Positions 1 to 64,000 of a stretch of 64,000 bases of DNA are shown piece by piece. The DNA is taken from the NCBI RefSeq assembly GCF_002868735.1, contig NZ_CP025611.1, forward strand, positions 1,482,501 to 1,546,500, read 5' to 3'. The notes beneath the pieces were generated by a model. The model searched no databases and was not told the DNA's origin. It saw only the letters and a list, made by a program, of their open reading frames with translations. The translations under genes and the position numbers were made by a program. This DNA is from Niveispirillum cyanobacteriorum (GTDB lineage: Bacteria; Pseudomonadota; Alphaproteobacteria; Azospirillales; Azospirillaceae). The first letter of the stretch is position 1. The number at the start of each line of letters is the position of its first letter.

Positions 1-939
1 ATCGCATCGAAGCTGTTCGCCCTGATGGGCGATGACGAGATCAAGGAACTGTCCCAGACCATGGCCAACCTAGGCTCGGTCAGTTCCAATCTGGTGGAGC
101 GCCTGTTCGTTGAGTTTGCAGAGCAGATCAGTTCCACCGGCTCGCTGGTCGGTTCGTTTGATAGCACCGAACGCCTGCTGACCAAGGTCCTGCCCAAGGA
201 CAAGGTCGACCAGATCATGGAGGAAATCCGTGGTCCTGCCGGTCGTACCATGTGGGACAAGCTGACCAACGTGAACGAGCAGGTGCTGGCCAACTACCTG
301 AAGAACGAATATCCGCAGACCGTCGCCGTGATCATGTCCAAGATCAAGGGCGACCATGCCGGCCGCGTGCTCCAGCTGCTGCCCGAAAGCTTCGCGATGG
401 AAGTCATCATGCGTATGCTGCGCATGGAGGCGGTGCAGAAGGAAGTGATCGACGATATCGAGCGCACGCTGCGCACCGAATTCATGTCGAACCTGGCCCG
501 CACCAACCGCCGCGACGCGCACGAAATGATGGCGGAAATCTTCAACAGCTTCGACCGCAACACCGAAAGCCGCTTCATCGCCGCCTTGGAAGAACGCAAC
601 CGCGACAGCGCCGAGCGTATCCGCGCCCTGATGTTCACCTTCGAGGACCTGTCCAAGCTGGACCCCAGCGGCATTCAGACCCTGCTGCGCAGCGTGGACA
701 AGCAGAAGCTGGCCACCGCCCTGAAGGGTGCGTCGGACACGCTGAAGGACCTGTTCTTCACCAACATGTCCGAACGTGCCGCCAAGATCATGCGCGAGGA
801 TATGGGCGCCATGGGCCCCATCCGCCTGCGCGACGTGGACGAGGCGCAGATGTACATGGTGCAGCTGACCAAGGACATGGCCGCGCGCGGCGAAATCGTC
901 ATCGCCAGCGGCAAGGGCGAGGACGAGCTGGTTTATTGA
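1..939 (+). CDS. fliG: Flagellar motor switch protein FliG, 5' end cut by the window edge
   Basis: The reading frame is open from base 1 and ends at a TGA at 937-939, so the gene begins before the window; about 312 residues of a usual 330-350 are present. FliG sits in the C-ring at the cytoplasmic base of the flagellum and passes torque from the MotA/MotB stator to the rotor. The middle domain shows the family motif [14 protein letters not shown] (usually EHPQTxAxIL), and the C-terminal charged torque helix reads [11 protein letters not shown]. The gene faces rpoD and is separated from it by two hairpins. The rest of the flagellar operon must lie to the left. Confidence 0.95.
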
Positions 940-954
940 TCAAAGAGTTGCCTG

Positions 955-1022
955 AGGTCGCATAAGCGTCAGCGCATGCTACAACTTGTGTAACGTCGCA
1001 TGCGCTGACGCTTATGCGACCT
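955..1022. repeat. Perfect 25-bp inverted repeat with 18-nt loop behind fliG
   Basis: Left arm 955-979 and right arm 998-1022 are exact reverse complements (AGGTCGCATAAGCGTCAGCG continuing to GCATGC), with an 18-base loop. It starts 15 bases after the fliG stop. No run of T follows on either strand, so it is not a classical terminator, although the RNA stem would be very stable. It may be a palindromic repeat element or a 3'-end stabilising structure. Confidence 0.85.
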
Positions 1023-1027
1023 ACGAC

Positions 1028-1057
1028 AAAAAAGGCCGGCGTTTCCGCCGGCCTTTT
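1028..1057 (-). terminator. Rho-independent terminator of rpoD
   Basis: Stem 1034-1041 pairs with 1046-1053 (GGCCGGCG/CGCCGGCC) around a four-base loop. Read on the minus strand the stem is followed by six T residues. It lies 13 bases beyond the rpoD stop codon. The other side also carries four T residues, so it could act on transcripts from fliG as well. Confidence 0.85.
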
Positions 1058-1069
1058 GTCTGGTCTGGA

Positions 1070-3019
<1,950 letters not shown>

Positions 3020-3136
3020 TCGTTCGCTGCCCCCGTACTCTCAAGGCTGCCACCGGTAAACGCAAATGAACGACTCGGGCAAGGGCCCGGTCATCCGACG
3101 AAACTCTTCCTGGCTATAACTTTGGCAAGAGGCTGG

Positions 3137-3162
3137 AAACTGTGTTCGCCAAGACACAGTTT
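3137..3162 (-). terminator. Hairpin between dnaG and rpoD, possible weak terminator
   Basis: AAACTGTGT at 3137-3145 pairs with ACACAGTTT at 3154-3162 around an eight-base loop. It lies about 50 bases beyond the dnaG stop and about 120 bases before the rpoD start. Only three T residues follow on the minus strand, so it may attenuate readthrough from dnaG or be an operator-like palindrome rather than a full terminator. Confidence 0.4.
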
Positions 3163-3211
3163 TGCAGGACAAATGCGTCGCACGACGCCCGATTGCTCGG
3201 CCGCCCACCCA

Positions 3212-5080
3212 TCATCCGTCCCTTTCCGTCAGGTCATCGGCATGGCCCCGGAGAATCAGCAGCTCCCTTTGCAGCGCGCGTAATCGTGCCAGATCATCCT
3301 CATGGAATGTCTCGGCAAACCGTCTCTCGGCATCGCGCAGCTCGCGTTGAAGCAAACCATCCTCGGAACTCAGCCAAACCTCCTGCCAGCCACTCTTCGC
3401 GGTTTCGAACGACGCTCCTGGTTGCGCGAATTTCGGCGTGTCTACATTCAGCAGACTATCCAGCGTCTCGGAAAAACCACGACCAGACAGGTGGCGTCTC
3501 AGAGCCTCGGCGTCAAGTGCTGATTCGGCGGTGAGGCATGCGACAAGCGCTTGGCGCAGCGCCTCCATCTCGCCATCCGCGAATTCTGCACCCGCCAGAA
3601 TCTCCCCCACTTCCTGGAAAAGCTCTGGATGATGCACGATGGCCAGCACCAGATAGCGTTCGCGGCGGCGCGGTTCGGTGCGTAAGGTGCCGGACCGAAA
3701 ACGGCTGTCCCACAGCCGGCTGACGGGAACGTCGCCAGGCTGAAGCCGGCGCTGACGCCCCACGCTCCTTTCACCGCCCGGACCGCCAAAGCCGCCCCCA
3801 CTGGCCCGGATAGCGGCACGCAGCTTTTCCCGCAGGACGGAACGGTAGCTGTACTGCACCGACTTGTCGGTGACCTTCTCCATCATCTGGTTGATGCCGG
3901 TTTCGATCCGCAGGCGACCATCCGCCGTCTTCGGGTCTTCTCCCTGGCGCACCATCTCCCAGATGAAATCCTCCAGGGACAGGGCGCGATCCAGGATGGC
4001 GGCGAACGCATCCGGCCCGCCCGACCGGATCAGGCTGTCCGGGTCTTCCTTGTCGGGCATGAAGGCAATGCGGACGGTGGCGTCGGGCACCAGGATGGGC
4101 AGCACCCGCTCCACGGCCCGCTGTGCCGCCCGTCGCCCGGCATTGTCGCCGTCAAAGCACAGGATGGGGTTGCGCTGCCCCTCCGGTGCTAGTTTCCACA
4201 GCACCTGTATCTGCGTCTCCGTCATCGCCGTGCCCAGGGGGGCCACCGCCCCCTCGAACCCCGCCTGAACGCAGGAGATAACGTCCATATAGCCTTCGGT
4301 GACGATCAGCCGCTGACCGTCCGCCGCCGCCTGCCGAGCGCGCGACATGCCGTAGAGAAGATTACCCTTATGGAACAAAGGATTCTCGGCGGAATTGATA
4401 TATTTCGGCCCGTCGCCTTCCAGGACGCGCCCGCCGAACGCCACCACCTGCCCCCGCCGGTCGGTGACGGGGAACATGACGCGGTTCCAGAAGAAGTTGC
4501 GGAGGGGGCGGCCCGGCTCCGCCCGCTTGAACAGGCCGACCTCCACCATGTCGGCCTCGCTATACCCGGCCTCCAGCAGCAGGGCCCGCAGCGGCCCGCC
4601 CTCCTGCGGGGCATAGCCCAGGCGAAAACGGGCGATCCCTTCATCATCCAGGCCGCGCCGACGCAGATAATCCAGCGCATTGCGCCCGCCGGGGCTAAAC
4701 AGCTCGCGCTCATAATATTTCGTGGCGCGTTCGACCAGATCATAGAGCGACTTCTGCCGCTCATATTGCTGGCGTTCCTGCGGGCTGGCCTGTGGCACTT
4801 GCAAGCCCGCCTCGCCTGCTAAATGTTCAACAGCCTCCATAAATGATAAGTTATCATGGCGCATGACAAATCCAATTTGATCGCCATGAGCCCCGCAACC
4901 AAAACAGTGGAAGAAATTCTTTTGATCGTTTACATAAAAACTAGGCGTCTTTTCATTGTGAAATGGGCACGGGGCCTTGAACTCCCGCCCAGCCCTTTGC
5001 AGACGCATGCGTTTCATCACCACTTCCGACACGGAAAGGCGGGAACGCAACTCTTCCAGGAACTGCGGCGGCAAGGCCAT
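3212..5080 (-). CDS. dnaG: DNA primase DnaG
   Basis: 622 residues from the ATG at 5080, where the conserved N terminus MALPPQFLEELRSRLSVSEV begins. The open frame runs 67 codons further upstream, but that part does not look like primase. DnaG makes the RNA primers for DNA replication. The zinc-binding module has Cys38, His41, Cys59 and Cys62 (CPFH...CFGC). The TOPRIM domain shows VTEGYMDVISC and then CFDGDNAGRRAA, the acidic metal-binding motifs. The C-terminal third is the helicase-interaction region. It precedes rpoD on the same strand, as in many bacteria. Confidence 0.95.
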   Translation of the reverse strand: MALPPQFLEELRSRLSVSEVVMKRMRLQRAGREFKAPCPFHNEKTPSFYVNDQKNFFHCFGCGAHGDQIGFVMRHDNLSFMEAVEHLAGEAGLQVPQASPQERQQYERQKSLYDLVERATKYYERELFSPGGRNALDYLRRRGLDDEGIARFRLGYAPQEGGPLRALLLEAGYSEADMVEVGLFKRAEPGRPLRNFFWNRVMFPVTDRRGQVVAFGGRVLEGDGPKYINSAENPLFHKGNLLYGMSRARQAAADGQRLIVTEGYMDVISCVQAGFEGAVAPLGTAMTETQIQVLWKLAPEGQRNPILCFDGDNAGRRAAQRAVERVLPILVPDATVRIAFMPDKEDPDSLIRSGGPDAFAAILDRALSLEDFIWEMVRQGEDPKTADGRLRIETGINQMMEKVTDKSVQYSYRSVLREKLRAAIRASGGGFGGPGGERSVGRQRRLQPGDVPVSRLWDSRFRSGTLRTEPRRRERYLVLAIVHHPELFQEVGEILAGAEFADGEMEALRQALVACLTAESALDAEALRRHLSGRGFSETLDSLLNVDTPKFAQPGASFETAKSGWQEVWLSSEDGLLQRELRDAERRFAETFHEDDLARLRALQRELLILRGHADDLTERDG

Positions 5081-5286
5081 CGGGGCTGATATCTCAAAGG
5101 CTTCGAATGCGGATCGGCCGGGGAGCATATCCCAGGCGGTGGCACGAACGCCACGCGCACCGGCATCCATCCCCAGATGGCCCCATGATTCACAGCCTGT
5201 GGATAAATCCAATTTGGTTCGAAATTCGTCGGTACGGAGATTGCTTGCCCCTCGAAACAAAATTTCCCGCACGAAGGGCATGCACC

Positions 5287-5805
5287 ATGAATATCAGCTC
5301 CATGTTCTCCACCTCCGCGATCCTGTCGCGGTTGCAGGTGAAGTCGGCGGCACCGACCAGCAGCCAGGCCCCCGCTGCCAAGACAGGTGCCGCCCCCGTC
5401 GACCCGGCGGCACAGCAGAAGGAGGAGTTGGCAGCGCTGAAGAAGGAGCGCGAGGCCTACGACGCCGCCCGGAACACTGAAATCCAACGCCGGCAGCAGG
5501 AATTCGAGACGACCCATGGCCGCAAGTACGGCCAGGATGGTGACCCGCCGCTGGCCTATCAGATGGCCCTGCCGGCCAATGAACGCGGCTATCTACCCTT
5601 CGTGCCCGCCGACACGCAGAAGACCATCGACGCCATCACCGACAAATACCGCAACCAGGAAAATCTTGCCCCCATGTGGGCAGAATTGTCCGCCATGGGC
5701 CTCAGCCCTGACCAGTTGACCAAGTCGGCAAAATATTTCATCTCGCTGGATGGCCGCATGGTGACGCGGGAGGAGGCGTCGAAGGGCGTGGATATCAAGG
5801 TGTGA
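5287..5805 (+). CDS. Hypothetical protein, Ala/Gln/Glu-rich N-terminal half
   Basis: 172 residues from the ATG at 5287 (MNISSMFSTSAILSRLQ). I do not recognise a family. Residues 20-45 are rich in Ala, Pro and Ser. Residues 45-75 are charged and likely helical or coiled coil (QQKEELAALKKEREAYDAAR). The remainder looks globular, with LPANERGYLPFVPADTQKTI. There is no signal peptide or membrane segment. It is divergent from dnaG, with 206 bases between them, and convergent with the GNAT gene. The short Ser/Ala start resembles some small flagellar or unknown alphaproteobacterial proteins, but that is not enough for a call. Confidence 0.7.
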   Translation: MNISSMFSTSAILSRLQVKSAAPTSSQAPAAKTGAAPVDPAAQQKEELAALKKEREAYDAARNTEIQRRQQEFETTHGRKYGQDGDPPLAYQMALPANERGYLPFVPADTQKTIDAITDKYRNQENLAPMWAELSAMGLSPDQLTKSAKYFISLDGRMVTREEASKGVDIKV

Positions 5806-5826
5806 GGAAGGCGAAGCCAAACCACC

Positions 5827-6687
5827 CTATCCCAGCAGGACGATCCCGTAATCGCCGATCACGCGGAAGCCCAGCGACAGATAGGCCCGGCGCGCTGGCT
5901 CGTTCTGCTTTCCCGTGAACAGCACCGCCATGGCCGCCCCGTCGTCCTGGGCCGCCAGCAAGGCCCCGGCTACCGCCGCCCGCGCCAGTCCTCGGCCACG
6001 CAACCACTCGGGCGTCCACACGCCACCGATCTGCACCGTGTCGGGGATGCGGGCATTGTGGGTGGCCATGGACAGCGGCACGCCATCGGCACCCGTGACC
6101 ACAAATACGTCGCCCGCCACGACCCAGGCACTGACGTCGGCGGCGGCACGGGCGCGCAGCCCGTCACCATCCGCCTCTCCCAGCGTTTCAACGCAGTAGC
6201 CGACGCGCCATGAGGACAGCAGCGGGATATCGCCGGCGTTGGCCCGCCGCCAGGACAAGCTGCCATCGGCCAGCGACGCCGGCACCTTCAGATCGGACAA
6301 GGACAGATCGAACAGATCTTCCGCCCCGTCCTTCAACATGGGCCGGTCCGGGAACAGAGCATGCACCGCGCGCACCGCCGGCAGCGGCCCGATAATCCCG
6401 GCCACGGCCCGGTCGCCCGCCGCCAGATGAAACCGCGCGAGTTCAACCGCAATGTCCGGCTCCGACTGGATCAGCAGATTGCCATTCCAGGCATGGGACA
6501 CCACGCCGTGGATGGCACCGTCGCCATCCACCAGCGCCGCATAGCGGGCATGAAACCGCTCGGCCCGATCTTCCAGCCCGACGCGCCGCAGGTTGGAACG
6601 CAGGAACATGGATGTTGCCGGGTGGCGGGCCAGATAGGCATCCAGCCGGCCCTCGTCACCCGGCAAGAGCCGGCGGATGAACGTCAT
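5827..6687 (-). CDS. GNAT-family N-acetyltransferase
   Basis: 286 residues. The C-terminal half carries the GNAT acetyl-CoA-binding motif GGVWTPEWLRGRGLARAAV (the R/Q-x-x-G-x-G/A loop), followed by the late motif NEPARRAYLSLGFRVIGDY. The N-terminal half (residues 1-130) is a separate region, MTFIRRLLPGDEGRLDAYLA, as in two-domain GNAT proteins. Substrate is unknown. It starts four bases after the YqeY stop, so the two are probably co-transcribed. Confidence 0.85.
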   Translation of the reverse strand: MTFIRRLLPGDEGRLDAYLARHPATSMFLRSNLRRVGLEDRAERFHARYAALVDGDGAIHGVVSHAWNGNLLIQSEPDIAVELARFHLAAGDRAVAGIIGPLPAVRAVHALFPDRPMLKDGAEDLFDLSLSDLKVPASLADGSLSWRRANAGDIPLLSSWRVGYCVETLGEADGDGLRARAAADVSAWVVAGDVFVVTGADGVPLSMATHNARIPDTVQIGGVWTPEWLRGRGLARAAVAGALLAAQDDGAAMAVLFTGKQNEPARRAYLSLGFRVIGDYGIVLLG

Positions 6688-6691
6688 CGAT

Positions 6692-7150
6692 TCAGTTGGC
6701 CAGCTTTTCGCGCACCAGGGCGCTGGCCTTGGTGAAGTCCATCTGGCCCGCGAAACGACCGCGCAGTTCGGCCATGACCTTGCCCATATCCTTGACGCCG
6801 GTGGCCCCCAGTTCGGCGATCAGGGCGGCGATGGCCTCGCGGGTATCATCCTCGTTCAACTGACGGGGCAGGAAGGCTTCGATCACGTCGATCTCTTCCT
6901 TTTCCTGCTGCGCCAGCTCGGTACGCCCCCCCTGCTCGTACATGATGATGCTTTCACGGCGCTGCTTCACCATGGTCTGCAGCATCGACAGGATGGCGGC
7001 ATCATCGATGCCATCCTGGTTGCCGCTGGTGCGTGCCGCGATATCGCGGTCCTTCAACGCTGCCAGGATCAGCCGCAGGGTGGCGACGCCGCGGCTGTTC
7101 TTGGCGCGCATCGCATCCTTCAGGGCTTCGTTCAGCGTCTGGCGCAACAT
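6692..7150 (-). CDS. GatB/YqeY domain-containing protein
   Basis: 152 residues from the ATG at 7150 (MLRQTLNEALKDAMRAKNSR). This is the family start, although the frame is open for 53 more codons. The YqeY fold is a helical domain shared with the tail of the amidotransferase GatB. Members are thought to bind tRNA or act near amidation, but the precise role is not established. The family's usual length (about 150) and the motif VKDMGKVMAELRGRFAGQMD match. It sits between carA (divergent) and the dnaG-rpoD pair, a neighbourhood common in alphaproteobacteria. Confidence 0.92.
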   Translation of the reverse strand: MLRQTLNEALKDAMRAKNSRGVATLRLILAALKDRDIAARTSGNQDGIDDAAILSMLQTMVKQRRESIIMYEQGGRTELAQQEKEEIDVIEAFLPRQLNEDDTREAIAALIAELGATGVKDMGKVMAELRGRFAGQMDFTKASALVREKLAN

Positions 7151-7530
7151 CGGACAACTCCAGGGGACAGGTGAAACAGCCGGCAACATTATCCAAACAG
7201 ACCGGCAGATGCCAGCGAATAGGAATAGGTCGCGTCGCCGCCTGGAAACACCCCTTCTGGACCTGGTTATGCGACACCCAATGATGGCGCGTGGCAGGGG
7301 CGCGCCCACGTTGGTTGACCCCGCGCGCCCGAATGGCTAATTCACCTTCAGAACCGTACCGGCCCTGGCCGGCGCGCGGCATCGGCGCGGCCCTTCGCCC
7401 GGCGGGATTACCCGGCGGATGATCGGACCCGCGACGCGACTGCGGGCAGGCCGCCCCGCCTTTCGGGCGGGAAGGCACGGCCTTTTCACCGACGCTCCGG
7501 CGTCGATCTCGCAGATAAAGGTGCCCGAGA
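7151..7530. other. Intergenic region between yqeY-like gene and carA, long carA leader
   Basis: 380 bases without a convincing gene, holding the divergent promoters of the YqeY gene and carA. A possible carA -35 element TTGACC is at 7315-7320, with TAATTC at 7338-7343 after 17 bases; the -10 match is poor. If this is right the carA leader is about 180 bases. The leader contains several G+C-rich hairpins, including CCCGCC 7455-7460 pairing with GGCGGG 7466-7471, followed by a short T run at 7483-7486. Confidence 0.5.
7315..7343 (+). promoter_or_regulatory. Candidate carA promoter
   Basis: TTGACC (7315-7320), a 17-base spacer, and TAATTC (7338-7343). The -35 element is good and the -10 element is weak, which is common in this group. 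It lies about 190 bases before the carA ATG. Confidence 0.3.
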
Positions 7531-8715
7531 ATGACCGACACCCCGCCGATGGGTTCCCCCACCCGCGCGCCCGCTCCCAAGGGAGCCACGGGCGTTCTCG
7601 TCCTGGCCGATGGTTCGGTCTTCTGGGGACGCGGTGTGGGCGCCGTGAGCCACAGCGTGGGTGAGGTGTGCTTCAACACCTCCCTGACGGGTTATCAGGA
7701 AATCCTGACCGATCCGTCCTATGCCGGTCAGATCATCACCTTCACCTTCCCTCATATCGGCAACGTCGGGACCAACCCGGAAGATATCGAGACGGTGACG
7801 CCGGTGGCGCGCGGTCTGATCATCAAGGCCGACATCACCGAACCCGCCAACTGGCGCGCCACCCAGCATCTGGATGCCTGGCTGAAAAGCCATAATCTGG
7901 TCGGCCTGTCGGGCATCGACACCCGCCGCCTGACCCGCCGCATCCGCGACAATGGCGCCCCTAACGGCGTGATCGCCCATTCGCCCGATGGCGTGTTCGA
8001 TATCGACGCCCTGGTGAAGATCGCTAAGGAATGGCCCGGCCTGGAAGGCATGGATCTGGCCAAGGACGTCACGACCCGCCAGACCTATAGCTGGGATGAA
8101 TCGATCTGGTCGCTGAAGGATGGCTACGGCAAGCAGACCGATCCCAAGCACCATGTCGTCGCCATGGATTTCGGCGCCAAGCGTAACATCCTGCGCTGCC
8201 TCGCGGCATCGGGCTGCAAGGTGACGGTGGTGCCGGCCACCACGACGGCAGAGGAAATCCTGGCCCTGAACCCCGACGGCATTTTCCTGTCCAACGGCCC
8301 CGGCGACCCGGCGGCCACGGGCGAATATGCCGTGCCGACCATCGCGCGGCTGGTGGATAGCGGCAAGGCCGTGTTCGGCATCTGCCTGGGTCACCAGATG
8401 TTGGCCCTGGCACTGGGTGGGCGCACCGTGAAGATGGAGAAGGGCCATCGCGGCGCCAACCATCCGGTGAAGGATATTGCATCGGGCGTTGTGGAGATCA
8501 CCAGCCAGAATCACGGCTTCGTGGTCCTGCGCGAAAGCCTGCCGGAAGAGGTGGAGGTCACCCACGTCTCGCTGTTCGACGGCACCAACGAAGGCATCCG
8601 CCTGTCGGGCCGCCCCGTCTTCTCGGTGCAGTACCATCCCGAAGCCAGCCCGGGCCCGGAGGACAGCCACTATCTGTTCGACCGGTTCATCGCCGCCATC
8701 GAAGGGCGGTATTGA
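7531..8715 (+). CDS. carA: Carbamoyl-phosphate synthase small subunit CarA
   Basis: 394 residues. CarA hydrolyses glutamine and passes ammonia to CarB for carbamoyl phosphate, feeding pyrimidine and arginine synthesis. The N-terminal CPSase domain begins at about residue 20 (GVLVLADGSVFWGRGVGA). The class-I glutamine amidotransferase domain has the nucleophile Cys285 in GICLGHQM and the dyad His369/Glu371 in YHPEASPGP. The oxyanion motif FLSNGPGDP is present. carB is not in the window; instead an unknown gene follows immediately. Confidence 0.97.
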   Translation: MTDTPPMGSPTRAPAPKGATGVLVLADGSVFWGRGVGAVSHSVGEVCFNTSLTGYQEILTDPSYAGQIITFTFPHIGNVGTNPEDIETVTPVARGLIIKADITEPANWRATQHLDAWLKSHNLVGLSGIDTRRLTRRIRDNGAPNGVIAHSPDGVFDIDALVKIAKEWPGLEGMDLAKDVTTRQTYSWDESIWSLKDGYGKQTDPKHHVVAMDFGAKRNILRCLAASGCKVTVVPATTTAEEILALNPDGIFLSNGPGDPAATGEYAVPTIARLVDSGKAVFGICLGHQMLALALGGRTVKMEKGHRGANHPVKDIASGVVEITSQNHGFVVLRESLPEEVEVTHVSLFDGTNEGIRLSGRPVFSVQYHPEASPGPEDSHYLFDRFIAAIEGRY

Positions 8716-8716
8716 G

Positions 8717-9730
8717 GTGACAACCGATCTGGGTCTGACCCGTCTTGGTGAATGGGACCGCCCTTCCGGCATGCCGGAGGGGTTGGCCGGATTGGTCGCC
8801 AGTTGGCCGGTCATCAACCGCTCCCCCGGTGGGGAGGCCTTCCTGGATGGCAGCGGCCTGATCCGCGTCAGTGACGTTTGGAACCTGCCCAACGGCGCCT
8901 TCCCGACCGACCGACCGCTCGATATCCATGCCGGTTGGGCCGTGGCTCGGCTGGTCGATACGGTGTGGAAGCTGATTGAGGTGGCGCCGGCGCATCCGCG
9001 TGATGCTGGCCGTGCGCTTTTGCGGGACCGGGCCGAACGGCTGCTGCATGGCCGCCGTTGGACCGGTGGCGATCTGGAGGCGCTGGACAGCCTGCTGAAG
9101 GCGGCTCCCGTGTCACAGGCTGAATTCCTGGCCGCCGATGCGGGGCGTGAACGCGCCCTGAAATCACTGATCAAGCTGCGGCTGACCTTTGTGGTCGATG
9201 GCTTCCACCCTGCCCTGCCTGCCCCGGTGGCCGATCTTCTGGCCGGCGGCCCCGTCCTTTGGCTGGACGATGACGCACGGGAAGTGGCCGAACAGGTCAT
9301 GGCCCATAGCCGCCGCCGCATGGAAGTGTCGGCCAAGCGCGTGGCGCGCGATGACAAGCAGCGCGGTGCGGACCTGAAGGACAGCATCGCCGAGGCTGTG
9401 AGGGCCGTATTCCCCGGCATGCCGGAGGATGTGTCCCTGTCGGTGGCGGCCCGACTGGCGCCCGCCGCCATCAAGCTGGGCCGTCGTCCCGGCACGCAGG
9501 CCATTGTTGACTGCACCGCCGAAATCCGCCTGGACCGCTGGCGTCAGGTGATTATCGGCGATCCGCGCGTGTCGGCTCGTTTGGCCGCCATGCAGGCCAA
9601 GGGTGACAATAACCGCGCCCGCAAACGCTACCGCGATCAGCGCGCCCTGGAACAGGTGGCCGAAGAGATCGCCCGTTGGCGTGGCGATCTGGAGCCGGTA
9701 ACCTCGCGCTGGCTGGGCGACGCCGTATAA
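8717..9730 (+). CDS. Hypothetical protein following carA
   Basis: 337 residues from a GTG at 8717, two bases after the carA stop; GAAGGGCGG about eight bases upstream serves as ribosome binding site. I do not recognise a family. It is soluble by appearance, with no signal or membrane segment. The C-terminal 60 residues are highly charged and probably helical (KGDNNRARKRYRDQRALEQV). Tight coupling to carA suggests joint transcription but gives no function. It ends 12 bases from the convergent glycerophosphodiesterase gene. Confidence 0.75.
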   Translation: MTTDLGLTRLGEWDRPSGMPEGLAGLVASWPVINRSPGGEAFLDGSGLIRVSDVWNLPNGAFPTDRPLDIHAGWAVARLVDTVWKLIEVAPAHPRDAGRALLRDRAERLLHGRRWTGGDLEALDSLLKAAPVSQAEFLAADAGRERALKSLIKLRLTFVVDGFHPALPAPVADLLAGGPVLWLDDDAREVAEQVMAHSRRRMEVSAKRVARDDKQRGADLKDSIAEAVRAVFPGMPEDVSLSVAARLAPAAIKLGRRPGTQAIVDCTAEIRLDRWRQVIIGDPRVSARLAAMQAKGDNNRARKRYRDQRALEQVAEEIARWRGDLEPVTSRWLGDAV

Positions 9731-9742
9731 GGTAAAGGGGCG

Positions 9743-10675
9743 TCACCGCCCCAACACCTGCTTGCCCGTCACCGGATCATCGGTGATCAACCCATCCGCG
9801 CCCCAGTCGATCAACCGCTTCATATCGGCGGGATCATTGACGGTCCAGGGGATGACTTTCAGGCCCAACCCCTGAGCCTCCTTCACCAGTTCCGGTGTCA
9901 GGTTCGGGTGATAGGGCGACCAGATTGTGCCACCCGCCGCCTTGATCGCCGCCGGCAAGCTGCCGCCATGGCGCATCGGATCAAAACCAGCGGTCCAGGG
10001 GCTTTCGCCCGTCATGGAGACGTTGCTTTCCTCCGGGTCGATGATGGTCAGATAGGCGGTAGCAATCTCCGGCGCGATCCGCCGTACCACCTGCAAGGTA
10101 CGCCAGTCAAAGCTCTGGATCGTCACGCGGTCGCTCAGGCCCGCGTCGCGGACTTGGCGTACCAGCAGCGTGGAAAACGTTTCGGGATCGACACTATCGG
10201 CGGTATTCGTCGGATCGATCTTCGTTTCGATATTAAAACGAACCCTGTTATCCGCCCGCTTCTTCACCAGATCAAACAGGGCAGCCAAGGTCGGCACGCC
10301 CGTGCCATCCATCGGCATCTGGCGGGGAAAGCGCTTGGCGTAGGGGGTATCGGGCCGAATGCGTCCAACATCCAGGGTCCGTACCTCGGCCAGGGTCAGG
10401 CTGTGCCAGGTCGGCTGCGCCCCCTCCACCCACTGCCCGTTGCGACGGGTCAGATTGGCATCGACATGCCGGTCATGGGCGATGATCAACACGCCATCCT
10501 TGGTGACGCCCGTGTCCAGTTCCAGCGTATCAACACCCAGATCCAGCGACCGTTCAAAGGCCGGCAGGGAATTTTCCGGCCACAGGGCACGACCGCCGCG
10601 ATGGGCCTGAAGATCAAAGGCAGCAGCCGGAAAAGCGGCCAGAATCAAGGGGATCATCGGGGCGAAAAGGCGCAT
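9743..10675 (-). CDS. Secreted glycerophosphodiester phosphodiesterase
   Basis: 310 residues with an N-terminal signal peptide (MRLFAPMIPLILAAFPAAAF). The GDPD domain follows at once with the catalytic start motif QAHRGGRALWPENSLPAF, then the metal-binding ELDTGVTKDGVLIIAHD. It hydrolyses glycerophosphodiesters to glycerol-3-phosphate and an alcohol, in the periplasm. C-terminal motifs IPWTVNDPADMKRLIDWGAD and GLITDDP are typical. Single gene; convergent with the carA follower and separate from the next minus-strand gene. Confidence 0.94.
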   Translation of the reverse strand: MRLFAPMIPLILAAFPAAAFDLQAHRGGRALWPENSLPAFERSLDLGVDTLELDTGVTKDGVLIIAHDRHVDANLTRRNGQWVEGAQPTWHSLTLAEVRTLDVGRIRPDTPYAKRFPRQMPMDGTGVPTLAALFDLVKKRADNRVRFNIETKIDPTNTADSVDPETFSTLLVRQVRDAGLSDRVTIQSFDWRTLQVVRRIAPEIATAYLTIIDPEESNVSMTGESPWTAGFDPMRHGGSLPAAIKAAGGTIWSPYHPNLTPELVKEAQGLGLKVIPWTVNDPADMKRLIDWGADGLITDDPVTGKQVLGR

Positions 10676-10730
10676 ATCTTCATCCGTTCCTTCGGTCTGC
10701 TACGGACCATAGGACGGATGCGTTACGGTT

Positions 10731-11060
10731 TCATGGCAGGGTGATCGACATTCCATGCCGTTCCCGCGCCATCAGACAGGCCTCGTCCCCCGCCACGCAA
10801 TCATGACAGACGATGGGCCGGTCGGCATAGATGGTACAGGCCACATGCTCCCCCACCGTGCCCGACAGGGCCGCACAGCGTTCCCCGGTCCAGCGCATGC
10901 CCGATCCGTCTGGCGCCACCATCGCCTCCGGGATGCGGGCGATGTCAGCATCCTCCTCCAGCGAGAATCGCGGCCAGTCAGCGGCATAGGCGCAGCAGGC
11001 CCCGCATTCCTGACAGGCAAAGGGGGGTGGGTCTGGTTGCTGGTCCAAGATGGCCGCCAT
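10731..11060 (-). CDS. YkgJ-type cysteine-cluster (zinc/iron-binding) protein
   Basis: 109 residues from the ATG at 11060 (MAAILDQQPDPPPFACQECG); the open frame extends 60 codons upstream, but that part would overlap the promoter area of the next gene. The cysteine pattern CQECGACC, then C, C and C later in CAALSG, ACTIYADRPIVCHDC, matches the YkgJ/UPF0153 family, whose members bind a metal cluster of unknown use. It is divergent from the YaiI/YqxD gene. Confidence 0.85.
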   Translation of the reverse strand: MAAILDQQPDPPPFACQECGACCAYAADWPRFSLEEDADIARIPEAMVAPDGSGMRWTGERCAALSGTVGEHVACTIYADRPIVCHDCVAGDEACLMARERHGMSITLP

Positions 11061-11153
11061 AAAAGGGGGATGCCGGTTTGTGACCGACGCCGGCCCGCTT
11101 GGCAAGGGGACATGCTCTGCTATACAGGGTGCCACGCCCCAAGGAACCTGCCC

Positions 11154-11606
11154 ATGCTGGAAATCTATGTCGATGCCGATGCCTGCCCCGTGAAGGAGGA
11201 GACGTTCCGCGTCGCCGAACGTTACGGCATGCCGGTCCATCTGGTGGCCAACGGCCCGCTACGCGTGCCGCCAGGCGGGCTGGTGCGGATGGTTGTCGTT
11301 TCCGACGGGTTCGATGCTGCCGACAACTGGATTGCGGAGAAATGTGGGGCCGGCGACATTGTGGTGACCGCCGATATTCAACTGGCCAAGCGCTGCCTGG
11401 AAGCTGGGGCCAAGGTGCTGGGCAATAATGGTCGCCCTTTCACCGCCGCCAATATCGGCTCCGCCCTTGCATCCCGCGCCCTGATGCAGGATCTACGCGA
11501 CATGGGCGTGGTTCAGGGCGGCAACGCCCCCATGACCAAGGCCGACAAGAGCAAGTTCTTGCAGGAACTGGACAAGATGGCCAATGAGGTCAAACGGGGC
11601 CGGTGA
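11154..11606 (+). CDS. YaiI/YqxD (DUF188) family protein
   Basis: 150 residues from the ATG at 11154 (MLEIYVDADACPVKEETFRV). The family has a PIN-like/NYN-like fold; the Asp motif YVDADACPVK and the later GDIVVTADIQLA are its hallmarks. No enzyme activity is firmly established. Length is the family's usual 145-155. The gene converges on the carboxypeptidase with a 9-base gap. Confidence 0.94.
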   Translation: MLEIYVDADACPVKEETFRVAERYGMPVHLVANGPLRVPPGGLVRMVVVSDGFDAADNWIAEKCGAGDIVVTADIQLAKRCLEAGAKVLGNNGRPFTAANIGSALASRALMQDLRDMGVVQGGNAPMTKADKSKFLQELDKMANEVKRGR

Positions 11607-11615
11607 GCGCCCGTG

Positions 11616-13100
11616 TTATAGATACCGCGCCCGCAGATGCGCCTTGAAGATGCCGGCATCCAGCGGCTTGCCCGTAGCACGGATCAGGATGTCGCGGGCC
11701 GACAGATACCGGCCCCAGCGATGGACATTATCGCCCAGCCACGTCACCAGATCACGGAAATCCCCGCGCCCGATTTGGTCCGGCAGATCGGGAATGGCGG
11801 CTGATGCCGCCTGGAACAGCTGTGCCGCCATCATGGCGCCCAGCGTATAGGTCGGGAAATAGCCCCAGGCCCCACTAGGCCAATGGATATCCTGCAGACA
11901 GCCCTGCGCCAGATCGGGCGGCGTGATGCCCAGCAGGTCGCGCATGCCCTGGTTCCAGGCCTCTGGCAGGTCCACCAACTCCATCTGCCCCTCGATCAGC
12001 GCCTGTTCCAGACGCCAGCGCAGGATGACATGGGCGGGATAGGTAACCTCGTCGGCATCAACCCGGATGAAAGTGCGGTCCACGCGGCGGAAGCGGCGGC
12101 GCAGGTTTTCTGCCGACCAGGCATCCCCCTCCCGCCCGAACGCCTCGGCCAGTTGAGGGGCCAGCCATTCCAGGAACCGCGGATGGCGGCCCACCTGCAT
12201 GTCGAAGGTCAGGCTCTGGCTTTCATGCACGCCCAGGCCGCGCGCCTGCCCCACAGGCTGCGATGTCCAGGCGGCGGGGCGGCCCATCTCATAGAGAGCG
12301 TGCCCCGCTTCATGCAGGCCGGATTTCAGTGACTTGAAGAAATTATCGGGGTCCAGACGCGTGGTGATGCGCACATCGCCCGTAGCCCCGCCGCAAAACG
12401 CGTGCAGCGACTGGTCCACCCGGCCCTGAAAGCCCAGGATGCCGGCAAAGCGCTGCACCAGGGCACGCTGCGCCTCCACCGGGAACGGGCCTTCGAAAGG
12501 TTCCGCCTTTGGCTCGCCGGCCTGCACCGCCTCTACCTCGGCCAGGAAGCCCGGCAGGAAAGCGGCGTAATCGTTGAAGACGGGGCCATACTCGGCCACG
12601 CGGCTGCCCGGCTCGTAAAGCTCATGCAGCGCGTCATAAAGACCGCAATTCAGCATGGCGGCATTGGCCGCCGCGATCTCCCGCTGATGGTTCAGCACCC
12701 TTTGCATGTGCGGCAGCAGCAGGGCGAAGTCATTCTCCGCCTTGGCCGTACGCCAGACCATCTCGCACCGGGCGGCATCGCGGGCGTTGGCCTCCACCAG
12801 ATCGGCGGGCACGGCAGTGGCCAGCAGGTGTTCCCGCCGCATCTCCGCCAGATTGGCGCGCTGCCAGTCATCCAGATGGGCGGCGTCGGATTCGGCGCGG
12901 TCCAGCCAGTCGGCGACGGCCGGGTCCATCAGCGCGCCATGAATGGCGCCCTCAAGTGCCGCCACCTGATCAGCACGGGCAGAGGACGCTGCCGCTGGCA
13001 TCATGGTCCGGCTGTCCCAGTTCAAGATGCCCAAGGCCCCCTGCAACCCGGCGCGGCGGGCGAAATGCTTTTCCAGGGCGGCATAGGCGGACTGATTCAT
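11616..13100 (-). CDS. M32 family metallocarboxypeptidase (carboxypeptidase Taq type)
   Basis: 494 residues, the usual size for M32. The zinc motif HEAGH is at residues 263-267 and is followed by the family's ALYE. Further motifs DVRITTRLDPDN and GLGVHESQSL (third ligand region) are present. The enzyme removes C-terminal residues from peptides in the cytosol. The ATG overlaps the SURF1 stop (ATGA), so it is the last gene of the cytochrome oxidase operon, although it has no known part in oxidase assembly. Confidence 0.95.
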   Translation of the reverse strand: MNQSAYAALEKHFARRAGLQGALGILNWDSRTMMPAAASSARADQVAALEGAIHGALMDPAVADWLDRAESDAAHLDDWQRANLAEMRREHLLATAVPADLVEANARDAARCEMVWRTAKAENDFALLLPHMQRVLNHQREIAAANAAMLNCGLYDALHELYEPGSRVAEYGPVFNDYAAFLPGFLAEVEAVQAGEPKAEPFEGPFPVEAQRALVQRFAGILGFQGRVDQSLHAFCGGATGDVRITTRLDPDNFFKSLKSGLHEAGHALYEMGRPAAWTSQPVGQARGLGVHESQSLTFDMQVGRHPRFLEWLAPQLAEAFGREGDAWSAENLRRRFRRVDRTFIRVDADEVTYPAHVILRWRLEQALIEGQMELVDLPEAWNQGMRDLLGITPPDLAQGCLQDIHWPSGAWGYFPTYTLGAMMAAQLFQAASAAIPDLPDQIGRGDFRDLVTWLGDNVHRWGRYLSARDILIRATGKPLDAGIFKAHLRARYL

Positions 13101-13837
13101 GGTTCTTCCCGGCGGCGGAAACTGGCGGCGATAAACACGCCGATCAGGGTCAGGGCAAGCCCGTACCAGGTCAGCGCGTAGGAGAGATGGTCATTCTTCA
13201 AGGCGACAATCGTACGCCCGCCGATGGGCAGCCCGCCAGGGTTGGCGGTGGCATCGGCCTGCAGGACCAATGGTGCCAGTCGCTCCACCCCGGCGATACC
13301 GGCCAGCGCCTGCATATCCAGCCAGAAGAAGGTGCGGGTGGCAGGGTCATTGTCTGGCTGCATGAAGGCCCGGTCCTGCGGCACACGAGCAATCGCGCTG
13401 ATAGTGACGCCGCCTTCCACCTGCCCCGGCGCGCGGCTGGCGGGGTCGCGCTTGTCCACCGGCACCCAGCCCCGGTCGATCAGGACCGTACCGGCCCCAT
13501 CATCACGGACCAGGGGCGTCAGGACATGGACGCCCTGTTCCTGCCTTCCATCGGGGCGGGGATACAGGCGGGGACCGATATAGACTTCTTTGTCATGCAG
13601 GAACCGCCCCGTGACCTGCACGCGGACATAGTCCCAATCGGCGGGCCGGTCGATGCGGCCCGGCAACGCCACCGGGTCGGCGGCCAACCCCGCCTCAACA
13701 CGTTTGATCAGATCAGTTTTCCAGCCCAGACGTTCCACCTGCCATGTCCCAAGACCCAACAGGATGGCGAGCGCGATGAGTGCAGCGATGGAAGGGATCA
13801 AGCGCGGCCGGAATTGACGGCGGGCGGCGGCGGACAT
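13097..13837 (-). CDS. SURF1-family cytochrome oxidase assembly protein
   Basis: 246 residues. SURF1 helps insert heme a into subunit I of aa3 oxidase. Two membrane segments flank a periplasmic domain: one near residues 13-30 (SIAALIALAILLGLGTWQVE) and one near the C terminus (LTWYGLALTLIGVFIAA). The motif LGTWQVERLGWK and the late GGR...NDHLSYALTWYGLALTL are typical. It starts six bases after the DUF983 stop and overlaps the M32 start. Confidence 0.94.
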   Translation of the reverse strand: MSAAARRQFRPRLIPSIAALIALAILLGLGTWQVERLGWKTDLIKRVEAGLAADPVALPGRIDRPADWDYVRVQVTGRFLHDKEVYIGPRLYPRPDGRQEQGVHVLTPLVRDDGAGTVLIDRGWVPVDKRDPASRAPGQVEGGVTISAIARVPQDRAFMQPDNDPATRTFFWLDMQALAGIAGVERLAPLVLQADATANPGGLPIGGRTIVALKNDHLSYALTWYGLALTLIGVFIAASFRRREEP

Positions 13838-13842
13838 GGGTT

Positions 13843-14226
13843 TCAGCCCTCCCCGCCCTCATCCTGATCCTCGCCGAACTGATCCCGGCGATAGCGATAC
13901 TGGGCGGCAATGGTCAGCGCCTTGGCCGGACGCATAAGGCCCAGTGTGGCACCAATGATGATCGGACCCCAGAGCAGCAGCAGGACCCACAGCGGCCAAT
14001 CGACCTTCAAGGCGAAGATCAAGGCAGCGGGGACCAGCGTGAAGCCCAGGATAAAGATCAGAAAAACAGCCGGGCCGTCCCCGCTGTCGGCGGCGGCCAC
14101 ATCAAGGCCACATACCGGACAGCGATCGACGACCCGCATGAAGCCCTTGAACAGGGCGCCCTGGCCGCAGCGTGGGCAGCGGCACCGCAAACCCACGCTG
14201 AGCAGGGAGGATGGCGTCTCCGTCAC
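13843..14226 (-). CDS. DUF983 membrane protein with zinc ribbon
   Basis: 127 residues from a GTG at 14226, 20 bases after the ctaE stop; the open frame reaches 14283, but a start there would overlap ctaE. The N-terminal part has two CxxC pairs (RCPRCGQG and RCPVCGLD). Two hydrophobic segments follow (VFLIFILGFTLVPAALIFAL and LWVLLLLWGPIIIGATLGL). DUF983 genes are regularly found in aa3 oxidase operons between ctaE and SURF1, suggesting an assembly role that is not defined. Confidence 0.88.
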   Translation of the reverse strand: MTETPSSLLSVGLRCRCPRCGQGALFKGFMRVVDRCPVCGLDVAAADSGDGPAVFLIFILGFTLVPAALIFALKVDWPLWVLLLLWGPIIIGATLGLMRPAKALTIAAQYRYRRDQFGEDQDEGGEG

Positions 14227-14246
14227 GGGGAAAACCCCGCCCCGGA

Positions 14247-15116
14247 TCAGTGGGCGACCCAGGCCCCGCCAGCACCCCACCAATAGATGGAGATGAACAG
14301 GAACAGCCAGACCACGTCCACGAAGTGCCAGTACCAGGCGGCAGCTTCAAAACCGAAATGGCTCTCGGCTGTGAAGTGACCCTTCTTGGTGCGGAAATAG
14401 CAGACGGCCAGGAAAATCGTACCGATCAGCACGTGGAAACCGTGGAAGCCGGTCGCCATGAAGAAGGCCGAAGAGTAGACGTTGGCGCCGAAGCCGAAAG
14501 CGGCATGGCTATACTCATAGACCTGGAAGCCCGAGAAAATCACGCCCAGCAGAACGGTGATACCCAGGGCCTTGGCGGCCTCCTGCATCTTGCCTTCCAC
14601 CATTGCATGGTGTGCCCAGGTCACGGTGGTACCCGACAGCAGCAGGATGACGGTCATCAGGAACGGCAGGTCGAACGGGTTGAAGGGAACGGTGCCCTTC
14701 GGCGGCCACACGCCGCCATTCGCCTCGACACGGGCAAACTGGATCGCTTCGTTATGGAAGATCGAAGCGTCGAAGAAGGCCCAGAAGAAGGCGGAGAAGA
14801 ACATGACTTCCGAAGCGATGAACAGCGACATGCCATAGCGCAGGCCGATCTTCACGACGGGGGAATGGGCCTTCTCGACCACCGATTCCTTCACAATGTC
14901 GCGCCACCAGCCGTACATGCAGGCCAGCACGGCCAGCAGACCAGCGGCCAGCAGGTACCAGCCATGGCCATGGAACTTCATCACCAGACCGGTCGCCAGC
15001 GTACCCGCGGCGAACGAGCTCAGCAGGGGCCAGGGGCTCGGATTGACCAAGTGGTAGGGCTGCGGAATGCCATCCCCGGTATTGCCGCCACCGATATGGG
15101 CGTTGACGTCAGCCAT
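14247..15116 (-). CDS. ctaE: Cytochrome c oxidase subunit III
   Basis: 289 residues with seven hydrophobic segments. Subunit III stabilises the proton-pumping aa3 oxidase core. Family motifs include PYHLVNPSPWPLLSSF near the N terminus, MFFSAFFWAFFDASI, GTTVTWAHHAM and, near the end, WYWHFVDVVWLFLF. It lies 58 bases after ctaG in the operon and is followed by DUF983. Confidence 0.97.
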   Translation of the reverse strand: MADVNAHIGGGNTGDGIPQPYHLVNPSPWPLLSSFAAGTLATGLVMKFHGHGWYLLAAGLLAVLACMYGWWRDIVKESVVEKAHSPVVKIGLRYGMSLFIASEVMFFSAFFWAFFDASIFHNEAIQFARVEANGGVWPPKGTVPFNPFDLPFLMTVILLLSGTTVTWAHHAMVEGKMQEAAKALGITVLLGVIFSGFQVYEYSHAAFGFGANVYSSAFFMATGFHGFHVLIGTIFLAVCYFRTKKGHFTAESHFGFEAAAWYWHFVDVVWLFLFISIYWWGAGGAWVAH

Positions 15117-15174
15117 CTCTCTTTTCCCTCAAACCAAGGAACTTTGGATCATACGTGACTTACGGGACCAGATC

Positions 15175-15867
15175 TTACGACCTGTTCCCCGGGGCAGCAC
15201 CGGGGTTCGATTTGTCAACCGAACCTTGGGCATTCCCTTGGTAATCCTTCCCATCCGCGCCGTCCAGTGGTCCGGCTGCCGCACCCTTCCCCGGGGTCGG
15301 CAACGCAGCGCTCTGATCAGCGGCGCGGAAGAAGGTGTAGGACAGTGTAATGGTCTTCACATCGGCCATTTCCGGGTCGTCGGCCATGGCCGGATCGACA
15401 TAGAAATTGACCGGCATGTCGATCGACTGTCCGGGTTCCAGCTTCTGCTCGGTAAAGCAGAAGCACTGAATCTTATTGAAATACTGCCCCGCCTTTTCCG
15501 GCGTGACATTATAGGTCGCGGTGCCAATGACAGCGCGGTCTTCCAGGTTCGTTGCCCGATAGGCGATGGTCATCGCCTCTCCCACATGCACATCGACCGC
15601 ATGGGTATCGGGCTTGAAATCCCAATTGATGGAATTGTTCACGTCGGCATTGAACCGCACCGTGACCACCCGCTCCAGCGCCTTGTCGGGCGCCTTCTGG
15701 GACACCATGGTGGTCCCCCCAAAGCCCGTGACCCGGCAGAACAGGTCGTAAAGCGGAACGGAAGCAAAGGACAGGCCGACCATGCCAGCGACGACAACGC
15801 CGAGTTTCAGCGCCATGCGCGTATTGCGGCTGCCAAGCTCTGTCTGATTGTTGGGCTCAGGCGTCAT
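15175..15867 (-). CDS. ctaG: Cytochrome c oxidase assembly protein CtaG (Cox11)
   Basis: 230 residues. CtaG/Cox11 delivers copper to the CuB site of subunit I. It has one N-terminal membrane anchor (residues 19-40) and a periplasmic copper-binding domain with the essential KIQCFCFTEQ motif. VPLYDLFCRVTGFGGTT after the membrane segment is typical. The C-terminal extension of about 40 residues rich in Gly, Ala and Asp is longer than usual. The start codon overlaps the stop of the coxF-like gene. Confidence 0.96.
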   Translation of the reverse strand: MTPEPNNQTELGSRNTRMALKLGVVVAGMVGLSFASVPLYDLFCRVTGFGGTTMVSQKAPDKALERVVTVRFNADVNNSINWDFKPDTHAVDVHVGEAMTIAYRATNLEDRAVIGTATYNVTPEKAGQYFNKIQCFCFTEQKLEPGQSIDMPVNFYVDPAMADDPEMADVKTITLSYTFFRAADQSAALPTPGKGAAAGPLDGADGKDYQGNAQGSVDKSNPGAAPGNRS

Positions 15868-16031
15868 GGAAACGTCCCTCCGCTCATCCTCACCATGGCC
15901 ACCACATAGATGATGGCAACGAAGGCAAACAGGGCTGCCAGAACGGCGAGGTTCTTGCCGCGCTGTCGACGATGCTGCTCGGTATCGCCGCCATGCTTGC
16001 GGGCCGGGCCCTGGTTCTGCTGATCGGTCAT
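15864..16031 (-). CDS. Small CoxF-like membrane protein of the oxidase operon
   Basis: 55 residues from the ATG at 16031. The sequence starts MTDQQNQGPARKHGGDTEQH, then has a basic patch (RRQRGK) and one membrane helix (NLAVLAALFAFVAIIYVVAM). Its TGA overlaps the ctaG ATG. Position between ctaB and ctaG, size and topology fit CoxF proteins of alphaproteobacterial oxidase operons, small single-span proteins of unclear assembly role. It is easily missed because of its size. Confidence 0.85.
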   Translation of the reverse strand: MTDQQNQGPARKHGGDTEQHRRQRGKNLAVLAALFAFVAIIYVVAMVRMSGGTFP

Positions 16032-16047
16032 TGTCCTGCCTCCCCGC

Positions 16048-16953
16048 TTAAACTGCCAGATGTTCGCCGATCAGGATGGCGAACAGCAGGAACAGGTAGA
16101 GGATGGAAAAAGCGAACATGCGCTTGGCTGGCTTGTGATCCTCGCTACGCAGCACCTGCACCGCATAGGCCACAAAGGCCAGACCCAGGATGGTGGAGCC
16201 GGCCAGATAAGTCAGGCCGCCGATCCCCAGGAAATAAGGGCTGATCGCCAGCGGCAGCAGGATCAGCGTGTAGATCAGCATCTGCTTCTTCGTCTCACGC
16301 TCACCAGCGACGACGGGCAGCATCGGCACACCGGCGTGCTGGTAATCCAGCTTGCGGAAAATGGCCAGCGCCCAGAAATGCGGCGGGGTCCAGAAGAAGA
16401 TCAGGGCGAAAAGTACGATGGAGGCAAGCGACACGTCGCCCGTTACCGCGGCCCAGCCGATCATCGGGGGGAAAGCCCCGGCGGCGCCGCCGATGACGAT
16501 GTTCTGCGGCGTCCGCCGCTTCAGCCACATCGTGTAGATGAAAATGTAGAAACCCGACGCCAATGCCAGCAGGCCGGCGGCGACCCAGTTGAGCGCCAGC
16601 CCCATCAGGGCGACAGAGGCGATGGTCAAGATGATGCCGAACGCCAGCGCCTCATCGGCGGGAACCAGCCCTTGCGGGATCGGGCGCTTGGCCGTGCGGT
16701 CCATCATCGCGTCGATATCGCGGTCATACCACATATTGATGGCACCGGCAGCACCCGAAGCGACGGCGATACACAGCACTGCCACCAGCGCCAGTACCGG
16801 ATGCAGGTGACCAGGGGCAACCACCATGCCAGCGACACCGGAAAAAACGACCAGCGACATGACGCGCGGTTTCAGAAGCGCAACATAGTCGCGCACCGTG
16901 CCGCTCGACACCGGACTGTCCATGATCTCGGGGGCGATCACGCTGTCGGTCAT
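16048..16953 (-). CDS. ctaB: Protoheme IX farnesyltransferase (heme O synthase)
   Basis: 301 residues with about eight or nine hydrophobic segments. It attaches a farnesyl group to heme b, giving heme O, the precursor of heme A. The UbiA-type motif NMWYDRDIDAMMDRTAKRPI (NxxxDxxxD) and the second conserved stretch KLDYQHAGVPMLP are present. It sits between ctaD and the coxF-like gene, downstream of a terminator-like hairpin. Confidence 0.97.
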   Translation of the reverse strand: MTDSVIAPEIMDSPVSSGTVRDYVALLKPRVMSLVVFSGVAGMVVAPGHLHPVLALVAVLCIAVASGAAGAINMWYDRDIDAMMDRTAKRPIPQGLVPADEALAFGIILTIASVALMGLALNWVAAGLLALASGFYIFIYTMWLKRRTPQNIVIGGAAGAFPPMIGWAAVTGDVSLASIVLFALIFFWTPPHFWALAIFRKLDYQHAGVPMLPVVAGERETKKQMLIYTLILLPLAISPYFLGIGGLTYLAGSTILGLAFVAYAVQVLRSEDHKPAKRMFAFSILYLFLLFAILIGEHLAV

Positions 16954-17006
16954 GATGATGGTCTCTTCACACGCTCAAAAGGAACTGCACTGGGGGAGGT
17001 ACTTGG

Positions 17007-17038
17007 CAAAACCGCGCGGCGGTCGCCCGCCGCGCGGT
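17007..17038 (-). terminator. Strong hairpin with T tract inside the cta operon
   Basis: ACCGCGCGGCGG at 17011-17022 pairs perfectly with 17027-17038 around the loop TCGC. On the minus strand the stem is followed by TTTTGCC. It lies between the ctaD stop (17080) and the ctaB start (16953). It has the form of a Rho-independent terminator and may cut back transcription of the assembly genes relative to ctaC and ctaD. Confidence 0.75.
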
Positions 17039-17079
17039 GTCTGCGAAGGAGCAAGGCCGATTGAGGGCCCCGGTCCTGC

Positions 17080-18717
<1,638 letters not shown>

Positions 18718-19572
18718 TTACTGCGCGGTCGCTTCAGCGACCTGACGCGGCGCGGAGCCATTGCTGTTAAAGGCCTGCTTCTGCTGGCCCAGCCATTCCT
18801 GGAAGCGCTCCTTGGACACGGCCTCGACGGCGATCGGCATATAGCCATGGCCGGTGCCGCAGATTTCGGAGCACTGTCCGTAATACACACCCTCGCGGGT
18901 GACGTTGAACCAGGTCTCATTCAGGCGGCCCGGCATCGCGTCCTTTTTCACGCCCAGAGCGGGGATGGCGAAGGAGTGGATGACGTCGGCGCCCGTGACC
19001 AGGACCCGCACATCAACGCCGACCGGCACGATGATGCGGTTGTCAACTTCCAGCAGGCGCAGCTGGCCCGGCTGGATTTCATTTTCGGGGATCATCCGCG
19101 ACTCGAAGGCCAGGCCTTCATGGTCGGGATACTCGAAGCTCCAGTACCACTGATGGCCCGTGATCTTAACCGTCAGCTCCGGATTCGGCGCCTTGTCCAT
19201 ATAGTACAGGACGCGGAAGGACGGGATGGCGATCAGCAGAAGGATCAGAACGGGGATACCCGTCCAGGCCACTTCCAGCCAAGTGTGATGCGTCGTGGTC
19301 GACGGCACCGGATTCGCCTTCTTATTGAAGCGGATCATCACATAGAGAAGCAGCAGGGTGACGAACACGGCGATAGCGATGATCGTCCACAGCAGGATGT
19401 TGTGGAAATCATGCAGCCGCTCCATCACGGGCGAAGCCGCTTCCTGAAAGCCCAATTGCTTGGGCTGCGGCGCACCGACGGCCTTGGCCGCCTCCTGCGC
19501 CAAGGCCGAGCCCCCGACCATCGCGCTGACATACAGGGCCGTCACAGCGGCGCCGATCTTGCTTACAGACAT
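18718..19572 (-). CDS. ctaC: Cytochrome c oxidase subunit II
   Basis: 284 residues with a signal peptide (cut near SALAQEA), two membrane helices (near residues 55-75 and 95-120), and a periplasmic CuA domain. CuA ligands are seen in IHSFAIPALGVK and in YGQCSEICGTGHGYMPI (two Cys, His, Met). The subunit takes electrons from cytochrome c. It is the first gene of the operon; its promoter should lie in the 410-base gap before tldD. Confidence 0.98.
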   Translation of the reverse strand: MSVSKIGAAVTALYVSAMVGGSALAQEAAKAVGAPQPKQLGFQEAASPVMERLHDFHNILLWTIIAIAVFVTLLLLYVMIRFNKKANPVPSTTTHHTWLEVAWTGIPVLILLLIAIPSFRVLYYMDKAPNPELTVKITGHQWYWSFEYPDHEGLAFESRMIPENEIQPGQLRLLEVDNRIIVPVGVDVRVLVTGADVIHSFAIPALGVKKDAMPGRLNETWFNVTREGVYYGQCSEICGTGHGYMPIAVEAVSKERFQEWLGQQKQAFNSNGSAPRQVAEATAQ

Positions 19573-19982
19573 CCCTTACCACTCTCGTCGTTGCCGGAGG
19601 TTGTCCCCCGCTTGAGCCAGCCGGACCGCCCGCCCATCCCCTCCACCACCCGCCAATGGCGGTGGGCGGGAAAGTCGCGGCGTGACGCAGACCCGGAACG
19701 GATCAAACCGTTTCGGCGGGACACTACACGCGCGTGGGGCTCACGAACAACATATGCGCCACCAGGATGGGGCGCACATATCGTCGCAGACCATACAGGC
19801 AAGCACCCACAAACGGCAAGATCGTCCGCCATCCGTGCTCTGCAAGGCCGATGGTCATTGCGTCGCAGGGTGCCGCGCAATTGATCTGGCGCATGGCAGC
19901 GCCCGGCAGCCTTGCCAGCGGCTCAGCGCATCGCCATTCTGACGGAAGATCTTATATCCGTTGCCAAGGAAGGCCGCGCGCC
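19573..19982. other. Divergent intergenic region ctaC / tldD
   Basis: 410 bases between divergent genes. The tldD frame stays open here for about 80 codons upstream, but that peptide has no family resemblance. No convincing promoter, hairpin or small gene was found by eye, although the promoters of both genes must lie here. Confidence 0.5.
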
Positions 19983-21419
19983 ATGTCGCTTCTGTCCCAG
20001 ACCGATGAGATTTTCTTTAATCAGGCCGGCCTTGACCTGGGCCGCACGGGCGGACTGGTCACCAACGCGCTGCGCGGCGCCGACGATGGCGAACTGTTCC
20101 TTGAATATGCGCAGAGCGAAAGCTTCGCCTGGGACGATGGCAAGCTGAAGAGCGCATCGTTCGACACTAGCCAGGGATTCGGCCTGCGCGCCGTCGCCGA
20201 TGAGGCCACGGGCTATGCCCACGCGTCGGTTCTGACCGAAGATGCCATCCGCCGCGCCGGCGACACCGTCCGCGCCGTCCATGCCGGCCATAGCGGCATG
20301 ATGGCCGAGGCGCCCATCGGCACTAACCGCCTGCTTTATGCCAGCGATAACCCGCTGGTTTTGGTGCCGTTCGAGGCCAAGGTGAAGCTGCTGGAGCAGA
20401 TCGACGCCTATGCCCGCGCCAAGGATGCTCGCGTGCGTCAGGTCTCCGCCTCCCTGTCGGGTGAATGGCAGGCAGTGCAGATTATCCGGGCCGATGGCAG
20501 CCGGGTAGCGGATGTCCGTCCCCTGGTCCGCCTGAACGTCTCCGTCGTCGTGGCCGATGGCGACCGCATGGAATCGGGCAGCCACGGAGCCGGCGGGCGC
20601 CGCACCTATCAACAGTTCCTGGAGCCTGAAACCTGGCAGGGCTATGTCGATGAGGCGCTGCGGGGCGCCTTGATCAATCTCGGCTCCATGGAGGCACCGG
20701 CCGGTGAGATGCCGGTCGTGCTGGGCCCCGGCTGGTGCGGCATCCTGCTGCACGAGGCCATTGGCCATGGGCTGGAGGGTGATTTCAACCGCAAGCAAAC
20801 ATCCGCCTTCTCCGGCCTGCTGGGCCAGCGTGTCGCCGCCCCCGGTGTCACAGTCGTCGATGATGGTTCGATCGAGGGACGGCGCGGGTCCATCACTGTG
20901 GATGATGAAGGCACGCCCAGCCAGTGCACCGTCCTGATCGAGGATGGCATCCTGAAAGGCTATATGCAGGACCGGCTGAACGCCCGGCTCATGGGTGTGA
21001 AGCCCACGGGCAATGGCCGCCGCCAGGGCTATGCCCACATGCCCATGCCGCGCATGACCAACACCGTGATGCGCGGTGGCGACAAGAGCCCGGCGGAGAT
21101 CATCGCTTCGGTCAAGCGCGGCATCTTTGCCGCCAATTTCTCCGGCGGTCAGGTCGATATCGTGTCTGGCAAGTTCGTGTTTTCCGCCAGCGAGGCCTAT
21201 CTGATCGAGGATGGTAAGCTGGGTCCCGCCGTGAAGGGCGCCACCCTGATCGGCAATGGCCCCGACTCGCTGACCAAGGTCACGATGATCGGCAATGACA
21301 GTTCCATGGACCCCGGCATCGGTGTCTGCGGCAAGGCCGGCCAGGGCGTGCCCGTCGGCGTCGGCCAGCCCACCTTGCGGATTGATGGGCTCACCGTCGG
21401 TGGAACGAAGGCGGCGTGA
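19983..21419 (+). CDS. tldD: Metalloprotease TldD
   Basis: 478 residues from the ATG at 19983 (MSLLSQTDEIFFNQAGLDLG). TldD acts with PmbA/TldE as a metal-dependent peptidase that degrades unfolded peptides and matures some modified peptides. The zinc motif HEAIGH is at residues 257-262, followed by GLEGDFNRKQTSAFSGLLG. Other signatures are GRRQGYAHMPMPRMTNT and the Gly-rich C terminus (GIGVCGKAGQGVPVGVGQPT). The partner pmbA is not in the window. Confidence 0.97.
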   Translation: MSLLSQTDEIFFNQAGLDLGRTGGLVTNALRGADDGELFLEYAQSESFAWDDGKLKSASFDTSQGFGLRAVADEATGYAHASVLTEDAIRRAGDTVRAVHAGHSGMMAEAPIGTNRLLYASDNPLVLVPFEAKVKLLEQIDAYARAKDARVRQVSASLSGEWQAVQIIRADGSRVADVRPLVRLNVSVVVADGDRMESGSHGAGGRRTYQQFLEPETWQGYVDEALRGALINLGSMEAPAGEMPVVLGPGWCGILLHEAIGHGLEGDFNRKQTSAFSGLLGQRVAAPGVTVVDDGSIEGRRGSITVDDEGTPSQCTVLIEDGILKGYMQDRLNARLMGVKPTGNGRRQGYAHMPMPRMTNTVMRGGDKSPAEIIASVKRGIFAANFSGGQVDIVSGKFVFSASEAYLIEDGKLGPAVKGATLIGNGPDSLTKVTMIGNDSSMDPGIGVCGKAGQGVPVGVGQPTLRIDGLTVGGTKAA

Positions 21420-21435
21420 GGGTTGGTGAGTTCCA

Positions 21436-21470
21436 GCCTGTCGACGCGATGACAAATCGCGTCGACAGGC
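21436..21470 (+). terminator. Perfect 15-bp stem-loop behind tldD
   Basis: GCCTGTCGACGCGAT at 21436-21450 and its exact complement at 21456-21470 enclose the loop GACAA. TTAATCTTGG follows. It begins 16 bases after the tldD stop and probably ends that transcript, though the T tract is short. Confidence 0.6.
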
Positions 21471-21502
21471 TTAATCTTGGGTAACCTTGAGGAAGCTTCC
21501 TT

Positions 21503-21694
21503 ATGAGTAACTCAGCCCACCAAGTCCCGCTTGAGCAGCGAAAAGTTACACGTTTACGTGAAGGCAAACTCGTTACAGAGTCCCTTGTGGACGCAATAGC
21601 GGATTAGCAGGCACTGGCTGCACGGTTTGGTGATCCATCGCGCAGTCTGGCTGACGAGCTGATTGCTGAACGTCGGGCCGCTCGTGGGGAGTGA
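21503..21694 (+). pseudogene. VapB-like antitoxin remnant with in-frame stop
   Basis: An ATG at 21503 opens a frame starting MSNSAHQVPLEQRKVTRLRE that hits a TAG at 21605-21607 after 34 codons. The same frame continues past it as QALAARFGDPSRSLADELIA and ends with ERRAARGE and a TGA at 21692-21694. The C-terminal LADELIAERR pattern resembles the toxin-binding tail of VapB-type antitoxins. One nonsense change therefore splits an otherwise intact antitoxin of about 63 codons. Codon use (TTA, GTT, ACA, AGT) is less G+C-rich than in neighbouring genes, consistent with acquired DNA. Confidence 0.7.
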
Positions 21695-21918
21695 GATCGT
21701 TTTAGACAGTTCGGCTGTTCTTGCTCTCCTGAAGGCGGAGCGAGGCGCTGAGCTTGCTGCGGATCAGTACAAGACGGCTGGGTTTGTCATTGGGTGATCG
21801 CGCCTGTCTTGCCCTCGCAAAGGACAGGGGCGCTGCTGTTCTGACAGCCGACGGGGCTTGGTGCCAACTCGATACCGATCTTGGTCTGAGCATTACGAAT
21901 ATTCGTAAGCCGACGTGA
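21693..21918 (+). pseudogene. VapC-like PIN-domain toxin remnant, internally deleted and frameshifted
   Basis: From 21693 the frame reads EIVLDSSAVLALLKAERGAE, the first acidic motif of a PIN-domain VapC ribonuclease, and stops at 21795-21797. A second frame from about 21781 reads LSLGDRACLALAKDRGAAVL then TADGAWCQLD, the C-terminal PIN motif, and ends at 21916-21918. The N and C termini therefore lie almost back to back. About 50 central residues of a usual 125-135 are missing, and the junction is out of frame. No intact start codon is visible. The toxin is almost certainly dead. Confidence 0.8.
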
Positions 21919-21930
21919 GGCTGCGAAAAC

Positions 21931-21960
21931 AAAAAAGCCCGCCAGATGGCGGGCTTTTTC
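21931..21960 (-). terminator. Rho-independent terminator of the F0 ATP synthase operon
   Basis: AGCCCGCC (21936-21943) pairs with GGCGGGCT (21948-21955) around AGAT. On the minus strand six T residues, then GTTTT, follow. It lies just beyond the atpF stop at 21983. The plus strand also carries five T residues, so it can stop transcripts from the vapBC remnant too. Confidence 0.9.
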
Positions 21961-21982
21961 GTAACGCGAACCGTTTAGCCGC

Positions 21983-22468
21983 TCAGTGCAGCTTGGCCGG
22001 CAGTTCGCTGATGGCAGCATCGACCAGCACGCTGTTGCGGGCTTCATCAACATTCTGCACCAGCAGCTTCTCGGTCGCCTGAACGGCGATTTCGACAGCC
22101 AGATCACGAACCTGCTGGATGGCCAGCGCCTCAGCTTGGGCGATCTTGTCGACGGCCTGCTGCTCGCGACGCTTCAAACCGGCTTCCAGATCGGATGCAG
22201 CCTGGGCGCGGATGCGGGACGCTTCCTCACGGGCAGAGGCCAGAATGGCTTCGGCTTCCTTCAGGGCATCGCGTTGCTTGCGCTGGAACTGCGCCAGGGC
22301 GGCCTGCGCGTCTTCGCGCAGCTTCTGGGCCTGCTCCAGCTCGTCAGCGATGCGCTTGCTGCGCGCGTCAAGGCCACCAAGGATGCCCTTGCCGGCCAGG
22401 CGGGCCACACCGACGATGAAGATAACGAACGCAACGGCGTACCAGAAAGTGCTGCTCGCAAACATCAC
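21983..22468 (-). CDS. atpF: ATP synthase F0 subunit b
   Basis: 161 residues: an N-terminal membrane anchor (STFWYAVAFVIFIVGVARLA) and then a long charged helix (residues 30-140, such as LREDAQAALAQFQRKQRDAL) that forms the peripheral stalk. Its ATG overlaps the stop of the b' gene. It is the last gene of the operon. Confidence 0.95.
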   Translation of the reverse strand: MMFASSTFWYAVAFVIFIVGVARLAGKGILGGLDARSKRIADELEQAQKLREDAQAALAQFQRKQRDALKEAEAILASAREEASRIRAQAASDLEAGLKRREQQAVDKIAQAEALAIQQVRDLAVEIAVQATEKLLVQNVDEARNSVLVDAAISELPAKLH

Positions 22469-23094
22469 GCACGCTCCTTCAGCACGGATTCAACCGCAGC
22501 ATTGGCGGCATCAGCCGACAGGACGGCACCCGACAGACGCTCCGTCGCGGCCAAGGCGGCCTCGGCGGCAACGCTTCTGAGATTGGACAGCGCTTCCTGC
22601 TTGGCAGTCTGGATGCGGGCTTCGGCATCACGGGTCTTGGCAGACAGGCTGGTACCCAGCTCCGTGTTGCGGCGCGCGGCCTCGGCATCGGAAGCGGCCA
22701 CAGAAGCGGCGATTTCCTTCTGCGCATTGGCGCGGGCGTCCGACAGGGCCTTTTCATAGGCCTGCATCACACCCTCGGCTTCGGCCTTCAGGGCCGATGC
22801 CTTCTCCAGATCGTTGGAGATCTTTTCCTGGCGGGCTTCCAGCACCTCGGCGACGCGCGGAAGCGCCACCTTGGACATCAGCCAGAACAGCAGGCCGAAC
22901 GTCAGCACCCACCAGAAGACCTGAGAGGCGAAGCTATCCGGGTTGAGCTGCGGCAGGCCCTTCTTGGCATGCTCGGCATGCTCGCCCTCGGCAGCGGCCA
23001 GGACAGGCGCCGCGAAGACGATGGCCGTGGCAAGCGCCGCGGAGGCGCCGGCATACAGCCGCGAAAAGCGTTGGACAGGCATAGAAGCACCCAT
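22465..23094 (-). CDS. atpF': ATP synthase F0 subunit b'
   Basis: 209 residues. The second peripheral-stalk subunit, characteristic of alphaproteobacteria, cyanobacteria and chloroplasts. An extra hydrophobic N-terminal segment (residues 14-35, ending PVLAAAEGEH) looks like a signal peptide. It is followed by the usual membrane anchor QVFWWVLTFGLLFWLMSKVA and a long helix. It lies 190 bases after atpE and overlaps atpF by four bases. The start could also be the second Met (residue 5). Confidence 0.94.
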   Translation of the reverse strand: MGASMPVQRFSRLYAGASAALATAIVFAAPVLAAAEGEHAEHAKKGLPQLNPDSFASQVFWWVLTFGLLFWLMSKVALPRVAEVLEARQEKISNDLEKASALKAEAEGVMQAYEKALSDARANAQKEIAASVAASDAEAARRNTELGTSLSAKTRDAEARIQTAKQEALSNLRSVAAEAALAATERLSGAVLSADAANAAVESVLKERA

Positions 23095-23190
23095 TCACTG
23101 CTGACCGGTCCGTGGAAGGCCGATCACGCCAAATTCCCGTCAGCGCCTGAAGGAAAAGCTCAAGAGAGGACCGTACGGCCCATAGAGCGA

Positions 23191-23225
23191 CCGCCGCTGT
23201 CGGATCTGATACCCGGCAGCGGCGG
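23191..23225 (-). other. Hairpin between atpE and the b' gene
   Basis: CCGCCGCTG (23191-23199) pairs with CAGCGGCGG (23217-23225). It lies 60 bases beyond the atpE stop inside the operon. There is no T tract, so it is more likely an mRNA-stability or processing stem than a terminator. The surrounding 190 bases hold no gene. Confidence 0.45.
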
Positions 23226-23285
23226 CGATCCCGGCGCTGAAGCCCCGGCGCCCGAAGGCACCGGTTCTAAGAAACTGTCCGCCGA

Positions 23286-23510
23286 TTAGGCGAACAGGAT
23301 CAGGAAGGCGATAACCAGCGCGAACAGACCGGTCGCTTCGGTCAGCGCGAAGCCGATGAAGACGAAGGTCTTGTAGGAGTTCAGAGCGGCCGGGTTACGC
23401 GAAGCAGCCTGATACAGGCCGGAGAACAGGTTGCCCAGGCCGATACCAACGCCCAGCAGGGCGAGCATGGCGAGACCGGCACCGATGAACTTTGCGGCTT
23501 CAGCTTCCAT
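23286..23510 (-). CDS. atpE: ATP synthase F0 subunit c
   Basis: 74 residues, two membrane helices joined by the polar loop ASRNPAAL. Helix 1 has the Gly-rich GVGIGLGNLFSGLY. Helix 2 carries the proton-binding carboxylate in GFALTEATGLFALV (Glu58). It forms the rotating c-ring. Confidence 0.97.
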   Translation of the reverse strand: MEAEAAKFIGAGLAMLALLGVGIGLGNLFSGLYQAASRNPAALNSYKTFVFIGFALTEATGLFALVIAFLILFA

Positions 23511-23571
23511 TTTGAAGTTCCTCTAGGTTGGAAGTGTCTCTTGGAAAAGACGGGTTGGACGTTGGAGATGC

Positions 23572-24315
23572 TTAGTGCATCTCCAGCGCGTCACGCAGGT
23601 ACACGCAGCTCAGCAGCGCGAAGATGTAGGCCTGAATGCCGGCGACCAGGAATTCCAGGGCGAACAGCGCGACGTTCAGGAGAACCGGGAGCATACCGAC
23701 CGCAGCCATGCCACCACCAGCGGCCACCATCGACACCGTGAAGCCCGCGAAGACCTTCATCATGGTGTGGCCGGCCAGCATGTTGGCGAACAGACGGATG
23801 GACAGGCTGATGGGGCGCACGAAGTAGGAGATCAGTTCGATGGGAACGATCAGCGGCGCCAGCCAGATCGGCGTGCCATGCGGCAGGAAGAAGTGGAAGA
23901 AGTGCAGCCCGTGCTTCACGAAGGCAACGATGGTCACCACCACGAACACAAACAGCGCCATCGCAAAGGTCACGATGATATGGCTGGTGAAGGTGAAGGA
24001 ACCCGGGATCAGACCCAGCACGTTGCCGAACAGCACGAAGATGAACAGCGAGAAGATGAAGGGGAAGAACTTGCGGGCCTGGGGGCCGGCATTGTCCCGT
24101 ACCATCTCTGCCACGAACTCATACAGAAGCTCGGCAATGGACTGCAGGCGGCCCGGCACCAGGGCGCGACCGCGCATGCCATAGACCAGCAGGAAGGTCG
24201 AGGCCACAACGGCAATCACCATCCACAGCGAGGAATTGGTGAAGGACAGATCAAGATTGCCAACCGGCAGGTTGACCAGGCGCTTGATCTCGAATTGCTC
24301 CAAAGGACCAGCCAC
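23572..24315 (-). CDS. atpB: ATP synthase F0 subunit a
   Basis: 247 residues, five or six membrane helices. Subunit a forms the proton half-channels against the c-ring. The conserved helix with the essential arginine is visible as ISLSIRLFANMLAGHTMMKV. The C-terminal motif FLVAGIQAYIFALLSCVYLRDAL is typical. It lies between atpI and atpE. Confidence 0.97.
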   Translation of the reverse strand: MAGPLEQFEIKRLVNLPVGNLDLSFTNSSLWMVIAVVASTFLLVYGMRGRALVPGRLQSIAELLYEFVAEMVRDNAGPQARKFFPFIFSLFIFVLFGNVLGLIPGSFTFTSHIIVTFAMALFVFVVVTIVAFVKHGLHFFHFFLPHGTPIWLAPLIVPIELISYFVRPISLSIRLFANMLAGHTMMKVFAGFTVSMVAAGGGMAAVGMLPVLLNVALFALEFLVAGIQAYIFALLSCVYLRDALEMH

Positions 24316-24321
24316 GATGCC

Positions 24322-24678
24322 CTACTCCCCACCGTCCCGCTTCTGGGACTTGTCGAACCCCGCCGCATACCCCTGACCTGAGGTCAAGCGGTACACATTC
24401 ATAAATCCGGCGATCGCGCCCAGGAAGATCATGATGATCATCCCCCAGGGTTTCGTATCCAGCCACCAGTCGATGCCGTAACCGAGCGCAAGCCCAAACA
24501 GCACACCAGCAACCAGTTCAACCCCGACACGCAGACCCAGCGCCATGTCACCGTTCGACACTTTCCCGCCACTGGCCCCCGGTTCGGGGTCGGGCAGGTC
24601 CATGCCGGCGTTGCGGCGGGCCTCACGCAGGCGGGTATCCAGTTCCTCCAGCGAGGGGGGCGGTCGCTCATCAGACAT
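24322..24678 (-). CDS. atpI: ATP synthase accessory protein AtpI
   Basis: 118 residues. After a charged, Pro-rich N-terminal 45 residues come two membrane helices (VGVELVAGVLFGLALGYGID and GMIIMIFLGAIAGFMNVYRL), the AtpI/AtpQ-Z pattern. AtpI assists c-ring assembly. It is the first gene of the operon, six bases before atpB. Confidence 0.93.
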   Translation of the reverse strand: MSDERPPPSLEELDTRLREARRNAGMDLPDPEPGASGGKVSNGDMALGLRVGVELVAGVLFGLALGYGIDWWLDTKPWGMIIMIFLGAIAGFMNVYRLTSGQGYAAGFDKSQKRDGGE

Positions 24679-24914
24679 GAAGCGGGCTCCCTTCCGCCAG
24701 AAGTTGGATACCGTGCGAAAGCGGCGGCACCATACGGTTAGCCCCGGATACTGTCAAGGGTAAGGCACCCCACCCTAAGTAATTGAAAATCTTTGATTTC
24801 CACCCCGCGCATAGGTCCGATGCCGCAGCGCATCATACCTTTTGCCCGTCAAACCCGCGATTTCGCCCCCGAATTGCCGGTAACGGCCCACGTTTCGTTA
24901 CACGAAAGCGCTGT

Positions 24915-25541
24915 TCAGCGCCCGCGCGAGCGGTAGGCGTTGATCGCTTCGACCATCTGTTCGGGCGTACTGCCCTTGGCGAAAACGGTCACGAAAGACC
25001 CGTCGGGTGCCAGCAGATAGGCGAAGGTGGAATGGTCCATAAGGTACTGCGTAGGGTCCGGTTCGCCTTGGGAACGGGCGTAATAGACGCGGTATGCCTT
25101 GGCCACGGCGGCAATCTGCTCCGCCGTTCCGGTCAGGCCGATGATGGACGGGTGAAACAGCTTCACATAGTCGGCCAGTACGGGGGGTGTGTCCCGCTCC
25201 GGATCGATGGTGATGAACAGGGGTTGCACGTCGGCGCCGGAGTCGCCCATCAGGTCCATGGCCTGGGCGATGGTCTGCAACTCGGTCGGGCAGATGTCGG
25301 GGCAGAAGGTGTAGCCGAAGAAGACCAGCTTGTACTTGCCCACGAAATCCTTGTCGGTCACGACCCGGCCATCATGGGTGGTCAGGGTGAAGGGCCCGCC
25401 GATGCTGGCCGGTGCGACATTGGTGGCGACGCCAGCCGCCTGCCGCTGATCATGGCGGATGGTCATCCAGGCGATGACAGCCGCCATGATCAGCCCGACC
25501 AGGCAAGCCAGCGCCATCCGTACCAGCCGTTCCCGCTTCAT
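24915..25541 (-). CDS. SCO1/SenC/PrrC family copper chaperone-like protein
   Basis: 208 residues from the ATG at 25541, which follows GGGAGAGGGCTG, a strong ribosome binding site. The open frame extends 67 codons further, but without that signal. One membrane anchor (MALACLVGLIMAAVIAWMTI) precedes a periplasmic thioredoxin fold with the copper motif TFCPDICPTEL (CxxxC) and the ligand His in LMDHSTFAYLL. Sco proteins mature the CuA centre of cytochrome oxidase subunit II, linking this gene to ctaC. Confidence 0.95.
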   Translation of the reverse strand: MKRERLVRMALACLVGLIMAAVIAWMTIRHDQRQAAGVATNVAPASIGGPFTLTTHDGRVVTDKDFVGKYKLVFFGYTFCPDICPTELQTIAQAMDLMGDSGADVQPLFITIDPERDTPPVLADYVKLFHPSIIGLTGTAEQIAAVAKAYRVYYARSQGEPDPTQYLMDHSTFAYLLAPDGSFVTVFAKGSTPEQMVEAINAYRSRGR

Positions 25542-25618
25542 CAGCCCTCTCCCGCAAACCATCGCCAATGATATGGTCACCCATAGACGATGCTTCCACA
25601 ACTTCATAGGGGCGGATA

Positions 25619-26161
25619 ATGGCGGTGCGGATGGTCCGGTTGGCGGCTCTGGTCTTCGGTCTAGCAGCGTGCGGTCCCGCTGTGGCCGCCGAGAAGCCGT
25701 CTTGCGAGGATGAAAGCTTCGGGTGGAGCCAGACCAGCCCATCGCTGAACCTCCGCCATGTCCTGTGTGGGGAGGTGAAGAAGAACGGCGATGTGGTCGG
25801 CATGCATAGCCGCGCCATCATCGACACCGCCCCCGTCAAGGAAGTGCAAGCCCAGCCGCCGCAGGCCGATGGCGTTTACAGCACGAAGGTATTTTTCGAG
25901 AATGGCAAGTCGAAGAACTCCACCTTCTACCCCGACAATTGCAGCGTGGAGCAGGTGACGAACTCCATCCTTTACGCCGTCAAGCACAGCCACGCGGCGG
26001 GTAAACCCTGGGGCAAGCTGGGTTGTTCAGCACCGGCCAAACCGGATGCGAAATACTGCACGGGGCCGGGCGGGGCGCGTTTCGTCATCCGTTTCGCGGA
26101 ATTTGACGATGGCCGCATCAATACCGCGTTCCCGCAAATGGGCGAAAGCTGCCCACAATGA
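25619..26161 (+). CDS. Secreted EndoU-like nuclease domain protein
   Basis: 180 residues. Residues 1-24 form a signal peptide; LAAC at 15-18 could also be a lipobox. The mature part reads like the bacterial EndoU ribonuclease domain: RHVLCGEVKKNG (His47), GMHSRA (His63, sixteen residues on, the spacing of the catalytic histidine pair), Lys97/Lys99 ahead of STFYPDNCSVEQV, and the closing motif RINTAFP (residues 167-172). EndoU domains cut RNA and are used as toxin tips in contact-dependent inhibition. Free secreted forms also exist. Mature cysteines (29, 50, 108, 136, 147, 178) could form disulfides. The stop overlaps the next start (ATGA). The family call is by motif memory, not by search. 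Confidence 0.72.
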   Translation: MAVRMVRLAALVFGLAACGPAVAAEKPSCEDESFGWSQTSPSLNLRHVLCGEVKKNGDVVGMHSRAIIDTAPVKEVQAQPPQADGVYSTKVFFENGKSKNSTFYPDNCSVEQVTNSILYAVKHSHAAGKPWGKLGCSAPAKPDAKYCTGPGGARFVIRFAEFDDGRINTAFPQMGESCPQ

Positions 26162-26406
26162 TCCATGATCCTGCGGAATGGCTGGCCGACTGGCTGCAAA
26201 CCGACATGGGCGGCGATGCGGATGGCATCGCCGCCTTCGTCGTCGGCCTGAACGGGGGTAAGCGACCGGAGCGGCGCGTCGGCAACCTCTATGCGGCCAG
26301 CGTGGGGGATGAGGGCCTGCTGCTGGAAAACATCATGCAGGATGATTGGCCGCCGGTTCTGGTGCCACGGGAGATGGCGCTGGCGGGGTTGAGCGCGGGC
26401 GGATAA
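26158..26406 (+). CDS. Small acidic protein, candidate EndoU immunity protein
   Basis: 82 residues, starting inside the EndoU-like stop codon (ATGA overlap), hence translationally coupled. Strongly acidic: about 13 Asp/Glu against five or six Lys/Arg, with motifs MIHDPAEWLADWLQTD and LLLENIMQDDWPPVLVPREM. No signal peptide or membrane segment, so cytosolic. I know no family for it. A small acidic protein coupled to a nuclease is the usual form of an immunity protein, but nothing in the sequence proves this. It converges on the AsmA-like gene. Confidence 0.65.
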   Translation: MIHDPAEWLADWLQTDMGGDADGIAAFVVGLNGGKRPERRVGNLYAASVGDEGLLLENIMQDDWPPVLVPREMALAGLSAGG

Positions 26407-26418
26407 GGGCTTCCGACC

Positions 26419-29400
26419 TTACTTTCCGTCCTTCGCCTCTTTCGGCATCTCCTCCCCCGCCGGTTGCGGCAGGAAGAACAGGTTACGCAGGAAGCCCGGC
26501 GCCAGAACGGCCAGCGGATTGACCCCGACATCCAGCTTATCGGTCGGCCCCTTCACGCTATAGGTCGCGGCAAACAGCCCCTGCCCTTCGCCACCCACCA
26601 GCAGATCACCCAGCAGCGGGATCACCCCCAGCAGTTTGTTCACGGTGGTGAAGGGCACGATGGTGCCCTGCAGGGCCACATCGTCACGCTTGATATCGAT
26701 ATTGCCTTCAAGGGTCAGGCCCACCTGCGATCCGGACGTCCGCATCTCACGCAGGGTGATGCCGTCCTTGTGCCACAGCCAATCCCCCGACAGGCGGGAG
26801 AAGGCGATGGGCTGGCCTGACATGAAATTGGCGAATCCACGCGGCGACGTCGCGGATAGCAGGCGCGCCAGCACGGGTGCATCCTGCACCTGATAATCGG
26901 TCAGGCTGGCCTTGCCGACCAGGGACTGCCCCGGATCATCGGCCTGTGACCGACCCTGAAGGGTCAGATTGCCGCCCTTGATCTGGCTGATGACATCCAG
27001 CCCGCGCAAGGTGGCCCCGGCATCATCGGTTTCGGCGACCAGCGTCAGGATGCGGCCATCGGCAGGATCGGGGGCATAGCGTACCCGCAGGAACCCCTTT
27101 TCCCCCACCTGGGCGTCCAGGTCGGTGCGGTACCAGATGTTGGTATCCCGCTCCATCCGGCCCTTGGCCTGACGGATTTCCTTGCCATCATCGCCCATGA
27201 TGGCCCGGCCCAGGTCGAAGCTGATCGACAGGGGCGTCTTGGGCGCGGCTTCTTCCGCTGGATCGGGGGGGATGATCTTGCCATCTGGCCCCTTATTCTT
27301 GCCGCGGAAGGGGCGGACATCGAAACTGTCGCCCTTCACATCGATGGCCAGACCGCCCTTGCCGTCGGTATCGCGGATATCGATACGCGCGTCGCTGTCA
27401 CCCAGCTTGAACTGCGTCAGCAGCAGATGCGACAGGCCATAATCCGCCGCGCGCAGCTCCATGGACCCGATGGCGGCAAGCTCCTCCGTCGTCACGACAA
27501 AGGCGGGGATCAGGATGGGTTTGCCATCCTTGAACTTCACGGTCACCCGGCCCTGGCCTGGCTTGTCGGCTTCCTTCTTCCACTTCATCACATCGATACG
27601 CAGCACCGATGGTGTGATGTCGATATCGGCCTGGATGGTCTGCTGCCGGCCTTCGGGCGTGCGCTCGCTGGTATAGACCATGTCGATGCCCGCCGGCCCG
27701 TTCAGCCAGTCGGGGAAATCCAGGCGGAAGCGGCGGCGCTGTTCATCATCCACGCGGCCGCGCACCCGCACCTGCGTGCCGATGGGCGCGTCGGCGGGGA
27801 AGTTCTCCAGCCATTCCACCTGCGCCGGCACCCCGTTCAGCAGAGCCGTACCCGTCATGTTCAGGTCATGTCCGGTGACGGAAAGTTCCAGCACGCCCTC
27901 GGTCGCGTCGATATCGGCCACGATGTCGGGCACGGCCACACCGGTCAGGCTGGCCTTGCCGTCCAACTGCACCATGTCCATGGTCAGGGCGGCCACCAGC
28001 GGGAAGGCGAAATGCAGTTCGGCCTTGGCCTGACCCGACGCCCTTTCCGGTACCAGATTGACCTTGGCGGCATAGCCCAGCGGCGGATGATCCAAAACCG
28101 TCAGCGCCGATGATAGCGGCCCCTCCAGGGCCACACGGATATCGATACGGTGATCATTCTCGGTATCCAGCCCCAGAATGCGGATCATCCCCGGCCCGGC
28201 CTTCATATCCAGAAGGGCGCCATCCTTGACGGCGATATCAAAGCTTTTGCCGTCAAAGGTCGCCGTCGCGGACACATTGGTGACGGGCGGCAGGGGCCGG
28301 CGGTAATGAACGGTGAAGCCGGACAGCGCGAATTCCCCCTGCATGGACGCCACATGGAAGGCGCCGGGATCATCCACCGGTCCCGATCCTTCCAGCTTGA
28401 ACACCGTGCGGTCAAAGGTGCCGTCGGCCAGATTGCCGACCATCCAGTCGCGCGTATTGTCCTTCACACCCTTGGGCCAGTAGCGATGCAGGTCCGCCAT
28501 GGGCAGGCCGGTGATCTCCGTCGTCAGGGCCAGTTCGATATTCTTGTCCCGCTGGCGGGCGCTGCCGCTGATGGTCAGATCGGCGGGACCGGCCATGTCA
28601 AGGTTGAACCGCGTCAGCTCCAGATGCCGGCCCGCATCATCCAGCGTGCCATGCAGTTCCACCCGGTCGAAGGCCAGCGGTTCCGGCAGTTGATCGGGCA
28701 GTGACAAGGTACCCTTGCCACCCGTCAGCCCCAGGACGAGGTTCACGGGCGTCAGATCGGATTTCAGTTCCAGCATGATCGTGCCGGCCAATGTCACATC
28801 CAGGGCACGCAGCGGATGCAGGACGGGCGCGATCTCCGCAAACTCGGCCGGTACAATGTCTGCCATCCCACTGCGCAGGGTGATGGCGCCATCCTCGGCC
28901 CGCCAGGTGACCTCTGCCGCGATCTGGTTGATCTTGGCACCCATGTCGATATCGGCGGATGCGGTGCCCCGCACTCCACGCACATCGCGGCGCAGGCGCA
29001 TATCCAGGCGCGGTACCTGCCATTTCGTCTCCGTCGCCAGATTTGCCACCACCAGCTTGCCGCGGGTGATGCGCAGGTCGCGCAGCGCGCCCATTGTGGC
29101 TTCCGGATCGGGGGGCCGGCGCATCTGGTCGATCAGGTCGGCCAGCAGACGGGCGCCTGCCTCCGGATCGGAACTGTCATTGCCAATATCCAGGCGGAAG
29201 CCGCCATCGGCGGTGCGTTCGGCATAAAGGCTGGGTTCGACCAGATCAATGCGCGTTGGCGCCACCCGCCCGCGCAGCAGGGCCGGCACCGACAGGCCCA
29301 GGCGCATTTCCGGCACGGCGGCCAGCAGGGCGCCGCTTGCACCATGCGCCTCCACCCCCTTCACACGGATATCGATGGGCGTACCGAACCCGACCCAGGC

Positions 29401-29595
29401 CAGTTCCGTGCGGTCGATCTCCAGCGTGACCGGCCCTTCCCGCGACAATTCCTGTGTCAGGTAGGGGGTGAGGAAATCCACCCCGATGGGCCCCTGCTGC
29501 GTCAACCGGAACGCCAGATACCCGCCCGCCAACAGGACCACCAGCAACAGGCCGGTGACCAGTTCAAGCAGGATAAGGGCAGTACGACGCAGCAT
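26419..29595 (-). CDS. AsmA/YhdP-like giant membrane-anchored protein (DUF3971 / AsmA C-terminal)
   Basis: 1058 residues. One N-terminal membrane segment (LILLELVTGLLLVVLLAGGY) is followed by a long beta-rich periplasmic part. The first half resembles DUF3971. The C-terminal 200 residues carry the AsmA-type region (GNLTLQGRSQADDPGQSLVG to VIPLLGDLLVGGEGQGLF). YhdP/TamB-like proteins form bridges that carry phospholipids between inner and outer membrane. The size fits YhdP better than short AsmA. The gene is divergent from glnE. Confidence 0.85.
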   Translation of the reverse strand: MLRRTALILLELVTGLLLVVLLAGGYLAFRLTQQGPIGVDFLTPYLTQELSREGPVTLEIDRTELAWVGFGTPIDIRVKGVEAHGASGALLAAVPEMRLGLSVPALLRGRVAPTRIDLVEPSLYAERTADGGFRLDIGNDSSDPEAGARLLADLIDQMRRPPDPEATMGALRDLRITRGKLVVANLATETKWQVPRLDMRLRRDVRGVRGTASADIDMGAKINQIAAEVTWRAEDGAITLRSGMADIVPAEFAEIAPVLHPLRALDVTLAGTIMLELKSDLTPVNLVLGLTGGKGTLSLPDQLPEPLAFDRVELHGTLDDAGRHLELTRFNLDMAGPADLTISGSARQRDKNIELALTTEITGLPMADLHRYWPKGVKDNTRDWMVGNLADGTFDRTVFKLEGSGPVDDPGAFHVASMQGEFALSGFTVHYRRPLPPVTNVSATATFDGKSFDIAVKDGALLDMKAGPGMIRILGLDTENDHRIDIRVALEGPLSSALTVLDHPPLGYAAKVNLVPERASGQAKAELHFAFPLVAALTMDMVQLDGKASLTGVAVPDIVADIDATEGVLELSVTGHDLNMTGTALLNGVPAQVEWLENFPADAPIGTQVRVRGRVDDEQRRRFRLDFPDWLNGPAGIDMVYTSERTPEGRQQTIQADIDITPSVLRIDVMKWKKEADKPGQGRVTVKFKDGKPILIPAFVVTTEELAAIGSMELRAADYGLSHLLLTQFKLGDSDARIDIRDTDGKGGLAIDVKGDSFDVRPFRGKNKGPDGKIIPPDPAEEAAPKTPLSISFDLGRAIMGDDGKEIRQAKGRMERDTNIWYRTDLDAQVGEKGFLRVRYAPDPADGRILTLVAETDDAGATLRGLDVISQIKGGNLTLQGRSQADDPGQSLVGKASLTDYQVQDAPVLARLLSATSPRGFANFMSGQPIAFSRLSGDWLWHKDGITLREMRTSGSQVGLTLEGNIDIKRDDVALQGTIVPFTTVNKLLGVIPLLGDLLVGGEGQGLFAATYSVKGPTDKLDVGVNPLAVLAPGFLRNLFFLPQPAGEEMPKEAKDGK

Positions 29596-29716
29596 CGATC
29601 TCGGTTCTCCGGCGGGTTGCGCCGGGCGTTACGGGCAGCTTGACCTGAACAAGGGTCGGTGGGCAGTCTGGCCCCCCGCCCCTGCGGTCCGTTTGGGATA
29701 GCCCGGTAGACACCCG

Positions 29717-32662
29717 ATGTTCAATCAAGAATCCCTTCCCCGCCTTGGCGATCCGCAACGCGCCGCCGTCGGACTGGAACATTGGCATGAAGCGGCGGGT
29801 CCGGGCTGTGATCCCGATCTCGCCGCCTTTGCCCATTCCTATGCCGCCGATCCCCATGGAAAGCGCGTGCTGGAATCAGTGTTCGCCAACAGCCCGTTCC
29901 TGGGTCATGCCCTGGTACGGGAGATGGGTTTCTTCCGGCAACTGCTGGAAATCGGCTTCGACGCGGCCTTTGACGACCTTGTTCAGGCACTGTGGCGTGA
30001 TCATGGCGCACAGACCAACGCCGACAGGCTGATGAAGGCGCTGCGCATCGCCAAGCGCCGCGCCGCCCTGCTGATCGGGCTGGCCGACATGGGGGGCGAC
30101 TGGCCATTGGAAAAGGTCACGGGCGCCCTGTCCGACTTTGCGCAGGCTACCTTGCAACTGGCGGTGCGCGTGGCCCTGCGACAGTTGGTTTCCATGGGCC
30201 GACTGATCGTACCTGATCCGGAACAACCTGAAAAAGGTAGCGGTTATATCGTCCTGGCCATGGGCAAGTTCGGGGCGCGGGAACTGAACTACTCCTCCGA
30301 CATCGACCTGATCGTGCTGTATGACGATGGCATCGTGCAGGTACCGGACGGGGAGATGACGAAGCATTTCGTGCGGGCGACGCGCGAAATGGTACGGATC
30401 ATGGATGAACGCACCGCCGACGGGTATGTGTTCCGCACCGACCTGCGCCTGCGCCCCGACCCCGGCGCCACGCCCGTCGCCGTCAGCGTTTCAGCAGCAG
30501 AAGCCTATTACAGCAGCCTGGGCCAGAACTGGGAACGCGCCGCCATGATCAAGGCGCGGCCCGTGGCCGGCGATCTGGAGGCGGGCAAGGGCTTCATGGA
30601 TATCATCCGGCATTTCATCTGGCGCCGGAACCTGGATTTTGCGGCCATCCAGGACATCCATTCCATCAAGCGGCAGATCGGCGCGCATAAGGGCCACCGG
30701 GAAAAGACCGTCAATGGCCACAATATCAAGATCGGGCGCGGCGGCATCCGCGAGATCGAATTCTTCGCGCAGACGCAGCAACTGATCTTCGGTGGACGCG
30801 ACCGTTCCTTGCGCACCTGCGGGACAGTGGAGACGCTGTATGCGCTGGTCGCCGCCGACCGCGTGGAACAGCGGGTGGCCGATGACATGTCAGAGGCTTA
30901 CCGTTTCCTGCGCACCGTCGAACACCGCGTGCAGATGGTGGATGATCAGCAGACACACCAATTGCCCAAGACCGATGACGGGGTGGACCGCATCGCCGCC
31001 TTCCTGGGCTTTCCCGACACGCAGTCCTTCCGCGACCACCTGATGGCGACGCTGACGGTCGTGGAGGATCATTACGATCATCTCTTCTCCGAAAGCCCGG
31101 CCTTGTCCGGGTCGGGCAGTCTGGTCTTCACAGGCACGGAGGATGATCCCGACACGATGGAGACGCTGCGGGAGATGGGTTACGCCAACCCGTCCGCCGT
31201 GGCGGGACAGATCCGGGCCTGGCACCATGGCCGCTATCGCGCCACGCGCAGCCAGCGGGCGCGGGAATTGCTGACGGAACTGGTTCCCACCCTGCTGGCG
31301 GCCTTTGGCAAGACGGCCCAGCCCGATCAGGCCTTCCTGAAGTTCGATGAGTTCCTGTCCCGCCTGCCGGCGGGGGTGCAGCTTTTCAGCCTGTTTTACG
31401 CCAATCCCAACCTGCTGGATCTGGTGGCCGAGGTGATGGGCACGGCCCCGCGTCTGGCCGAACAACTGGCGCGGCAGCCGCAGGCGCTGGATGCGGTCCT
31501 GCTGCCGGGCTTCTTCGGCACCCTGCCGGCCCGGGAGGAGTTGGAGGCAGGATTCGACGCCCTGGTCGGTGGTGCTCATTATTTTGAGGAGGTTCTGGAC
31601 CTCACCCGCCGCTGGACCAACGAACACCGCTTCCGCGCCGGCGTCCATATCCTGCGCCATGTCAGCGATGCCGACCGGCTGGGCGCCTTCCTGACCGATG
31701 TGGCGGAGGTAGGCCTGTCCGGCCTTCAGCGCGCGGTGGAGGAAGAGTTTGCCAAGCGCCATGGCCGCCTGCCCGGTGCGGGCATGGCCATCCTGGGCTT
31801 AGGGCGGCTGGGCGCGCGCTCCCTGTCGCTGCGGTCGGACCTGGACCTTATCACGGTCTATGAGGTGCCGGACGACGTGCTGCAGTCGGATGGGGCCAAG
31901 CCCCTGTCCCCCAATGATTATTTCATCAAGCTGACGCAGCGTCTGGTCAATGCCATCACCGCCCATACGGCGGAGGGGCAATTATATGAGGTCGATATGC
32001 GCCTGCGCCCGTCCGGCAATGCCGGGCCGCTGGCCGTCAGCTTCGATGGATTCGCGAAGTATCAGCGCGACAGCGCCTGGACCTGGGAACATATGGCCCT
32101 GACCCGCGCCCGTCCCGTGACGGGGCCGGACAGTCTGCGCCGGCGTCTGACGACGGAGATCGTGTCGGTCCTGACCCGTACGCGCGATCCCGCCAAGCTG
32201 CGCGAAGATGTGGCCTCCATGCGTGGTCGCATCGATCAGCAGCACCATACGGACGATATCTGGACCGTGAAATATGTGCGCGGCGGCATGATCGATATCC
32301 AGTTCATCGCCCAGTATCTGACCCTGCTGCACGCCCCGGAACGGCCGGAAATCATCGACCCCAATACCACGGGCGCGCTGGCCTGGCTGGGCGATAGCGG
32401 GTTCATCGATGTGGAGACGGCGAATGTCCTGATCGACGCACACAAGACCTGGCGCCGCGTCCAGGGCTTCCTGCGCCTCACCGTCGAAGGCGGGTTCGAT
32501 GCCGCCAAGGCACCCCCCGGCCTGAAGGCCGGCCTCGCCCGCGCCGCCCTGCCCGAGTTGCCCGAAGGCACCCCGTTTGAGGCGGTGGAAGACGCGTTGC
32601 GCACCAAGGCGGCAGCGGTCAAGGCCGCGTTCGACCGGATCGTGGGGGCGCCAGCAGGGTGA
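29717..32662 (+). CDS. glnE: Bifunctional glutamine synthetase adenylyltransferase/deadenylase
   Basis: 981 residues, usual for GlnE. It adds and removes AMP on glutamine synthetase in response to PII, and so controls nitrogen assimilation. There are two nucleotidyltransferase domains. The N-terminal deadenylase motif GKFGARELNYSSDIDL starts at residue 183, and the C-terminal adenylylase motif GRLGARSLSLRSDLDL starts at residue 696. Helical regulatory segments lie after each. It converges on the phosphatase gene with a four-base gap. Confidence 0.96.
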   Translation: MFNQESLPRLGDPQRAAVGLEHWHEAAGPGCDPDLAAFAHSYAADPHGKRVLESVFANSPFLGHALVREMGFFRQLLEIGFDAAFDDLVQALWRDHGAQTNADRLMKALRIAKRRAALLIGLADMGGDWPLEKVTGALSDFAQATLQLAVRVALRQLVSMGRLIVPDPEQPEKGSGYIVLAMGKFGARELNYSSDIDLIVLYDDGIVQVPDGEMTKHFVRATREMVRIMDERTADGYVFRTDLRLRPDPGATPVAVSVSAAEAYYSSLGQNWERAAMIKARPVAGDLEAGKGFMDIIRHFIWRRNLDFAAIQDIHSIKRQIGAHKGHREKTVNGHNIKIGRGGIREIEFFAQTQQLIFGGRDRSLRTCGTVETLYALVAADRVEQRVADDMSEAYRFLRTVEHRVQMVDDQQTHQLPKTDDGVDRIAAFLGFPDTQSFRDHLMATLTVVEDHYDHLFSESPALSGSGSLVFTGTEDDPDTMETLREMGYANPSAVAGQIRAWHHGRYRATRSQRARELLTELVPTLLAAFGKTAQPDQAFLKFDEFLSRLPAGVQLFSLFYANPNLLDLVAEVMGTAPRLAEQLARQPQALDAVLLPGFFGTLPAREELEAGFDALVGGAHYFEEVLDLTRRWTNEHRFRAGVHILRHVSDADRLGAFLTDVAEVGLSGLQRAVEEEFAKRHGRLPGAGMAILGLGRLGARSLSLRSDLDLITVYEVPDDVLQSDGAKPLSPNDYFIKLTQRLVNAITAHTAEGQLYEVDMRLRPSGNAGPLAVSFDGFAKYQRDSAWTWEHMALTRARPVTGPDSLRRRLTTEIVSVLTRTRDPAKLREDVASMRGRIDQQHHTDDIWTVKYVRGGMIDIQFIAQYLTLLHAPERPEIIDPNTTGALAWLGDSGFIDVETANVLIDAHKTWRRVQGFLRLTVEGGFDAAKAPPGLKAGLARAALPELPEGTPFEAVEDALRTKAAAVKAAFDRIVGAPAG

Positions 32663-32666
32663 CCCG

Positions 32667-33245
32667 TCACCCCATATGGGCCAGTTCCCGTTCGCGGTGG
32701 TTCTCGCGCAGGAAGCGCAGCCATTCTTCCTGGCCCTGGGCGCGGCGTTGATAGACCTCTCGGACAGCGTCCAGCAGCTCATGGCGCCGGCCCAGGATGT
32801 CGCCGCCGATTTCCAGCATGCGCAGGTTGGGCCAAGCCTGCGGGCGGATACGCACCACCTCCGCCAGGGCTTCCACCGCCGGGCGGTCGGGACGGGCCTG
32901 GGTCAGAATCAGGGCCATGGCCGCCGTGGAGCGGGAAATGCCCATATGGCAATGGACCAGCAGATGGTCTTGCGCCCCTGCCTCTGCCGTCAGACGCTGC
33001 CCGAAGGCCAGCACCCGTTCCAGATGCCGGTCCAGCGGCGCCATCCGTTCCGGCAGCTCAATGACGATATCGTCGAATCGCAGGTCGAGGCGGTGATGGG
33101 GCCCGTAATCGTCGAAGGCCGTCAGCGGTTCCCGGTCCGGGTCCAGGATGGAGACAAGGTGGGTCACCCCGGCCAATGCATGGCCGGGGAGTTCCTGGAT
33201 GCCGCAGACGGTTGTGCGGAACGGGACGAAGACGGGCGATAGCAA
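32667..33245 (-). CDS. Dual-specificity / tyrosine phosphatase-like protein
   Basis: 192 residues from a TTG at 33245, placed by GGAG seven bases upstream and by the end of the preceding gene at 33247. No ATG exists until well inside the domain. The catalytic P-loop is LVHCHMGISRSTAAMAL (HCX5R), with the general-acid region upstream near RFDDIVIELPE. It removes phosphate from tyrosine or other substrates; the substrate is unknown. It is coupled to the small secreted protein upstream. Confidence 0.88.
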   Translation of the reverse strand: MLSPVFVPFRTTVCGIQELPGHALAGVTHLVSILDPDREPLTAFDDYGPHHRLDLRFDDIVIELPERMAPLDRHLERVLAFGQRLTAEAGAQDHLLVHCHMGISRSTAAMALILTQARPDRPAVEALAEVVRIRPQAWPNLRMLEIGGDILGRRHELLDAVREVYQRRAQGQEEWLRFLRENHRERELAHMG

Positions 33246-33246
33246 A

Positions 33247-33630
33247 TCATTTCTCCGGTGGTGCGGACGCAGCCGCCTTGGGCGGCGGGTCGGGCAAGCG
33301 GGTGATCGACAGAATGGGAATGCGCTGCCCCTCCACCCCGACATGGCCCCAGCCGGCACAGAGCGAGCCGTCGCTGCGCGGAATGAAGGCCAGATCCGGC
33401 TGGCTGTCCACATTGAAGACGCTGGCCGACGGGCTCAACTCCATGCGGTAGCGCTGTTTGGCGCCCAGCGTGACAATGATCGACCGGTCGTTCTCCGAGG
33501 TCCAGCCATTGATGCGGCGCGAATCGATGCAGGTTTCGCGGGCTTTGCCCGGCGTCGCGGCATCCTCAGATGCTATGGCGGGACCGGCACAAAGCAGGGC
33601 CAGCAGCGGCAGTAACAGATGGTGACGCAT
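33247..33630 (-). CDS. Small secreted protein, possibly DUF6491-like
   Basis: 127 residues from the ATG at 33630, with a clear signal peptide (MRHHLLLPLLALLCAGPAIA). The mature part has two cysteines (ETCIDSRRINGWT and GSLCAGWGHVG) and the pattern of a small beta domain (SIIVTLGAKQRYRMEL). It resembles DUF6491 proteins, but this is a weak impression. The C-terminal tail is Pro/Ala-rich. The stop overlaps the beginning of the phosphatase gene's leader. Confidence 0.75.
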   Translation of the reverse strand: MRHHLLLPLLALLCAGPAIASEDAATPGKARETCIDSRRINGWTSENDRSIIVTLGAKQRYRMELSPSASVFNVDSQPDLAFIPRSDGSLCAGWGHVGVEGQRIPILSITRLPDPPPKAAASAPPEK

Positions 33631-33785
33631 GATCCGCGTCCTCCTTCCCTTGCAAAATCCCATGCCCCCTGACGGGCATGGTGACGTGGGATCGGGGCGG
33701 GATCAAGGCGATGCGCAGAACGGCTACCCCCTACAGGGACACCAAAACCACGTACGCAGTAATTTCTGTGAGATCGGAGGAAGGT

Positions 33786-33861
<76 letters not shown>

Positions 33862-33891
33862 AACCTTCAACGCGGCGAGAAGGGGGTGGAT

Positions 33892-33967
<76 letters not shown>

Positions 33968-34127
33968 AATCCACATCCGCTTTCGCGGCCCCGCCAGGGC
34001 ATTCACCGTGGCGAGGCGCGCTGTGTAGCAAAGGCATTTCCCCTTGTCGATAGTTTTCGATGCCGGGAATGGTGCTTTTTTCAGCGACCGAGATTTGCGC
34101 TGACGACATGCCCTGTGACGCTTGGCG

Positions 34128-35279
34128 TCAGAGGTCGCCCAGGCCCCGGCGGGACATCCGCACATCCCGATGGACATGCACCGACATCAGCAGGCCGAAG
34201 CCCACCATCACCGCCAACGTCGCCGTCCCGCCATAGGAAATCAACGGCAGCGGCACACCCACCACAGGGATCAGGCCCATGATCATGGCGACATTGATGA
34301 ACAGATAAAGGAACAGGTTGACCGTTAACCCCAACGCCAGCAGTCGCCCATACTGATGCCTACATCGCCCTGCGATGACGAAACCGAACAGCAGCAGCAG
34401 GCAGTATAGCACCAGAAAGCTGATCGACCCGACCAGCCCGAATTCCTCCGCCAGCATGGTGAAGATGAAGTCGGTCTGCTTTTCGGGCAGGAAGTTCAGG
34501 TGGCTCTGCGTACCCTGCAGGAACCCCTTCCCCGTCAGCCCGCCCGACCCGAACGCGATCTTCGACTGCGTGATGTGATAGCCGGTGCCCAGAGGGTCGC
34601 TGTCGGGGTCCAGGAAGGTCTCTACCCGGTCGCGCTGATAGTCGTGCAGCAGGAACTGCCAACTGAGCGGGATGGCGATCAGAATGGCGCCAATCACCAG
34701 TGCGAATTTCCACCAACGCACACCCGACAGGAAGAACATCGCGCCCGACGCCATGATCAGCATCAGCGAGGTCCCCAGGTTTGGCTGCGCCAGCACCAGC
34801 GCCACCGGCGCCCCCACGATCAGTAGCGGCACGATCAGATAGGGGATACGGCCCGTATCCTCCAGTGAAGCGCCATGGAAATAGCGGGCCAGCGCCATGA
34901 CCAGGGTGACCTTCATGATCTCCGAGGGCTGTAACTGCACAAAGCCCAGGTCGATCCAGCGCTGCGCCCCCTTACCCACCGAACCGAACAGATCCACGCC
35001 GACCAGCAGCACCAGGACCAACCCGTAAAGCGGGTAGGTCATCTTCATCCAGACGCGGATATCGATCATGCCAATGAACAGCATCAGCGCCAGACCGACG
35101 CCGAAACGCAGCATCTGCCGCGACGCCCAGGGGTCGATCTGCCCGTTGGCGGCGGAATAGAGCATGGCGAAACCGACACAGGCCACGATGGTGACCAGAA
35201 ACACGAAGGACCAGGGGATCTGGGCCAGCTTCTCGGTAAAGGAAAGGGCCGCGCTATCGCCGGAGACGTCCAGGGTCAT
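34128..35279 (-). CDS. rodA: Rod-shape SEDS glycosyltransferase RodA
   Basis: 383 residues, about ten membrane helices. RodA polymerises lipid II in lateral wall growth, in complex with PBP2. SEDS motifs are present: the stretch QLQPSEIMKVTLVMALARYF, the LVLAQPNLGTSLMLI region and, near the end, PVVGVPLPLISYGGTATLAVM. Its start overlaps the stop of mrdA, so the two partners are translationally coupled. Confidence 0.96.
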   Translation of the reverse strand: MTLDVSGDSAALSFTEKLAQIPWSFVFLVTIVACVGFAMLYSAANGQIDPWASRQMLRFGVGLALMLFIGMIDIRVWMKMTYPLYGLVLVLLVGVDLFGSVGKGAQRWIDLGFVQLQPSEIMKVTLVMALARYFHGASLEDTGRIPYLIVPLLIVGAPVALVLAQPNLGTSLMLIMASGAMFFLSGVRWWKFALVIGAILIAIPLSWQFLLHDYQRDRVETFLDPDSDPLGTGYHITQSKIAFGSGGLTGKGFLQGTQSHLNFLPEKQTDFIFTMLAEEFGLVGSISFLVLYCLLLLFGFVIAGRCRHQYGRLLALGLTVNLFLYLFINVAMIMGLIPVVGVPLPLISYGGTATLAVMVGFGLLMSVHVHRDVRMSRRGLGDL

Positions 35280-37186
35280 GGCGTTTCTCCTGCGGGATTG
35301 GGCGCCGGCGGCGTTGTGTCAGTGGCGGGTGGCGGCTGCTGCGCCACGGTGGCGCGCGCCGCCTCCAGCATCTGGCATTCCAGAAGGATGTCGCGGGCGA
35401 TGGGGGCCGCCACGGCGCCGCCGCCGCCGCCATGTTCCACGATCACCGCACAGGCATATTTTGGCGCTTGAACGGGTGCGAAGGCCACGAACAGGGCGTG
35501 GTCACGCTCCCGCCAAGGCCGGTTCTCATTTTTGATCACACCGGAACTACGCTCGGCCATGGAAATGCGGCGGACCTGGGCGCTGCCCGACTTGCCCGCC
35601 ATCTCCATGCCCGGAACACTGATGCGGGCGCGATAGCCGGTGCCGCCCGGCACATTGGTGACGGCGTTCATACCCTTCAGAACGGTGGCCAGATTTTCCG
35701 GCTTCACATCGATGGCGGGCCATTCCGTCGTCTCGGCGAACTGCCCCTCAATGGATTTCAGCAGATGTGGCTGCACCGCCCGCCCGCTGGCCAGCCGCGC
35801 TGTCATCACCGCCAGTTGCAAGGGCGTGGTCAGGACATAGCCCTGGCCCATAGACGCGATCAGCGTTTCACCCTGGTGCCAGGGCTGTTTCAGGGCCTGC
35901 CGCTTCCATTTCGGGTCCGGAATAAGGCCTGGCCGCTCTCCCGGCAGTTCCAGTCCGACCTTACCGCCCAGGCCGAAACGGCGGGCCATATCGGCAATGC
36001 GGTCCATGCCGATGCGGCCGGCAATGTCATAGAAATAGACGTCGCAGCTATTCATCAGCGCGCCGACCATGTCCAGCGTGCCATGGCCATTGCGGCTCCA
36101 GCAGTGGAAACGGTGGCTGCCCAGTTCGATATGGCCGGAACAGAAGACGCGGTGGTCGGCATTGACAATGCCCGATTCCAGGGCCGCCAGCGCCGTCAGC
36201 ATCTTGAAGGTTGACCCCGGCGGATACTGGCCCGCGATCACCTTGTTGATCAGCGGCGTGCGTTCATCCTTCAGCAAGGCCTGATAGGCCTCGTACCCGA
36301 TGCCCATCGCGAACTGGTTGGGATCGAAACTGGGGCTGGAACAGAGCGCATGGATGCCGCCGGTATTCACATCCATGACGATGGCCGCCGCACTTTCCTC
36401 CGCCGACAGGCGCTGGTGCATATAATGCTGCAATTTGGCATCGATGGTCAGCGCTACTTCGCGTCCCGACTGACCGGGATCGCGCGACAACTCACGGATG
36501 ACCCGGCCGACGGCATTCACCTCCAGCTGGCGATTACCGGCGGCCCCTCGCAACGCCTGATCATACTGCTTCTCGATCCCGCCCTTGCCCACCTTGAAGC
36601 CCGGCAGGGTCAACAGCGGATCGCTGGACCCTTCCACATCCTTTTCCGCCGCCGCCCCGACATAGCCCAGCACATGGCTCAACGCCTCGCCGAACGGGTA
36701 TGAGCGGACCTGGCCGACATCGATGGACACGCCGGGCAGATCGGGCAGATTGACCTCGATCGCGGCCACCTGATCCCAGGTCAGGTTTTCCTTGATGGTA
36801 ATGGGCGCGAAGGAGCGGGAGCGTTGGATATCGCGCTGAATACGCCTTTCATCCGCCTCGGTCAGGGGGATCAGCTTTCCCACCTCGTCCAGTATCTGCT
36901 GCACGTCGCCGGCGCGTTCGGAAACGATAATAGTGCTGAAATTCTGCTCATTCACGGCCAGCGGCACGCCGAACCGGTCGGTGATCAGGCCGCGGGGCGG
37001 CGCCACCAGCCGCAGCGAGATGCGGTTATCCTCCGCCAGAACCGTATAGCGGTCACTCTCCACGATCTGGAGATAGTAGAGCCGGCCCATCAGCGTGGCG
37101 ACGGCAGCCCCTTGCAGCCCGCCCAGCACCAGCGTGCGGCGGGACAGCATGCGCTGGCGTTCGGCGTCCCGGTCAAAGGCCGACAT
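35276..37186 (-). CDS. mrdA: Penicillin-binding protein 2 (transpeptidase)
   Basis: 636 residues. One N-terminal anchor (residues 18-38), a pedestal/dimerisation domain, and a transpeptidase domain with the serine motif PPGSTFKML (SxxK), the second motif MNSCDVYFYD (SxN position) and AGKSGSAQV (KSG). It crosslinks peptidoglycan for elongation and is the target of mecillinam. The C-terminal 30 residues are Pro/Ala/Thr-rich. It lies between mreD and rodA. Confidence 0.96.
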   Translation of the reverse strand: MSAFDRDAERQRMLSRRTLVLGGLQGAAVATLMGRLYYLQIVESDRYTVLAEDNRISLRLVAPPRGLITDRFGVPLAVNEQNFSTIIVSERAGDVQQILDEVGKLIPLTEADERRIQRDIQRSRSFAPITIKENLTWDQVAAIEVNLPDLPGVSIDVGQVRSYPFGEALSHVLGYVGAAAEKDVEGSSDPLLTLPGFKVGKGGIEKQYDQALRGAAGNRQLEVNAVGRVIRELSRDPGQSGREVALTIDAKLQHYMHQRLSAEESAAAIVMDVNTGGIHALCSSPSFDPNQFAMGIGYEAYQALLKDERTPLINKVIAGQYPPGSTFKMLTALAALESGIVNADHRVFCSGHIELGSHRFHCWSRNGHGTLDMVGALMNSCDVYFYDIAGRIGMDRIADMARRFGLGGKVGLELPGERPGLIPDPKWKRQALKQPWHQGETLIASMGQGYVLTTPLQLAVMTARLASGRAVQPHLLKSIEGQFAETTEWPAIDVKPENLATVLKGMNAVTNVPGGTGYRARISVPGMEMAGKSGSAQVRRISMAERSSGVIKNENRPWRERDHALFVAFAPVQAPKYACAVIVEHGGGGGAVAAPIARDILLECQMLEAARATVAQQPPPATDTTPPAPNPAGETP

Positions 37187-37195
37187 GAGTTACCC

Positions 37196-37705
37196 TCAGC
37201 TCAAATAGGCGCGGTGCAGCCTTTGCAGCAGCCAGGCCATCAACGGGAACAATGCCACGCCCATCAGGGCCTGCACCAGCACGGGCCGCGCATCCAGAAG
37301 GCTGGCCGTCATCAGGGCGAACACCGACCATTGTACCGCTGCCGCCCCCGTCGCCACCAATGCAAAACCGATCCACAGCATCACGAAGGAACGGCCCAGG
37401 AAGAAGCGGCGCTGGGTGATCAGCAGCCAATAGGCCATGATCAGCACCATGGAGGTCGATCCAATGGGCGTACCGCCGATCAGGTCCTGCAACAGGCCAA
37501 TGGCGAACACCACCAGCGGGCGCAGCAGGTCGGGCCGGTGGATAACCCAGTAGAACAGACACATCAGCATGAACGGCACCGTCACCATGGCATAGCCGGG
37601 CAACGGCAGAGGCACCATCCCAACCAGCATGGCCAGGACAGTGACGGTGAAGGGCACAAGGTTGCGTGCCGTCTGATCGAGTTGGTTAAACAATCCGCCG
37701 GCCAA
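37196..37705 (-). CDS. mreD: Rod-shape-determining protein MreD
   Basis: 169 residues with five or six hydrophobic segments, such as PFTVTVLAMLVGMVPLPLPG and FAIGLLQDLIGGTPIGSTSM, the latter a family hallmark. MreD is the membrane partner of MreC in the elongasome. It lies ten bases before mrdA and 11 bases after mreC. Confidence 0.92.
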   Translation of the reverse strand: MAGGLFNQLDQTARNLVPFTVTVLAMLVGMVPLPLPGYAMVTVPFMLMCLFYWVIHRPDLLRPLVVFAIGLLQDLIGGTPIGSTSMVLIMAYWLLITQRRFFLGRSFVMLWIGFALVATGAAAVQWSVFALMTASLLDARPVLVQALMGVALFPLMAWLLQRLHRAYLS

Positions 37706-37716
37706 GGCCGTGCCCC

Positions 37717-38595
37717 TTACTTCATCGCGCCGGGCTGCGTCGCTTCGGCGGCCACGCCGCCAACGGTGCCGAAATCGACCACCTGCACATGCTCCAGACG
37801 CGACAGGTCGGCCATGGGCACGACCCGGGGCTTGCCGCCGGCCCCAATTTCAACAATGCCGACGGGCAGACCCGGCGGGAAAAGGCCGCCATGGCCCGAT
37901 GTGAACACCCGCTCACCCGGCGTAACCTCGCTGTTGGGCGGCAGGTAGGTCAGAAGCGGATGGTCGGAATTGTCGCCGGCCAGCATAGCCCGCTGACGGC
38001 TGCTTTCCAGCACGACGGGAATGCGGGCATTCAGATCGGTGATCAGCAGCACGCGCGACGACCAGTCGCCCACCTGCACGATACGGCCAACCAGCCCCTG
38101 TCCCGACATCACGGCCTGACCCCGCGCCACACCGTCGCGTTCGCCGATGGTGACAACGACCGTCCGCACAAAGGCGCCGCCGGGATCGCCGACGACACGC
38201 CCCGTGACCACACGGGCCGCCGGGTCCGGCTTGAAGGAAAGGAGCGAGCGCAGGGAGCGGTTTTCCGCGTCCAGACGCAGGGCCGCCTGTTCCCACTGCC
38301 GCAGACGGCTGTTTTCCTCCCGCAGACGGGCATTCTCGTCATGCAGGTCGACCAGTTGCCGGAAATACTCCAGCCCATCGGCCACGCTGGCGGCCGGACG
38401 CGACATGACGTTCAAAACCGGGGAAACAGCATCAGTGACGCGGGTACGCGCCTGTTCCACCGCACCACCATTAACATGCCCGATCATCATCAGGGCGGCG
38501 GCGGCCAGGATCAGCAGCGGAAAATAGAATCGCTGCACCATCCCCCAAAGGGGGGCCGCGATGCGCACGACGGATCCGCTATTGCGTGTCTTCAC
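37717..38595 (-). CDS. mreC: Rod-shape-determining protein MreC
   Basis: 292 residues from a GTG at 38595 (MKTRNSGSVVRIAAPLWGMV), where family similarity starts. Another GTG at 38628 is possible but lies inside a hairpin. One membrane anchor (FPLLILAAAALMMIGHVNGG), a coiled coil near residues 60-100 (LVDLHDENARLREENSRLRQ) and the periplasmic beta-barrel domain follow. MreC links MreB to the PBP2-RodA synthase. Confidence 0.93.
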   Translation of the reverse strand: MKTRNSGSVVRIAAPLWGMVQRFYFPLLILAAAALMMIGHVNGGAVEQARTRVTDAVSPVLNVMSRPAASVADGLEYFRQLVDLHDENARLREENSRLRQWEQAALRLDAENRSLRSLLSFKPDPAARVVTGRVVGDPGGAFVRTVVVTIGERDGVARGQAVMSGQGLVGRIVQVGDWSSRVLLITDLNARIPVVLESSRQRAMLAGDNSDHPLLTYLPPNSEVTPGERVFTSGHGGLFPPGLPVGIVEIGAGGKPRVVPMADLSRLEHVQVVDFGTVGGVAAEATQPGAMK

Positions 38596-38620
38596 CGGGG
38601 GGTGGTGTCCCGTGATCGGG

Positions 38621-38644
38621 TAAGCCACCGAAATCGGTGGCTTA
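38621..38644 (-). other. Hairpin between mreB and mreC
   Basis: TAAGCCACCG (38621-38630) pairs perfectly with CGGTGGCTTA (38635-38644) around AAAT. No T tract follows on the minus strand, so it is not a clear terminator. It covers the alternative mreC start at 38628. It may stabilise the mreB message or limit mreC expression. Confidence 0.55.
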
Positions 38645-38688
38645 CAGTGCCTTGTGAAAGTAACGCTTCAACGCGACGGTGTAAATAT

Positions 38689-38708
38689 CGGTTCGCTATA
38701 GCGAACCG
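38689..38708. repeat. Perfect 20-bp palindrome at the mreB stop
   Basis: CGGTTCGCTATAGCGAACCG is a perfect palindrome without spacer, ending two bases before the mreB stop codon (38710-38712). It could fold as a stem in the RNA, or bind a dimeric protein in the DNA. Confidence 0.6.
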
Positions 38709-38709
38709 G

Positions 38710-41615
<2,906 letters not shown>

Positions 41616-42165
41616 GTCCTGGTCCCTTGCGGCACGTCGGGTGCGGTCCTGTCAGGGACACCGCACCGATTTTGATCGATGAAATATGTGGCATCTGCGG
41701 CGCCGGTCCGGCGCTTCCTCCCCTGATCGCGGGCCGTACCGCGGCGAAGGCGGCACGACATCGGGCGCTCAGGGGGTGATTAGTCGTAGGGTGGCGGCCA
41801 GGACGACGCGGCCGCGGCGGATGGAACATGCGGACAGGCCAACGGCGCGGGCGGCAAGGCCCGTGCTGTTCTGCTGTTCCGTCATCTGGTCTGCCGCCAT
41901 CACGGGGGGACCGTCCATCCGCAAAAGGTTTCAAGCCACGATGCACCTATGGGAACACCGACAGCTCATTTCATGTTTCGGTTTTAAGGCGAAATCACCG
42001 ACGCGGCAAGAACCTTGATAGAGAAAGAAATGCAAAGGCTCCATGCGGGACTGGCTTGGGTGCGGCGCAATATGGACATGTGCCCGCTGCCCCTCGACAT
42101 TGACAGACGACACCCCATTGTCTAGCGATGGGGCGGGTTCCGCTCCCAAGCAGAAGGCCAGGTAC
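41616..42165. other. Divergent intergenic region leuA / mlaE
   Basis: 550 bases without a convincing gene. A hairpin lies just before leuA: GGTGCGGT 41640-41647 pairs with ACCGCACC at about 41661-41668. No Leu-codon-rich leader peptide was found by eye, so leucine attenuation is not shown. On the plus strand a TTGACA at 42100-42105 may belong to the mlaE promoter. Confidence 0.5.
42100..42128 (+). promoter_or_regulatory. Candidate mlaE promoter
   Basis: TTGACA at 42100-42105 is a consensus -35 element. TAGCGA follows at 42123-42128 after a 17-base spacer, but matches the -10 consensus poorly. It lies about 40 bases before the mlaE start. Confidence 0.35.
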
Positions 42166-42936
42166 ATGAATTTCCTCAGCGCGATCGGCCGTGCCACCCT
42201 GACCTTCCTGGAGGCGACGGGGCGGCTGGCCCTGTTCACCCTCACGGCCTTGGCCCATTGCCTGCGCCCGCCCTTCTATTTCCGGCATATAGGTCGGCAG
42301 ATGGTGGAGATCGGCTATTACAGCCTGCCCGTCGTCGGCCTGACCGCCGTGTTCACGGGCATGGTGCTGGCGCTGCAAAGCTATTCCGGCTTCTCCCGCT
42401 TCTCGGCCGAAAGCGCCATCGCCACCGTCGTGGTGCTGTCGATCACGCGCGAACTGGGGCCGGTTCTGGCCGGCCTGATGGTGGCCGGGCGCATTGGCGC
42501 TGCTATGGCGGCAGAACTGGGCACCATGCGGGTGACGGAGCAGGTGGACGCGCTGACCACACTCTCCACCAACCCCTATAAGTATCTGGTGGTGCCCCGG
42601 CTGATCGCCGGCACCACCATGTTGCCCATCCTGGTGCTGGTAGCCGACATCATCGGCGTGTTCGGCGGCTATCTGGTGGCCGTGTACCGGCTGGGCTTCA
42701 ACGCGTCGAGCTATATCAACAATAGCTGGCAATATCTGGAATTCATGGACGTGGTGTCCGGTCTGGTGAAGGCGGCGGCGTTCGGCTTCGTCATCTCGCT
42801 GATGGGCTGCTACCACGGCTATAACTCGCGAGGCGGTGCGCAGGGCGTGGGGGCGGCCACCACCAATGCCGTGGTGTCCGCCTCCATCCTTATCCTGGTC
42901 CTGAACTATCTGCTGACGGGGATCTTCTTCTCATGA
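42166..42936 (+). CDS. mlaE: MlaE-family ABC transporter permease
   Basis: 256 residues from the ATG at 42166 (MNFLSAIGRATLTFLEATGR); the frame is open 41 codons further upstream without similarity. MlaE is the inner-membrane core of the phospholipid transporter that keeps outer-membrane asymmetry. The MlaE signature ITRELGPVLAGLMVAGRIGA then AMAAELGTMRVTEQVDAL is complete. Five membrane segments are expected. It overlaps mlaF by four bases. mlaD and mlaB are not here. Confidence 0.95.
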   Translation: MNFLSAIGRATLTFLEATGRLALFTLTALAHCLRPPFYFRHIGRQMVEIGYYSLPVVGLTAVFTGMVLALQSYSGFSRFSAESAIATVVVLSITRELGPVLAGLMVAGRIGAAMAAELGTMRVTEQVDALTTLSTNPYKYLVVPRLIAGTTMLPILVLVADIIGVFGGYLVAVYRLGFNASSYINNSWQYLEFMDVVSGLVKAAAFGFVISLMGCYHGYNSRGGAQGVGAATTNAVVSASILILVLNYLLTGIFFS

Positions 42937-43739
42937 CGATGGCACCCTTGGAACTGACGCAGGATATGGATGTGCCGAAAATCTCGCTGAAAGGTGTGAA
43001 GAAGGCGTTCGGGCCCAAGGTGGTGCTGGACGGCGTCGACCTGGATATCCAGCGCGGCGAAAGCGTGGTGATCATCGGCGGGTCGGGCACCGGCAAATCG
43101 GTGCTGCTGAAAAGCATACTGGGCATCCTTCAGCCCGACGCTGGCACCATCCGGATCGATGGCGAGGATACGACCCACATCACGGGCCGCGACCGGGAAC
43201 GCGCCATGGCCAAGTTCGGCATGCTGTTCCAAGGTGCGGCCCTGTTCGACAGCCTGCCCGTCTGGGAGAACGTGGCGTTTGGCCTGATGCAAGGGCAGCG
43301 CGTGGGCCGGAAGGAAGCGCGGGAACGCGCCGTTGCCACCCTGGGGGCTGTCGGCCTTGGCCCTGATGTCGCCAACCTGTCCCCCTCGGAACTGTCGGGC
43401 GGCATGCAGAAACGCGTGGGTCTGGCCCGCGCCATCTGCACCAACCCGGAGATCATTTTCTTCGACGAGCCGACGACGGGCTTGGACCCGATCATGGCTG
43501 ACGTCATTAACGACCTGATCGTGAAATGCGTTAAGGATTTGGGCGCCACCGCGCTGTCCATCACCCATGACATGGCCAGCGCCCGCAAGATCGCCGACCG
43601 TATCGCGATGCTGTACAAGGGCAAGCTGATCTGGGTGGGCCCGGTGTCGGAGATCGACAATAGTGGCAACGCTTACGTCGATCAGTTCATCCATGGCCGC
43701 GCCGAAGGCCCGATCCAGATGCAGATCCGGGCATTTTAA
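42933..43739 (+). CDS. mlaF: MlaF-family ABC transporter ATPase
   Basis: 268 residues. Walker A is GGSGTGKSVLLKS, the ABC signature is LSGGMQKRVGLARA, and Walker B is IIFFDEPTTGLDP, followed by the switch His in SITHDM. It powers the MlaE permease. The ATG overlaps the mlaE stop (ATGA). The C-terminal tail after GNAYVDQFIHGRAEGP is the family's MlaF-type extension. Confidence 0.95.
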   Translation: MTMAPLELTQDMDVPKISLKGVKKAFGPKVVLDGVDLDIQRGESVVIIGGSGTGKSVLLKSILGILQPDAGTIRIDGEDTTHITGRDRERAMAKFGMLFQGAALFDSLPVWENVAFGLMQGQRVGRKEARERAVATLGAVGLGPDVANLSPSELSGGMQKRVGLARAICTNPEIIFFDEPTTGLDPIMADVINDLIVKCVKDLGATALSITHDMASARKIADRIAMLYKGKLIWVGPVSEIDNSGNAYVDQFIHGRAEGPIQMQIRAF

Positions 43740-43760
43740 GGTTCACCGGACACCATCTCC

Positions 43761-44954
43761 TCACTTCTTCGGCACGGCCCCCCGCAGCGGGATGAACGGC
43801 ATGCCCGCGACATCCATTGCAGCATCCACCATGTCATCGTCTTTACGATCGAACAGTTGGAGCAGCAGGTTATCCATGGCCCGCTCTTCCGACTGCCCAC
43901 ATTCCGCATAGATGCGACCCAGGGCTTCGGTCTGGAACGCTTCGCGCCCCTCCGCACCACCACGATAGCCAAGCGTCTTGGCCACCCGCATCGCCACCTG
44001 GAAGGGCGCGAAAAGGTGTTTGGGGACATGGGCATGGTCCAGCAGGGCCTTCATCCCATCCCATTTGCCGTCCAGCAGCAGGGCCATGGCATTGGCCTTG
44101 CGCACCCGCGACTTCGTGGAGATCCCGGCCGCGAAGAAATCGAAATCCCCGGCGCATAGCGTGCGTAGCAGCAGCGCCACGCTGAGCCGCCCCTGTTCAT
44201 GCAGATGCACGGCCAGGGCATCGCCATCCATGCCGGGCTTGGTGACGGGCCGCAACAGGGCCAGGGTCGCGGAGTCCCTTCCATGCGCCGCCAGTTCGGC
44301 GGCAATGACGGGCGACAGACGGTGACGTTCCACCAGATGGGCCCGCACCTTGTCCGACACATGCGCCACCAGCCGCTCCACCACGCTGGCGGGCAGCGTT
44401 GCGCGCCCGGCCAGCGGTTCCGCCACCAGCGGCACATGGGCGTAGCGGTCAGCAAGGGATTGCAGGGAGGCATCAGACAGCGCTGCCCCCTCATTCCCAG
44501 CCAGGGTGGCAACCACGGCCAGATTACCAACCGTCGCCAGGGCACCCGACACCGCCTCTGACAGGGTGTGACGGGCGGCGATGGCCATCAGCTTATCGGC
44601 CCGCCCCTGCCCGATCACCTCCAGCAGCAGACCATCCTCCAACCCATCGCTATGTCGCAGCAAAGGAAAGGCGACGGAGGTGACGTCCAGTGCCAGATCA
44701 CGGGCCAAACCGTCGGATAGAAACGGGCTGTTATAGATCTGCCACGCCACCGCCTCGCGCACCTGCTGTACCGTGTCATGGGCCAGACGGTGCAGGAGAT
44801 CCTGCACCAGCGCCTGACCGGACTCGGCAAGGACCGCCTGCTCCGCCGTGCGCAGCAGCTTGGACAGCATCTGGATACGGGCTTCGGGGGATCGGTCCTG
44901 CGCCAATTGATCAACATCGGCGGGGGTCAGCGCTGCCGGCTTATCTTGGTTCAT
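43761..44954 (-). CDS. DUF2336 domain-containing protein
   Basis: 397 residues from the ATG at 44954 (MNQDKPAALTPADVDQLAQD). It is built of helical, HEAT-like repeats with the DUF2336 pattern: LSKLLRTAEQAV, VREAVAWQIYNSPFLSDGLA, LALDVTSVAFPLLRHSDGL. The family is largely restricted to alphaproteobacteria and its function is unknown. It starts one base from the stop of the MarR gene, so both are probably one unit. Confidence 0.85.
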   Translation of the reverse strand: MNQDKPAALTPADVDQLAQDRSPEARIQMLSKLLRTAEQAVLAESGQALVQDLLHRLAHDTVQQVREAVAWQIYNSPFLSDGLARDLALDVTSVAFPLLRHSDGLEDGLLLEVIGQGRADKLMAIAARHTLSEAVSGALATVGNLAVVATLAGNEGAALSDASLQSLADRYAHVPLVAEPLAGRATLPASVVERLVAHVSDKVRAHLVERHRLSPVIAAELAAHGRDSATLALLRPVTKPGMDGDALAVHLHEQGRLSVALLLRTLCAGDFDFFAAGISTKSRVRKANAMALLLDGKWDGMKALLDHAHVPKHLFAPFQVAMRVAKTLGYRGGAEGREAFQTEALGRIYAECGQSEERAMDNLLLQLFDRKDDDMVDAAMDVAGMPFIPLRGAVPKK

Positions 44955-44955
44955 C

Positions 44956-45540
44956 CTAGACCTCCCCTCCAGGCAGCGCCGGCCCGACATCGATCGCATC
45001 AGCACGGATCACATCCGCCCAGGATTGTTCCAGCCGATTGAGAAGGCGGTAGGCGGCCATCAGGTCGGCCTGCCCCTCCCCGTCACGGGCCAGGGCCAGG
45101 ACATGGCCCGCCTCCACCCGCCGCAACTCACCGCACAGCGCCATACCGGCATCGGTCAGGCACAGCCGCGCCGACCTGCGGTCATCCTGCGCCCCCGGCC
45201 CCTGCACCAGGCCGGCCTGCACCAGTGCGCGCAGATTGCTCGCCGCCGCAGCGCCCAGATAATGGCCCCGTTCGATCAGTTCCTGCACGGTCGGGCTGCT
45301 GTCGCCGATGGTCAGCAGCATGAGCCCCTGCACCGGCGTCACATGCGCGCTCTGGAGCCGCTCCAGCTCGATCCGGACCACGTCCAGGAACCGACGGTGC
45401 AGCCGTTCCAGCAGGCGGGGAAGATCATGGATACCCGCAAACGGGGCCGGCATCCCGTAGCCCGGCCGTTCCACATCCACACCGTCGCCCAATCGCCCCT
45501 CCCCGTGCATGAAGCCGGCATTGGCGCCAGAGAGTAGCAC
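44956..45540 (-). CDS. MarR-like winged-helix regulator
   Basis: 194 residues from the GTG at 45540; in-frame ATGs at 45510 and 45453 are alternatives, and the domain begins only near residue 40 (LPRLLERLHRRFLDVVRIEL). The winged helix is seen in TVQELIERGHYLGAAAASNL then RALVQAGLVQGPGAQDDRRS (helix and wing). The MarR pattern is clear although the N terminus is long. It directly precedes the DUF2336 gene. Confidence 0.8.
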   Translation of the reverse strand: MLLSGANAGFMHGEGRLGDGVDVERPGYGMPAPFAGIHDLPRLLERLHRRFLDVVRIELERLQSAHVTPVQGLMLLTIGDSSPTVQELIERGHYLGAAAASNLRALVQAGLVQGPGAQDDRRSARLCLTDAGMALCGELRRVEAGHVLALARDGEGQADLMAAYRLLNRLEQSWADVIRADAIDVGPALPGGEV

Positions 45541-45559
45541 CCAGGCTTCGGGGCCCGCA

Positions 45560-45600
45560 AAAACAAAGGCCGGTCCCCGCGACGGGCGGGGCCGGCCTTA
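45560..45600 (-). terminator. Rho-independent terminator of tatA
   Basis: A G+C-rich stem around 45576-45600 (AAGGCCGG...CCGGCCTT, with one bulge) is followed on the minus strand by TTTGTTTTT. It lies 28 bases beyond the tatA stop and just ahead of the MarR gene. Confidence 0.8.
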
Positions 45601-45627
45601 CCCATATCCAATCGCAACAGCGATGGA

Positions 45628-45831
45628 TCAGCGGGGCGCGTTCTCACCCGGCTTATTCTCGGTCAGCTTGGGATCGGCGGCTGCCTCCTCCTCGCCTTCC
45701 TTCAGGCCCTTCTTGAAGGCCTTCACGCCCTTGGCCATGTCACCCATGACGTTCGGAAGCTTGCCCGCGCCAAAAACCAGCAGCACGACGACAAGAACGA
45801 TAATCCAGTGCCAGAGGCTCATGGCGCCCAT
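45628..45831 (-). CDS. tatA: Twin-arginine translocase subunit TatA
   Basis: 67 residues. One N-terminal membrane helix ([20 protein letters not shown]), the hinge FGAGKLP and the amphipathic helix [20 protein letters not shown], then an acidic tail. TatA forms the pore for folded proteins. tatB and tatC are not adjacent, which is less usual. The start may be the second ATG (residue 4). Confidence 0.95.
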
Positions 45832-45927
45832 GGAAATTCTCCAGTTTGACGGCCCGCTTCAATGCGACGCCTTACAGATAGGAAATCCGCGGCCGGTTTG
45901 AAAGATATATCCGCGACAGATTGTGGA

Positions 45928-46260
45928 TCAGGCCTGTCCACGCATCTCGAACCGCACTTCCAGCCTCTGGCGCTCGCGCTCGCGGCGCATGGCTTCAGCA
46001 GGATGCGGCGGGCGACCTTCATCGGGATGATAGCGCAGACCAGCGGCATAACGCAGCGCCGACTGTTCGAACAGGCCCGGCGGCACGGCCTCCACGACAC
46101 GCACATCCTGCGGCGCGCCGTCATTGCCGATCCGAAACTCGACAACGACACGGCCTTCGCGCCGAAGACGCAGAGCGCGTTCGGGATATTGCAGCCGGGG
46201 GCGGAAAGTGGGTTCCATATCCGACATGGTGCGTCCAGGGATTCCCGGCGGCAATGTCAC
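45928..46260 (-). CDS. Orphan TonB C-terminal-like protein
   Basis: 110 residues from a GTG at 46260; the ATG at 46227 (MSDMEPTFRPRLQYPERALR) is an alternative and looks closer to the domain. The pattern YPERALRLRREGRVVVEFRI then VRVVEAVPPGLFEQSALRYA is that of the TonB C-terminal domain, but no membrane anchor, Pro-rich spacer or signal peptide is present. It lies behind the terminator of the TonB cluster on the same strand. It could be a domain remnant or a cytosolic relative. Confidence 0.7.
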   Translation of the reverse strand: MTLPPGIPGRTMSDMEPTFRPRLQYPERALRLRREGRVVVEFRIGNDGAPQDVRVVEAVPPGLFEQSALRYAAGLRYHPDEGRPPHPAEAMRRERERQRLEVRFEMRGQA

Positions 46261-46314
46261 CGGGGGACGTGGAAAACAGCGTGTCTTCCGCGCGGATGAC
46301 AGGGAGTCATGCGA

Positions 46315-46342
46315 AAAGGGCGGCCGAAAACGGCCGCCCCCT
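46315..46342 (-). terminator. Rho-independent terminator of the TonB cluster
   Basis: GGGCGGCCG (46318-46326) pairs with CGGCCGCCC (46331-46339) around AAAA. On the minus strand TTTTCGC follows. It begins six bases beyond the TPR gene. Confidence 0.85.
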
Positions 46343-46347
46343 CGGGC

Positions 46348-47634
46348 TTACTTCGCCTTGGCGGCGTTCAGCAGGTACAGACGGGCCATCTCGGCCGGAC
46401 CGTCCGTGGCCTTGATGGCCTTGGCGGTCGCTTCGGCCTTGGCCTTCTGACCGGCGTCCAGATAGTAGGTCACCAGACGCAGACGGGCATCGTCGGGGTT
46501 CTTCAGATTGCCCTTGGCGATAGCAGCCTCCGCCAGGGTGATGGCCTTGTCGAACTGACCATAGCCGGCATAGGCCTCGGCGACGCGCAGGATCGGACCG
46601 GCATTGGCACCGGCCAAGGCTTCGGTTTCAGTCTGGGCCAGAGCCTTCTTGTCGTCGGCAACCTGCTTGGTGGCCACGTCCTTCAGACGCTTCTGGCGTT
46701 CGGCTTCCGGACCCTTGCCCAGCAGACCGGCGGCATAGCCCTTGTCGATGATGGCCTGGGCCTCACCGGGGTTGCCAGCCTGCAACGACAGCTGCGCCAT
46801 TTCCATGACGTCGCCGGCAGTATCCAGCAGACCGATCTTGTTCATCAGGCGATAACTGTCCAGCGCCAGGCGGTCACGGGCGAAACCCGGCTTGCGCTGC
46901 GTGCGCAGCAGCAGGTCCAGCCAGTAGTCGCGCTTGGGATAATAGCGCACCAGCTTCTCCAGCGCGCCCATGTATCCGGCTTCGTTCTTGCTCTCATTGT
47001 TGGCGGCGGCCAGCAGCTGCAGGTCCTTTTCATCCGGCGTGCCACCGGCCTTCTCAACCGCAGAAATCTTGGCGCTGACTTCCTTGATGGCGTTCGGATA
47101 ATCCTTGCCCAGGTAGTAGGACTGCAACAGCAGGGTACGCATGTTGGCGTCGTTGCCACCACCCGTGAAATACTTCTGGGTCCAGGTGATCGCCTTGGTG
47201 TAGTTGCGCTGCTGGTAATAAGCCTGCGCCAGTGCCTGCGTGAAGGTCAGCTGCTGGGCGGCGGGGAACCGGCCCGTGGCGAAGACGGCTTCAAACGACT
47301 TTTCAGCCGTATCCAATTCGCCAGCCTGATAGGCGGCGATGGCGCGCATCTGCTCGACCATGAAGTCTTCGAACGGGGTCTTGTCGGCGACCGCGTCGGC
47401 TTCTTTGATCTTGGCCAGGGCTTCCTTGAATTTTTTGCCCTTCATCAGCTCCTGAGCAGCCGTCAGCGGCTCGCCCACTTCCTTGCGGACGGTATCACCG
47501 GCCGGGGCCTTCTCCTTCTTCTCACCGCCAGCCTTCTGCGCAAAGGCCTCGGACGGTGCCATCACGGCGGCGAAGGAGCCAAAGGCCAGGGCCGAACCCA
47601 GCAGGGCGGCGGTAAAAAGACGAGTGCGGATCAT
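46348..47634 (-). CDS. Secreted tetratricopeptide-repeat protein of the TonB cluster
   Basis: 428 residues from the ATG at 47634 (MIRTRLFTAALLGSALAFGS), with a signal peptide ending near AFAQKAGG. The rest is helical, with TPR-like repeats, such as ALAKIKEADAVADKTPFEDF, TFTQALAQAYYQQRNYTKAI and RVAEAYAGYGQFDKAITLAE. It lies after exbB and two exbD genes. TPR proteins accompany some TonB systems and are proposed to aid energy transfer to receptors. Confidence 0.88.
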   Translation of the reverse strand: MIRTRLFTAALLGSALAFGSFAAVMAPSEAFAQKAGGEKKEKAPAGDTVRKEVGEPLTAAQELMKGKKFKEALAKIKEADAVADKTPFEDFMVEQMRAIAAYQAGELDTAEKSFEAVFATGRFPAAQQLTFTQALAQAYYQQRNYTKAITWTQKYFTGGGNDANMRTLLLQSYYLGKDYPNAIKEVSAKISAVEKAGGTPDEKDLQLLAAANNESKNEAGYMGALEKLVRYYPKRDYWLDLLLRTQRKPGFARDRLALDSYRLMNKIGLLDTAGDVMEMAQLSLQAGNPGEAQAIIDKGYAAGLLGKGPEAERQKRLKDVATKQVADDKKALAQTETEALAGANAGPILRVAEAYAGYGQFDKAITLAEAAIAKGNLKNPDDARLRLVTYYLDAGQKAKAEATAKAIKATDGPAEMARLYLLNAAKAK

Positions 47635-47760
47635 TGTCTCTATCTCGGTATCGGTCGCACAGGATCGCGTGTCTCTTCGCGATGGGTCCTGTTCGACGGG
47701 TTGTCTTACGACCAGCCATCTGGCCGCATGTCCATGCAATCAGGTCAAGTAGGCAGGTTT

Positions 47761-47786
47761 AAGGCGGACCTGTGAAGGTCCGCCTT
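47761..47786 (-). terminator. Hairpin between the second exbD and the TPR gene
   Basis: AAGGCGGACCT (47761-47771) pairs perfectly with AGGTCCGCCTT (47776-47786) around GTGA. Only two T residues follow on the minus strand, so it may be a partial terminator or a processing stem inside the TonB cluster. Confidence 0.55.
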
Positions 47787-47807
47787 TCCCCTATCATCTG
47801 GTACCGA

Positions 47808-48239
47808 TCAGTCCATGAACTGTTCGTTACCAACCATGCCGATCTTGTTCAGGCCGAGCCGCTGCGCGGATGCCAGAACTGCCGCCACGTACTTGTACTT
47901 CACCAGCTTGTTCGGACGCAGGTGCACTTCGGGCTGCGGCTGCTGCGCGGCCTTGAGCTGCATCTGCTGCTCCATTTCCTCACGGCTGTTCAGAACGGTG
48001 CCGTTCCAGATCACGGTGCCATCGAAGTCGACTTCGATGGTGATGACCTCAGGTTCGACCACATTCGTCTGCGGCGGGGGGGGACCCGCCGGCATATCCA
48101 GCTTCACCGCGTGGGTCTGCACCGGAATGGTGATGATGAGCATCACCAGCAACACCAGCATCACGTCGATCAGCGGCGTGGTGTTCATTTCCGGCGTGAC
48201 GGACCCATCCTCGGGACCTGGTCCAACACTCATGCCCAT
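47808..48239 (-). CDS. exbD: ExbD-family biopolymer transporter, copy 2
   Basis: 143 residues. One membrane helix carries the proton-path Asp in NTTPLIDVMLVLLVMLIITI. The periplasmic domain follows (QPEVHLRPNKLVKYKYVAAV). ExbD joins ExbB in converting proton flow into TonB movement. It lies 44 bases after the first exbD and differs from it in most periplasmic residues. Confidence 0.94.
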   Translation of the reverse strand: MGMSVGPGPEDGSVTPEMNTTPLIDVMLVLLVMLIITIPVQTHAVKLDMPAGPPPPQTNVVEPEVITIEVDFDGTVIWNGTVLNSREEMEQQMQLKAAQQPQPEVHLRPNKLVKYKYVAAVLASAQRLGLNKIGMVGNEQFMD

Positions 48240-48283
48240 GGGGGCCTCCTATCCTTCTTTCCCGACGGGGGGAAGGCTGAGCG

Positions 48284-48727
48284 TCAACGCTTGACGTTCA
48301 GCGCCCCGGCAGGAGGCTCGGTGATAAAGCCGATCTTGAGGATGCCAGCCCGCTGGCAGGTCACGACGACCTTGCCAACGAACTCGTACCGCCCTTCCTT
48401 GTCACCACGGATGTGGATCTCAGGCTGCGGGACCAGCACCGCCACTTCCTTCATCCGCTCGAACAGCGCGTTGTAATCCGGCAACTGGGCAGCATTCCAA
48501 TAAATGTTGCCGTCCGGATCGACACCGATCGTCACGTTTTCCGGCTTGGTCACAGTTACCACGTTCGACTCCTCAGGGAGCTTCACGGGGATGGTCTGGA
48601 TGGCAGCAGGAATGGTCAGCAGGAAGATGATCAGCAGAACGAGCATCACGTCCACCAGCGGCGTCGTATTGATTTCCGACACCACTGAGTCTTCGCCACT
48701 ATTGGCGGGGCCGACGCTCATCCCCAT
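48284..48727 (-). CDS. exbD: ExbD-family biopolymer transporter, copy 1
   Basis: 147 residues. It shares the N-terminal MGMSVGP opening with copy 2. The membrane helix carries the essential Asp in NTTPLVDVMLVLLIIFLLTI. The periplasmic part has IHIRGDKEGRYEFVGKVVVT. It starts two bases after exbB. Confidence 0.95.
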   Translation of the reverse strand: MGMSVGPANSGEDSVVSEINTTPLVDVMLVLLIIFLLTIPAAIQTIPVKLPEESNVVTVTKPENVTIGVDPDGNIYWNAAQLPDYNALFERMKEVAVLVPQPEIHIRGDKEGRYEFVGKVVVTCQRAGILKIGFITEPPAGALNVKR

Positions 48728-48729
48728 GG

Positions 48730-49620
48730 TTAGGCGCTCCGGCCGGACTTGGCCTTCTGGCCGGCGATCAGCAGGGCATGCAGATCGGCGGAGAAGTTAC
48801 GCAGACGGTCCATGACCAACTTGTTACGACGGGTCAGCCAATTGTAGGCCAGCACGGCGGGAACGGCGACGGCCAGACCGATGGCGGTCATGATCAGTGC
48901 TTCACCGACGGGGCCGGCAACCTTGTCGATCGACGCCTGACCGGACAGACCGATGGCCACCAGGGCGTTCAGAATACCCCACACCGTACCGAACAGACCG
49001 ATAAACGGCGAGGTCGAGCCGACCGAAGCCAGGAAGGACAGACCGCCCTGCAGACGGGCGTTCACGGCATCAACCGAACGCTGCAGGGACATCGTCACCC
49101 ACTCGTGCAGGTCGATATGGTCGGTCAGGGCGCCGTCATGATGCTCGGTCGCACGCAGGCCGTCTTCAACGACGCCGCGGAAAGCCGAATTTTCCTTCAG
49201 GCGGGAAGCGCCTTCGGTGACCGAAGAGGCCGTCCAGAAGTTCTTCTCAGCGAAGGTGGCCTGCGACATCAGCTTGGACTGTTCGATCAGCTTGGTGACG
49301 AAGATGTACCAGGTGCCGGCAGACATGATCAGCATCAGAACCAGGGTGCTCTTCGCAACCAGATCGCCGTGGTCGATGATGGCCTTCAGACCGTACGGGT
49401 TCGTGGTCGCCTCGGGAGCAGCTTCCGCCGCCGGAGCGGCAGCTTCGGCAGCCGGAGCAGCCGCCGTGTCAGCGGCAGGAGCAGCCGGAGCCTCGGTGGC
49501 GGCCGGAGCCGGCTCAGCCGGGGTGGTGGACTGGGCGAAGACCGGGGCCGACATCGTGACGGCAACGGCGGCGGCGGCGGCGAGGCGGCTGACGCCTGCC
49601 AGGGTGAACAGCTTGTTCAT
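48730..49620 (-). CDS. exbB: ExbB/TolQ-family proton channel with signal peptide and Ala/Pro-rich leader
   Basis: 296 residues from the ATG at 49620. A signal peptide (ending VFAQSTTP) is followed by an Ala/Pro/Glu-rich stretch, residues 33-72, in the periplasm. The MotA/TolQ/ExbB domain has three membrane helices (VLMLIMSAGTWYIFVTKLIE, SVGSTSPFIGLFGTVWGILN and EALIMTAIGLAVAVPAVLAY). This long ExbB form is known from other proteobacteria. It heads the exbB-exbD-exbD group after tonB. Confidence 0.95.
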   Translation of the reverse strand: MNKLFTLAGVSRLAAAAAVAVTMSAPVFAQSTTPAEPAPAATEAPAAPAADTAAAPAAEAAAPAAEAAPEATTNPYGLKAIIDHGDLVAKSTLVLMLIMSAGTWYIFVTKLIEQSKLMSQATFAEKNFWTASSVTEGASRLKENSAFRGVVEDGLRATEHHDGALTDHIDLHEWVTMSLQRSVDAVNARLQGGLSFLASVGSTSPFIGLFGTVWGILNALVAIGLSGQASIDKVAGPVGEALIMTAIGLAVAVPAVLAYNWLTRRNKLVMDRLRNFSADLHALLIAGQKAKSGRSA

Positions 49621-49673
49621 CGTAGCTCTGCTTTCAGACTTACGTGTTTCGATTATCGGTCGATGCGAGAGGA

Positions 49674-50357
49674 TCAACGCGCATCTTCAAGGCGGAAGGT
49701 GAGCGGGACCATGCTCGGAATCCAGGCACCCTGGGGCTGGCCGTTAACAGTCGGCGGATCGCACTTCCACCGGCCGCGTTTGGCTTCCTTCATCCAGGCA
49801 TTATCCAGACGTTCGTAGCCGCTCGACTTCTCGATCGTGGCGTCGGAGATACGGCCGTCCGCGTTGCAGAACAGACGCATCACAGTCGTGCCAGCTTCTT
49901 CCAGACGGATCGACTGAGCGGGATACTCAGGCCGGTTCTTCGCGAGGCTCTTCACATCGATCTTGCCACCCGTCGGCGGTGCCGGCGGAGCAGCCGGGGC
50001 TGGACGGCCCGGCGGCTGAACAACCGGCGGACGTTCTGCCGTCGTCGTCTGGATCGCGTTTGCCGCGGGCGGCGGCTGGGCGATCTGAATCTCCGGCGGC
50101 GGAATGAACGGCGGCGGGGGCGTATCGAACTTGGGCGGCGGGGGCGGCGGGGGCGTTTCCTCCGGCGGCGGTGCGATTTCCTCGATGATCTCTGTCTTGA
50201 TCGGATCGGCGATCACATGGACCACCTTCTGAGCCAAGCCAGTAGCCAGCGCGTAAATCACCCCGACGTGCAGGAGAATAACCACCGCGATGCCAACCAA
50301 CCGCCCTGAACTCTGCGGCTGTTGCCGCCGATAAGACGATTGCGACAGGTAGGACAT
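49674..50357 (-). CDS. tonB: Energy transducer TonB
   Basis: 227 residues from the ATG at 50357 (MSYLSQSSYRRQQPQSSGRL); the frame is open 17 codons further. One membrane anchor (VGIAVVILLHVGVIYALATG), a Pro-rich spacer of about 60 residues (PPPEETPPPPPPP onward) and the C-terminal domain (YPAQSIRLEEAGTTVMRLFC) follow. TonB couples the ExbB/ExbD motor to outer-membrane receptors for iron chelates and other ligands. Confidence 0.94.
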   Translation of the reverse strand: MSYLSQSSYRRQQPQSSGRLVGIAVVILLHVGVIYALATGLAQKVVHVIADPIKTEIIEEIAPPPEETPPPPPPPKFDTPPPPFIPPPEIQIAQPPPAANAIQTTTAERPPVVQPPGRPAPAAPPAPPTGGKIDVKSLAKNRPEYPAQSIRLEEAGTTVMRLFCNADGRISDATIEKSSGYERLDNAWMKEAKRGRWKCDPPTVNGQPQGAWIPSMVPLTFRLEDAR

Positions 50358-50669
50358 CGGTCGGTCACTCGATCCACAGGGGGATGGGGCTTCCGCCATA
50401 GCACACATCGACGATCAAGACATCCGCCGGACTTGGTTAAAAACCCGGTTTTTTATCTTGACCCGCAGTATGGGCCATGGGCCGCATCACCGTGAGACCA
50501 CAACCCACCCGGTCGAGGGAAGGTAAAGCAGCCAGCCGGAGATACAGCATCGGAGGCGAGGGACTTTGGCCATTTTTCCCGTTGCCGGGAAGCCGGGCCG
50601 AAGCCAGTTTCGGGTTGGGTATCCGGACGGATCAGGCACGACCAAGCGCGATGCCCACCCGTCTTCTCT
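50358..50669. other. Intergenic region upstream of tonB
   Basis: About 310 bases. A palindrome AAAAACC-C-GGTTTTT at 50439-50453 lies 80 bases before the tonB start and could be an operator or part of the promoter region. No gene or clear Fur-type box was seen. Confidence 0.45.
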
Positions 50670-51077
50670 TTATCCGGCGAAAGCCGGCGGGCCGGTCGGG
50701 CAGCGCCCGGCCTCCCGATGGCGCCCTTCCGGCGTCAAGCCGATGCGAAGGGCACGTGCCACGTCACTGCCACGCAGGGGCAGCGCGTAGAACAGGGCAA
50801 TAGCAACAACGAGAAGGGTGGGCAGCGGGACAGGGTCACCACCGGCAGCACGTTCACGCTTGCCATGGCCGACAGGACGGGAGAAAGCAGCCGCCACCTC
50901 AACACCACGGTCGTGCGTCGGGCTGGCAGGCAGCGCCTGTCCGGTCAGGAAACTCGCGGTCGTCGGGAGGGGCAGATTGGCGGAAGACGGGCTAACGTTC
51001 CGGGGCAGCATACCGCCCAGGACCACCATGACCAGGAACAGAAGAGCGAGGAGCCCATGGGCCCAGCCGCGCATCAT
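50670..51077 (-). CDS. Putative small membrane protein
   Basis: 135 residues from the ATG at 51077, which is followed by a second ATG and preceded by GGTGGAGG. Two hydrophobic segments are seen, WAHGLLALLFLVMVVLGGML near the start and LPTLLVVAIALFYALPL in the second half. I recognise no family. The frame is open on the other strand as well, so the gene is only likely. Confidence 0.45.
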   Translation of the reverse strand: MMRGWAHGLLALLFLVMVVLGGMLPRNVSPSSANLPLPTTASFLTGQALPASPTHDRGVEVAAAFSRPVGHGKRERAAGGDPVPLPTLLVVAIALFYALPLRGSDVARALRIGLTPEGRHREAGRCPTGPPAFAG

Positions 51078-51176
51078 GTCGTGTGTCGCCTCCACCAATC
51101 GGCACCAGGGCCGAACCGGAAGCGACACTCTCACAGCGTTGCGGTCAACACAATGCCCTAAAGCATAGGGTGGGCA

Positions 51177-51620
51177 CTATTCTGCCCGCGATTGTGTGTA
51201 ACGGGCGATAGTTCCCGCATAGGCAGACAGATCATATCCGGCATCGGCCGCCGTCCGTAATATTGTTGCGCCATCGCGCGCTCCGGCTTTCGCTTCTGCG
51301 AGCGCCCACAGAATCGTGCAGCGCGTCCCGGAACGGCAATGGGCAAGTATGGGACCGGGCGACGTTGCCAGCGCGGCCCCAAAATCAGGGGCCACAAGCT
51401 CCAGCGTCGGGCCGGTGGCGGGCTGATAGATATAGGTAAGACCCAGTTCACGGGCCAAGGCCCCCGCCTGGGCGGAGGAGAGCTGTCCGGGCTCCTCCCC
51501 GTCCGGGCGGTTATTGATGATGGTGCGGAAACCTGCGGCGTGCGCGTCGCGGATATCCTGCTCCGTCACCTGCGGCGAGACCGACAGACCATCGACCAGA
51601 GGATGTACATCCAAAGCCAT
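51177..51620 (-). CDS. DUF442 / TIGR01244 family phosphatase-like protein
   Basis: 147 residues from the ATG at 51620 (MALDVHPLVDGLSVSPQVTE). The family is a dual-specificity-phosphatase fold linked to beta-lactamase-like sulfur proteins. Its signature is the N-terminal FRTIINNRPDGEEPGQ and the P-loop LAHCRSGTRCTILWAL (HCxxGxR). The substrate is not known. Single gene. Confidence 0.88.
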   Translation of the reverse strand: MALDVHPLVDGLSVSPQVTEQDIRDAHAAGFRTIINNRPDGEEPGQLSSAQAGALARELGLTYIYQPATGPTLELVAPDFGAALATSPGPILAHCRSGTRCTILWALAEAKAGARDGATILRTAADAGYDLSAYAGTIARYTQSRAE

Positions 51621-51837
51621 GACGACCCCGCGCAAAAGAGTGAAAGCGAGCTACTTATGACCGACCGAAAAGGGCGAATTTGAGGCAGCATTGTCAGGCC
51701 CTTGGTGAAGGTAATCCTGATTCCGCCGCTTTTGTTCGCACTTGCGATGTATAAATAGGCAGGTCCTGCTGCGCCGCAACATGCGCTGATGCAACCCAGC
51801 CCGGCCCCGACAGTCGGACATAGCTCCCATCTGGTGA

Positions 51838-52374
51838 TCATCCGGCAATGCGCAAGGGGGTGGTGCCCTGGTCGGCGATGCCGCGTGCCCGGCGACGGAC
51901 GGTCACCAGCAGGTCCAGCATGCGCTGGCGCTGATCCGGCGTCAGGTCGCGCAGCAGCATGTCATTGATGCCCTGACGCTTGGGCTGCAGACGGCGCAGC
52001 ATCTCCAGCCCTTCCGGCGTAACGCGCAGCAGCTTGCGCCGACGGTCTTGCGGGTCGTCCTGCTGGCTGATAAGGCCCTTGCGAATCAGTTCCGTGACGG
52101 TGGCGGAGATGTGCGGACGGGACAGGCCGCGGGCCGAGGCGATCTCGGAGGAGAAGATGCCCTCATGGGTGCGGGCCCCATCCTGGAAATTGGCATCGCC
52201 AGCCACATTCATCAGCACCGTCCATTGCGGTGCCGTCAGGCCAGCCTCGCTCAGCATCTCCTCGCACTGATGCGCGATGATGTTGGCAAGGTCCATCAGG
52301 TTGAGGGCGATCGCGTCTTCGGCGCGGAAACGAAAAGTGCTGTTCGGCATGGCTGGCCCCGGGTGACTGGTCAT
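51838..52374 (-). CDS. MarR-family transcriptional regulator
   Basis: 178 residues from the ATG at 52374; the ATG at 52350 (MPNSTFRFRAEDAIALNLMD) is an alternative. The winged helix is clear: LTAPQWTVLMNVAGD, IASARGLSRPHISATVTELI and the wing LISQQDDPQDRRRKLLRVTP. A palindrome 44 bases upstream of the start (52418-52441) may be its own operator. Confidence 0.92.
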   Translation of the reverse strand: MTSHPGPAMPNSTFRFRAEDAIALNLMDLANIIAHQCEEMLSEAGLTAPQWTVLMNVAGDANFQDGARTHEGIFSSEIASARGLSRPHISATVTELIRKGLISQQDDPQDRRRKLLRVTPEGLEMLRRLQPKRQGINDMLLRDLTPDQRQRMLDLLVTVRRRARGIADQGTTPLRIAG

Positions 52375-52417
52375 TGGATGCTCACATCCTGACCGCATCA
52401 CCGGGGTTCCGCATTGA

Positions 52418-52441
52418 CACGGATCAATTAAATGTTCCGTG
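52418..52441. promoter_or_regulatory. Operator-like palindrome upstream of the MarR gene
   Basis: CACGGA (52418-52423) and TCCGTG (52436-52441) are exact complements around an A/T-rich 12-base centre with AATT. The place and shape fit a site for autoregulation by a dimeric MarR protein. It is an inference from position only. Confidence 0.4.
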
Positions 52442-52462
52442 GTCCAACCATATGGATAGGGA

Positions 52463-53212
52463 TCAGCCGATCCCGCGCTCTGTCCAGCCCGTGGTCAGGG
52501 CACGATTGCTGTCAACATCGGCGGGGAAGTCCATCTCTCCCCATTCCAGACCCTGGATGGAGACGGTGCCGACGCTGCCATCAGCCTTGGCGATGGTGTC
52601 GATAACCGACAGGTACCAGCGGCGCAGACCTTCCGGGGTGCGCAGGGTCTTCTCCACTTCCGCTGCGAAACGCTGTCCGCCCTCGGCGCTGAAGCACAGA
52701 AAGCCGATGCTTTCCCCGTTCACGATGTCGAGCGGCAGTGTCTTGCCGATCTGCATCAGGTTGCCGTCGGCGTCGGTCCGCACCTTCATATCATCGGCGT
52801 CATATCCGTCCTTGGCGTCGATCGTCACTGTGATGGGCTTTGTCGCCCCCGACAGCAGGCGCTTAGCGATCTCCGGCTCGAACAGGGTGTCGCCGTTCAG
52901 GATCAGGAATGGCCCGTCCATCTCTGCCCGCGCGACCCAACAGCTGGCCGTATTGTCGGCCAACGCATAGAAGGGATTGTAGAGCGTGCGGGTCGTGATG
53001 CCCGGCACATCCATGCCGGCCAGCGCCTCTTCCACCCGGTCGGCGCGAAAGCCCGTGACGACCACCGCCTCTGTCACACCAGCCGCAGCCAGACCCCGGA
53101 TCTGCCATTCCAGCAGGGTACGGCCCGACAGGTCGATCAGGCATTTCGGCCGGTCTTCCGTCAGGGGCATCAGACGCTTGCCCTGGCCGGCGCTCAGGAT
53201 GATGGCTTTCAC
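52463..53212 (-). CDS. Sugar/phosphocholine-type nucleotidyltransferase
   Basis: 249 residues. The NTP-transferase signature MKAIILSAGQGKRLMPLTED then RPKCLIDLSGRTLLEWQI opens the protein, and the metal/substrate motif FLILNGDTLFEPEI follows near residue 105. It transfers a nucleotide to a phosphorylated sugar, choline or similar. LicC-type cytidylyltransferases have the same layout, but the substrate is unknown here. No sugar-synthesis genes are adjacent. Confidence 0.9.
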   Translation of the reverse strand: MKAIILSAGQGKRLMPLTEDRPKCLIDLSGRTLLEWQIRGLAAAGVTEAVVVTGFRADRVEEALAGMDVPGITTRTLYNPFYALADNTASCWVARAEMDGPFLILNGDTLFEPEIAKRLLSGATKPITVTIDAKDGYDADDMKVRTDADGNLMQIGKTLPLDIVNGESIGFLCFSAEGGQRFAAEVEKTLRTPEGLRRWYLSVIDTIAKADGSVGTVSIQGLEWGEMDFPADVDSNRALTTGWTERGIG

Positions 53213-53334
53213 TTTGACCCAGGCTCCACAAAGGACGACCGGTCACGCCGGCCGCTTCCCGAAAAATGCCGCGGACATTGCCGCGAAAGGACGGGGATGA
53301 CAAGCGGCTTCGTGGCCAACACCCCTGCCCGCCC

Positions 53335-53997
53335 TCAATCCTCCGCCCATTTGCGGATCAGATTGGACAGGCATTTGGAGAGAAGGTCGAATTCCGCCGT
53401 TTTTCCGTCGCGTTTGAATATCCCCTGCCGCGCCGTGTCGAGGTCGAACAGAAGCTCCCGCTCTGCCGCGTCGCGCACAAAGGACCGTATCCATCCTGCG
53501 GCCACCAGCCGCTGTCCCGCAGTGACCGGCGTCACCCGGTGCAGCGTGGTGGACGGGTAGAACAGCCCTGCCCCCGCCGGCAGCTTGAACGCCACATCCC
53601 CCGCATTCGTCTCCATCACCAGTTCCCCGCCCTCGTAACTGTCAGGATCGGCCAGGAACAGGGTGAAGGAGATGTCGGTGCGTACACCGCCCATCAGGGC
53701 ATCATCGACATGGCTGCCATAATGCTGACCGCCCGATGCACGCGCGAACAGGATGGGGCCGAATGCCTTCGGCCTCGCTGCCATGGCCGCCACTGGATGG
53801 CGGCGTACCGCCGCCTCCACCATGGCGCGGAGGTCGCCATGGGCCGGGTCGTCGCCGCGCAACTGCTCATTATCCTTGACCAGCTTGGCGTGCCATCCCG
53901 CCGTCGCTGCCCCCGGTTGGAACCGTCCACCGCCCAACCGTTCCACCATCAAGGCCACCTCTTCGGGTGTCAGGACATTGGCGATAGGCAGGATCAT
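53335..53997 (-). CDS. piuC: Fe2+/2-oxoglutarate-dependent PKHD-type hydroxylase
   Basis: 220 residues. Iron ligands are seen in HYGSHVDDAL (HxD) and STTLHRVTPVTAGQRLVAAG (distal His and the oxoglutarate Arg). The length (usually 220-230) and the motifs fit the PiuC/YbiX group, which is generally found near TonB-dependent siderophore receptors. The substrate is not known. No receptor gene is adjacent here, though the TonB cluster is 3 kb away. Confidence 0.92.
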   Translation of the reverse strand: MILPIANVLTPEEVALMVERLGGGRFQPGAATAGWHAKLVKDNEQLRGDDPAHGDLRAMVEAAVRRHPVAAMAARPKAFGPILFARASGGQHYGSHVDDALMGGVRTDISFTLFLADPDSYEGGELVMETNAGDVAFKLPAGAGLFYPSTTLHRVTPVTAGQRLVAAGWIRSFVRDAAERELLFDLDTARQGIFKRDGKTAEFDLLSKCLSNLIRKWAED

Positions 53998-54123
53998 GAT
54001 GCGACACTCCGCGCGGGAAAAGACGAACGGTTAAGATTGCGAATGACTTGCAATTGAGCGGGCATCATGGCACGGTCCCGCCCCACCTCACCTTTATAAT
54101 CTACGCATGGGAGCCTTGGGTCC

Positions 54124-54939
54124 ATGATCAAGCTTCAACCCCGTCTTTGGGTCGGCGTCGGCCTGTCGGTTCTGGCCGGTGGTGCCGCCCTGGCCGATAC
54201 GGCTACATCTTGGCACCAGGATGGCGCCATCGCCCTGCAGGTCGCCCAAGGTGGCGAGGGTGGCGAAGGGGGTGAAGGCGGAGAGGGTGGTGAGGGCGGC
54301 GTATCCGCCGAGGATGCCGCCAAGGACCCGGTGGCCTTCATCTCCGCCCTGGACGTGACCGCCGCGCATTATCATGCGGGCCTTGCCGCCTATAAGGCGG
54401 ATCGGCATCAGGCGGCGGGCGAAATGTTCGCTCACCCGATTTCAGAGATCTATGTCGATCTGGAGCCGGTTTTCACGGCCCAGGGCGCTACGCCGTTCCA
54501 GGATGAGATGAGCAAAGCCTCTGAACTGGCGCTGGGCAATGCACCCGTGGCAGAGGTGGAAAAGGCCGCCAAGGCCGTACTGACCGCGTTGGATGCCACC
54601 GCCACCAAGGCTCCGAAAAGCAGCGACAGCGCCAAGGCGGTACAGGCCAAGCTGTTGGCCGGCATGATCGAACGGGCCGCGCGTCAGTATCGCTCGGCCA
54701 GCGCCAACACGGAGTTCGAGCCCTACCTGGACGGCTACGGCTTCGCGATCACGGCCAAGGTGCGGTCCGAAGCCCTGGTGAAGGCCGGCGTGCCGCTGCC
54801 GGCGGACGTGGTGGCCGCCATCGACCTGCTGCTGAAGGCCTACCCCACCGCCCTGCGCCCGGCCACGCTTCCCGTGGCGTTGGATGCGCTCTCGGTCCAG
54901 ACCTCCAAGGCGCAGTTGGCCCTGTCGCGCGTGCGGTAA
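54124..54939 (+). CDS. Secreted protein with Gly-Gly-Glu repeat
   Basis: 271 residues with a signal peptide (residues 1-24, ending GGAALADTATS). Residues 43-59 are a tandem GGE repeat, followed by a mainly helical part. A His-rich region lies near residues 79-103 (AAHYHAGLAAYKADRHQAAG then EMFAHPISEIYVDLEPVF), which could bind metal. I know no family with confidence. It is divergent from piuC and convergent with the SDR gene. An iron-related role is only suggested by position. Confidence 0.75.
   Translation: MIKLQPRLWVGVGLSVLAGGAALADTATSWHQDGAIALQVAQGGEGGEGGEGGEGGEGGVSAEDAAKDPVAFISALDVTAAHYHAGLAAYKADRHQAAGEMFAHPISEIYVDLEPVFTAQGATPFQDEMSKASELALGNAPVAEVEKAAKAVLTALDATATKAPKSSDSAKAVQAKLLAGMIERAARQYRSASANTEFEPYLDGYGFAITAKVRSEALVKAGVPLPADVVAAIDLLLKAYPTALRPATLPVALDALSVQTSKAQLALSRVR
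54250..54300 (+). repeat. Tandem GGN-GGN-GAN codon repeat
   Basis: Five 9-base units plus six bases encode GGEGGEGGEGGEGGEGG inside the secreted protein. The third codon positions vary between units, so the repeat is kept at protein level rather than as recent slippage. Confidence 0.85.
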
Positions 54940-55701
54940 TCACCCTTTCCGGGGCGCCCGGGCCAGGATCATATCGACCAGTCCGGGCGGCAGCACGCCC
55001 AGCAGCCAGGACACGGCATAGGTTGGGAACGGAAAGGCCACCCGCCCCTTCCCCAAAGCCAGCCCGCGCCGGATGATGCGCGCCGCCCGGTCGGCATCCA
55101 TCAGGAACGGCATGGGGAAGCGGTTGACCGCCGTCATGCGGCTGACCACGAATCCGGGGCAGATGACACTGACCCCCACTCCATGCCGGGCCAGATCCCC
55201 GCGCAGCGCCTCACCATAGACGCGCACCGCCGCCTTTGACCCGCAATAGGCCGCCGCTCCCGCCATGCCGCGAAAGCTGGCCAGCGAGGACATCAAGGCG
55301 ATCTGTCCCCGCCCCCGCGCCACCATGGCAGGGATCAGGGGATGGATGGAATTCAACACCCCGTCCAGATTGGTGGCGAAGATGGCGCGGGCCTGGGCTT
55401 CAGTCTCCACCCCGCCGCCGGTCCCTGCCGAAATGCCGGCATTGGCGATGACCAGATCGACCGGCACCTCTCCGTCGCGCGCCATGATCCATTCGGCCAG
55501 CGCCACCCGGTCGGTGACGTCGATAATGGTGGTGACCACATCCGCCCCCTGCTCGCGGCAGCGATCCGCCACCTGCGCCAGCCGCCCCTCATCCCTGCCG
55601 GTCAGCAGCAGGCGGATGCCCGTCGCCGCATAGGACAGGGCCAACGCCTCCCCGATGCCAGACGAGGCACCCGTGATGAATATGACGCGCGGATCACGCA
55701 T
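54940..55701 (-). CDS. Short-chain dehydrogenase/reductase
   Basis: 253 residues. The NAD(P)-binding motif TGASSGIGEALALSYA opens the Rossmann fold, NAG is in VIANAGISAG, and the catalytic Ser and YxxxK are in LMSSLASFRG and AYCGSKAAVRVYG. A hydrophobic C-terminal segment (YAVSWLLGVLPPGLVDMIL) suggests membrane association, as in DltE-like SDRs. The substrate is unknown. Its stop adjoins that of the GGE-repeat gene. Confidence 0.93.
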   Translation of the reverse strand: MRDPRVIFITGASSGIGEALALSYAATGIRLLLTGRDEGRLAQVADRCREQGADVVTTIIDVTDRVALAEWIMARDGEVPVDLVIANAGISAGTGGGVETEAQARAIFATNLDGVLNSIHPLIPAMVARGRGQIALMSSLASFRGMAGAAAYCGSKAAVRVYGEALRGDLARHGVGVSVICPGFVVSRMTAVNRFPMPFLMDADRAARIIRRGLALGKGRVAFPFPTYAVSWLLGVLPPGLVDMILARAPRKG

Positions 55702-55788
55702 GAGGGGCCTCGACCGGTGGAAACCTTGTTGCTGGGGCGGCGGAGCGATATAAACCGCCTTTCAGCCGCCCCAAAGATCGAGCCTGAT

Positions 55789-56721
55789 GTGACGCAAAAT
55801 CCCGCCGCCCGCAAGACTGGCCCCGCCAACGGCAAGGGCGCTGTCATTTCCATGACCGGGTTCGCCCGGGCCGACGGCTCCAACGAGCGCGCGCAATGGG
55901 TGGTGGAGGCGCGCAGCGTCAATGGCAAGGGCCGCGACCTGCGCTGCCGCCTGCCCGCCGGTCTGGACGGGGTTGAACCCGCCATTCGTACCGCCGTAGA
56001 GGCACGGTTGACGCGCGGCAATGTCAATGTCGCCGTCAACCTGACGCGGCTGGAAAATGCCGGCGCGCTCCGCATCAACCGCGACTTGCTGGCCCAGGTG
56101 CTGGAACTGGCACGCGACATCGGCGGGCCGGACGCCCCGCCGCCGGCCATCGACACGCTGTTATCCGTGCGCGGCGTCATCGACAGTGCCGAACCGCGCG
56201 AGACAGAGGAAGACCGTCAGGCCCTGGAACAGGCCATCGCCGCCACCGTCGCCACCGCCATCGACCGGCTGGTAGAGGCCCGTACGGGCGAGGGCGCACA
56301 TCTGGCCGCCGTCCTGCTGGATCATCTGGCGGAGATTGAGCGCCTGACCGACGCCGCCGCCGCTACCTCCTCTCTGCAACCCGAGGCGCTGCGCGCCAAG
56401 CTGCGCGGCCAGATCCAGGCCCTGCTGGATGCCGTTCCGCCCGTGGCCGAGGATCGGCTGGCCCAGGAAGCAGCGCTGCTGATCAGCAAGGCCGACGTGC
56501 GCGAGGAACTGGACCGTCTGCGCGCCCACATCTCCCAGGCCCGCACCATGCTGCGCGATGGCGGGGCCGTGGGCCGCCGGCTGGATTTCCTGTGCCAGGA
56601 ATTCAACCGCGAGGCCAATACGCTGTGCAGCAAATCCGCCGATGTCGAACTGACCCGCATCGGCATGGAGCTGAAGGCCGTGATCGAGCAGTTCCGCGAA
56701 CAAGTCCAGAATATTGAGTAA
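55789..56721 (+). CDS. yicC: YicC-family endoribonuclease-like protein
   Basis: 310 residues from a GTG at 55789. The conserved core starts at SMTGFARADG, where the Met (55852) is a possible second start; related proteins begin a few residues ahead of this motif, which favours the GTG. The C-terminal DUF1732 part has LDFLCQEFNREANTLCSKSA, the family signature, and ends in IGMELKAVIEQFREQVQNIE. YicC has been linked to RNA cleavage and decay. It precedes gmk, a common pairing. Confidence 0.93.
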   Translation: MTQNPAARKTGPANGKGAVISMTGFARADGSNERAQWVVEARSVNGKGRDLRCRLPAGLDGVEPAIRTAVEARLTRGNVNVAVNLTRLENAGALRINRDLLAQVLELARDIGGPDAPPPAIDTLLSVRGVIDSAEPRETEEDRQALEQAIAATVATAIDRLVEARTGEGAHLAAVLLDHLAEIERLTDAAAATSSLQPEALRAKLRGQIQALLDAVPPVAEDRLAQEAALLISKADVREELDRLRAHISQARTMLRDGGAVGRRLDFLCQEFNREANTLCSKSADVELTRIGMELKAVIEQFREQVQNIE

Positions 56722-56774
56722 ACGGGCTGACGCCCGCCCCCGCCCCTTAACCACCCCCTTTGGCAGTCCCCGAA

Positions 56775-57413
56775 ATGTCCCTGATCCATCGCCGCGGCCT
56801 GATGCTGGTCCTTTCCTCCCCGTCCGGTGCCGGCAAGTCCACGATCTCGCGCGAATTGCTGACGCGTGACGGCAACCTGTCCATGTCCGTGTCCCTGACC
56901 ACCCGCCCCATGCGGCCGGGGGAGCAGGAAGGCGTGCATTATTATTTTGTGGACCACGCAGAGTTTGAGGCGCGGGTGGCGCGCAAGGAACTGCTGGAAC
57001 ATGCCAACGTCTTCGGCAACCGCTACGGCACCCCGCGCGGCCCGGTGGAAGAGGCGATGCGCGCCGGGCGCGACGTGTTGTTCGACATTGACTGGCAGGG
57101 CACACAGCAGCTTTCCGACAGCGCCGGCACCGATCTGGTCCGGGTGTTCATCCTGCCGCCCAGCGCGGAAGAGTTGGAACGCCGCCTGACCAACCGCGCA
57201 CAGGACAGCGCGGAGGTCATCGCGCACCGCATGTCCAAGGCCAATGACGAGATGAGCCATTGGTCCGAATATGACTATGTCATCGTGAACAAGGACGTGC
57301 AGGAATCAGTGGCCGCCGTGGAAGCCATCCTGAAGGCCGAACGCCTGAAGCGCCGTCGTCAGGTGGGCCTGTCCGACTTTGTGCGCTCGCTTCAGGTTGG
57401 CAAGGGCAACTGA
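56775..57413 (+). CDS. gmk: Guanylate kinase
   Basis: 212 residues from the ATG at 56775 (MSLIHRRGLMLVLSSPSGAG); a TTG five codons earlier is possible. It phosphorylates GMP to GDP. The P-loop is SSPSGAGKSTI and the GMP-binding region SVSLTTRPMRPGEQEGVHYY. The lid and C-terminal helices are complete. It lies 53 bases after yicC and one base before the ABC-F gene. Confidence 0.97.
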   Translation: MSLIHRRGLMLVLSSPSGAGKSTISRELLTRDGNLSMSVSLTTRPMRPGEQEGVHYYFVDHAEFEARVARKELLEHANVFGNRYGTPRGPVEEAMRAGRDVLFDIDWQGTQQLSDSAGTDLVRVFILPPSAEELERRLTNRAQDSAEVIAHRMSKANDEMSHWSEYDYVIVNKDVQESVAAVEAILKAERLKRRRQVGLSDFVRSLQVGKGN

Positions 57414-57414
57414 T

Positions 57415-59229
57415 ATGGCCCCCAATAACCCCGCCCTCATCTCCCTGGCTGGCGCCTCTGTCCATCTGGGCTCCACCACCCTGTTCGAAGGCATCGATGT
57501 TTCGGTGGCGCGGGGGGAGAAGATCGCCCTGGTCGGCCGCAACGGGTCGGGCAAATCCACCTTGCTGAAATGTCTGGCGGGCGAGATCGACATCGACACG
57601 GGGGAGCGCTTCCTGCAACCCGGTGCCCGCGTCGCTTATCTGGCGCAGGAGCCTGATTTCTCCAAGTTCCCCACCGTGGCCGATTTCGTGGCCGGAGGTC
57701 AGGCCGAACCGATGCAGTACCGCGTCGATGCGGTTCTGGAGGCCCTCGACCTGCCCGGCGACCGTGCCTGCGCCACGCTCTCGGGCGGGGAATCGCGCCG
57801 CGCGGCCCTGGCCCGCGCCCTGGTCGACGAACCGGATGTGCTGCTGCTGGATGAGCCGACGAACCATCTCGACATCCCCACCATCCTCTGGCTGGAAAAG
57901 GAGTTGCAGCAGTTCCGGGGGGCCTTGCTGCTGATCTCCCACGATCGCGCCTTCTTGCAGAACCTGTCCAAGCGTATCCTGTGGCTGGATCGCGGCGTGC
58001 TGCGCACCACCGAACGGCCGTTCGGGGATTTTGAGACCTGGCGGGATGAGATCTTCAAGGAAGAGGAAGCCGCCTATCACAAGCTGGACCGCAAGATCGC
58101 GGCAGAGCTGAAATGGATGTGGGAGGGCGGCATCTCCGCCCGGCGCACCCGCAATATGGGCCGCGTCCGCCGGTTGCAGGGCATGCGCCAGGAACGTGCC
58201 GACCGCATCAAGTCGCGGCAGGTGAATTTCACCGTCTCCGAAGGCGACAATTCCGGCAAGCTGGTGGTGGAAGCCGAAAACATCTCCAAAAGCTTCCAGA
58301 GCGACGCCGGCGAACGGGTGATCTGCCAGAATTTCTCCACCCGCATCCTTAGAGGCGACAAGGTCGGGCTGATCGGCCCGAACGGGGCCGGCAAATCCAC
58401 GATCCTGAAAATGCTGATCGGCGAACTGTCGCCCGACAGCGGCTCCATCCGCCTGGGCACCAATCTGCAGACCATCGTGTTTGATCAGCGCCGGGCACAG
58501 TTGAACCCCAACGACACCCTGAAACAAGTGCTGCTGCCTGAGGGCGGCGACAGCATCTGGGTCGGCGGCAAGCCGCGCCATATTTCCAGCTATCTCAAGG
58601 ACTTCCTGTTCGATCCCTCCATGATGGAACAGCCGGTGCGGGCCCTGTCGGGCGGAGAGCGTAACCGTCTGCTGCTGGCCAAGCTGTTTGCACAGCCCAG
58701 CAACCTGATGGTCCTGGACGAGCCGACCAACGACCTGGACATGGATACGCTGGACCTGCTGGAGGAAGTGCTGTCGGACTATGACGGCACGCTGCTGCTG
58801 GTCAGCCACGACCGTGATTTCCTGGACCGGCTGGTCACCAGCACCATCGCGGTTGAGGGCGATGGCGACGTCTCGGAATATCCCGGCGGCTACAGCGACT
58901 ATCTGATCCAGCGCAAAGCCGACGAACCGGCAGAAGCCGCCAAGGCCGCCGCCAAACCGGTCGCCGCCGCACCGGTGGCGCCTAAGGCCAAGAAGAAACT
59001 GTCCTTCAAGGAAAACCGGGAGTTGGAAGAACTGCCGGGCAAGATGGCGGCCCTGGAAAAGAAGATCGCGCAGTTGAACACGAAGATGGCCGACCCCGCC
59101 TTCTACAGCAAGGACCCCAAGGGCTTTGCCAAAGCGTCGGAGGATTTGTCGGCGGCGCAGGGCGAGTTGTCAGCGGCAGAGGAACGCTGGCTGGAACTGG
59201 AAGCTCTGAAGGAAGAATTGGAGGGGTAA
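57415..59229 (+). CDS. uup: ABC-F family ATPase, Uup type
   Basis: 604 residues from the ATG at 57415. Two ATPase domains: Walker A GRNGSGKSTLLK and GPNGAGKSTILK, signatures LSGGESRRAALARAL and LSGGERNRLLLAKLF, and Walker B LLLDEPTNHLD and VLDEPTNDLD. There are no membrane segments. A C-terminal coiled coil (residues about 530-600, LPGKMAALEKKIAQLNTKMA) is the mark of Uup. ABC-F proteins act on the ribosome or DNA rather than transport. Confidence 0.92.
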   Translation: MAPNNPALISLAGASVHLGSTTLFEGIDVSVARGEKIALVGRNGSGKSTLLKCLAGEIDIDTGERFLQPGARVAYLAQEPDFSKFPTVADFVAGGQAEPMQYRVDAVLEALDLPGDRACATLSGGESRRAALARALVDEPDVLLLDEPTNHLDIPTILWLEKELQQFRGALLLISHDRAFLQNLSKRILWLDRGVLRTTERPFGDFETWRDEIFKEEEAAYHKLDRKIAAELKWMWEGGISARRTRNMGRVRRLQGMRQERADRIKSRQVNFTVSEGDNSGKLVVEAENISKSFQSDAGERVICQNFSTRILRGDKVGLIGPNGAGKSTILKMLIGELSPDSGSIRLGTNLQTIVFDQRRAQLNPNDTLKQVLLPEGGDSIWVGGKPRHISSYLKDFLFDPSMMEQPVRALSGGERNRLLLAKLFAQPSNLMVLDEPTNDLDMDTLDLLEEVLSDYDGTLLLVSHDRDFLDRLVTSTIAVEGDGDVSEYPGGYSDYLIQRKADEPAEAAKAAAKPVAAAPVAPKAKKKLSFKENRELEELPGKMAALEKKIAQLNTKMADPAFYSKDPKGFAKASEDLSAAQGELSAAEERWLELEALKEELEG

Positions 59230-59232
59230 CCC

Positions 59233-59323
59233 GTAGGTCAGGTCGAGCCAAAGGCGAGCCCTGACAGGAAAGGTCTTCGATCCGTTGCTGTCAGGGCGAG
59301 GCATCCGCCTCGACCTGACCTAC
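59233..59323. repeat. Long imperfect inverted repeat between uup and citE-like gene
   Basis: The left arm 59233-59267 and right arm 59288-59323 pair over most of 35 bases; GTAGGTCAGGTCGAG and CTGACAG at the two ends are exact. The loop is 20 bases. It lies between two convergent genes and may end both transcripts, but has no T tract. It could also be a small palindromic repeat element. Confidence 0.75.
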
Positions 59324-59326
59324 TGC

Positions 59327-60190
59327 TCACCCCACCCCGACCACCTCGGCCAGCGCCACAACCCGCCGCGCCGTCTCTACGTGCAGCGCCTCAATCAGCT
59401 TGCCATCGACAAGCGTGATACCCTTGCCCGCCGCCACCGCATCGGCATGGGCCGCGATGATGCGCCGGGCGCGGGCGACCTCTTCCACTGACGGTGCGAA
59501 GGCTTCGTTGGCGGCGTCCAACTGCTTGGGATGGATCAGTGTCTTGCCATCGAAGCCCAGTTCGCGGCCCTGGCGGCAGGACGCGGCCAGCCCTTCGGCA
59601 TCATCCAGATCGACATGCACGCCATCCAGCGCCGTCAACCCATAGGCACGGGCGGCCAGCATACACAGGCCCAGGCTGGTCACCATGGGCAGCCGGTCGC
59701 GGGTGGCCAGCGCGTTCAGATCCTTGGTCAGGTCCGACGTGCCCATGACCAGGCATTCCATGCGCGCACACGCCCCGGCAATCTCGCCTGCCGCCAGCAT
59801 GGCGCGCGGCGTTTCCATCATGACCCACAGGCGCAGGGTTTCCGGCGCGCCTGCGGCCCGCAGCACCCGGTCGGCCTGCCGCACCCCCTCCGCACTGTCC
59901 ACCTTGCAGATCAGGACCGCATCGGCACCCGACGTGGCGGCGGCCACCAGATCGGAATGGCCCCAGGGAGTGTCCAGGCCATTGACGCGGATCACCAGTT
60001 CCCGGCTGCCATAGCCGCCCTCATGCACTGCCGCCATCACCTGCGCACGGGCCTGTTCCTTGGCGTCCGGCGCCACCGCGTCTTCCAGGTCCAGGATCAG
60101 GACGTCGGCAGGCAGGCCGCGCGCCTTGTCCAAGGCGCGGGCATTGGCACCGGGCATGTAAAGGGCGGAGCGGCGGGGGCGGATATGCAT
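59327..60190 (-). CDS. HpcH/HpaI or CitE-like CoA-ester lyase
   Basis: 287 residues from the ATG at 60190 (MHIRPRRSALYMPGANARAL). TIM-barrel enzymes of this family cleave or hydrolyse malyl-, citramalyl- or citryl-CoA. The family pattern is seen in LILDLEDAVAPDAKEQARAQ, LVIRVNGLDTPWGHSDL, VMMETPRAM and MGTSDLTKDLNA, followed by DGKTLIHPKQL. The substrate cannot be told. No CoA-pathway gene is adjacent. Confidence 0.9.
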   Translation of the reverse strand: MHIRPRRSALYMPGANARALDKARGLPADVLILDLEDAVAPDAKEQARAQVMAAVHEGGYGSRELVIRVNGLDTPWGHSDLVAAATSGADAVLICKVDSAEGVRQADRVLRAAGAPETLRLWVMMETPRAMLAAGEIAGACARMECLVMGTSDLTKDLNALATRDRLPMVTSLGLCMLAARAYGLTALDGVHVDLDDAEGLAASCRQGRELGFDGKTLIHPKQLDAANEAFAPSVEEVARARRIIAAHADAVAAGKGITLVDGKLIEALHVETARRVVALAEVVGVG

Positions 60191-60211
60191 GATGCCTGAT
60201 CCCAAATGAAG

Positions 60212-60245
60212 AACGGGGCCAGCCTACCCGAGGAAGGCTGGCCCC
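60212..60245 (-). terminator. Hairpin between the lyase and chemoreceptor genes
   Basis: GGGGCCAGCCT (60215-60225) pairs perfectly with 60235-60245 around a nine-base loop. On the minus strand the following sequence is CGTTCTTCATTT, an imperfect T tract. It is 74 bases beyond the chemoreceptor stop and could end that transcript. Confidence 0.55.
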
Positions 60246-60318
60246 GGCAACGGGACGGGGTGTCACGGCATACCGACATCAACGATGCGGGTACACCAGC
60301 GACGGCAGAGGGCGAAAA

Positions 60319-62037
60319 CTAAGCCGCGCGCACCGACGCCAGGAACCGGTCCACCTGCGCCTTCAAGGCCCCGGCATGATCGGTCAGTTCAGCAGACGCG
60401 GTCAGCAGTGCTTTTGATTCCGCCCCCGTCTGGGCCGTGCCCTCGCGCACATCGACCACCGCCATGGTCACCGTCTCCACCCCGTTGGAGGCGTGGCGGG
60501 CGCTGCGGGCGATTTCGGTGGTGGCGGCGTTCTGTTCCTCCACGGCGGACGCGATGGAGGTGGAAATCTGGTTCACCTGTTCCACGGTGGCCCCGATTTC
60601 CTTGATGGCTTTCACCGCCTCACCCGTCGCGGCCTGGATTTCCGCGATGCGCTGGGCGATATCATCGGTGGCGCGCGCCGTCTGGCTGGCCAGCGACTTC
60701 ACCTCCGACGCGACGACGGCAAAGCCTTTGCCGGCTTCTCCCGCCCGCGCCGCCTCGATCGTGGCGTTCAGCGCCAGCAGGTTGGTCTGGCTGGCAATGT
60801 CGCTGATCAGGCCCAGAACCTCGCCGATGCGGTCGGCCTTCGCCGACAATCCATCGACAAGGCTGTTGGTGTGGCTGGCCTGTTCGGCGGCGCGGCGGGT
60901 GCGGTCGGCACTATCCTCAATCTGGCGGGCGATTTCCTGGATCGACGCGGCAAGCTGCCCCGCCGCCGTGGCCACGGCCTGCACATTGTCGGTGGCCTGG
61001 GCGGAAGAGGACTCCACCGTGTCCACCCGTTCCTCGGCATTGCCGGCGGTGGTCAGCAGCAGTTCGGCCGACTGCTTGATGTGATCGGATGACGTGCCGA
61101 CGGCGGCCACAACCGCGCTCACCTCATCCTCAAACCGCTGGGCAAGGGCCTGCATCTCGGCCTTGCGGGCCTGTTCTGCACGCGCCTCGGCAGCGGCCTG
61201 TTCGCGGCGCAGCCGGTCGGCCTCAATGGCGTTGGTCTTGAACACCTGCACCGCGCCCGTAATGTCGCCCACCTCATTGGCGGCCTCATTATCCGGAATG
61301 TCGGTATCAAGCTTGCCATCGGCCAGCCGCAGCATGGCGTCGGTCAGGCGGCGCAGCGGGGCCAGCGAGCCCACGACCCACCAGGCCATGCCACCGCCCA
61401 GTACCAGACAGACGCCACAGACCAGCAACATCAGCTCTGAAAAGCCGCGCGCCTGTGCCCGCGTGGCATCGCCGATCAGGCCATTGTCCTTTTCCTGCTT
61501 GTCGATGAAGCGGTTGATCCGCAGCAACCATTCCGACAGGTCAAGACGCACCGTGGACAGCAGCAATTCCTGCGCATCCGCGTCCTTGCCGGCCTTACGC
61601 AGCTCGATCACCTTGTTGATGCCGGGAAGCGTCTTGGCCTCGATCTCCTTGATGGAGGCCAGGATCTGCCGCTCCTCCGGCAGGATGTCCTTGCGAGCCG
61701 CGAACATCTCGTCCATCGCCTTGGCAGAGGTGGCGTAGGCGGCTTCCAGCTTGCGGATATCGGCCACCACCAGATCAATCTTCGACGGATCGACCAGCAC
61801 GACATCGCGCAACGCGATGGCCCGGTCATGCACAGAGCCGCGGAAATTGATGGCGTAGCGCTGCTTGACGCTGTTCACCTCGTTAATCTGGGTCAGGCTG
61901 TCATTGATCAGGCTGACCTTCTGCACCCCGATGCCGGTCAGCACGACCAGCAGCACCAGGAGCACCCCGAAACCGATCAGCACACGGGTCTTGATCTTGG
62001 CATCACGCAACATGCGCATGGGACGCTCTCTTTTCAT
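60319..62037 (-). CDS. Methyl-accepting chemotaxis protein
   Basis: 572 residues. Two membrane helices: [19 protein letters not shown] near residue 21-39, and [20 protein letters not shown] near residue 200. Between them lies a periplasmic four-helix ligand domain. The HAMP domain follows ([20 protein letters not shown]), and then the signalling hairpin tip [20 protein letters not shown] and [20 protein letters not shown]. It senses an unknown ligand and controls CheA. No che genes adjoin it, but fliG at the left edge shows that the cell is flagellate. Confidence 0.96.
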
Positions 62038-62200
62038 TTTTTGGAGTAGCCCGGATGGGGCACGGTGGGAACGCTAACTGACGCCATGTCGAGATAGGCC
62101 GGCAGTGACGCACCGCACAGTGTCCTCCACACGCTTTTGCCATTGAAGGTCTGTCGTCGCCCGGCGTAGCAAGAAGACACGGCAGCAGAAGGGTGAAACA

Positions 62201-63061
62201 GTGCGGACCATCCTGACCATCCAGTCCCATGTCGCCTTTGGCCATGTCGGCAACCGGGCTGCCGTTTTCCCCTTGGAACGGCTGGGCTTTGATGCCATCG
62301 CCGTTAATACGGTGCAATTCTCCAACCATACCGGCTATGGCGCCTGGACGGGCATGGTCCTGCCGCCCGACCATATCGCCGATGTGTTAAAGGGGGTGGA
62401 GGCGCGCGGAGCCATGGATGGCGTGCATGCCGTCCTGACCGGCTATATGGGCGATGCGGCGCTGGGCGATGTCGTCCTATCGGCGGTGGCACGGGCCAAA
62501 CAGGGCAAGGCGGATGCGCTCTATTGCTGTGACCCCGTCATGGGCGATGTCGGGCGCGGGTTTTTTGTGCGACCCGGCATCCCGGAATTCTTCCGCGACC
62601 GCGCCGTGCCCCAGGCCGACATCATCACACCCAACCAGTTTGAGCTGGAATTCCTGACCGGCCACACCGTCACCGACCTGTCATCGGCCCTGTCGGCCAC
62701 CAAGGCAGCCCGGAAATTGGGGCCCCGCTGGGTGATGGTGACCAGCCTGACGCGAAGCGACGCGCCCGATGACAGTATCGAAATGCTGCTGGACGGGCCG
62801 GATGGCGCCTTCCTGGTTGCCACCCCGCGCCTGGACCTGTCACCCATGCCCAACGGGGCCGGTGACTGTGTCGCTGCCCTGTTCCTGGCCAAGTTCCTGG
62901 AAACCGGCGACGGGCAGTTGGCGCTGTCGCATGCGGCATCGGCCATCTATGCTGTATTCCGCGCCACGCGCGACGCCGGGCAGCGGGAATTGCAGATCAT
63001 CGCCGCACAAGACCAGCTTGTTCACCCTTCCCGCTTTTTCAGCGCCAGCCGTGTGGACTGA
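62201..63061 (+). CDS. pdxY: Pyridoxal kinase
   Basis: 286 residues from the GTG at 62201, preceded by AGAAGGGTG. It phosphorylates pyridoxal and related vitamers in the B6 salvage path. Ribokinase-like motifs: the start ILTIQSHVAFGHVGNRAAVF, substrate region VQFSNHTGYGAWTG, and the catalytic anion hole PMPNGAGDCVAALFLAKFL. DPVMGDVGRGFFVRPGIPEF and IITPNQFELEFLTG are family signatures. Confidence 0.96.
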   Translation: MRTILTIQSHVAFGHVGNRAAVFPLERLGFDAIAVNTVQFSNHTGYGAWTGMVLPPDHIADVLKGVEARGAMDGVHAVLTGYMGDAALGDVVLSAVARAKQGKADALYCCDPVMGDVGRGFFVRPGIPEFFRDRAVPQADIITPNQFELEFLTGHTVTDLSSALSATKAARKLGPRWVMVTSLTRSDAPDDSIEMLLDGPDGAFLVATPRLDLSPMPNGAGDCVAALFLAKFLETGDGQLALSHAASAIYAVFRATRDAGQRELQIIAAQDQLVHPSRFFSASRVD

Positions 63062-63146
63062 CGCGCGTGAAGGGTGCGGGCTTGCAGCACCGGTGCCGCT
63101 TGTCTATTTGAACTGATGACCCTGCCGCCTTAGGAGCGCCGAACGG

Positions 63147-63551
63147 ATGTCCCGCCTGACCCTTGCCAGCCTTGCCCTGCTCACAGGCCTGCTGTCCGTG
63201 CCATCCATCCAGGCCCAGCCCGCGGTACAGCGCGGCCCGCAGGGCGAATTCGGATGCGAGGTGCAAAAGGGCAATCCGTGCCAGGGCCGTGTCGATTTCA
63301 ATGCCGGGAAGAGCTTTGAGTTCAAAATCCCCGGCCCCGGCGACGTGACGTTTGAGAATAAGGGCAATAAGCGCTGCGTTCTGGAATATTCCATCACCGA
63401 AAGCACGCTGGCCGCCACGGGCCGGCAACTGTCGCTGGGTCCCGGCCAGAACCAGGTGCTGGCCGTGCGCGATGCCGGCGGCATGGTCATCCGCTTCTTC
63501 AATCGCGGCATCGGCTCCACCACCTGCGACCTGACGGTCGGCTTGTCCTGA
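63147..63551 (+). CDS. Small secreted protein of unknown function
   Basis: 134 residues with a signal peptide (MSRLTLASLALLTGLLSVPS, ending near IQAQ). The mature part has four cysteines (GEFGCEVQKGNPCQ, NKRCVLEYSI, TTCDLTVGLS) and beta-strand-like repeats. I do not recognise a family. It stands between pdxY and the RidA-like gene, on the same strand. Confidence 0.75.
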   Translation: MSRLTLASLALLTGLLSVPSIQAQPAVQRGPQGEFGCEVQKGNPCQGRVDFNAGKSFEFKIPGPGDVTFENKGNKRCVLEYSITESTLAATGRQLSLGPGQNQVLAVRDAGGMVIRFFNRGIGSTTCDLTVGLS

Positions 63552-63651
63552 CGCCCGGACCCGTCACCGGCCCGTTACACACCGTAACTGTCAGGCAAAA
63601 CCACTTCTGATATCGGCTTCATCCTTAACCATAATAAGGATGGAGTGTGTG

Positions 63652-64000
63652 ATGATGAAACGCGGTTTTGCCCTGGCCCTGCTGGCCTGCGGACTGTCGT
63701 GCCTGCCAGCCCTGGCCGGTGCTCGGAATGAAGCCACCGTGATCATGCCCGATGATGAACGGGTGAAGGCCCTGTTCACGGAATGGGGTTTTTCCGACGC
63801 CGTGGTGACGGGCGACACGGTCTATCTGTCGGGCGTGGTGGCGGCCCTGCGCCCCGGTGAAACCGACCTGAAGCTGGCCTACACCCGCGCCATGGACCGG
63901 TTGGGCATCATCCTGGGCCGGGCGGGCGTCACCTGGGACGATGTGGTGGAGATGACCACCTACCACACGGATATTCCCGGCCAGATGCCGGCCTTCAAGG
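63652..64000 (+). CDS. RidA-like protein with signal peptide, 3' end cut by the window
   Basis: 116 residues are present. The ATG at 63652, behind AAGGATGGAG, starts a signal peptide (MMKRGFALALLACGLSCLPA, ending near LAGAR). The mature part matches the RidA/YjgF/UK114 fold: VVTGDTVYLSGVVAALRPGE, then AYTRAMDRLGIILGRAGVTW and DDVVEMTTYH. Cytosolic RidA removes reactive enamines; secreted relatives have unknown roles. The gene continues past base 64000. Confidence 0.88.
   Translation, partial: MMKRGFALALLACGLSCLPALAGARNEATVIMPDDERVKALFTEWGFSDAVVTGDTVYLSGVVAALRPGETDLKLAYTRAMDRLGIILGRAGVTWDDVVEMTTYHTDIPGQMPAFK

What the first reader, a model, noticed from the sequence alone, without database searches (positions are those of the whole stretch)
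25619..26406. Secreted EndoU-like nuclease coupled to a small acidic gene: possible toxin-immunity pair
The first gene has a signal peptide and the ordered EndoU pattern: His47 and His63 sixteen residues apart, Lys97/99, STFYPD and a closing INTAFP. Its stop overlaps the start of an 82-residue strongly acidic cytosolic protein (ATGA). A nuclease followed at once by a small acidic protein is how many toxin-immunity pairs are arranged. Here the nuclease is free-standing and exported, not the tip of a CdiA-like giant. No secretion system gene is nearby, so it may be a periplasmic or released RNase, or an antagonism effector. The immunity role is an inference.
Basis: partly seen in the sequence, partly recalled or inferred. 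Interest (0 to 1): 0.72.

Follow-up and report, generated by a model that had tools for sequence, protein, structure and literature searches.

The report
Exported RNase with its cytosolic inhibitor
Two overlapping genes appear to encode an exported RNA-cutting enzyme of the EndoU family and a small acidic protein that probably blocks it inside the cell; the same pair is scattered across unrelated bacterial phyla, and its inhibitor is related to a protein family (UPF0231/YacL) that has no assigned function.

Summary
The 180-aa gene is a true EndoU nuclease (Pfam PF14436, E 1.7e-15; its model matches only EndoU/BECR structures at Z>4). It has an export leader and conserved cysteines, and its stop overlaps (ATGA) an 82-aa acidic gene (pI 4.2). 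The pair is not local. In 25 of 26 related loci from Alphaproteobacteria, Methylococcaceae, Nitrosomonas, cyanobacteria and a Myxococcota MAG, an intact homologue of the small gene follows the nuclease. In even draws of 299 Pseudomonadota and 194 cyanobacterial genomes, every genome with the nuclease has the small gene. Relatives of the small gene also sit directly behind an Rhs-type EndoU tip, behind a Streptomyces PT-TG/EndoU toxin, and between two barstar genes in an immunity array. The small protein's model has as its best solved match the immunity protein of an EndoU CDI toxin complex (5HKQ chain I, Z 6.4). By sequence the family is distant UPF0231/YacL. I conclude: an exported EndoU RNase with its cognate cytosolic inhibitor, laid out like barnase-barstar. 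Neutralisation, substrate and role (weapon or scavenging RNase) are not shown; no delivery system tracks the pair.

The parts
25619..26161 (+). exported EndoU-family ribonuclease, 180 aa (mature part begins near residue 24-28); predicted catalytic His47, His63, Lys99, with Thr169 in the closing INTAFP
   Evidence: PF14436 E 1.7e-15; model pLDDT 88.9, top 12 structural rows all EndoU/BECR nucleases; conserved residues
25619..25690 (+). N-terminal export leader (MAVRMVRLAALVFGLAACGPAVAA); lipobox-like LAAC and AxA-type site both possible
   Evidence: sequence; hydrophobic leader in all 24 relatives
26158..26406 (+). 82-aa acidic cytosolic protein, predicted cognate inhibitor/immunity protein; distant relative of UPF0231/YacL
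   Evidence: next to the nuclease in 25 of 26 related loci; model pLDDT 93.2; best VIA match 5HKQ chain I, CdiI of an EndoU toxin; profile links
26158..26161 (+). ATGA start-stop overlap between the two genes, consistent with translational coupling
   Evidence: sequence; same -4 overlap in several relatives, e.g. L021-L024, L028, L041, L044
24915..25541 (-). divergent SCO1/SenC-like gene upstream; its conserved position shows the pair is at a stable chromosomal site in the genus (context, not part of the pair; the mechanical ORF starts at 25742)
   Evidence: ORF list; the same neighbour in all 10 genus loci

Best explanation
The two genes encode an exported, probably metal-independent RNase of the EndoU fold and its dedicated cytosolic inhibitor. 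The nuclease carries an export leader, crosses the inner membrane unfolded and probably folds with disulfides outside the cytosol; His47 and His63 (acid/base) with Lys99 would cleave RNA. The 82-aa protein, translated coupled to it, stays in the cytosol and binds any nuclease that folds prematurely or re-enters, as barstar does for barnase and CdiI for CdiA-CT. Shown by computation: EndoU membership and fold, conserved catalytic residues, hydrophobic leader, near-obligate pairing across phyla, small-gene relatives in immunity positions of recognised polymorphic toxins, fold match to CdiI of an EndoU complex. Inferred: RNase activity, physical binding, neutralisation, site of action. Whether the released enzyme attacks competitors or degrades environmental RNA is open.
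For: PF14436 E 1.7e-15. VIA: Nsp15 Z 8.4, EndoU 9ftw 7.5, CdiA-CT STECO31 5hkq_A 6.9, XendoU 6.6, first unrelated row 2.6. Small-protein model: 5hkq_I rank 1, Z 6.4, 75 of 82 residues, 3.1 A, i.e. the two genes match the two chains of one solved toxin-immunity complex. Pairing: 25/26 loci from the genome scan; Pseudomonadota draw, nuclease in 4 of 299 genomes, small gene in the same 4 plus one YacL-like hit; cyanobacteria, nuclease in 7 of 194, small gene in the same 7 plus one; hypergeometric p 9e-7 and 1e-10 with the query genomes removed. Immunity position: Rhs tip in L069, 7 bp; Streptomyces plasmid toxin with PT-TG and EndoU domains, 17 bp; Proteus rhs tip array; between two Barstar genes (PF01337 E 2e-20 and 3e-18) behind a barnase-like tip. 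Homology chain: window group vs other free-standing groups E 3e-7, those vs Rhs/Streptomyces/barstar-array group E 1e-17.
Against: No binding or activity measured. T. australica L043 has an intact-looking nuclease with only a remnant of the small gene. In two closely related cyanobacteria the small gene lies on another contig. The 5hkq_I match is middling (Z 6.4; T7SS chaperones follow at 5.7 and 5.5). Window group vs Rhs-type group is weak when compared directly (prob 51). E. coli YacL, a distant relative, binds RNA polymerase and NusG (PMC8196013), so the family has other roles.
Confidence: 0.83

Rival explanations
1. Interbacterial weapon (a version of the best explanation with a stated role): the exported nuclease is released or delivered into neighbouring cells, and the small protein is kin immunity in the strict sense.
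For: Relatives of both genes form recognised polymorphic toxin-immunity units: Rhs tip, Streptomyces PT-TG toxin, immunity arrays with barstar; sporadic spread across phyla; orphan immunity copies in G303, G494 and Proteus.
Against: The free-standing nuclease has no receptor-binding, translocation or pre-toxin domain; no GspD in the own genome and no link of T6SS or T2SS presence to the pair; stable chromosomal site next to a SCO-like gene in all 10 genus loci down to about 43% identity.
Confidence: 0.4
2. Scavenging or extracellular housekeeping RNase (for example release of phosphate and nucleosides from RNA) with a cytosolic safety inhibitor, with no antagonistic role (the other version of the best explanation).
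For: Free-standing exported enzyme with conserved cysteines; an EndoU-like protein, All2314, occurs in the Anabaena exoproteome (PMC10957091; whether it belongs to this subfamily was not tested); stable locus in the genus.
Against: Very sporadic presence (4/299 and 7/194 genomes); kinship of the inhibitor with polymorphic-toxin immunity genes.
Confidence: 0.42
3. The small protein is not an inhibitor but an export chaperone or a YacL-like transcription-associated protein that merely shares the operon.
For: T7SS chaperones LcpA and SIR_0168 are near the top of the fold list, Z 5.7 and 5.5; E. coli YacL binds RNAP/NusG (PMC8196013); UPF0231 matches.
Against: Family members stand alone in immunity arrays without an EndoU, which a chaperone would not; the best fold match is an EndoU immunity protein.
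Confidence: 0.1
4. The pairing is an accident of shared ancestry in one lineage rather than a functional link.
For: Distances of the two proteins correlate strongly (r 0.92), as expected of joint inheritance.
Against: Same pairing in Alpha-, Gamma- and Betaproteobacteria, Cyanobacteria, a Myxococcota MAG and Actinomycetota, in different toxin architectures.
Confidence: 0.02

Closest known systems
CdiA-CT/CdiI of E. coli STEC_O31 (PDB 5HKQ)
   Same: EndoU-fold nuclease followed by a small inhibitor; the window nuclease matches chain A (Z 6.9) and the 82-aa protein matches chain I best of all chains compared (Z 6.4).
   Different: There the nuclease is the tip of a giant CdiA secreted by CdiB and delivered on contact; here it is free-standing with an export leader. 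No detectable sequence similarity of the inhibitor family to any PDB chain.
Barnase-barstar (Bacillus; Pfam PF00545/PF01337)
   Same: Exported free-standing RNase of the BECR assemblage with a small acidic cytosolic inhibitor; a relative of the small gene sits between two barstar genes in L094.
   Different: Different nuclease family (EndoU, two His) and different inhibitor family.
MafB-MafI EndoU toxins of Neisseria
   Same: EndoU RNase exported from the cell with a cognate immunity gene (PMC4287609, PMC9990079).
   Different: MafB is a multidomain polymorphic toxin in genomic islands; MafI was not compared here by sequence.
UPF0231 / YacL (Pfam PF06062)
   Same: 9 of 23 small-gene homologues match, best 3.3e-6; the L094 member exceeds the gathering cut-off (35 vs 25 bits) and P0001 just does (25.3); profile vs a real YacL E 5.7e-5.
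   Different: The 82-aa window protein itself has no UPF0231 hit and is shorter (82 vs about 120 aa); the YacL-like gene in G065 has no EndoU beside it, and E. coli YacL binds RNAP/NusG (PMC8196013).
Rhs-type EndoU tips (Tox-EndoU of polymorphic toxin systems)
   Same: Same nuclease family and same immunity superfamily (L069: PF14436 E 1.4e-29).
   Different: Rhs tips have no signal peptide of their own and depend on an Rhs carrier; here the enzyme stands alone.

Membership tests
Bacterial EndoU nuclease (PF14436) | profile match over the whole domain above the curated cut-off | tested here: met
   57.9 bits vs 25.3, positions 6-127 of 129
Bacterial EndoU nuclease (PF14436) | two catalytic His about 15-17 residues apart, Lys, and a C-terminal S/T | tested here: met
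   His47, His63, Thr169 invariant, Lys99 nearly invariant in 24 relatives; STECO31 residues as listed in PMC9086364.
Bacterial EndoU nuclease (PF14436) | EndoU fold | tested here: met
   VIA rows 1-12 all EndoU/BECR, Z 8.4 to 4.1, next 2.6; Foldseek alone not significant
Bacterial EndoU nuclease (PF14436) | RNase activity | not testable with these tools
   needs an assay
Toxin-immunity pair (polymorphic toxin sense) | small gene directly downstream and conserved with the nuclease | tested here: met
   25/26 loci; genome draws
Toxin-immunity pair (polymorphic toxin sense) | same small family in immunity position of recognised toxins | tested here: met
   Rhs tip L069, Streptomyces L074, Proteus L073, barstar array L094
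Toxin-immunity pair (polymorphic toxin sense) | delivery domain or secretion system linked to the toxin | tested here: not met
   nuclease is leader plus EndoU domain only; no GspD in own genome, T6SS 1.3 Mb away and not tracking the pair
Toxin-immunity pair (polymorphic toxin sense) | small protein neutralises the toxin | not testable with these tools
UPF0231/YacL (PF06062) | profile match above the curated cut-off | tested here: not met
   the window protein itself has no hit; homologues do, so the tie is by transitive homology only
CdiI of STEC_O31 | shared fold | tested here: inconclusive
   5hkq_I best row, Z 6.4, 75/82 residues, but below the level at which Z alone is conclusive

The most novel reading that the evidence does not exclude
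The uncharacterised UPF0231/YacL superfamily is at root a family of EndoU inhibitors, and E. coli YacL, known only as an RNA polymerase/NusG-bound protein, is a descendant of such an inhibitor (or the inhibitors descend from it); free-standing exported EndoU plus UPF0231-like inhibitor is a second barnase-barstar-like system spread across bacterial phyla.
Probability: 0.4. Interest if true: 0.75.

Novelty: new variant of a known kind. Interest (0 to 1): 0.6.

Why it matters
The bacterial EndoU toxins described so far are tips of large delivered proteins. A free-standing exported EndoU with its own inhibitor, recurring in several phyla, would be an EndoU counterpart of barnase-barstar. It also gives a concrete, testable function to relatives of UPF0231/YacL, a family without an assigned function that includes an E. 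coli protein found on RNA polymerase: they can be assayed as inhibitors of EndoU RNases.

Tried and rejected
NCBIfam and PADLOC gave nothing for the two window proteins. Sequence searches of the PDB gave no credible match for either family; Cake/Scone hits of P0001 are short-repeat artefacts. Weak Pfam hits Dpy-30, HD_assoc and Glycos_trans_3N of the small protein were discarded as chance. Foldseek alone was not significant for either model. No phage record carries the immunity relative. My first view that L028 lacks the small gene was wrong: it starts at 2237 with the same ATGA overlap. The mirror-tree correlation was not used as evidence of interaction because shared ancestry explains it. 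Other EndoU proteins in the Pseudomonadota draw (G231, MuF-like; G293, CdiA-like) have different neighbours, so this inhibitor family goes with a subset of EndoU only. The primary paper on 5HKQ was not held; its data are taken from a review (PMC9086364).

Full report
What is there. The window (an Azospirillaceae-type chromosome; nearest named relatives are Niveispirillum) holds two overlapping genes: 25619-26161 (+), 180 aa, and 26158-26406 (+), 82 aa, sharing ATGA. They lie between a divergent SCO1-like gene and a convergent AsmA-like gene, amid housekeeping genes (cytochrome oxidase, ATP synthase; names from my reading of the translations).

The first gene is an EndoU nuclease. PF14436 matches at 1.7e-15, more than twice the curated cut-off, and it is the only such match in the genome. 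In 24 relatives His47, His63, Thr169 and the AFP of the closing motif are invariant and Lys99 nearly so; Cys29, 50, 108 and 147 are invariant. A hydrophobic leader precedes the domain in all. The AlphaFold model (pLDDT 88.9) was weak in Foldseek, but the structural second look placed only EndoU/BECR nucleases in rows 1 to 12 (Z 8.4 to 4.1), with a clear drop to 2.6.

The second gene is bound to the first. Ten of eleven genus genomes have the nuclease, and all ten have a small gene right behind it. A scan of species genomes gave 26 loci, including Thalassospira, Methylococcaceae, Nitrosomonas, several cyanobacteria and a Myxococcota MAG; 25 have an intact homologue downstream, mostly with the -4 overlap or a gap under 100 bp. 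In an even draw of 299 Pseudomonadota genomes the nuclease occurs in 4 and the small gene in the same 4 plus one genome whose hit is a YacL-like protein. In 194 cyanobacteria it is 7 and the same 7 plus one; in two of the 7, which are near relatives, the small gene is on another contig. With the query genomes removed the chance of such overlap is 9e-7 and 1e-10.

The second gene looks like immunity. G352 carries an orphan Rhs tip (NPYGYVHNPTRWIDPLGLAG followed by EndoU, PF14436 E 1.4e-29) with a small-gene relative 7 bp downstream. A Streptomyces plasmid has a 671-aa protein with PT-TG and EndoU domains and a relative 17 bp downstream. A Proteus rhs tip array holds an orphan relative, 68% identical to the G352 one. 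In a cyanobacterium a relative lies between two Barstar genes behind a barnase-like tip. Profile comparison ties these groups: window group to the other free-standing group E 3e-7, that group to the Rhs/Streptomyces/array group E 1e-17. The model of the window's 82-aa protein (pLDDT 93.2) has as best row 5HKQ chain I, the immunity protein of the EndoU toxin of E. coli STEC_O31, whose toxin chain is matched by the nuclease model. Z 6.4 alone would be inconclusive; that the partner chain of the matched toxin comes first is what carries weight.

Family. Nine of 23 homologues match UPF0231 (PF06062), one from the barstar array above the curated cut-off, and a YacL-like protein is linked at 5.7e-5. 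The window protein itself has no such hit. E. coli YacL is reported on RNA polymerase near NusG (PMC8196013). No paper in the held library contains the term UPF0231, and I found none that links YacL to EndoU toxins.

Mechanism. The best reading is an exported RNase with a cytosolic inhibitor: barnase-barstar logic with an EndoU enzyme. The role outside the cell is open. The enzyme has no delivery domain. The own genome has no GspD and a T6SS 1.3 Mb away, and neither system tracks the pair among ten genomes. Stable location in the genus, with absence in one member, suggests long residence rather than rapid exchange, while the sporadic spread between phyla suggests occasional transfer. All2314, an EndoU-like protein in the Anabaena exoproteome (PMC10957091), shows that an EndoU-like protein can be extracellular, but its kinship to this subfamily was not tested.

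Limits. No complex could be predicted, no signal-peptide predictor was available, and side chains could not be superposed. One relative has the nuclease without an intact small gene (L043), which argues that immunity is not absolute there or that the enzyme is inactive.

Noticed in passing
L094 (G494:C117) 1102-2084: A UPF0231-like gene lies between two Barstar genes (PF01337) behind a DUF6861 protein with a barnase-like tip: a mixed immunity array in a cyanobacterium.
   Followed up: partly
L067 (G303:C4:519000-531000), reverse complement 7176-7589: A second, orphan copy of the inhibitor family 2.7 kb from the nuclease pair.
   Followed up: no
L043 6467-6560: Thalassospira australica keeps an open nuclease frame but only a central remnant of the small gene (GWEMAMNAHI).
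   Followed up: partly
L046 5870-6426: In Paraprochloron terpiosi LD05 the nuclease reads in two frames (a frameshift) while the small gene is intact.
   Followed up: partly
L098 1483-2223 and L099 (reverse complement) 1768-2505: Two related cyanobacterial nucleases carry an A/P-rich insertion of about 35 residues before the last strands, and their small gene is on another contig.
   Followed up: partly
L073 1385-10700: Proteus mirabilis rhs locus with a row of displaced tips and orphan immunity genes, recorded in PLSDB as a 4-Mb 'plasmid' (evidently a chromosome).
   Followed up: no
window 25661-25672: LAAC lipobox-like motif inside the leader of the window nuclease and its nearest relatives, absent in most others.
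   Followed up: partly
G000:C1:2839181-2839639: The genome carries a T6SS sheath gene (VipA/TssB) 1.3 Mb from the pair.
   Followed up: no
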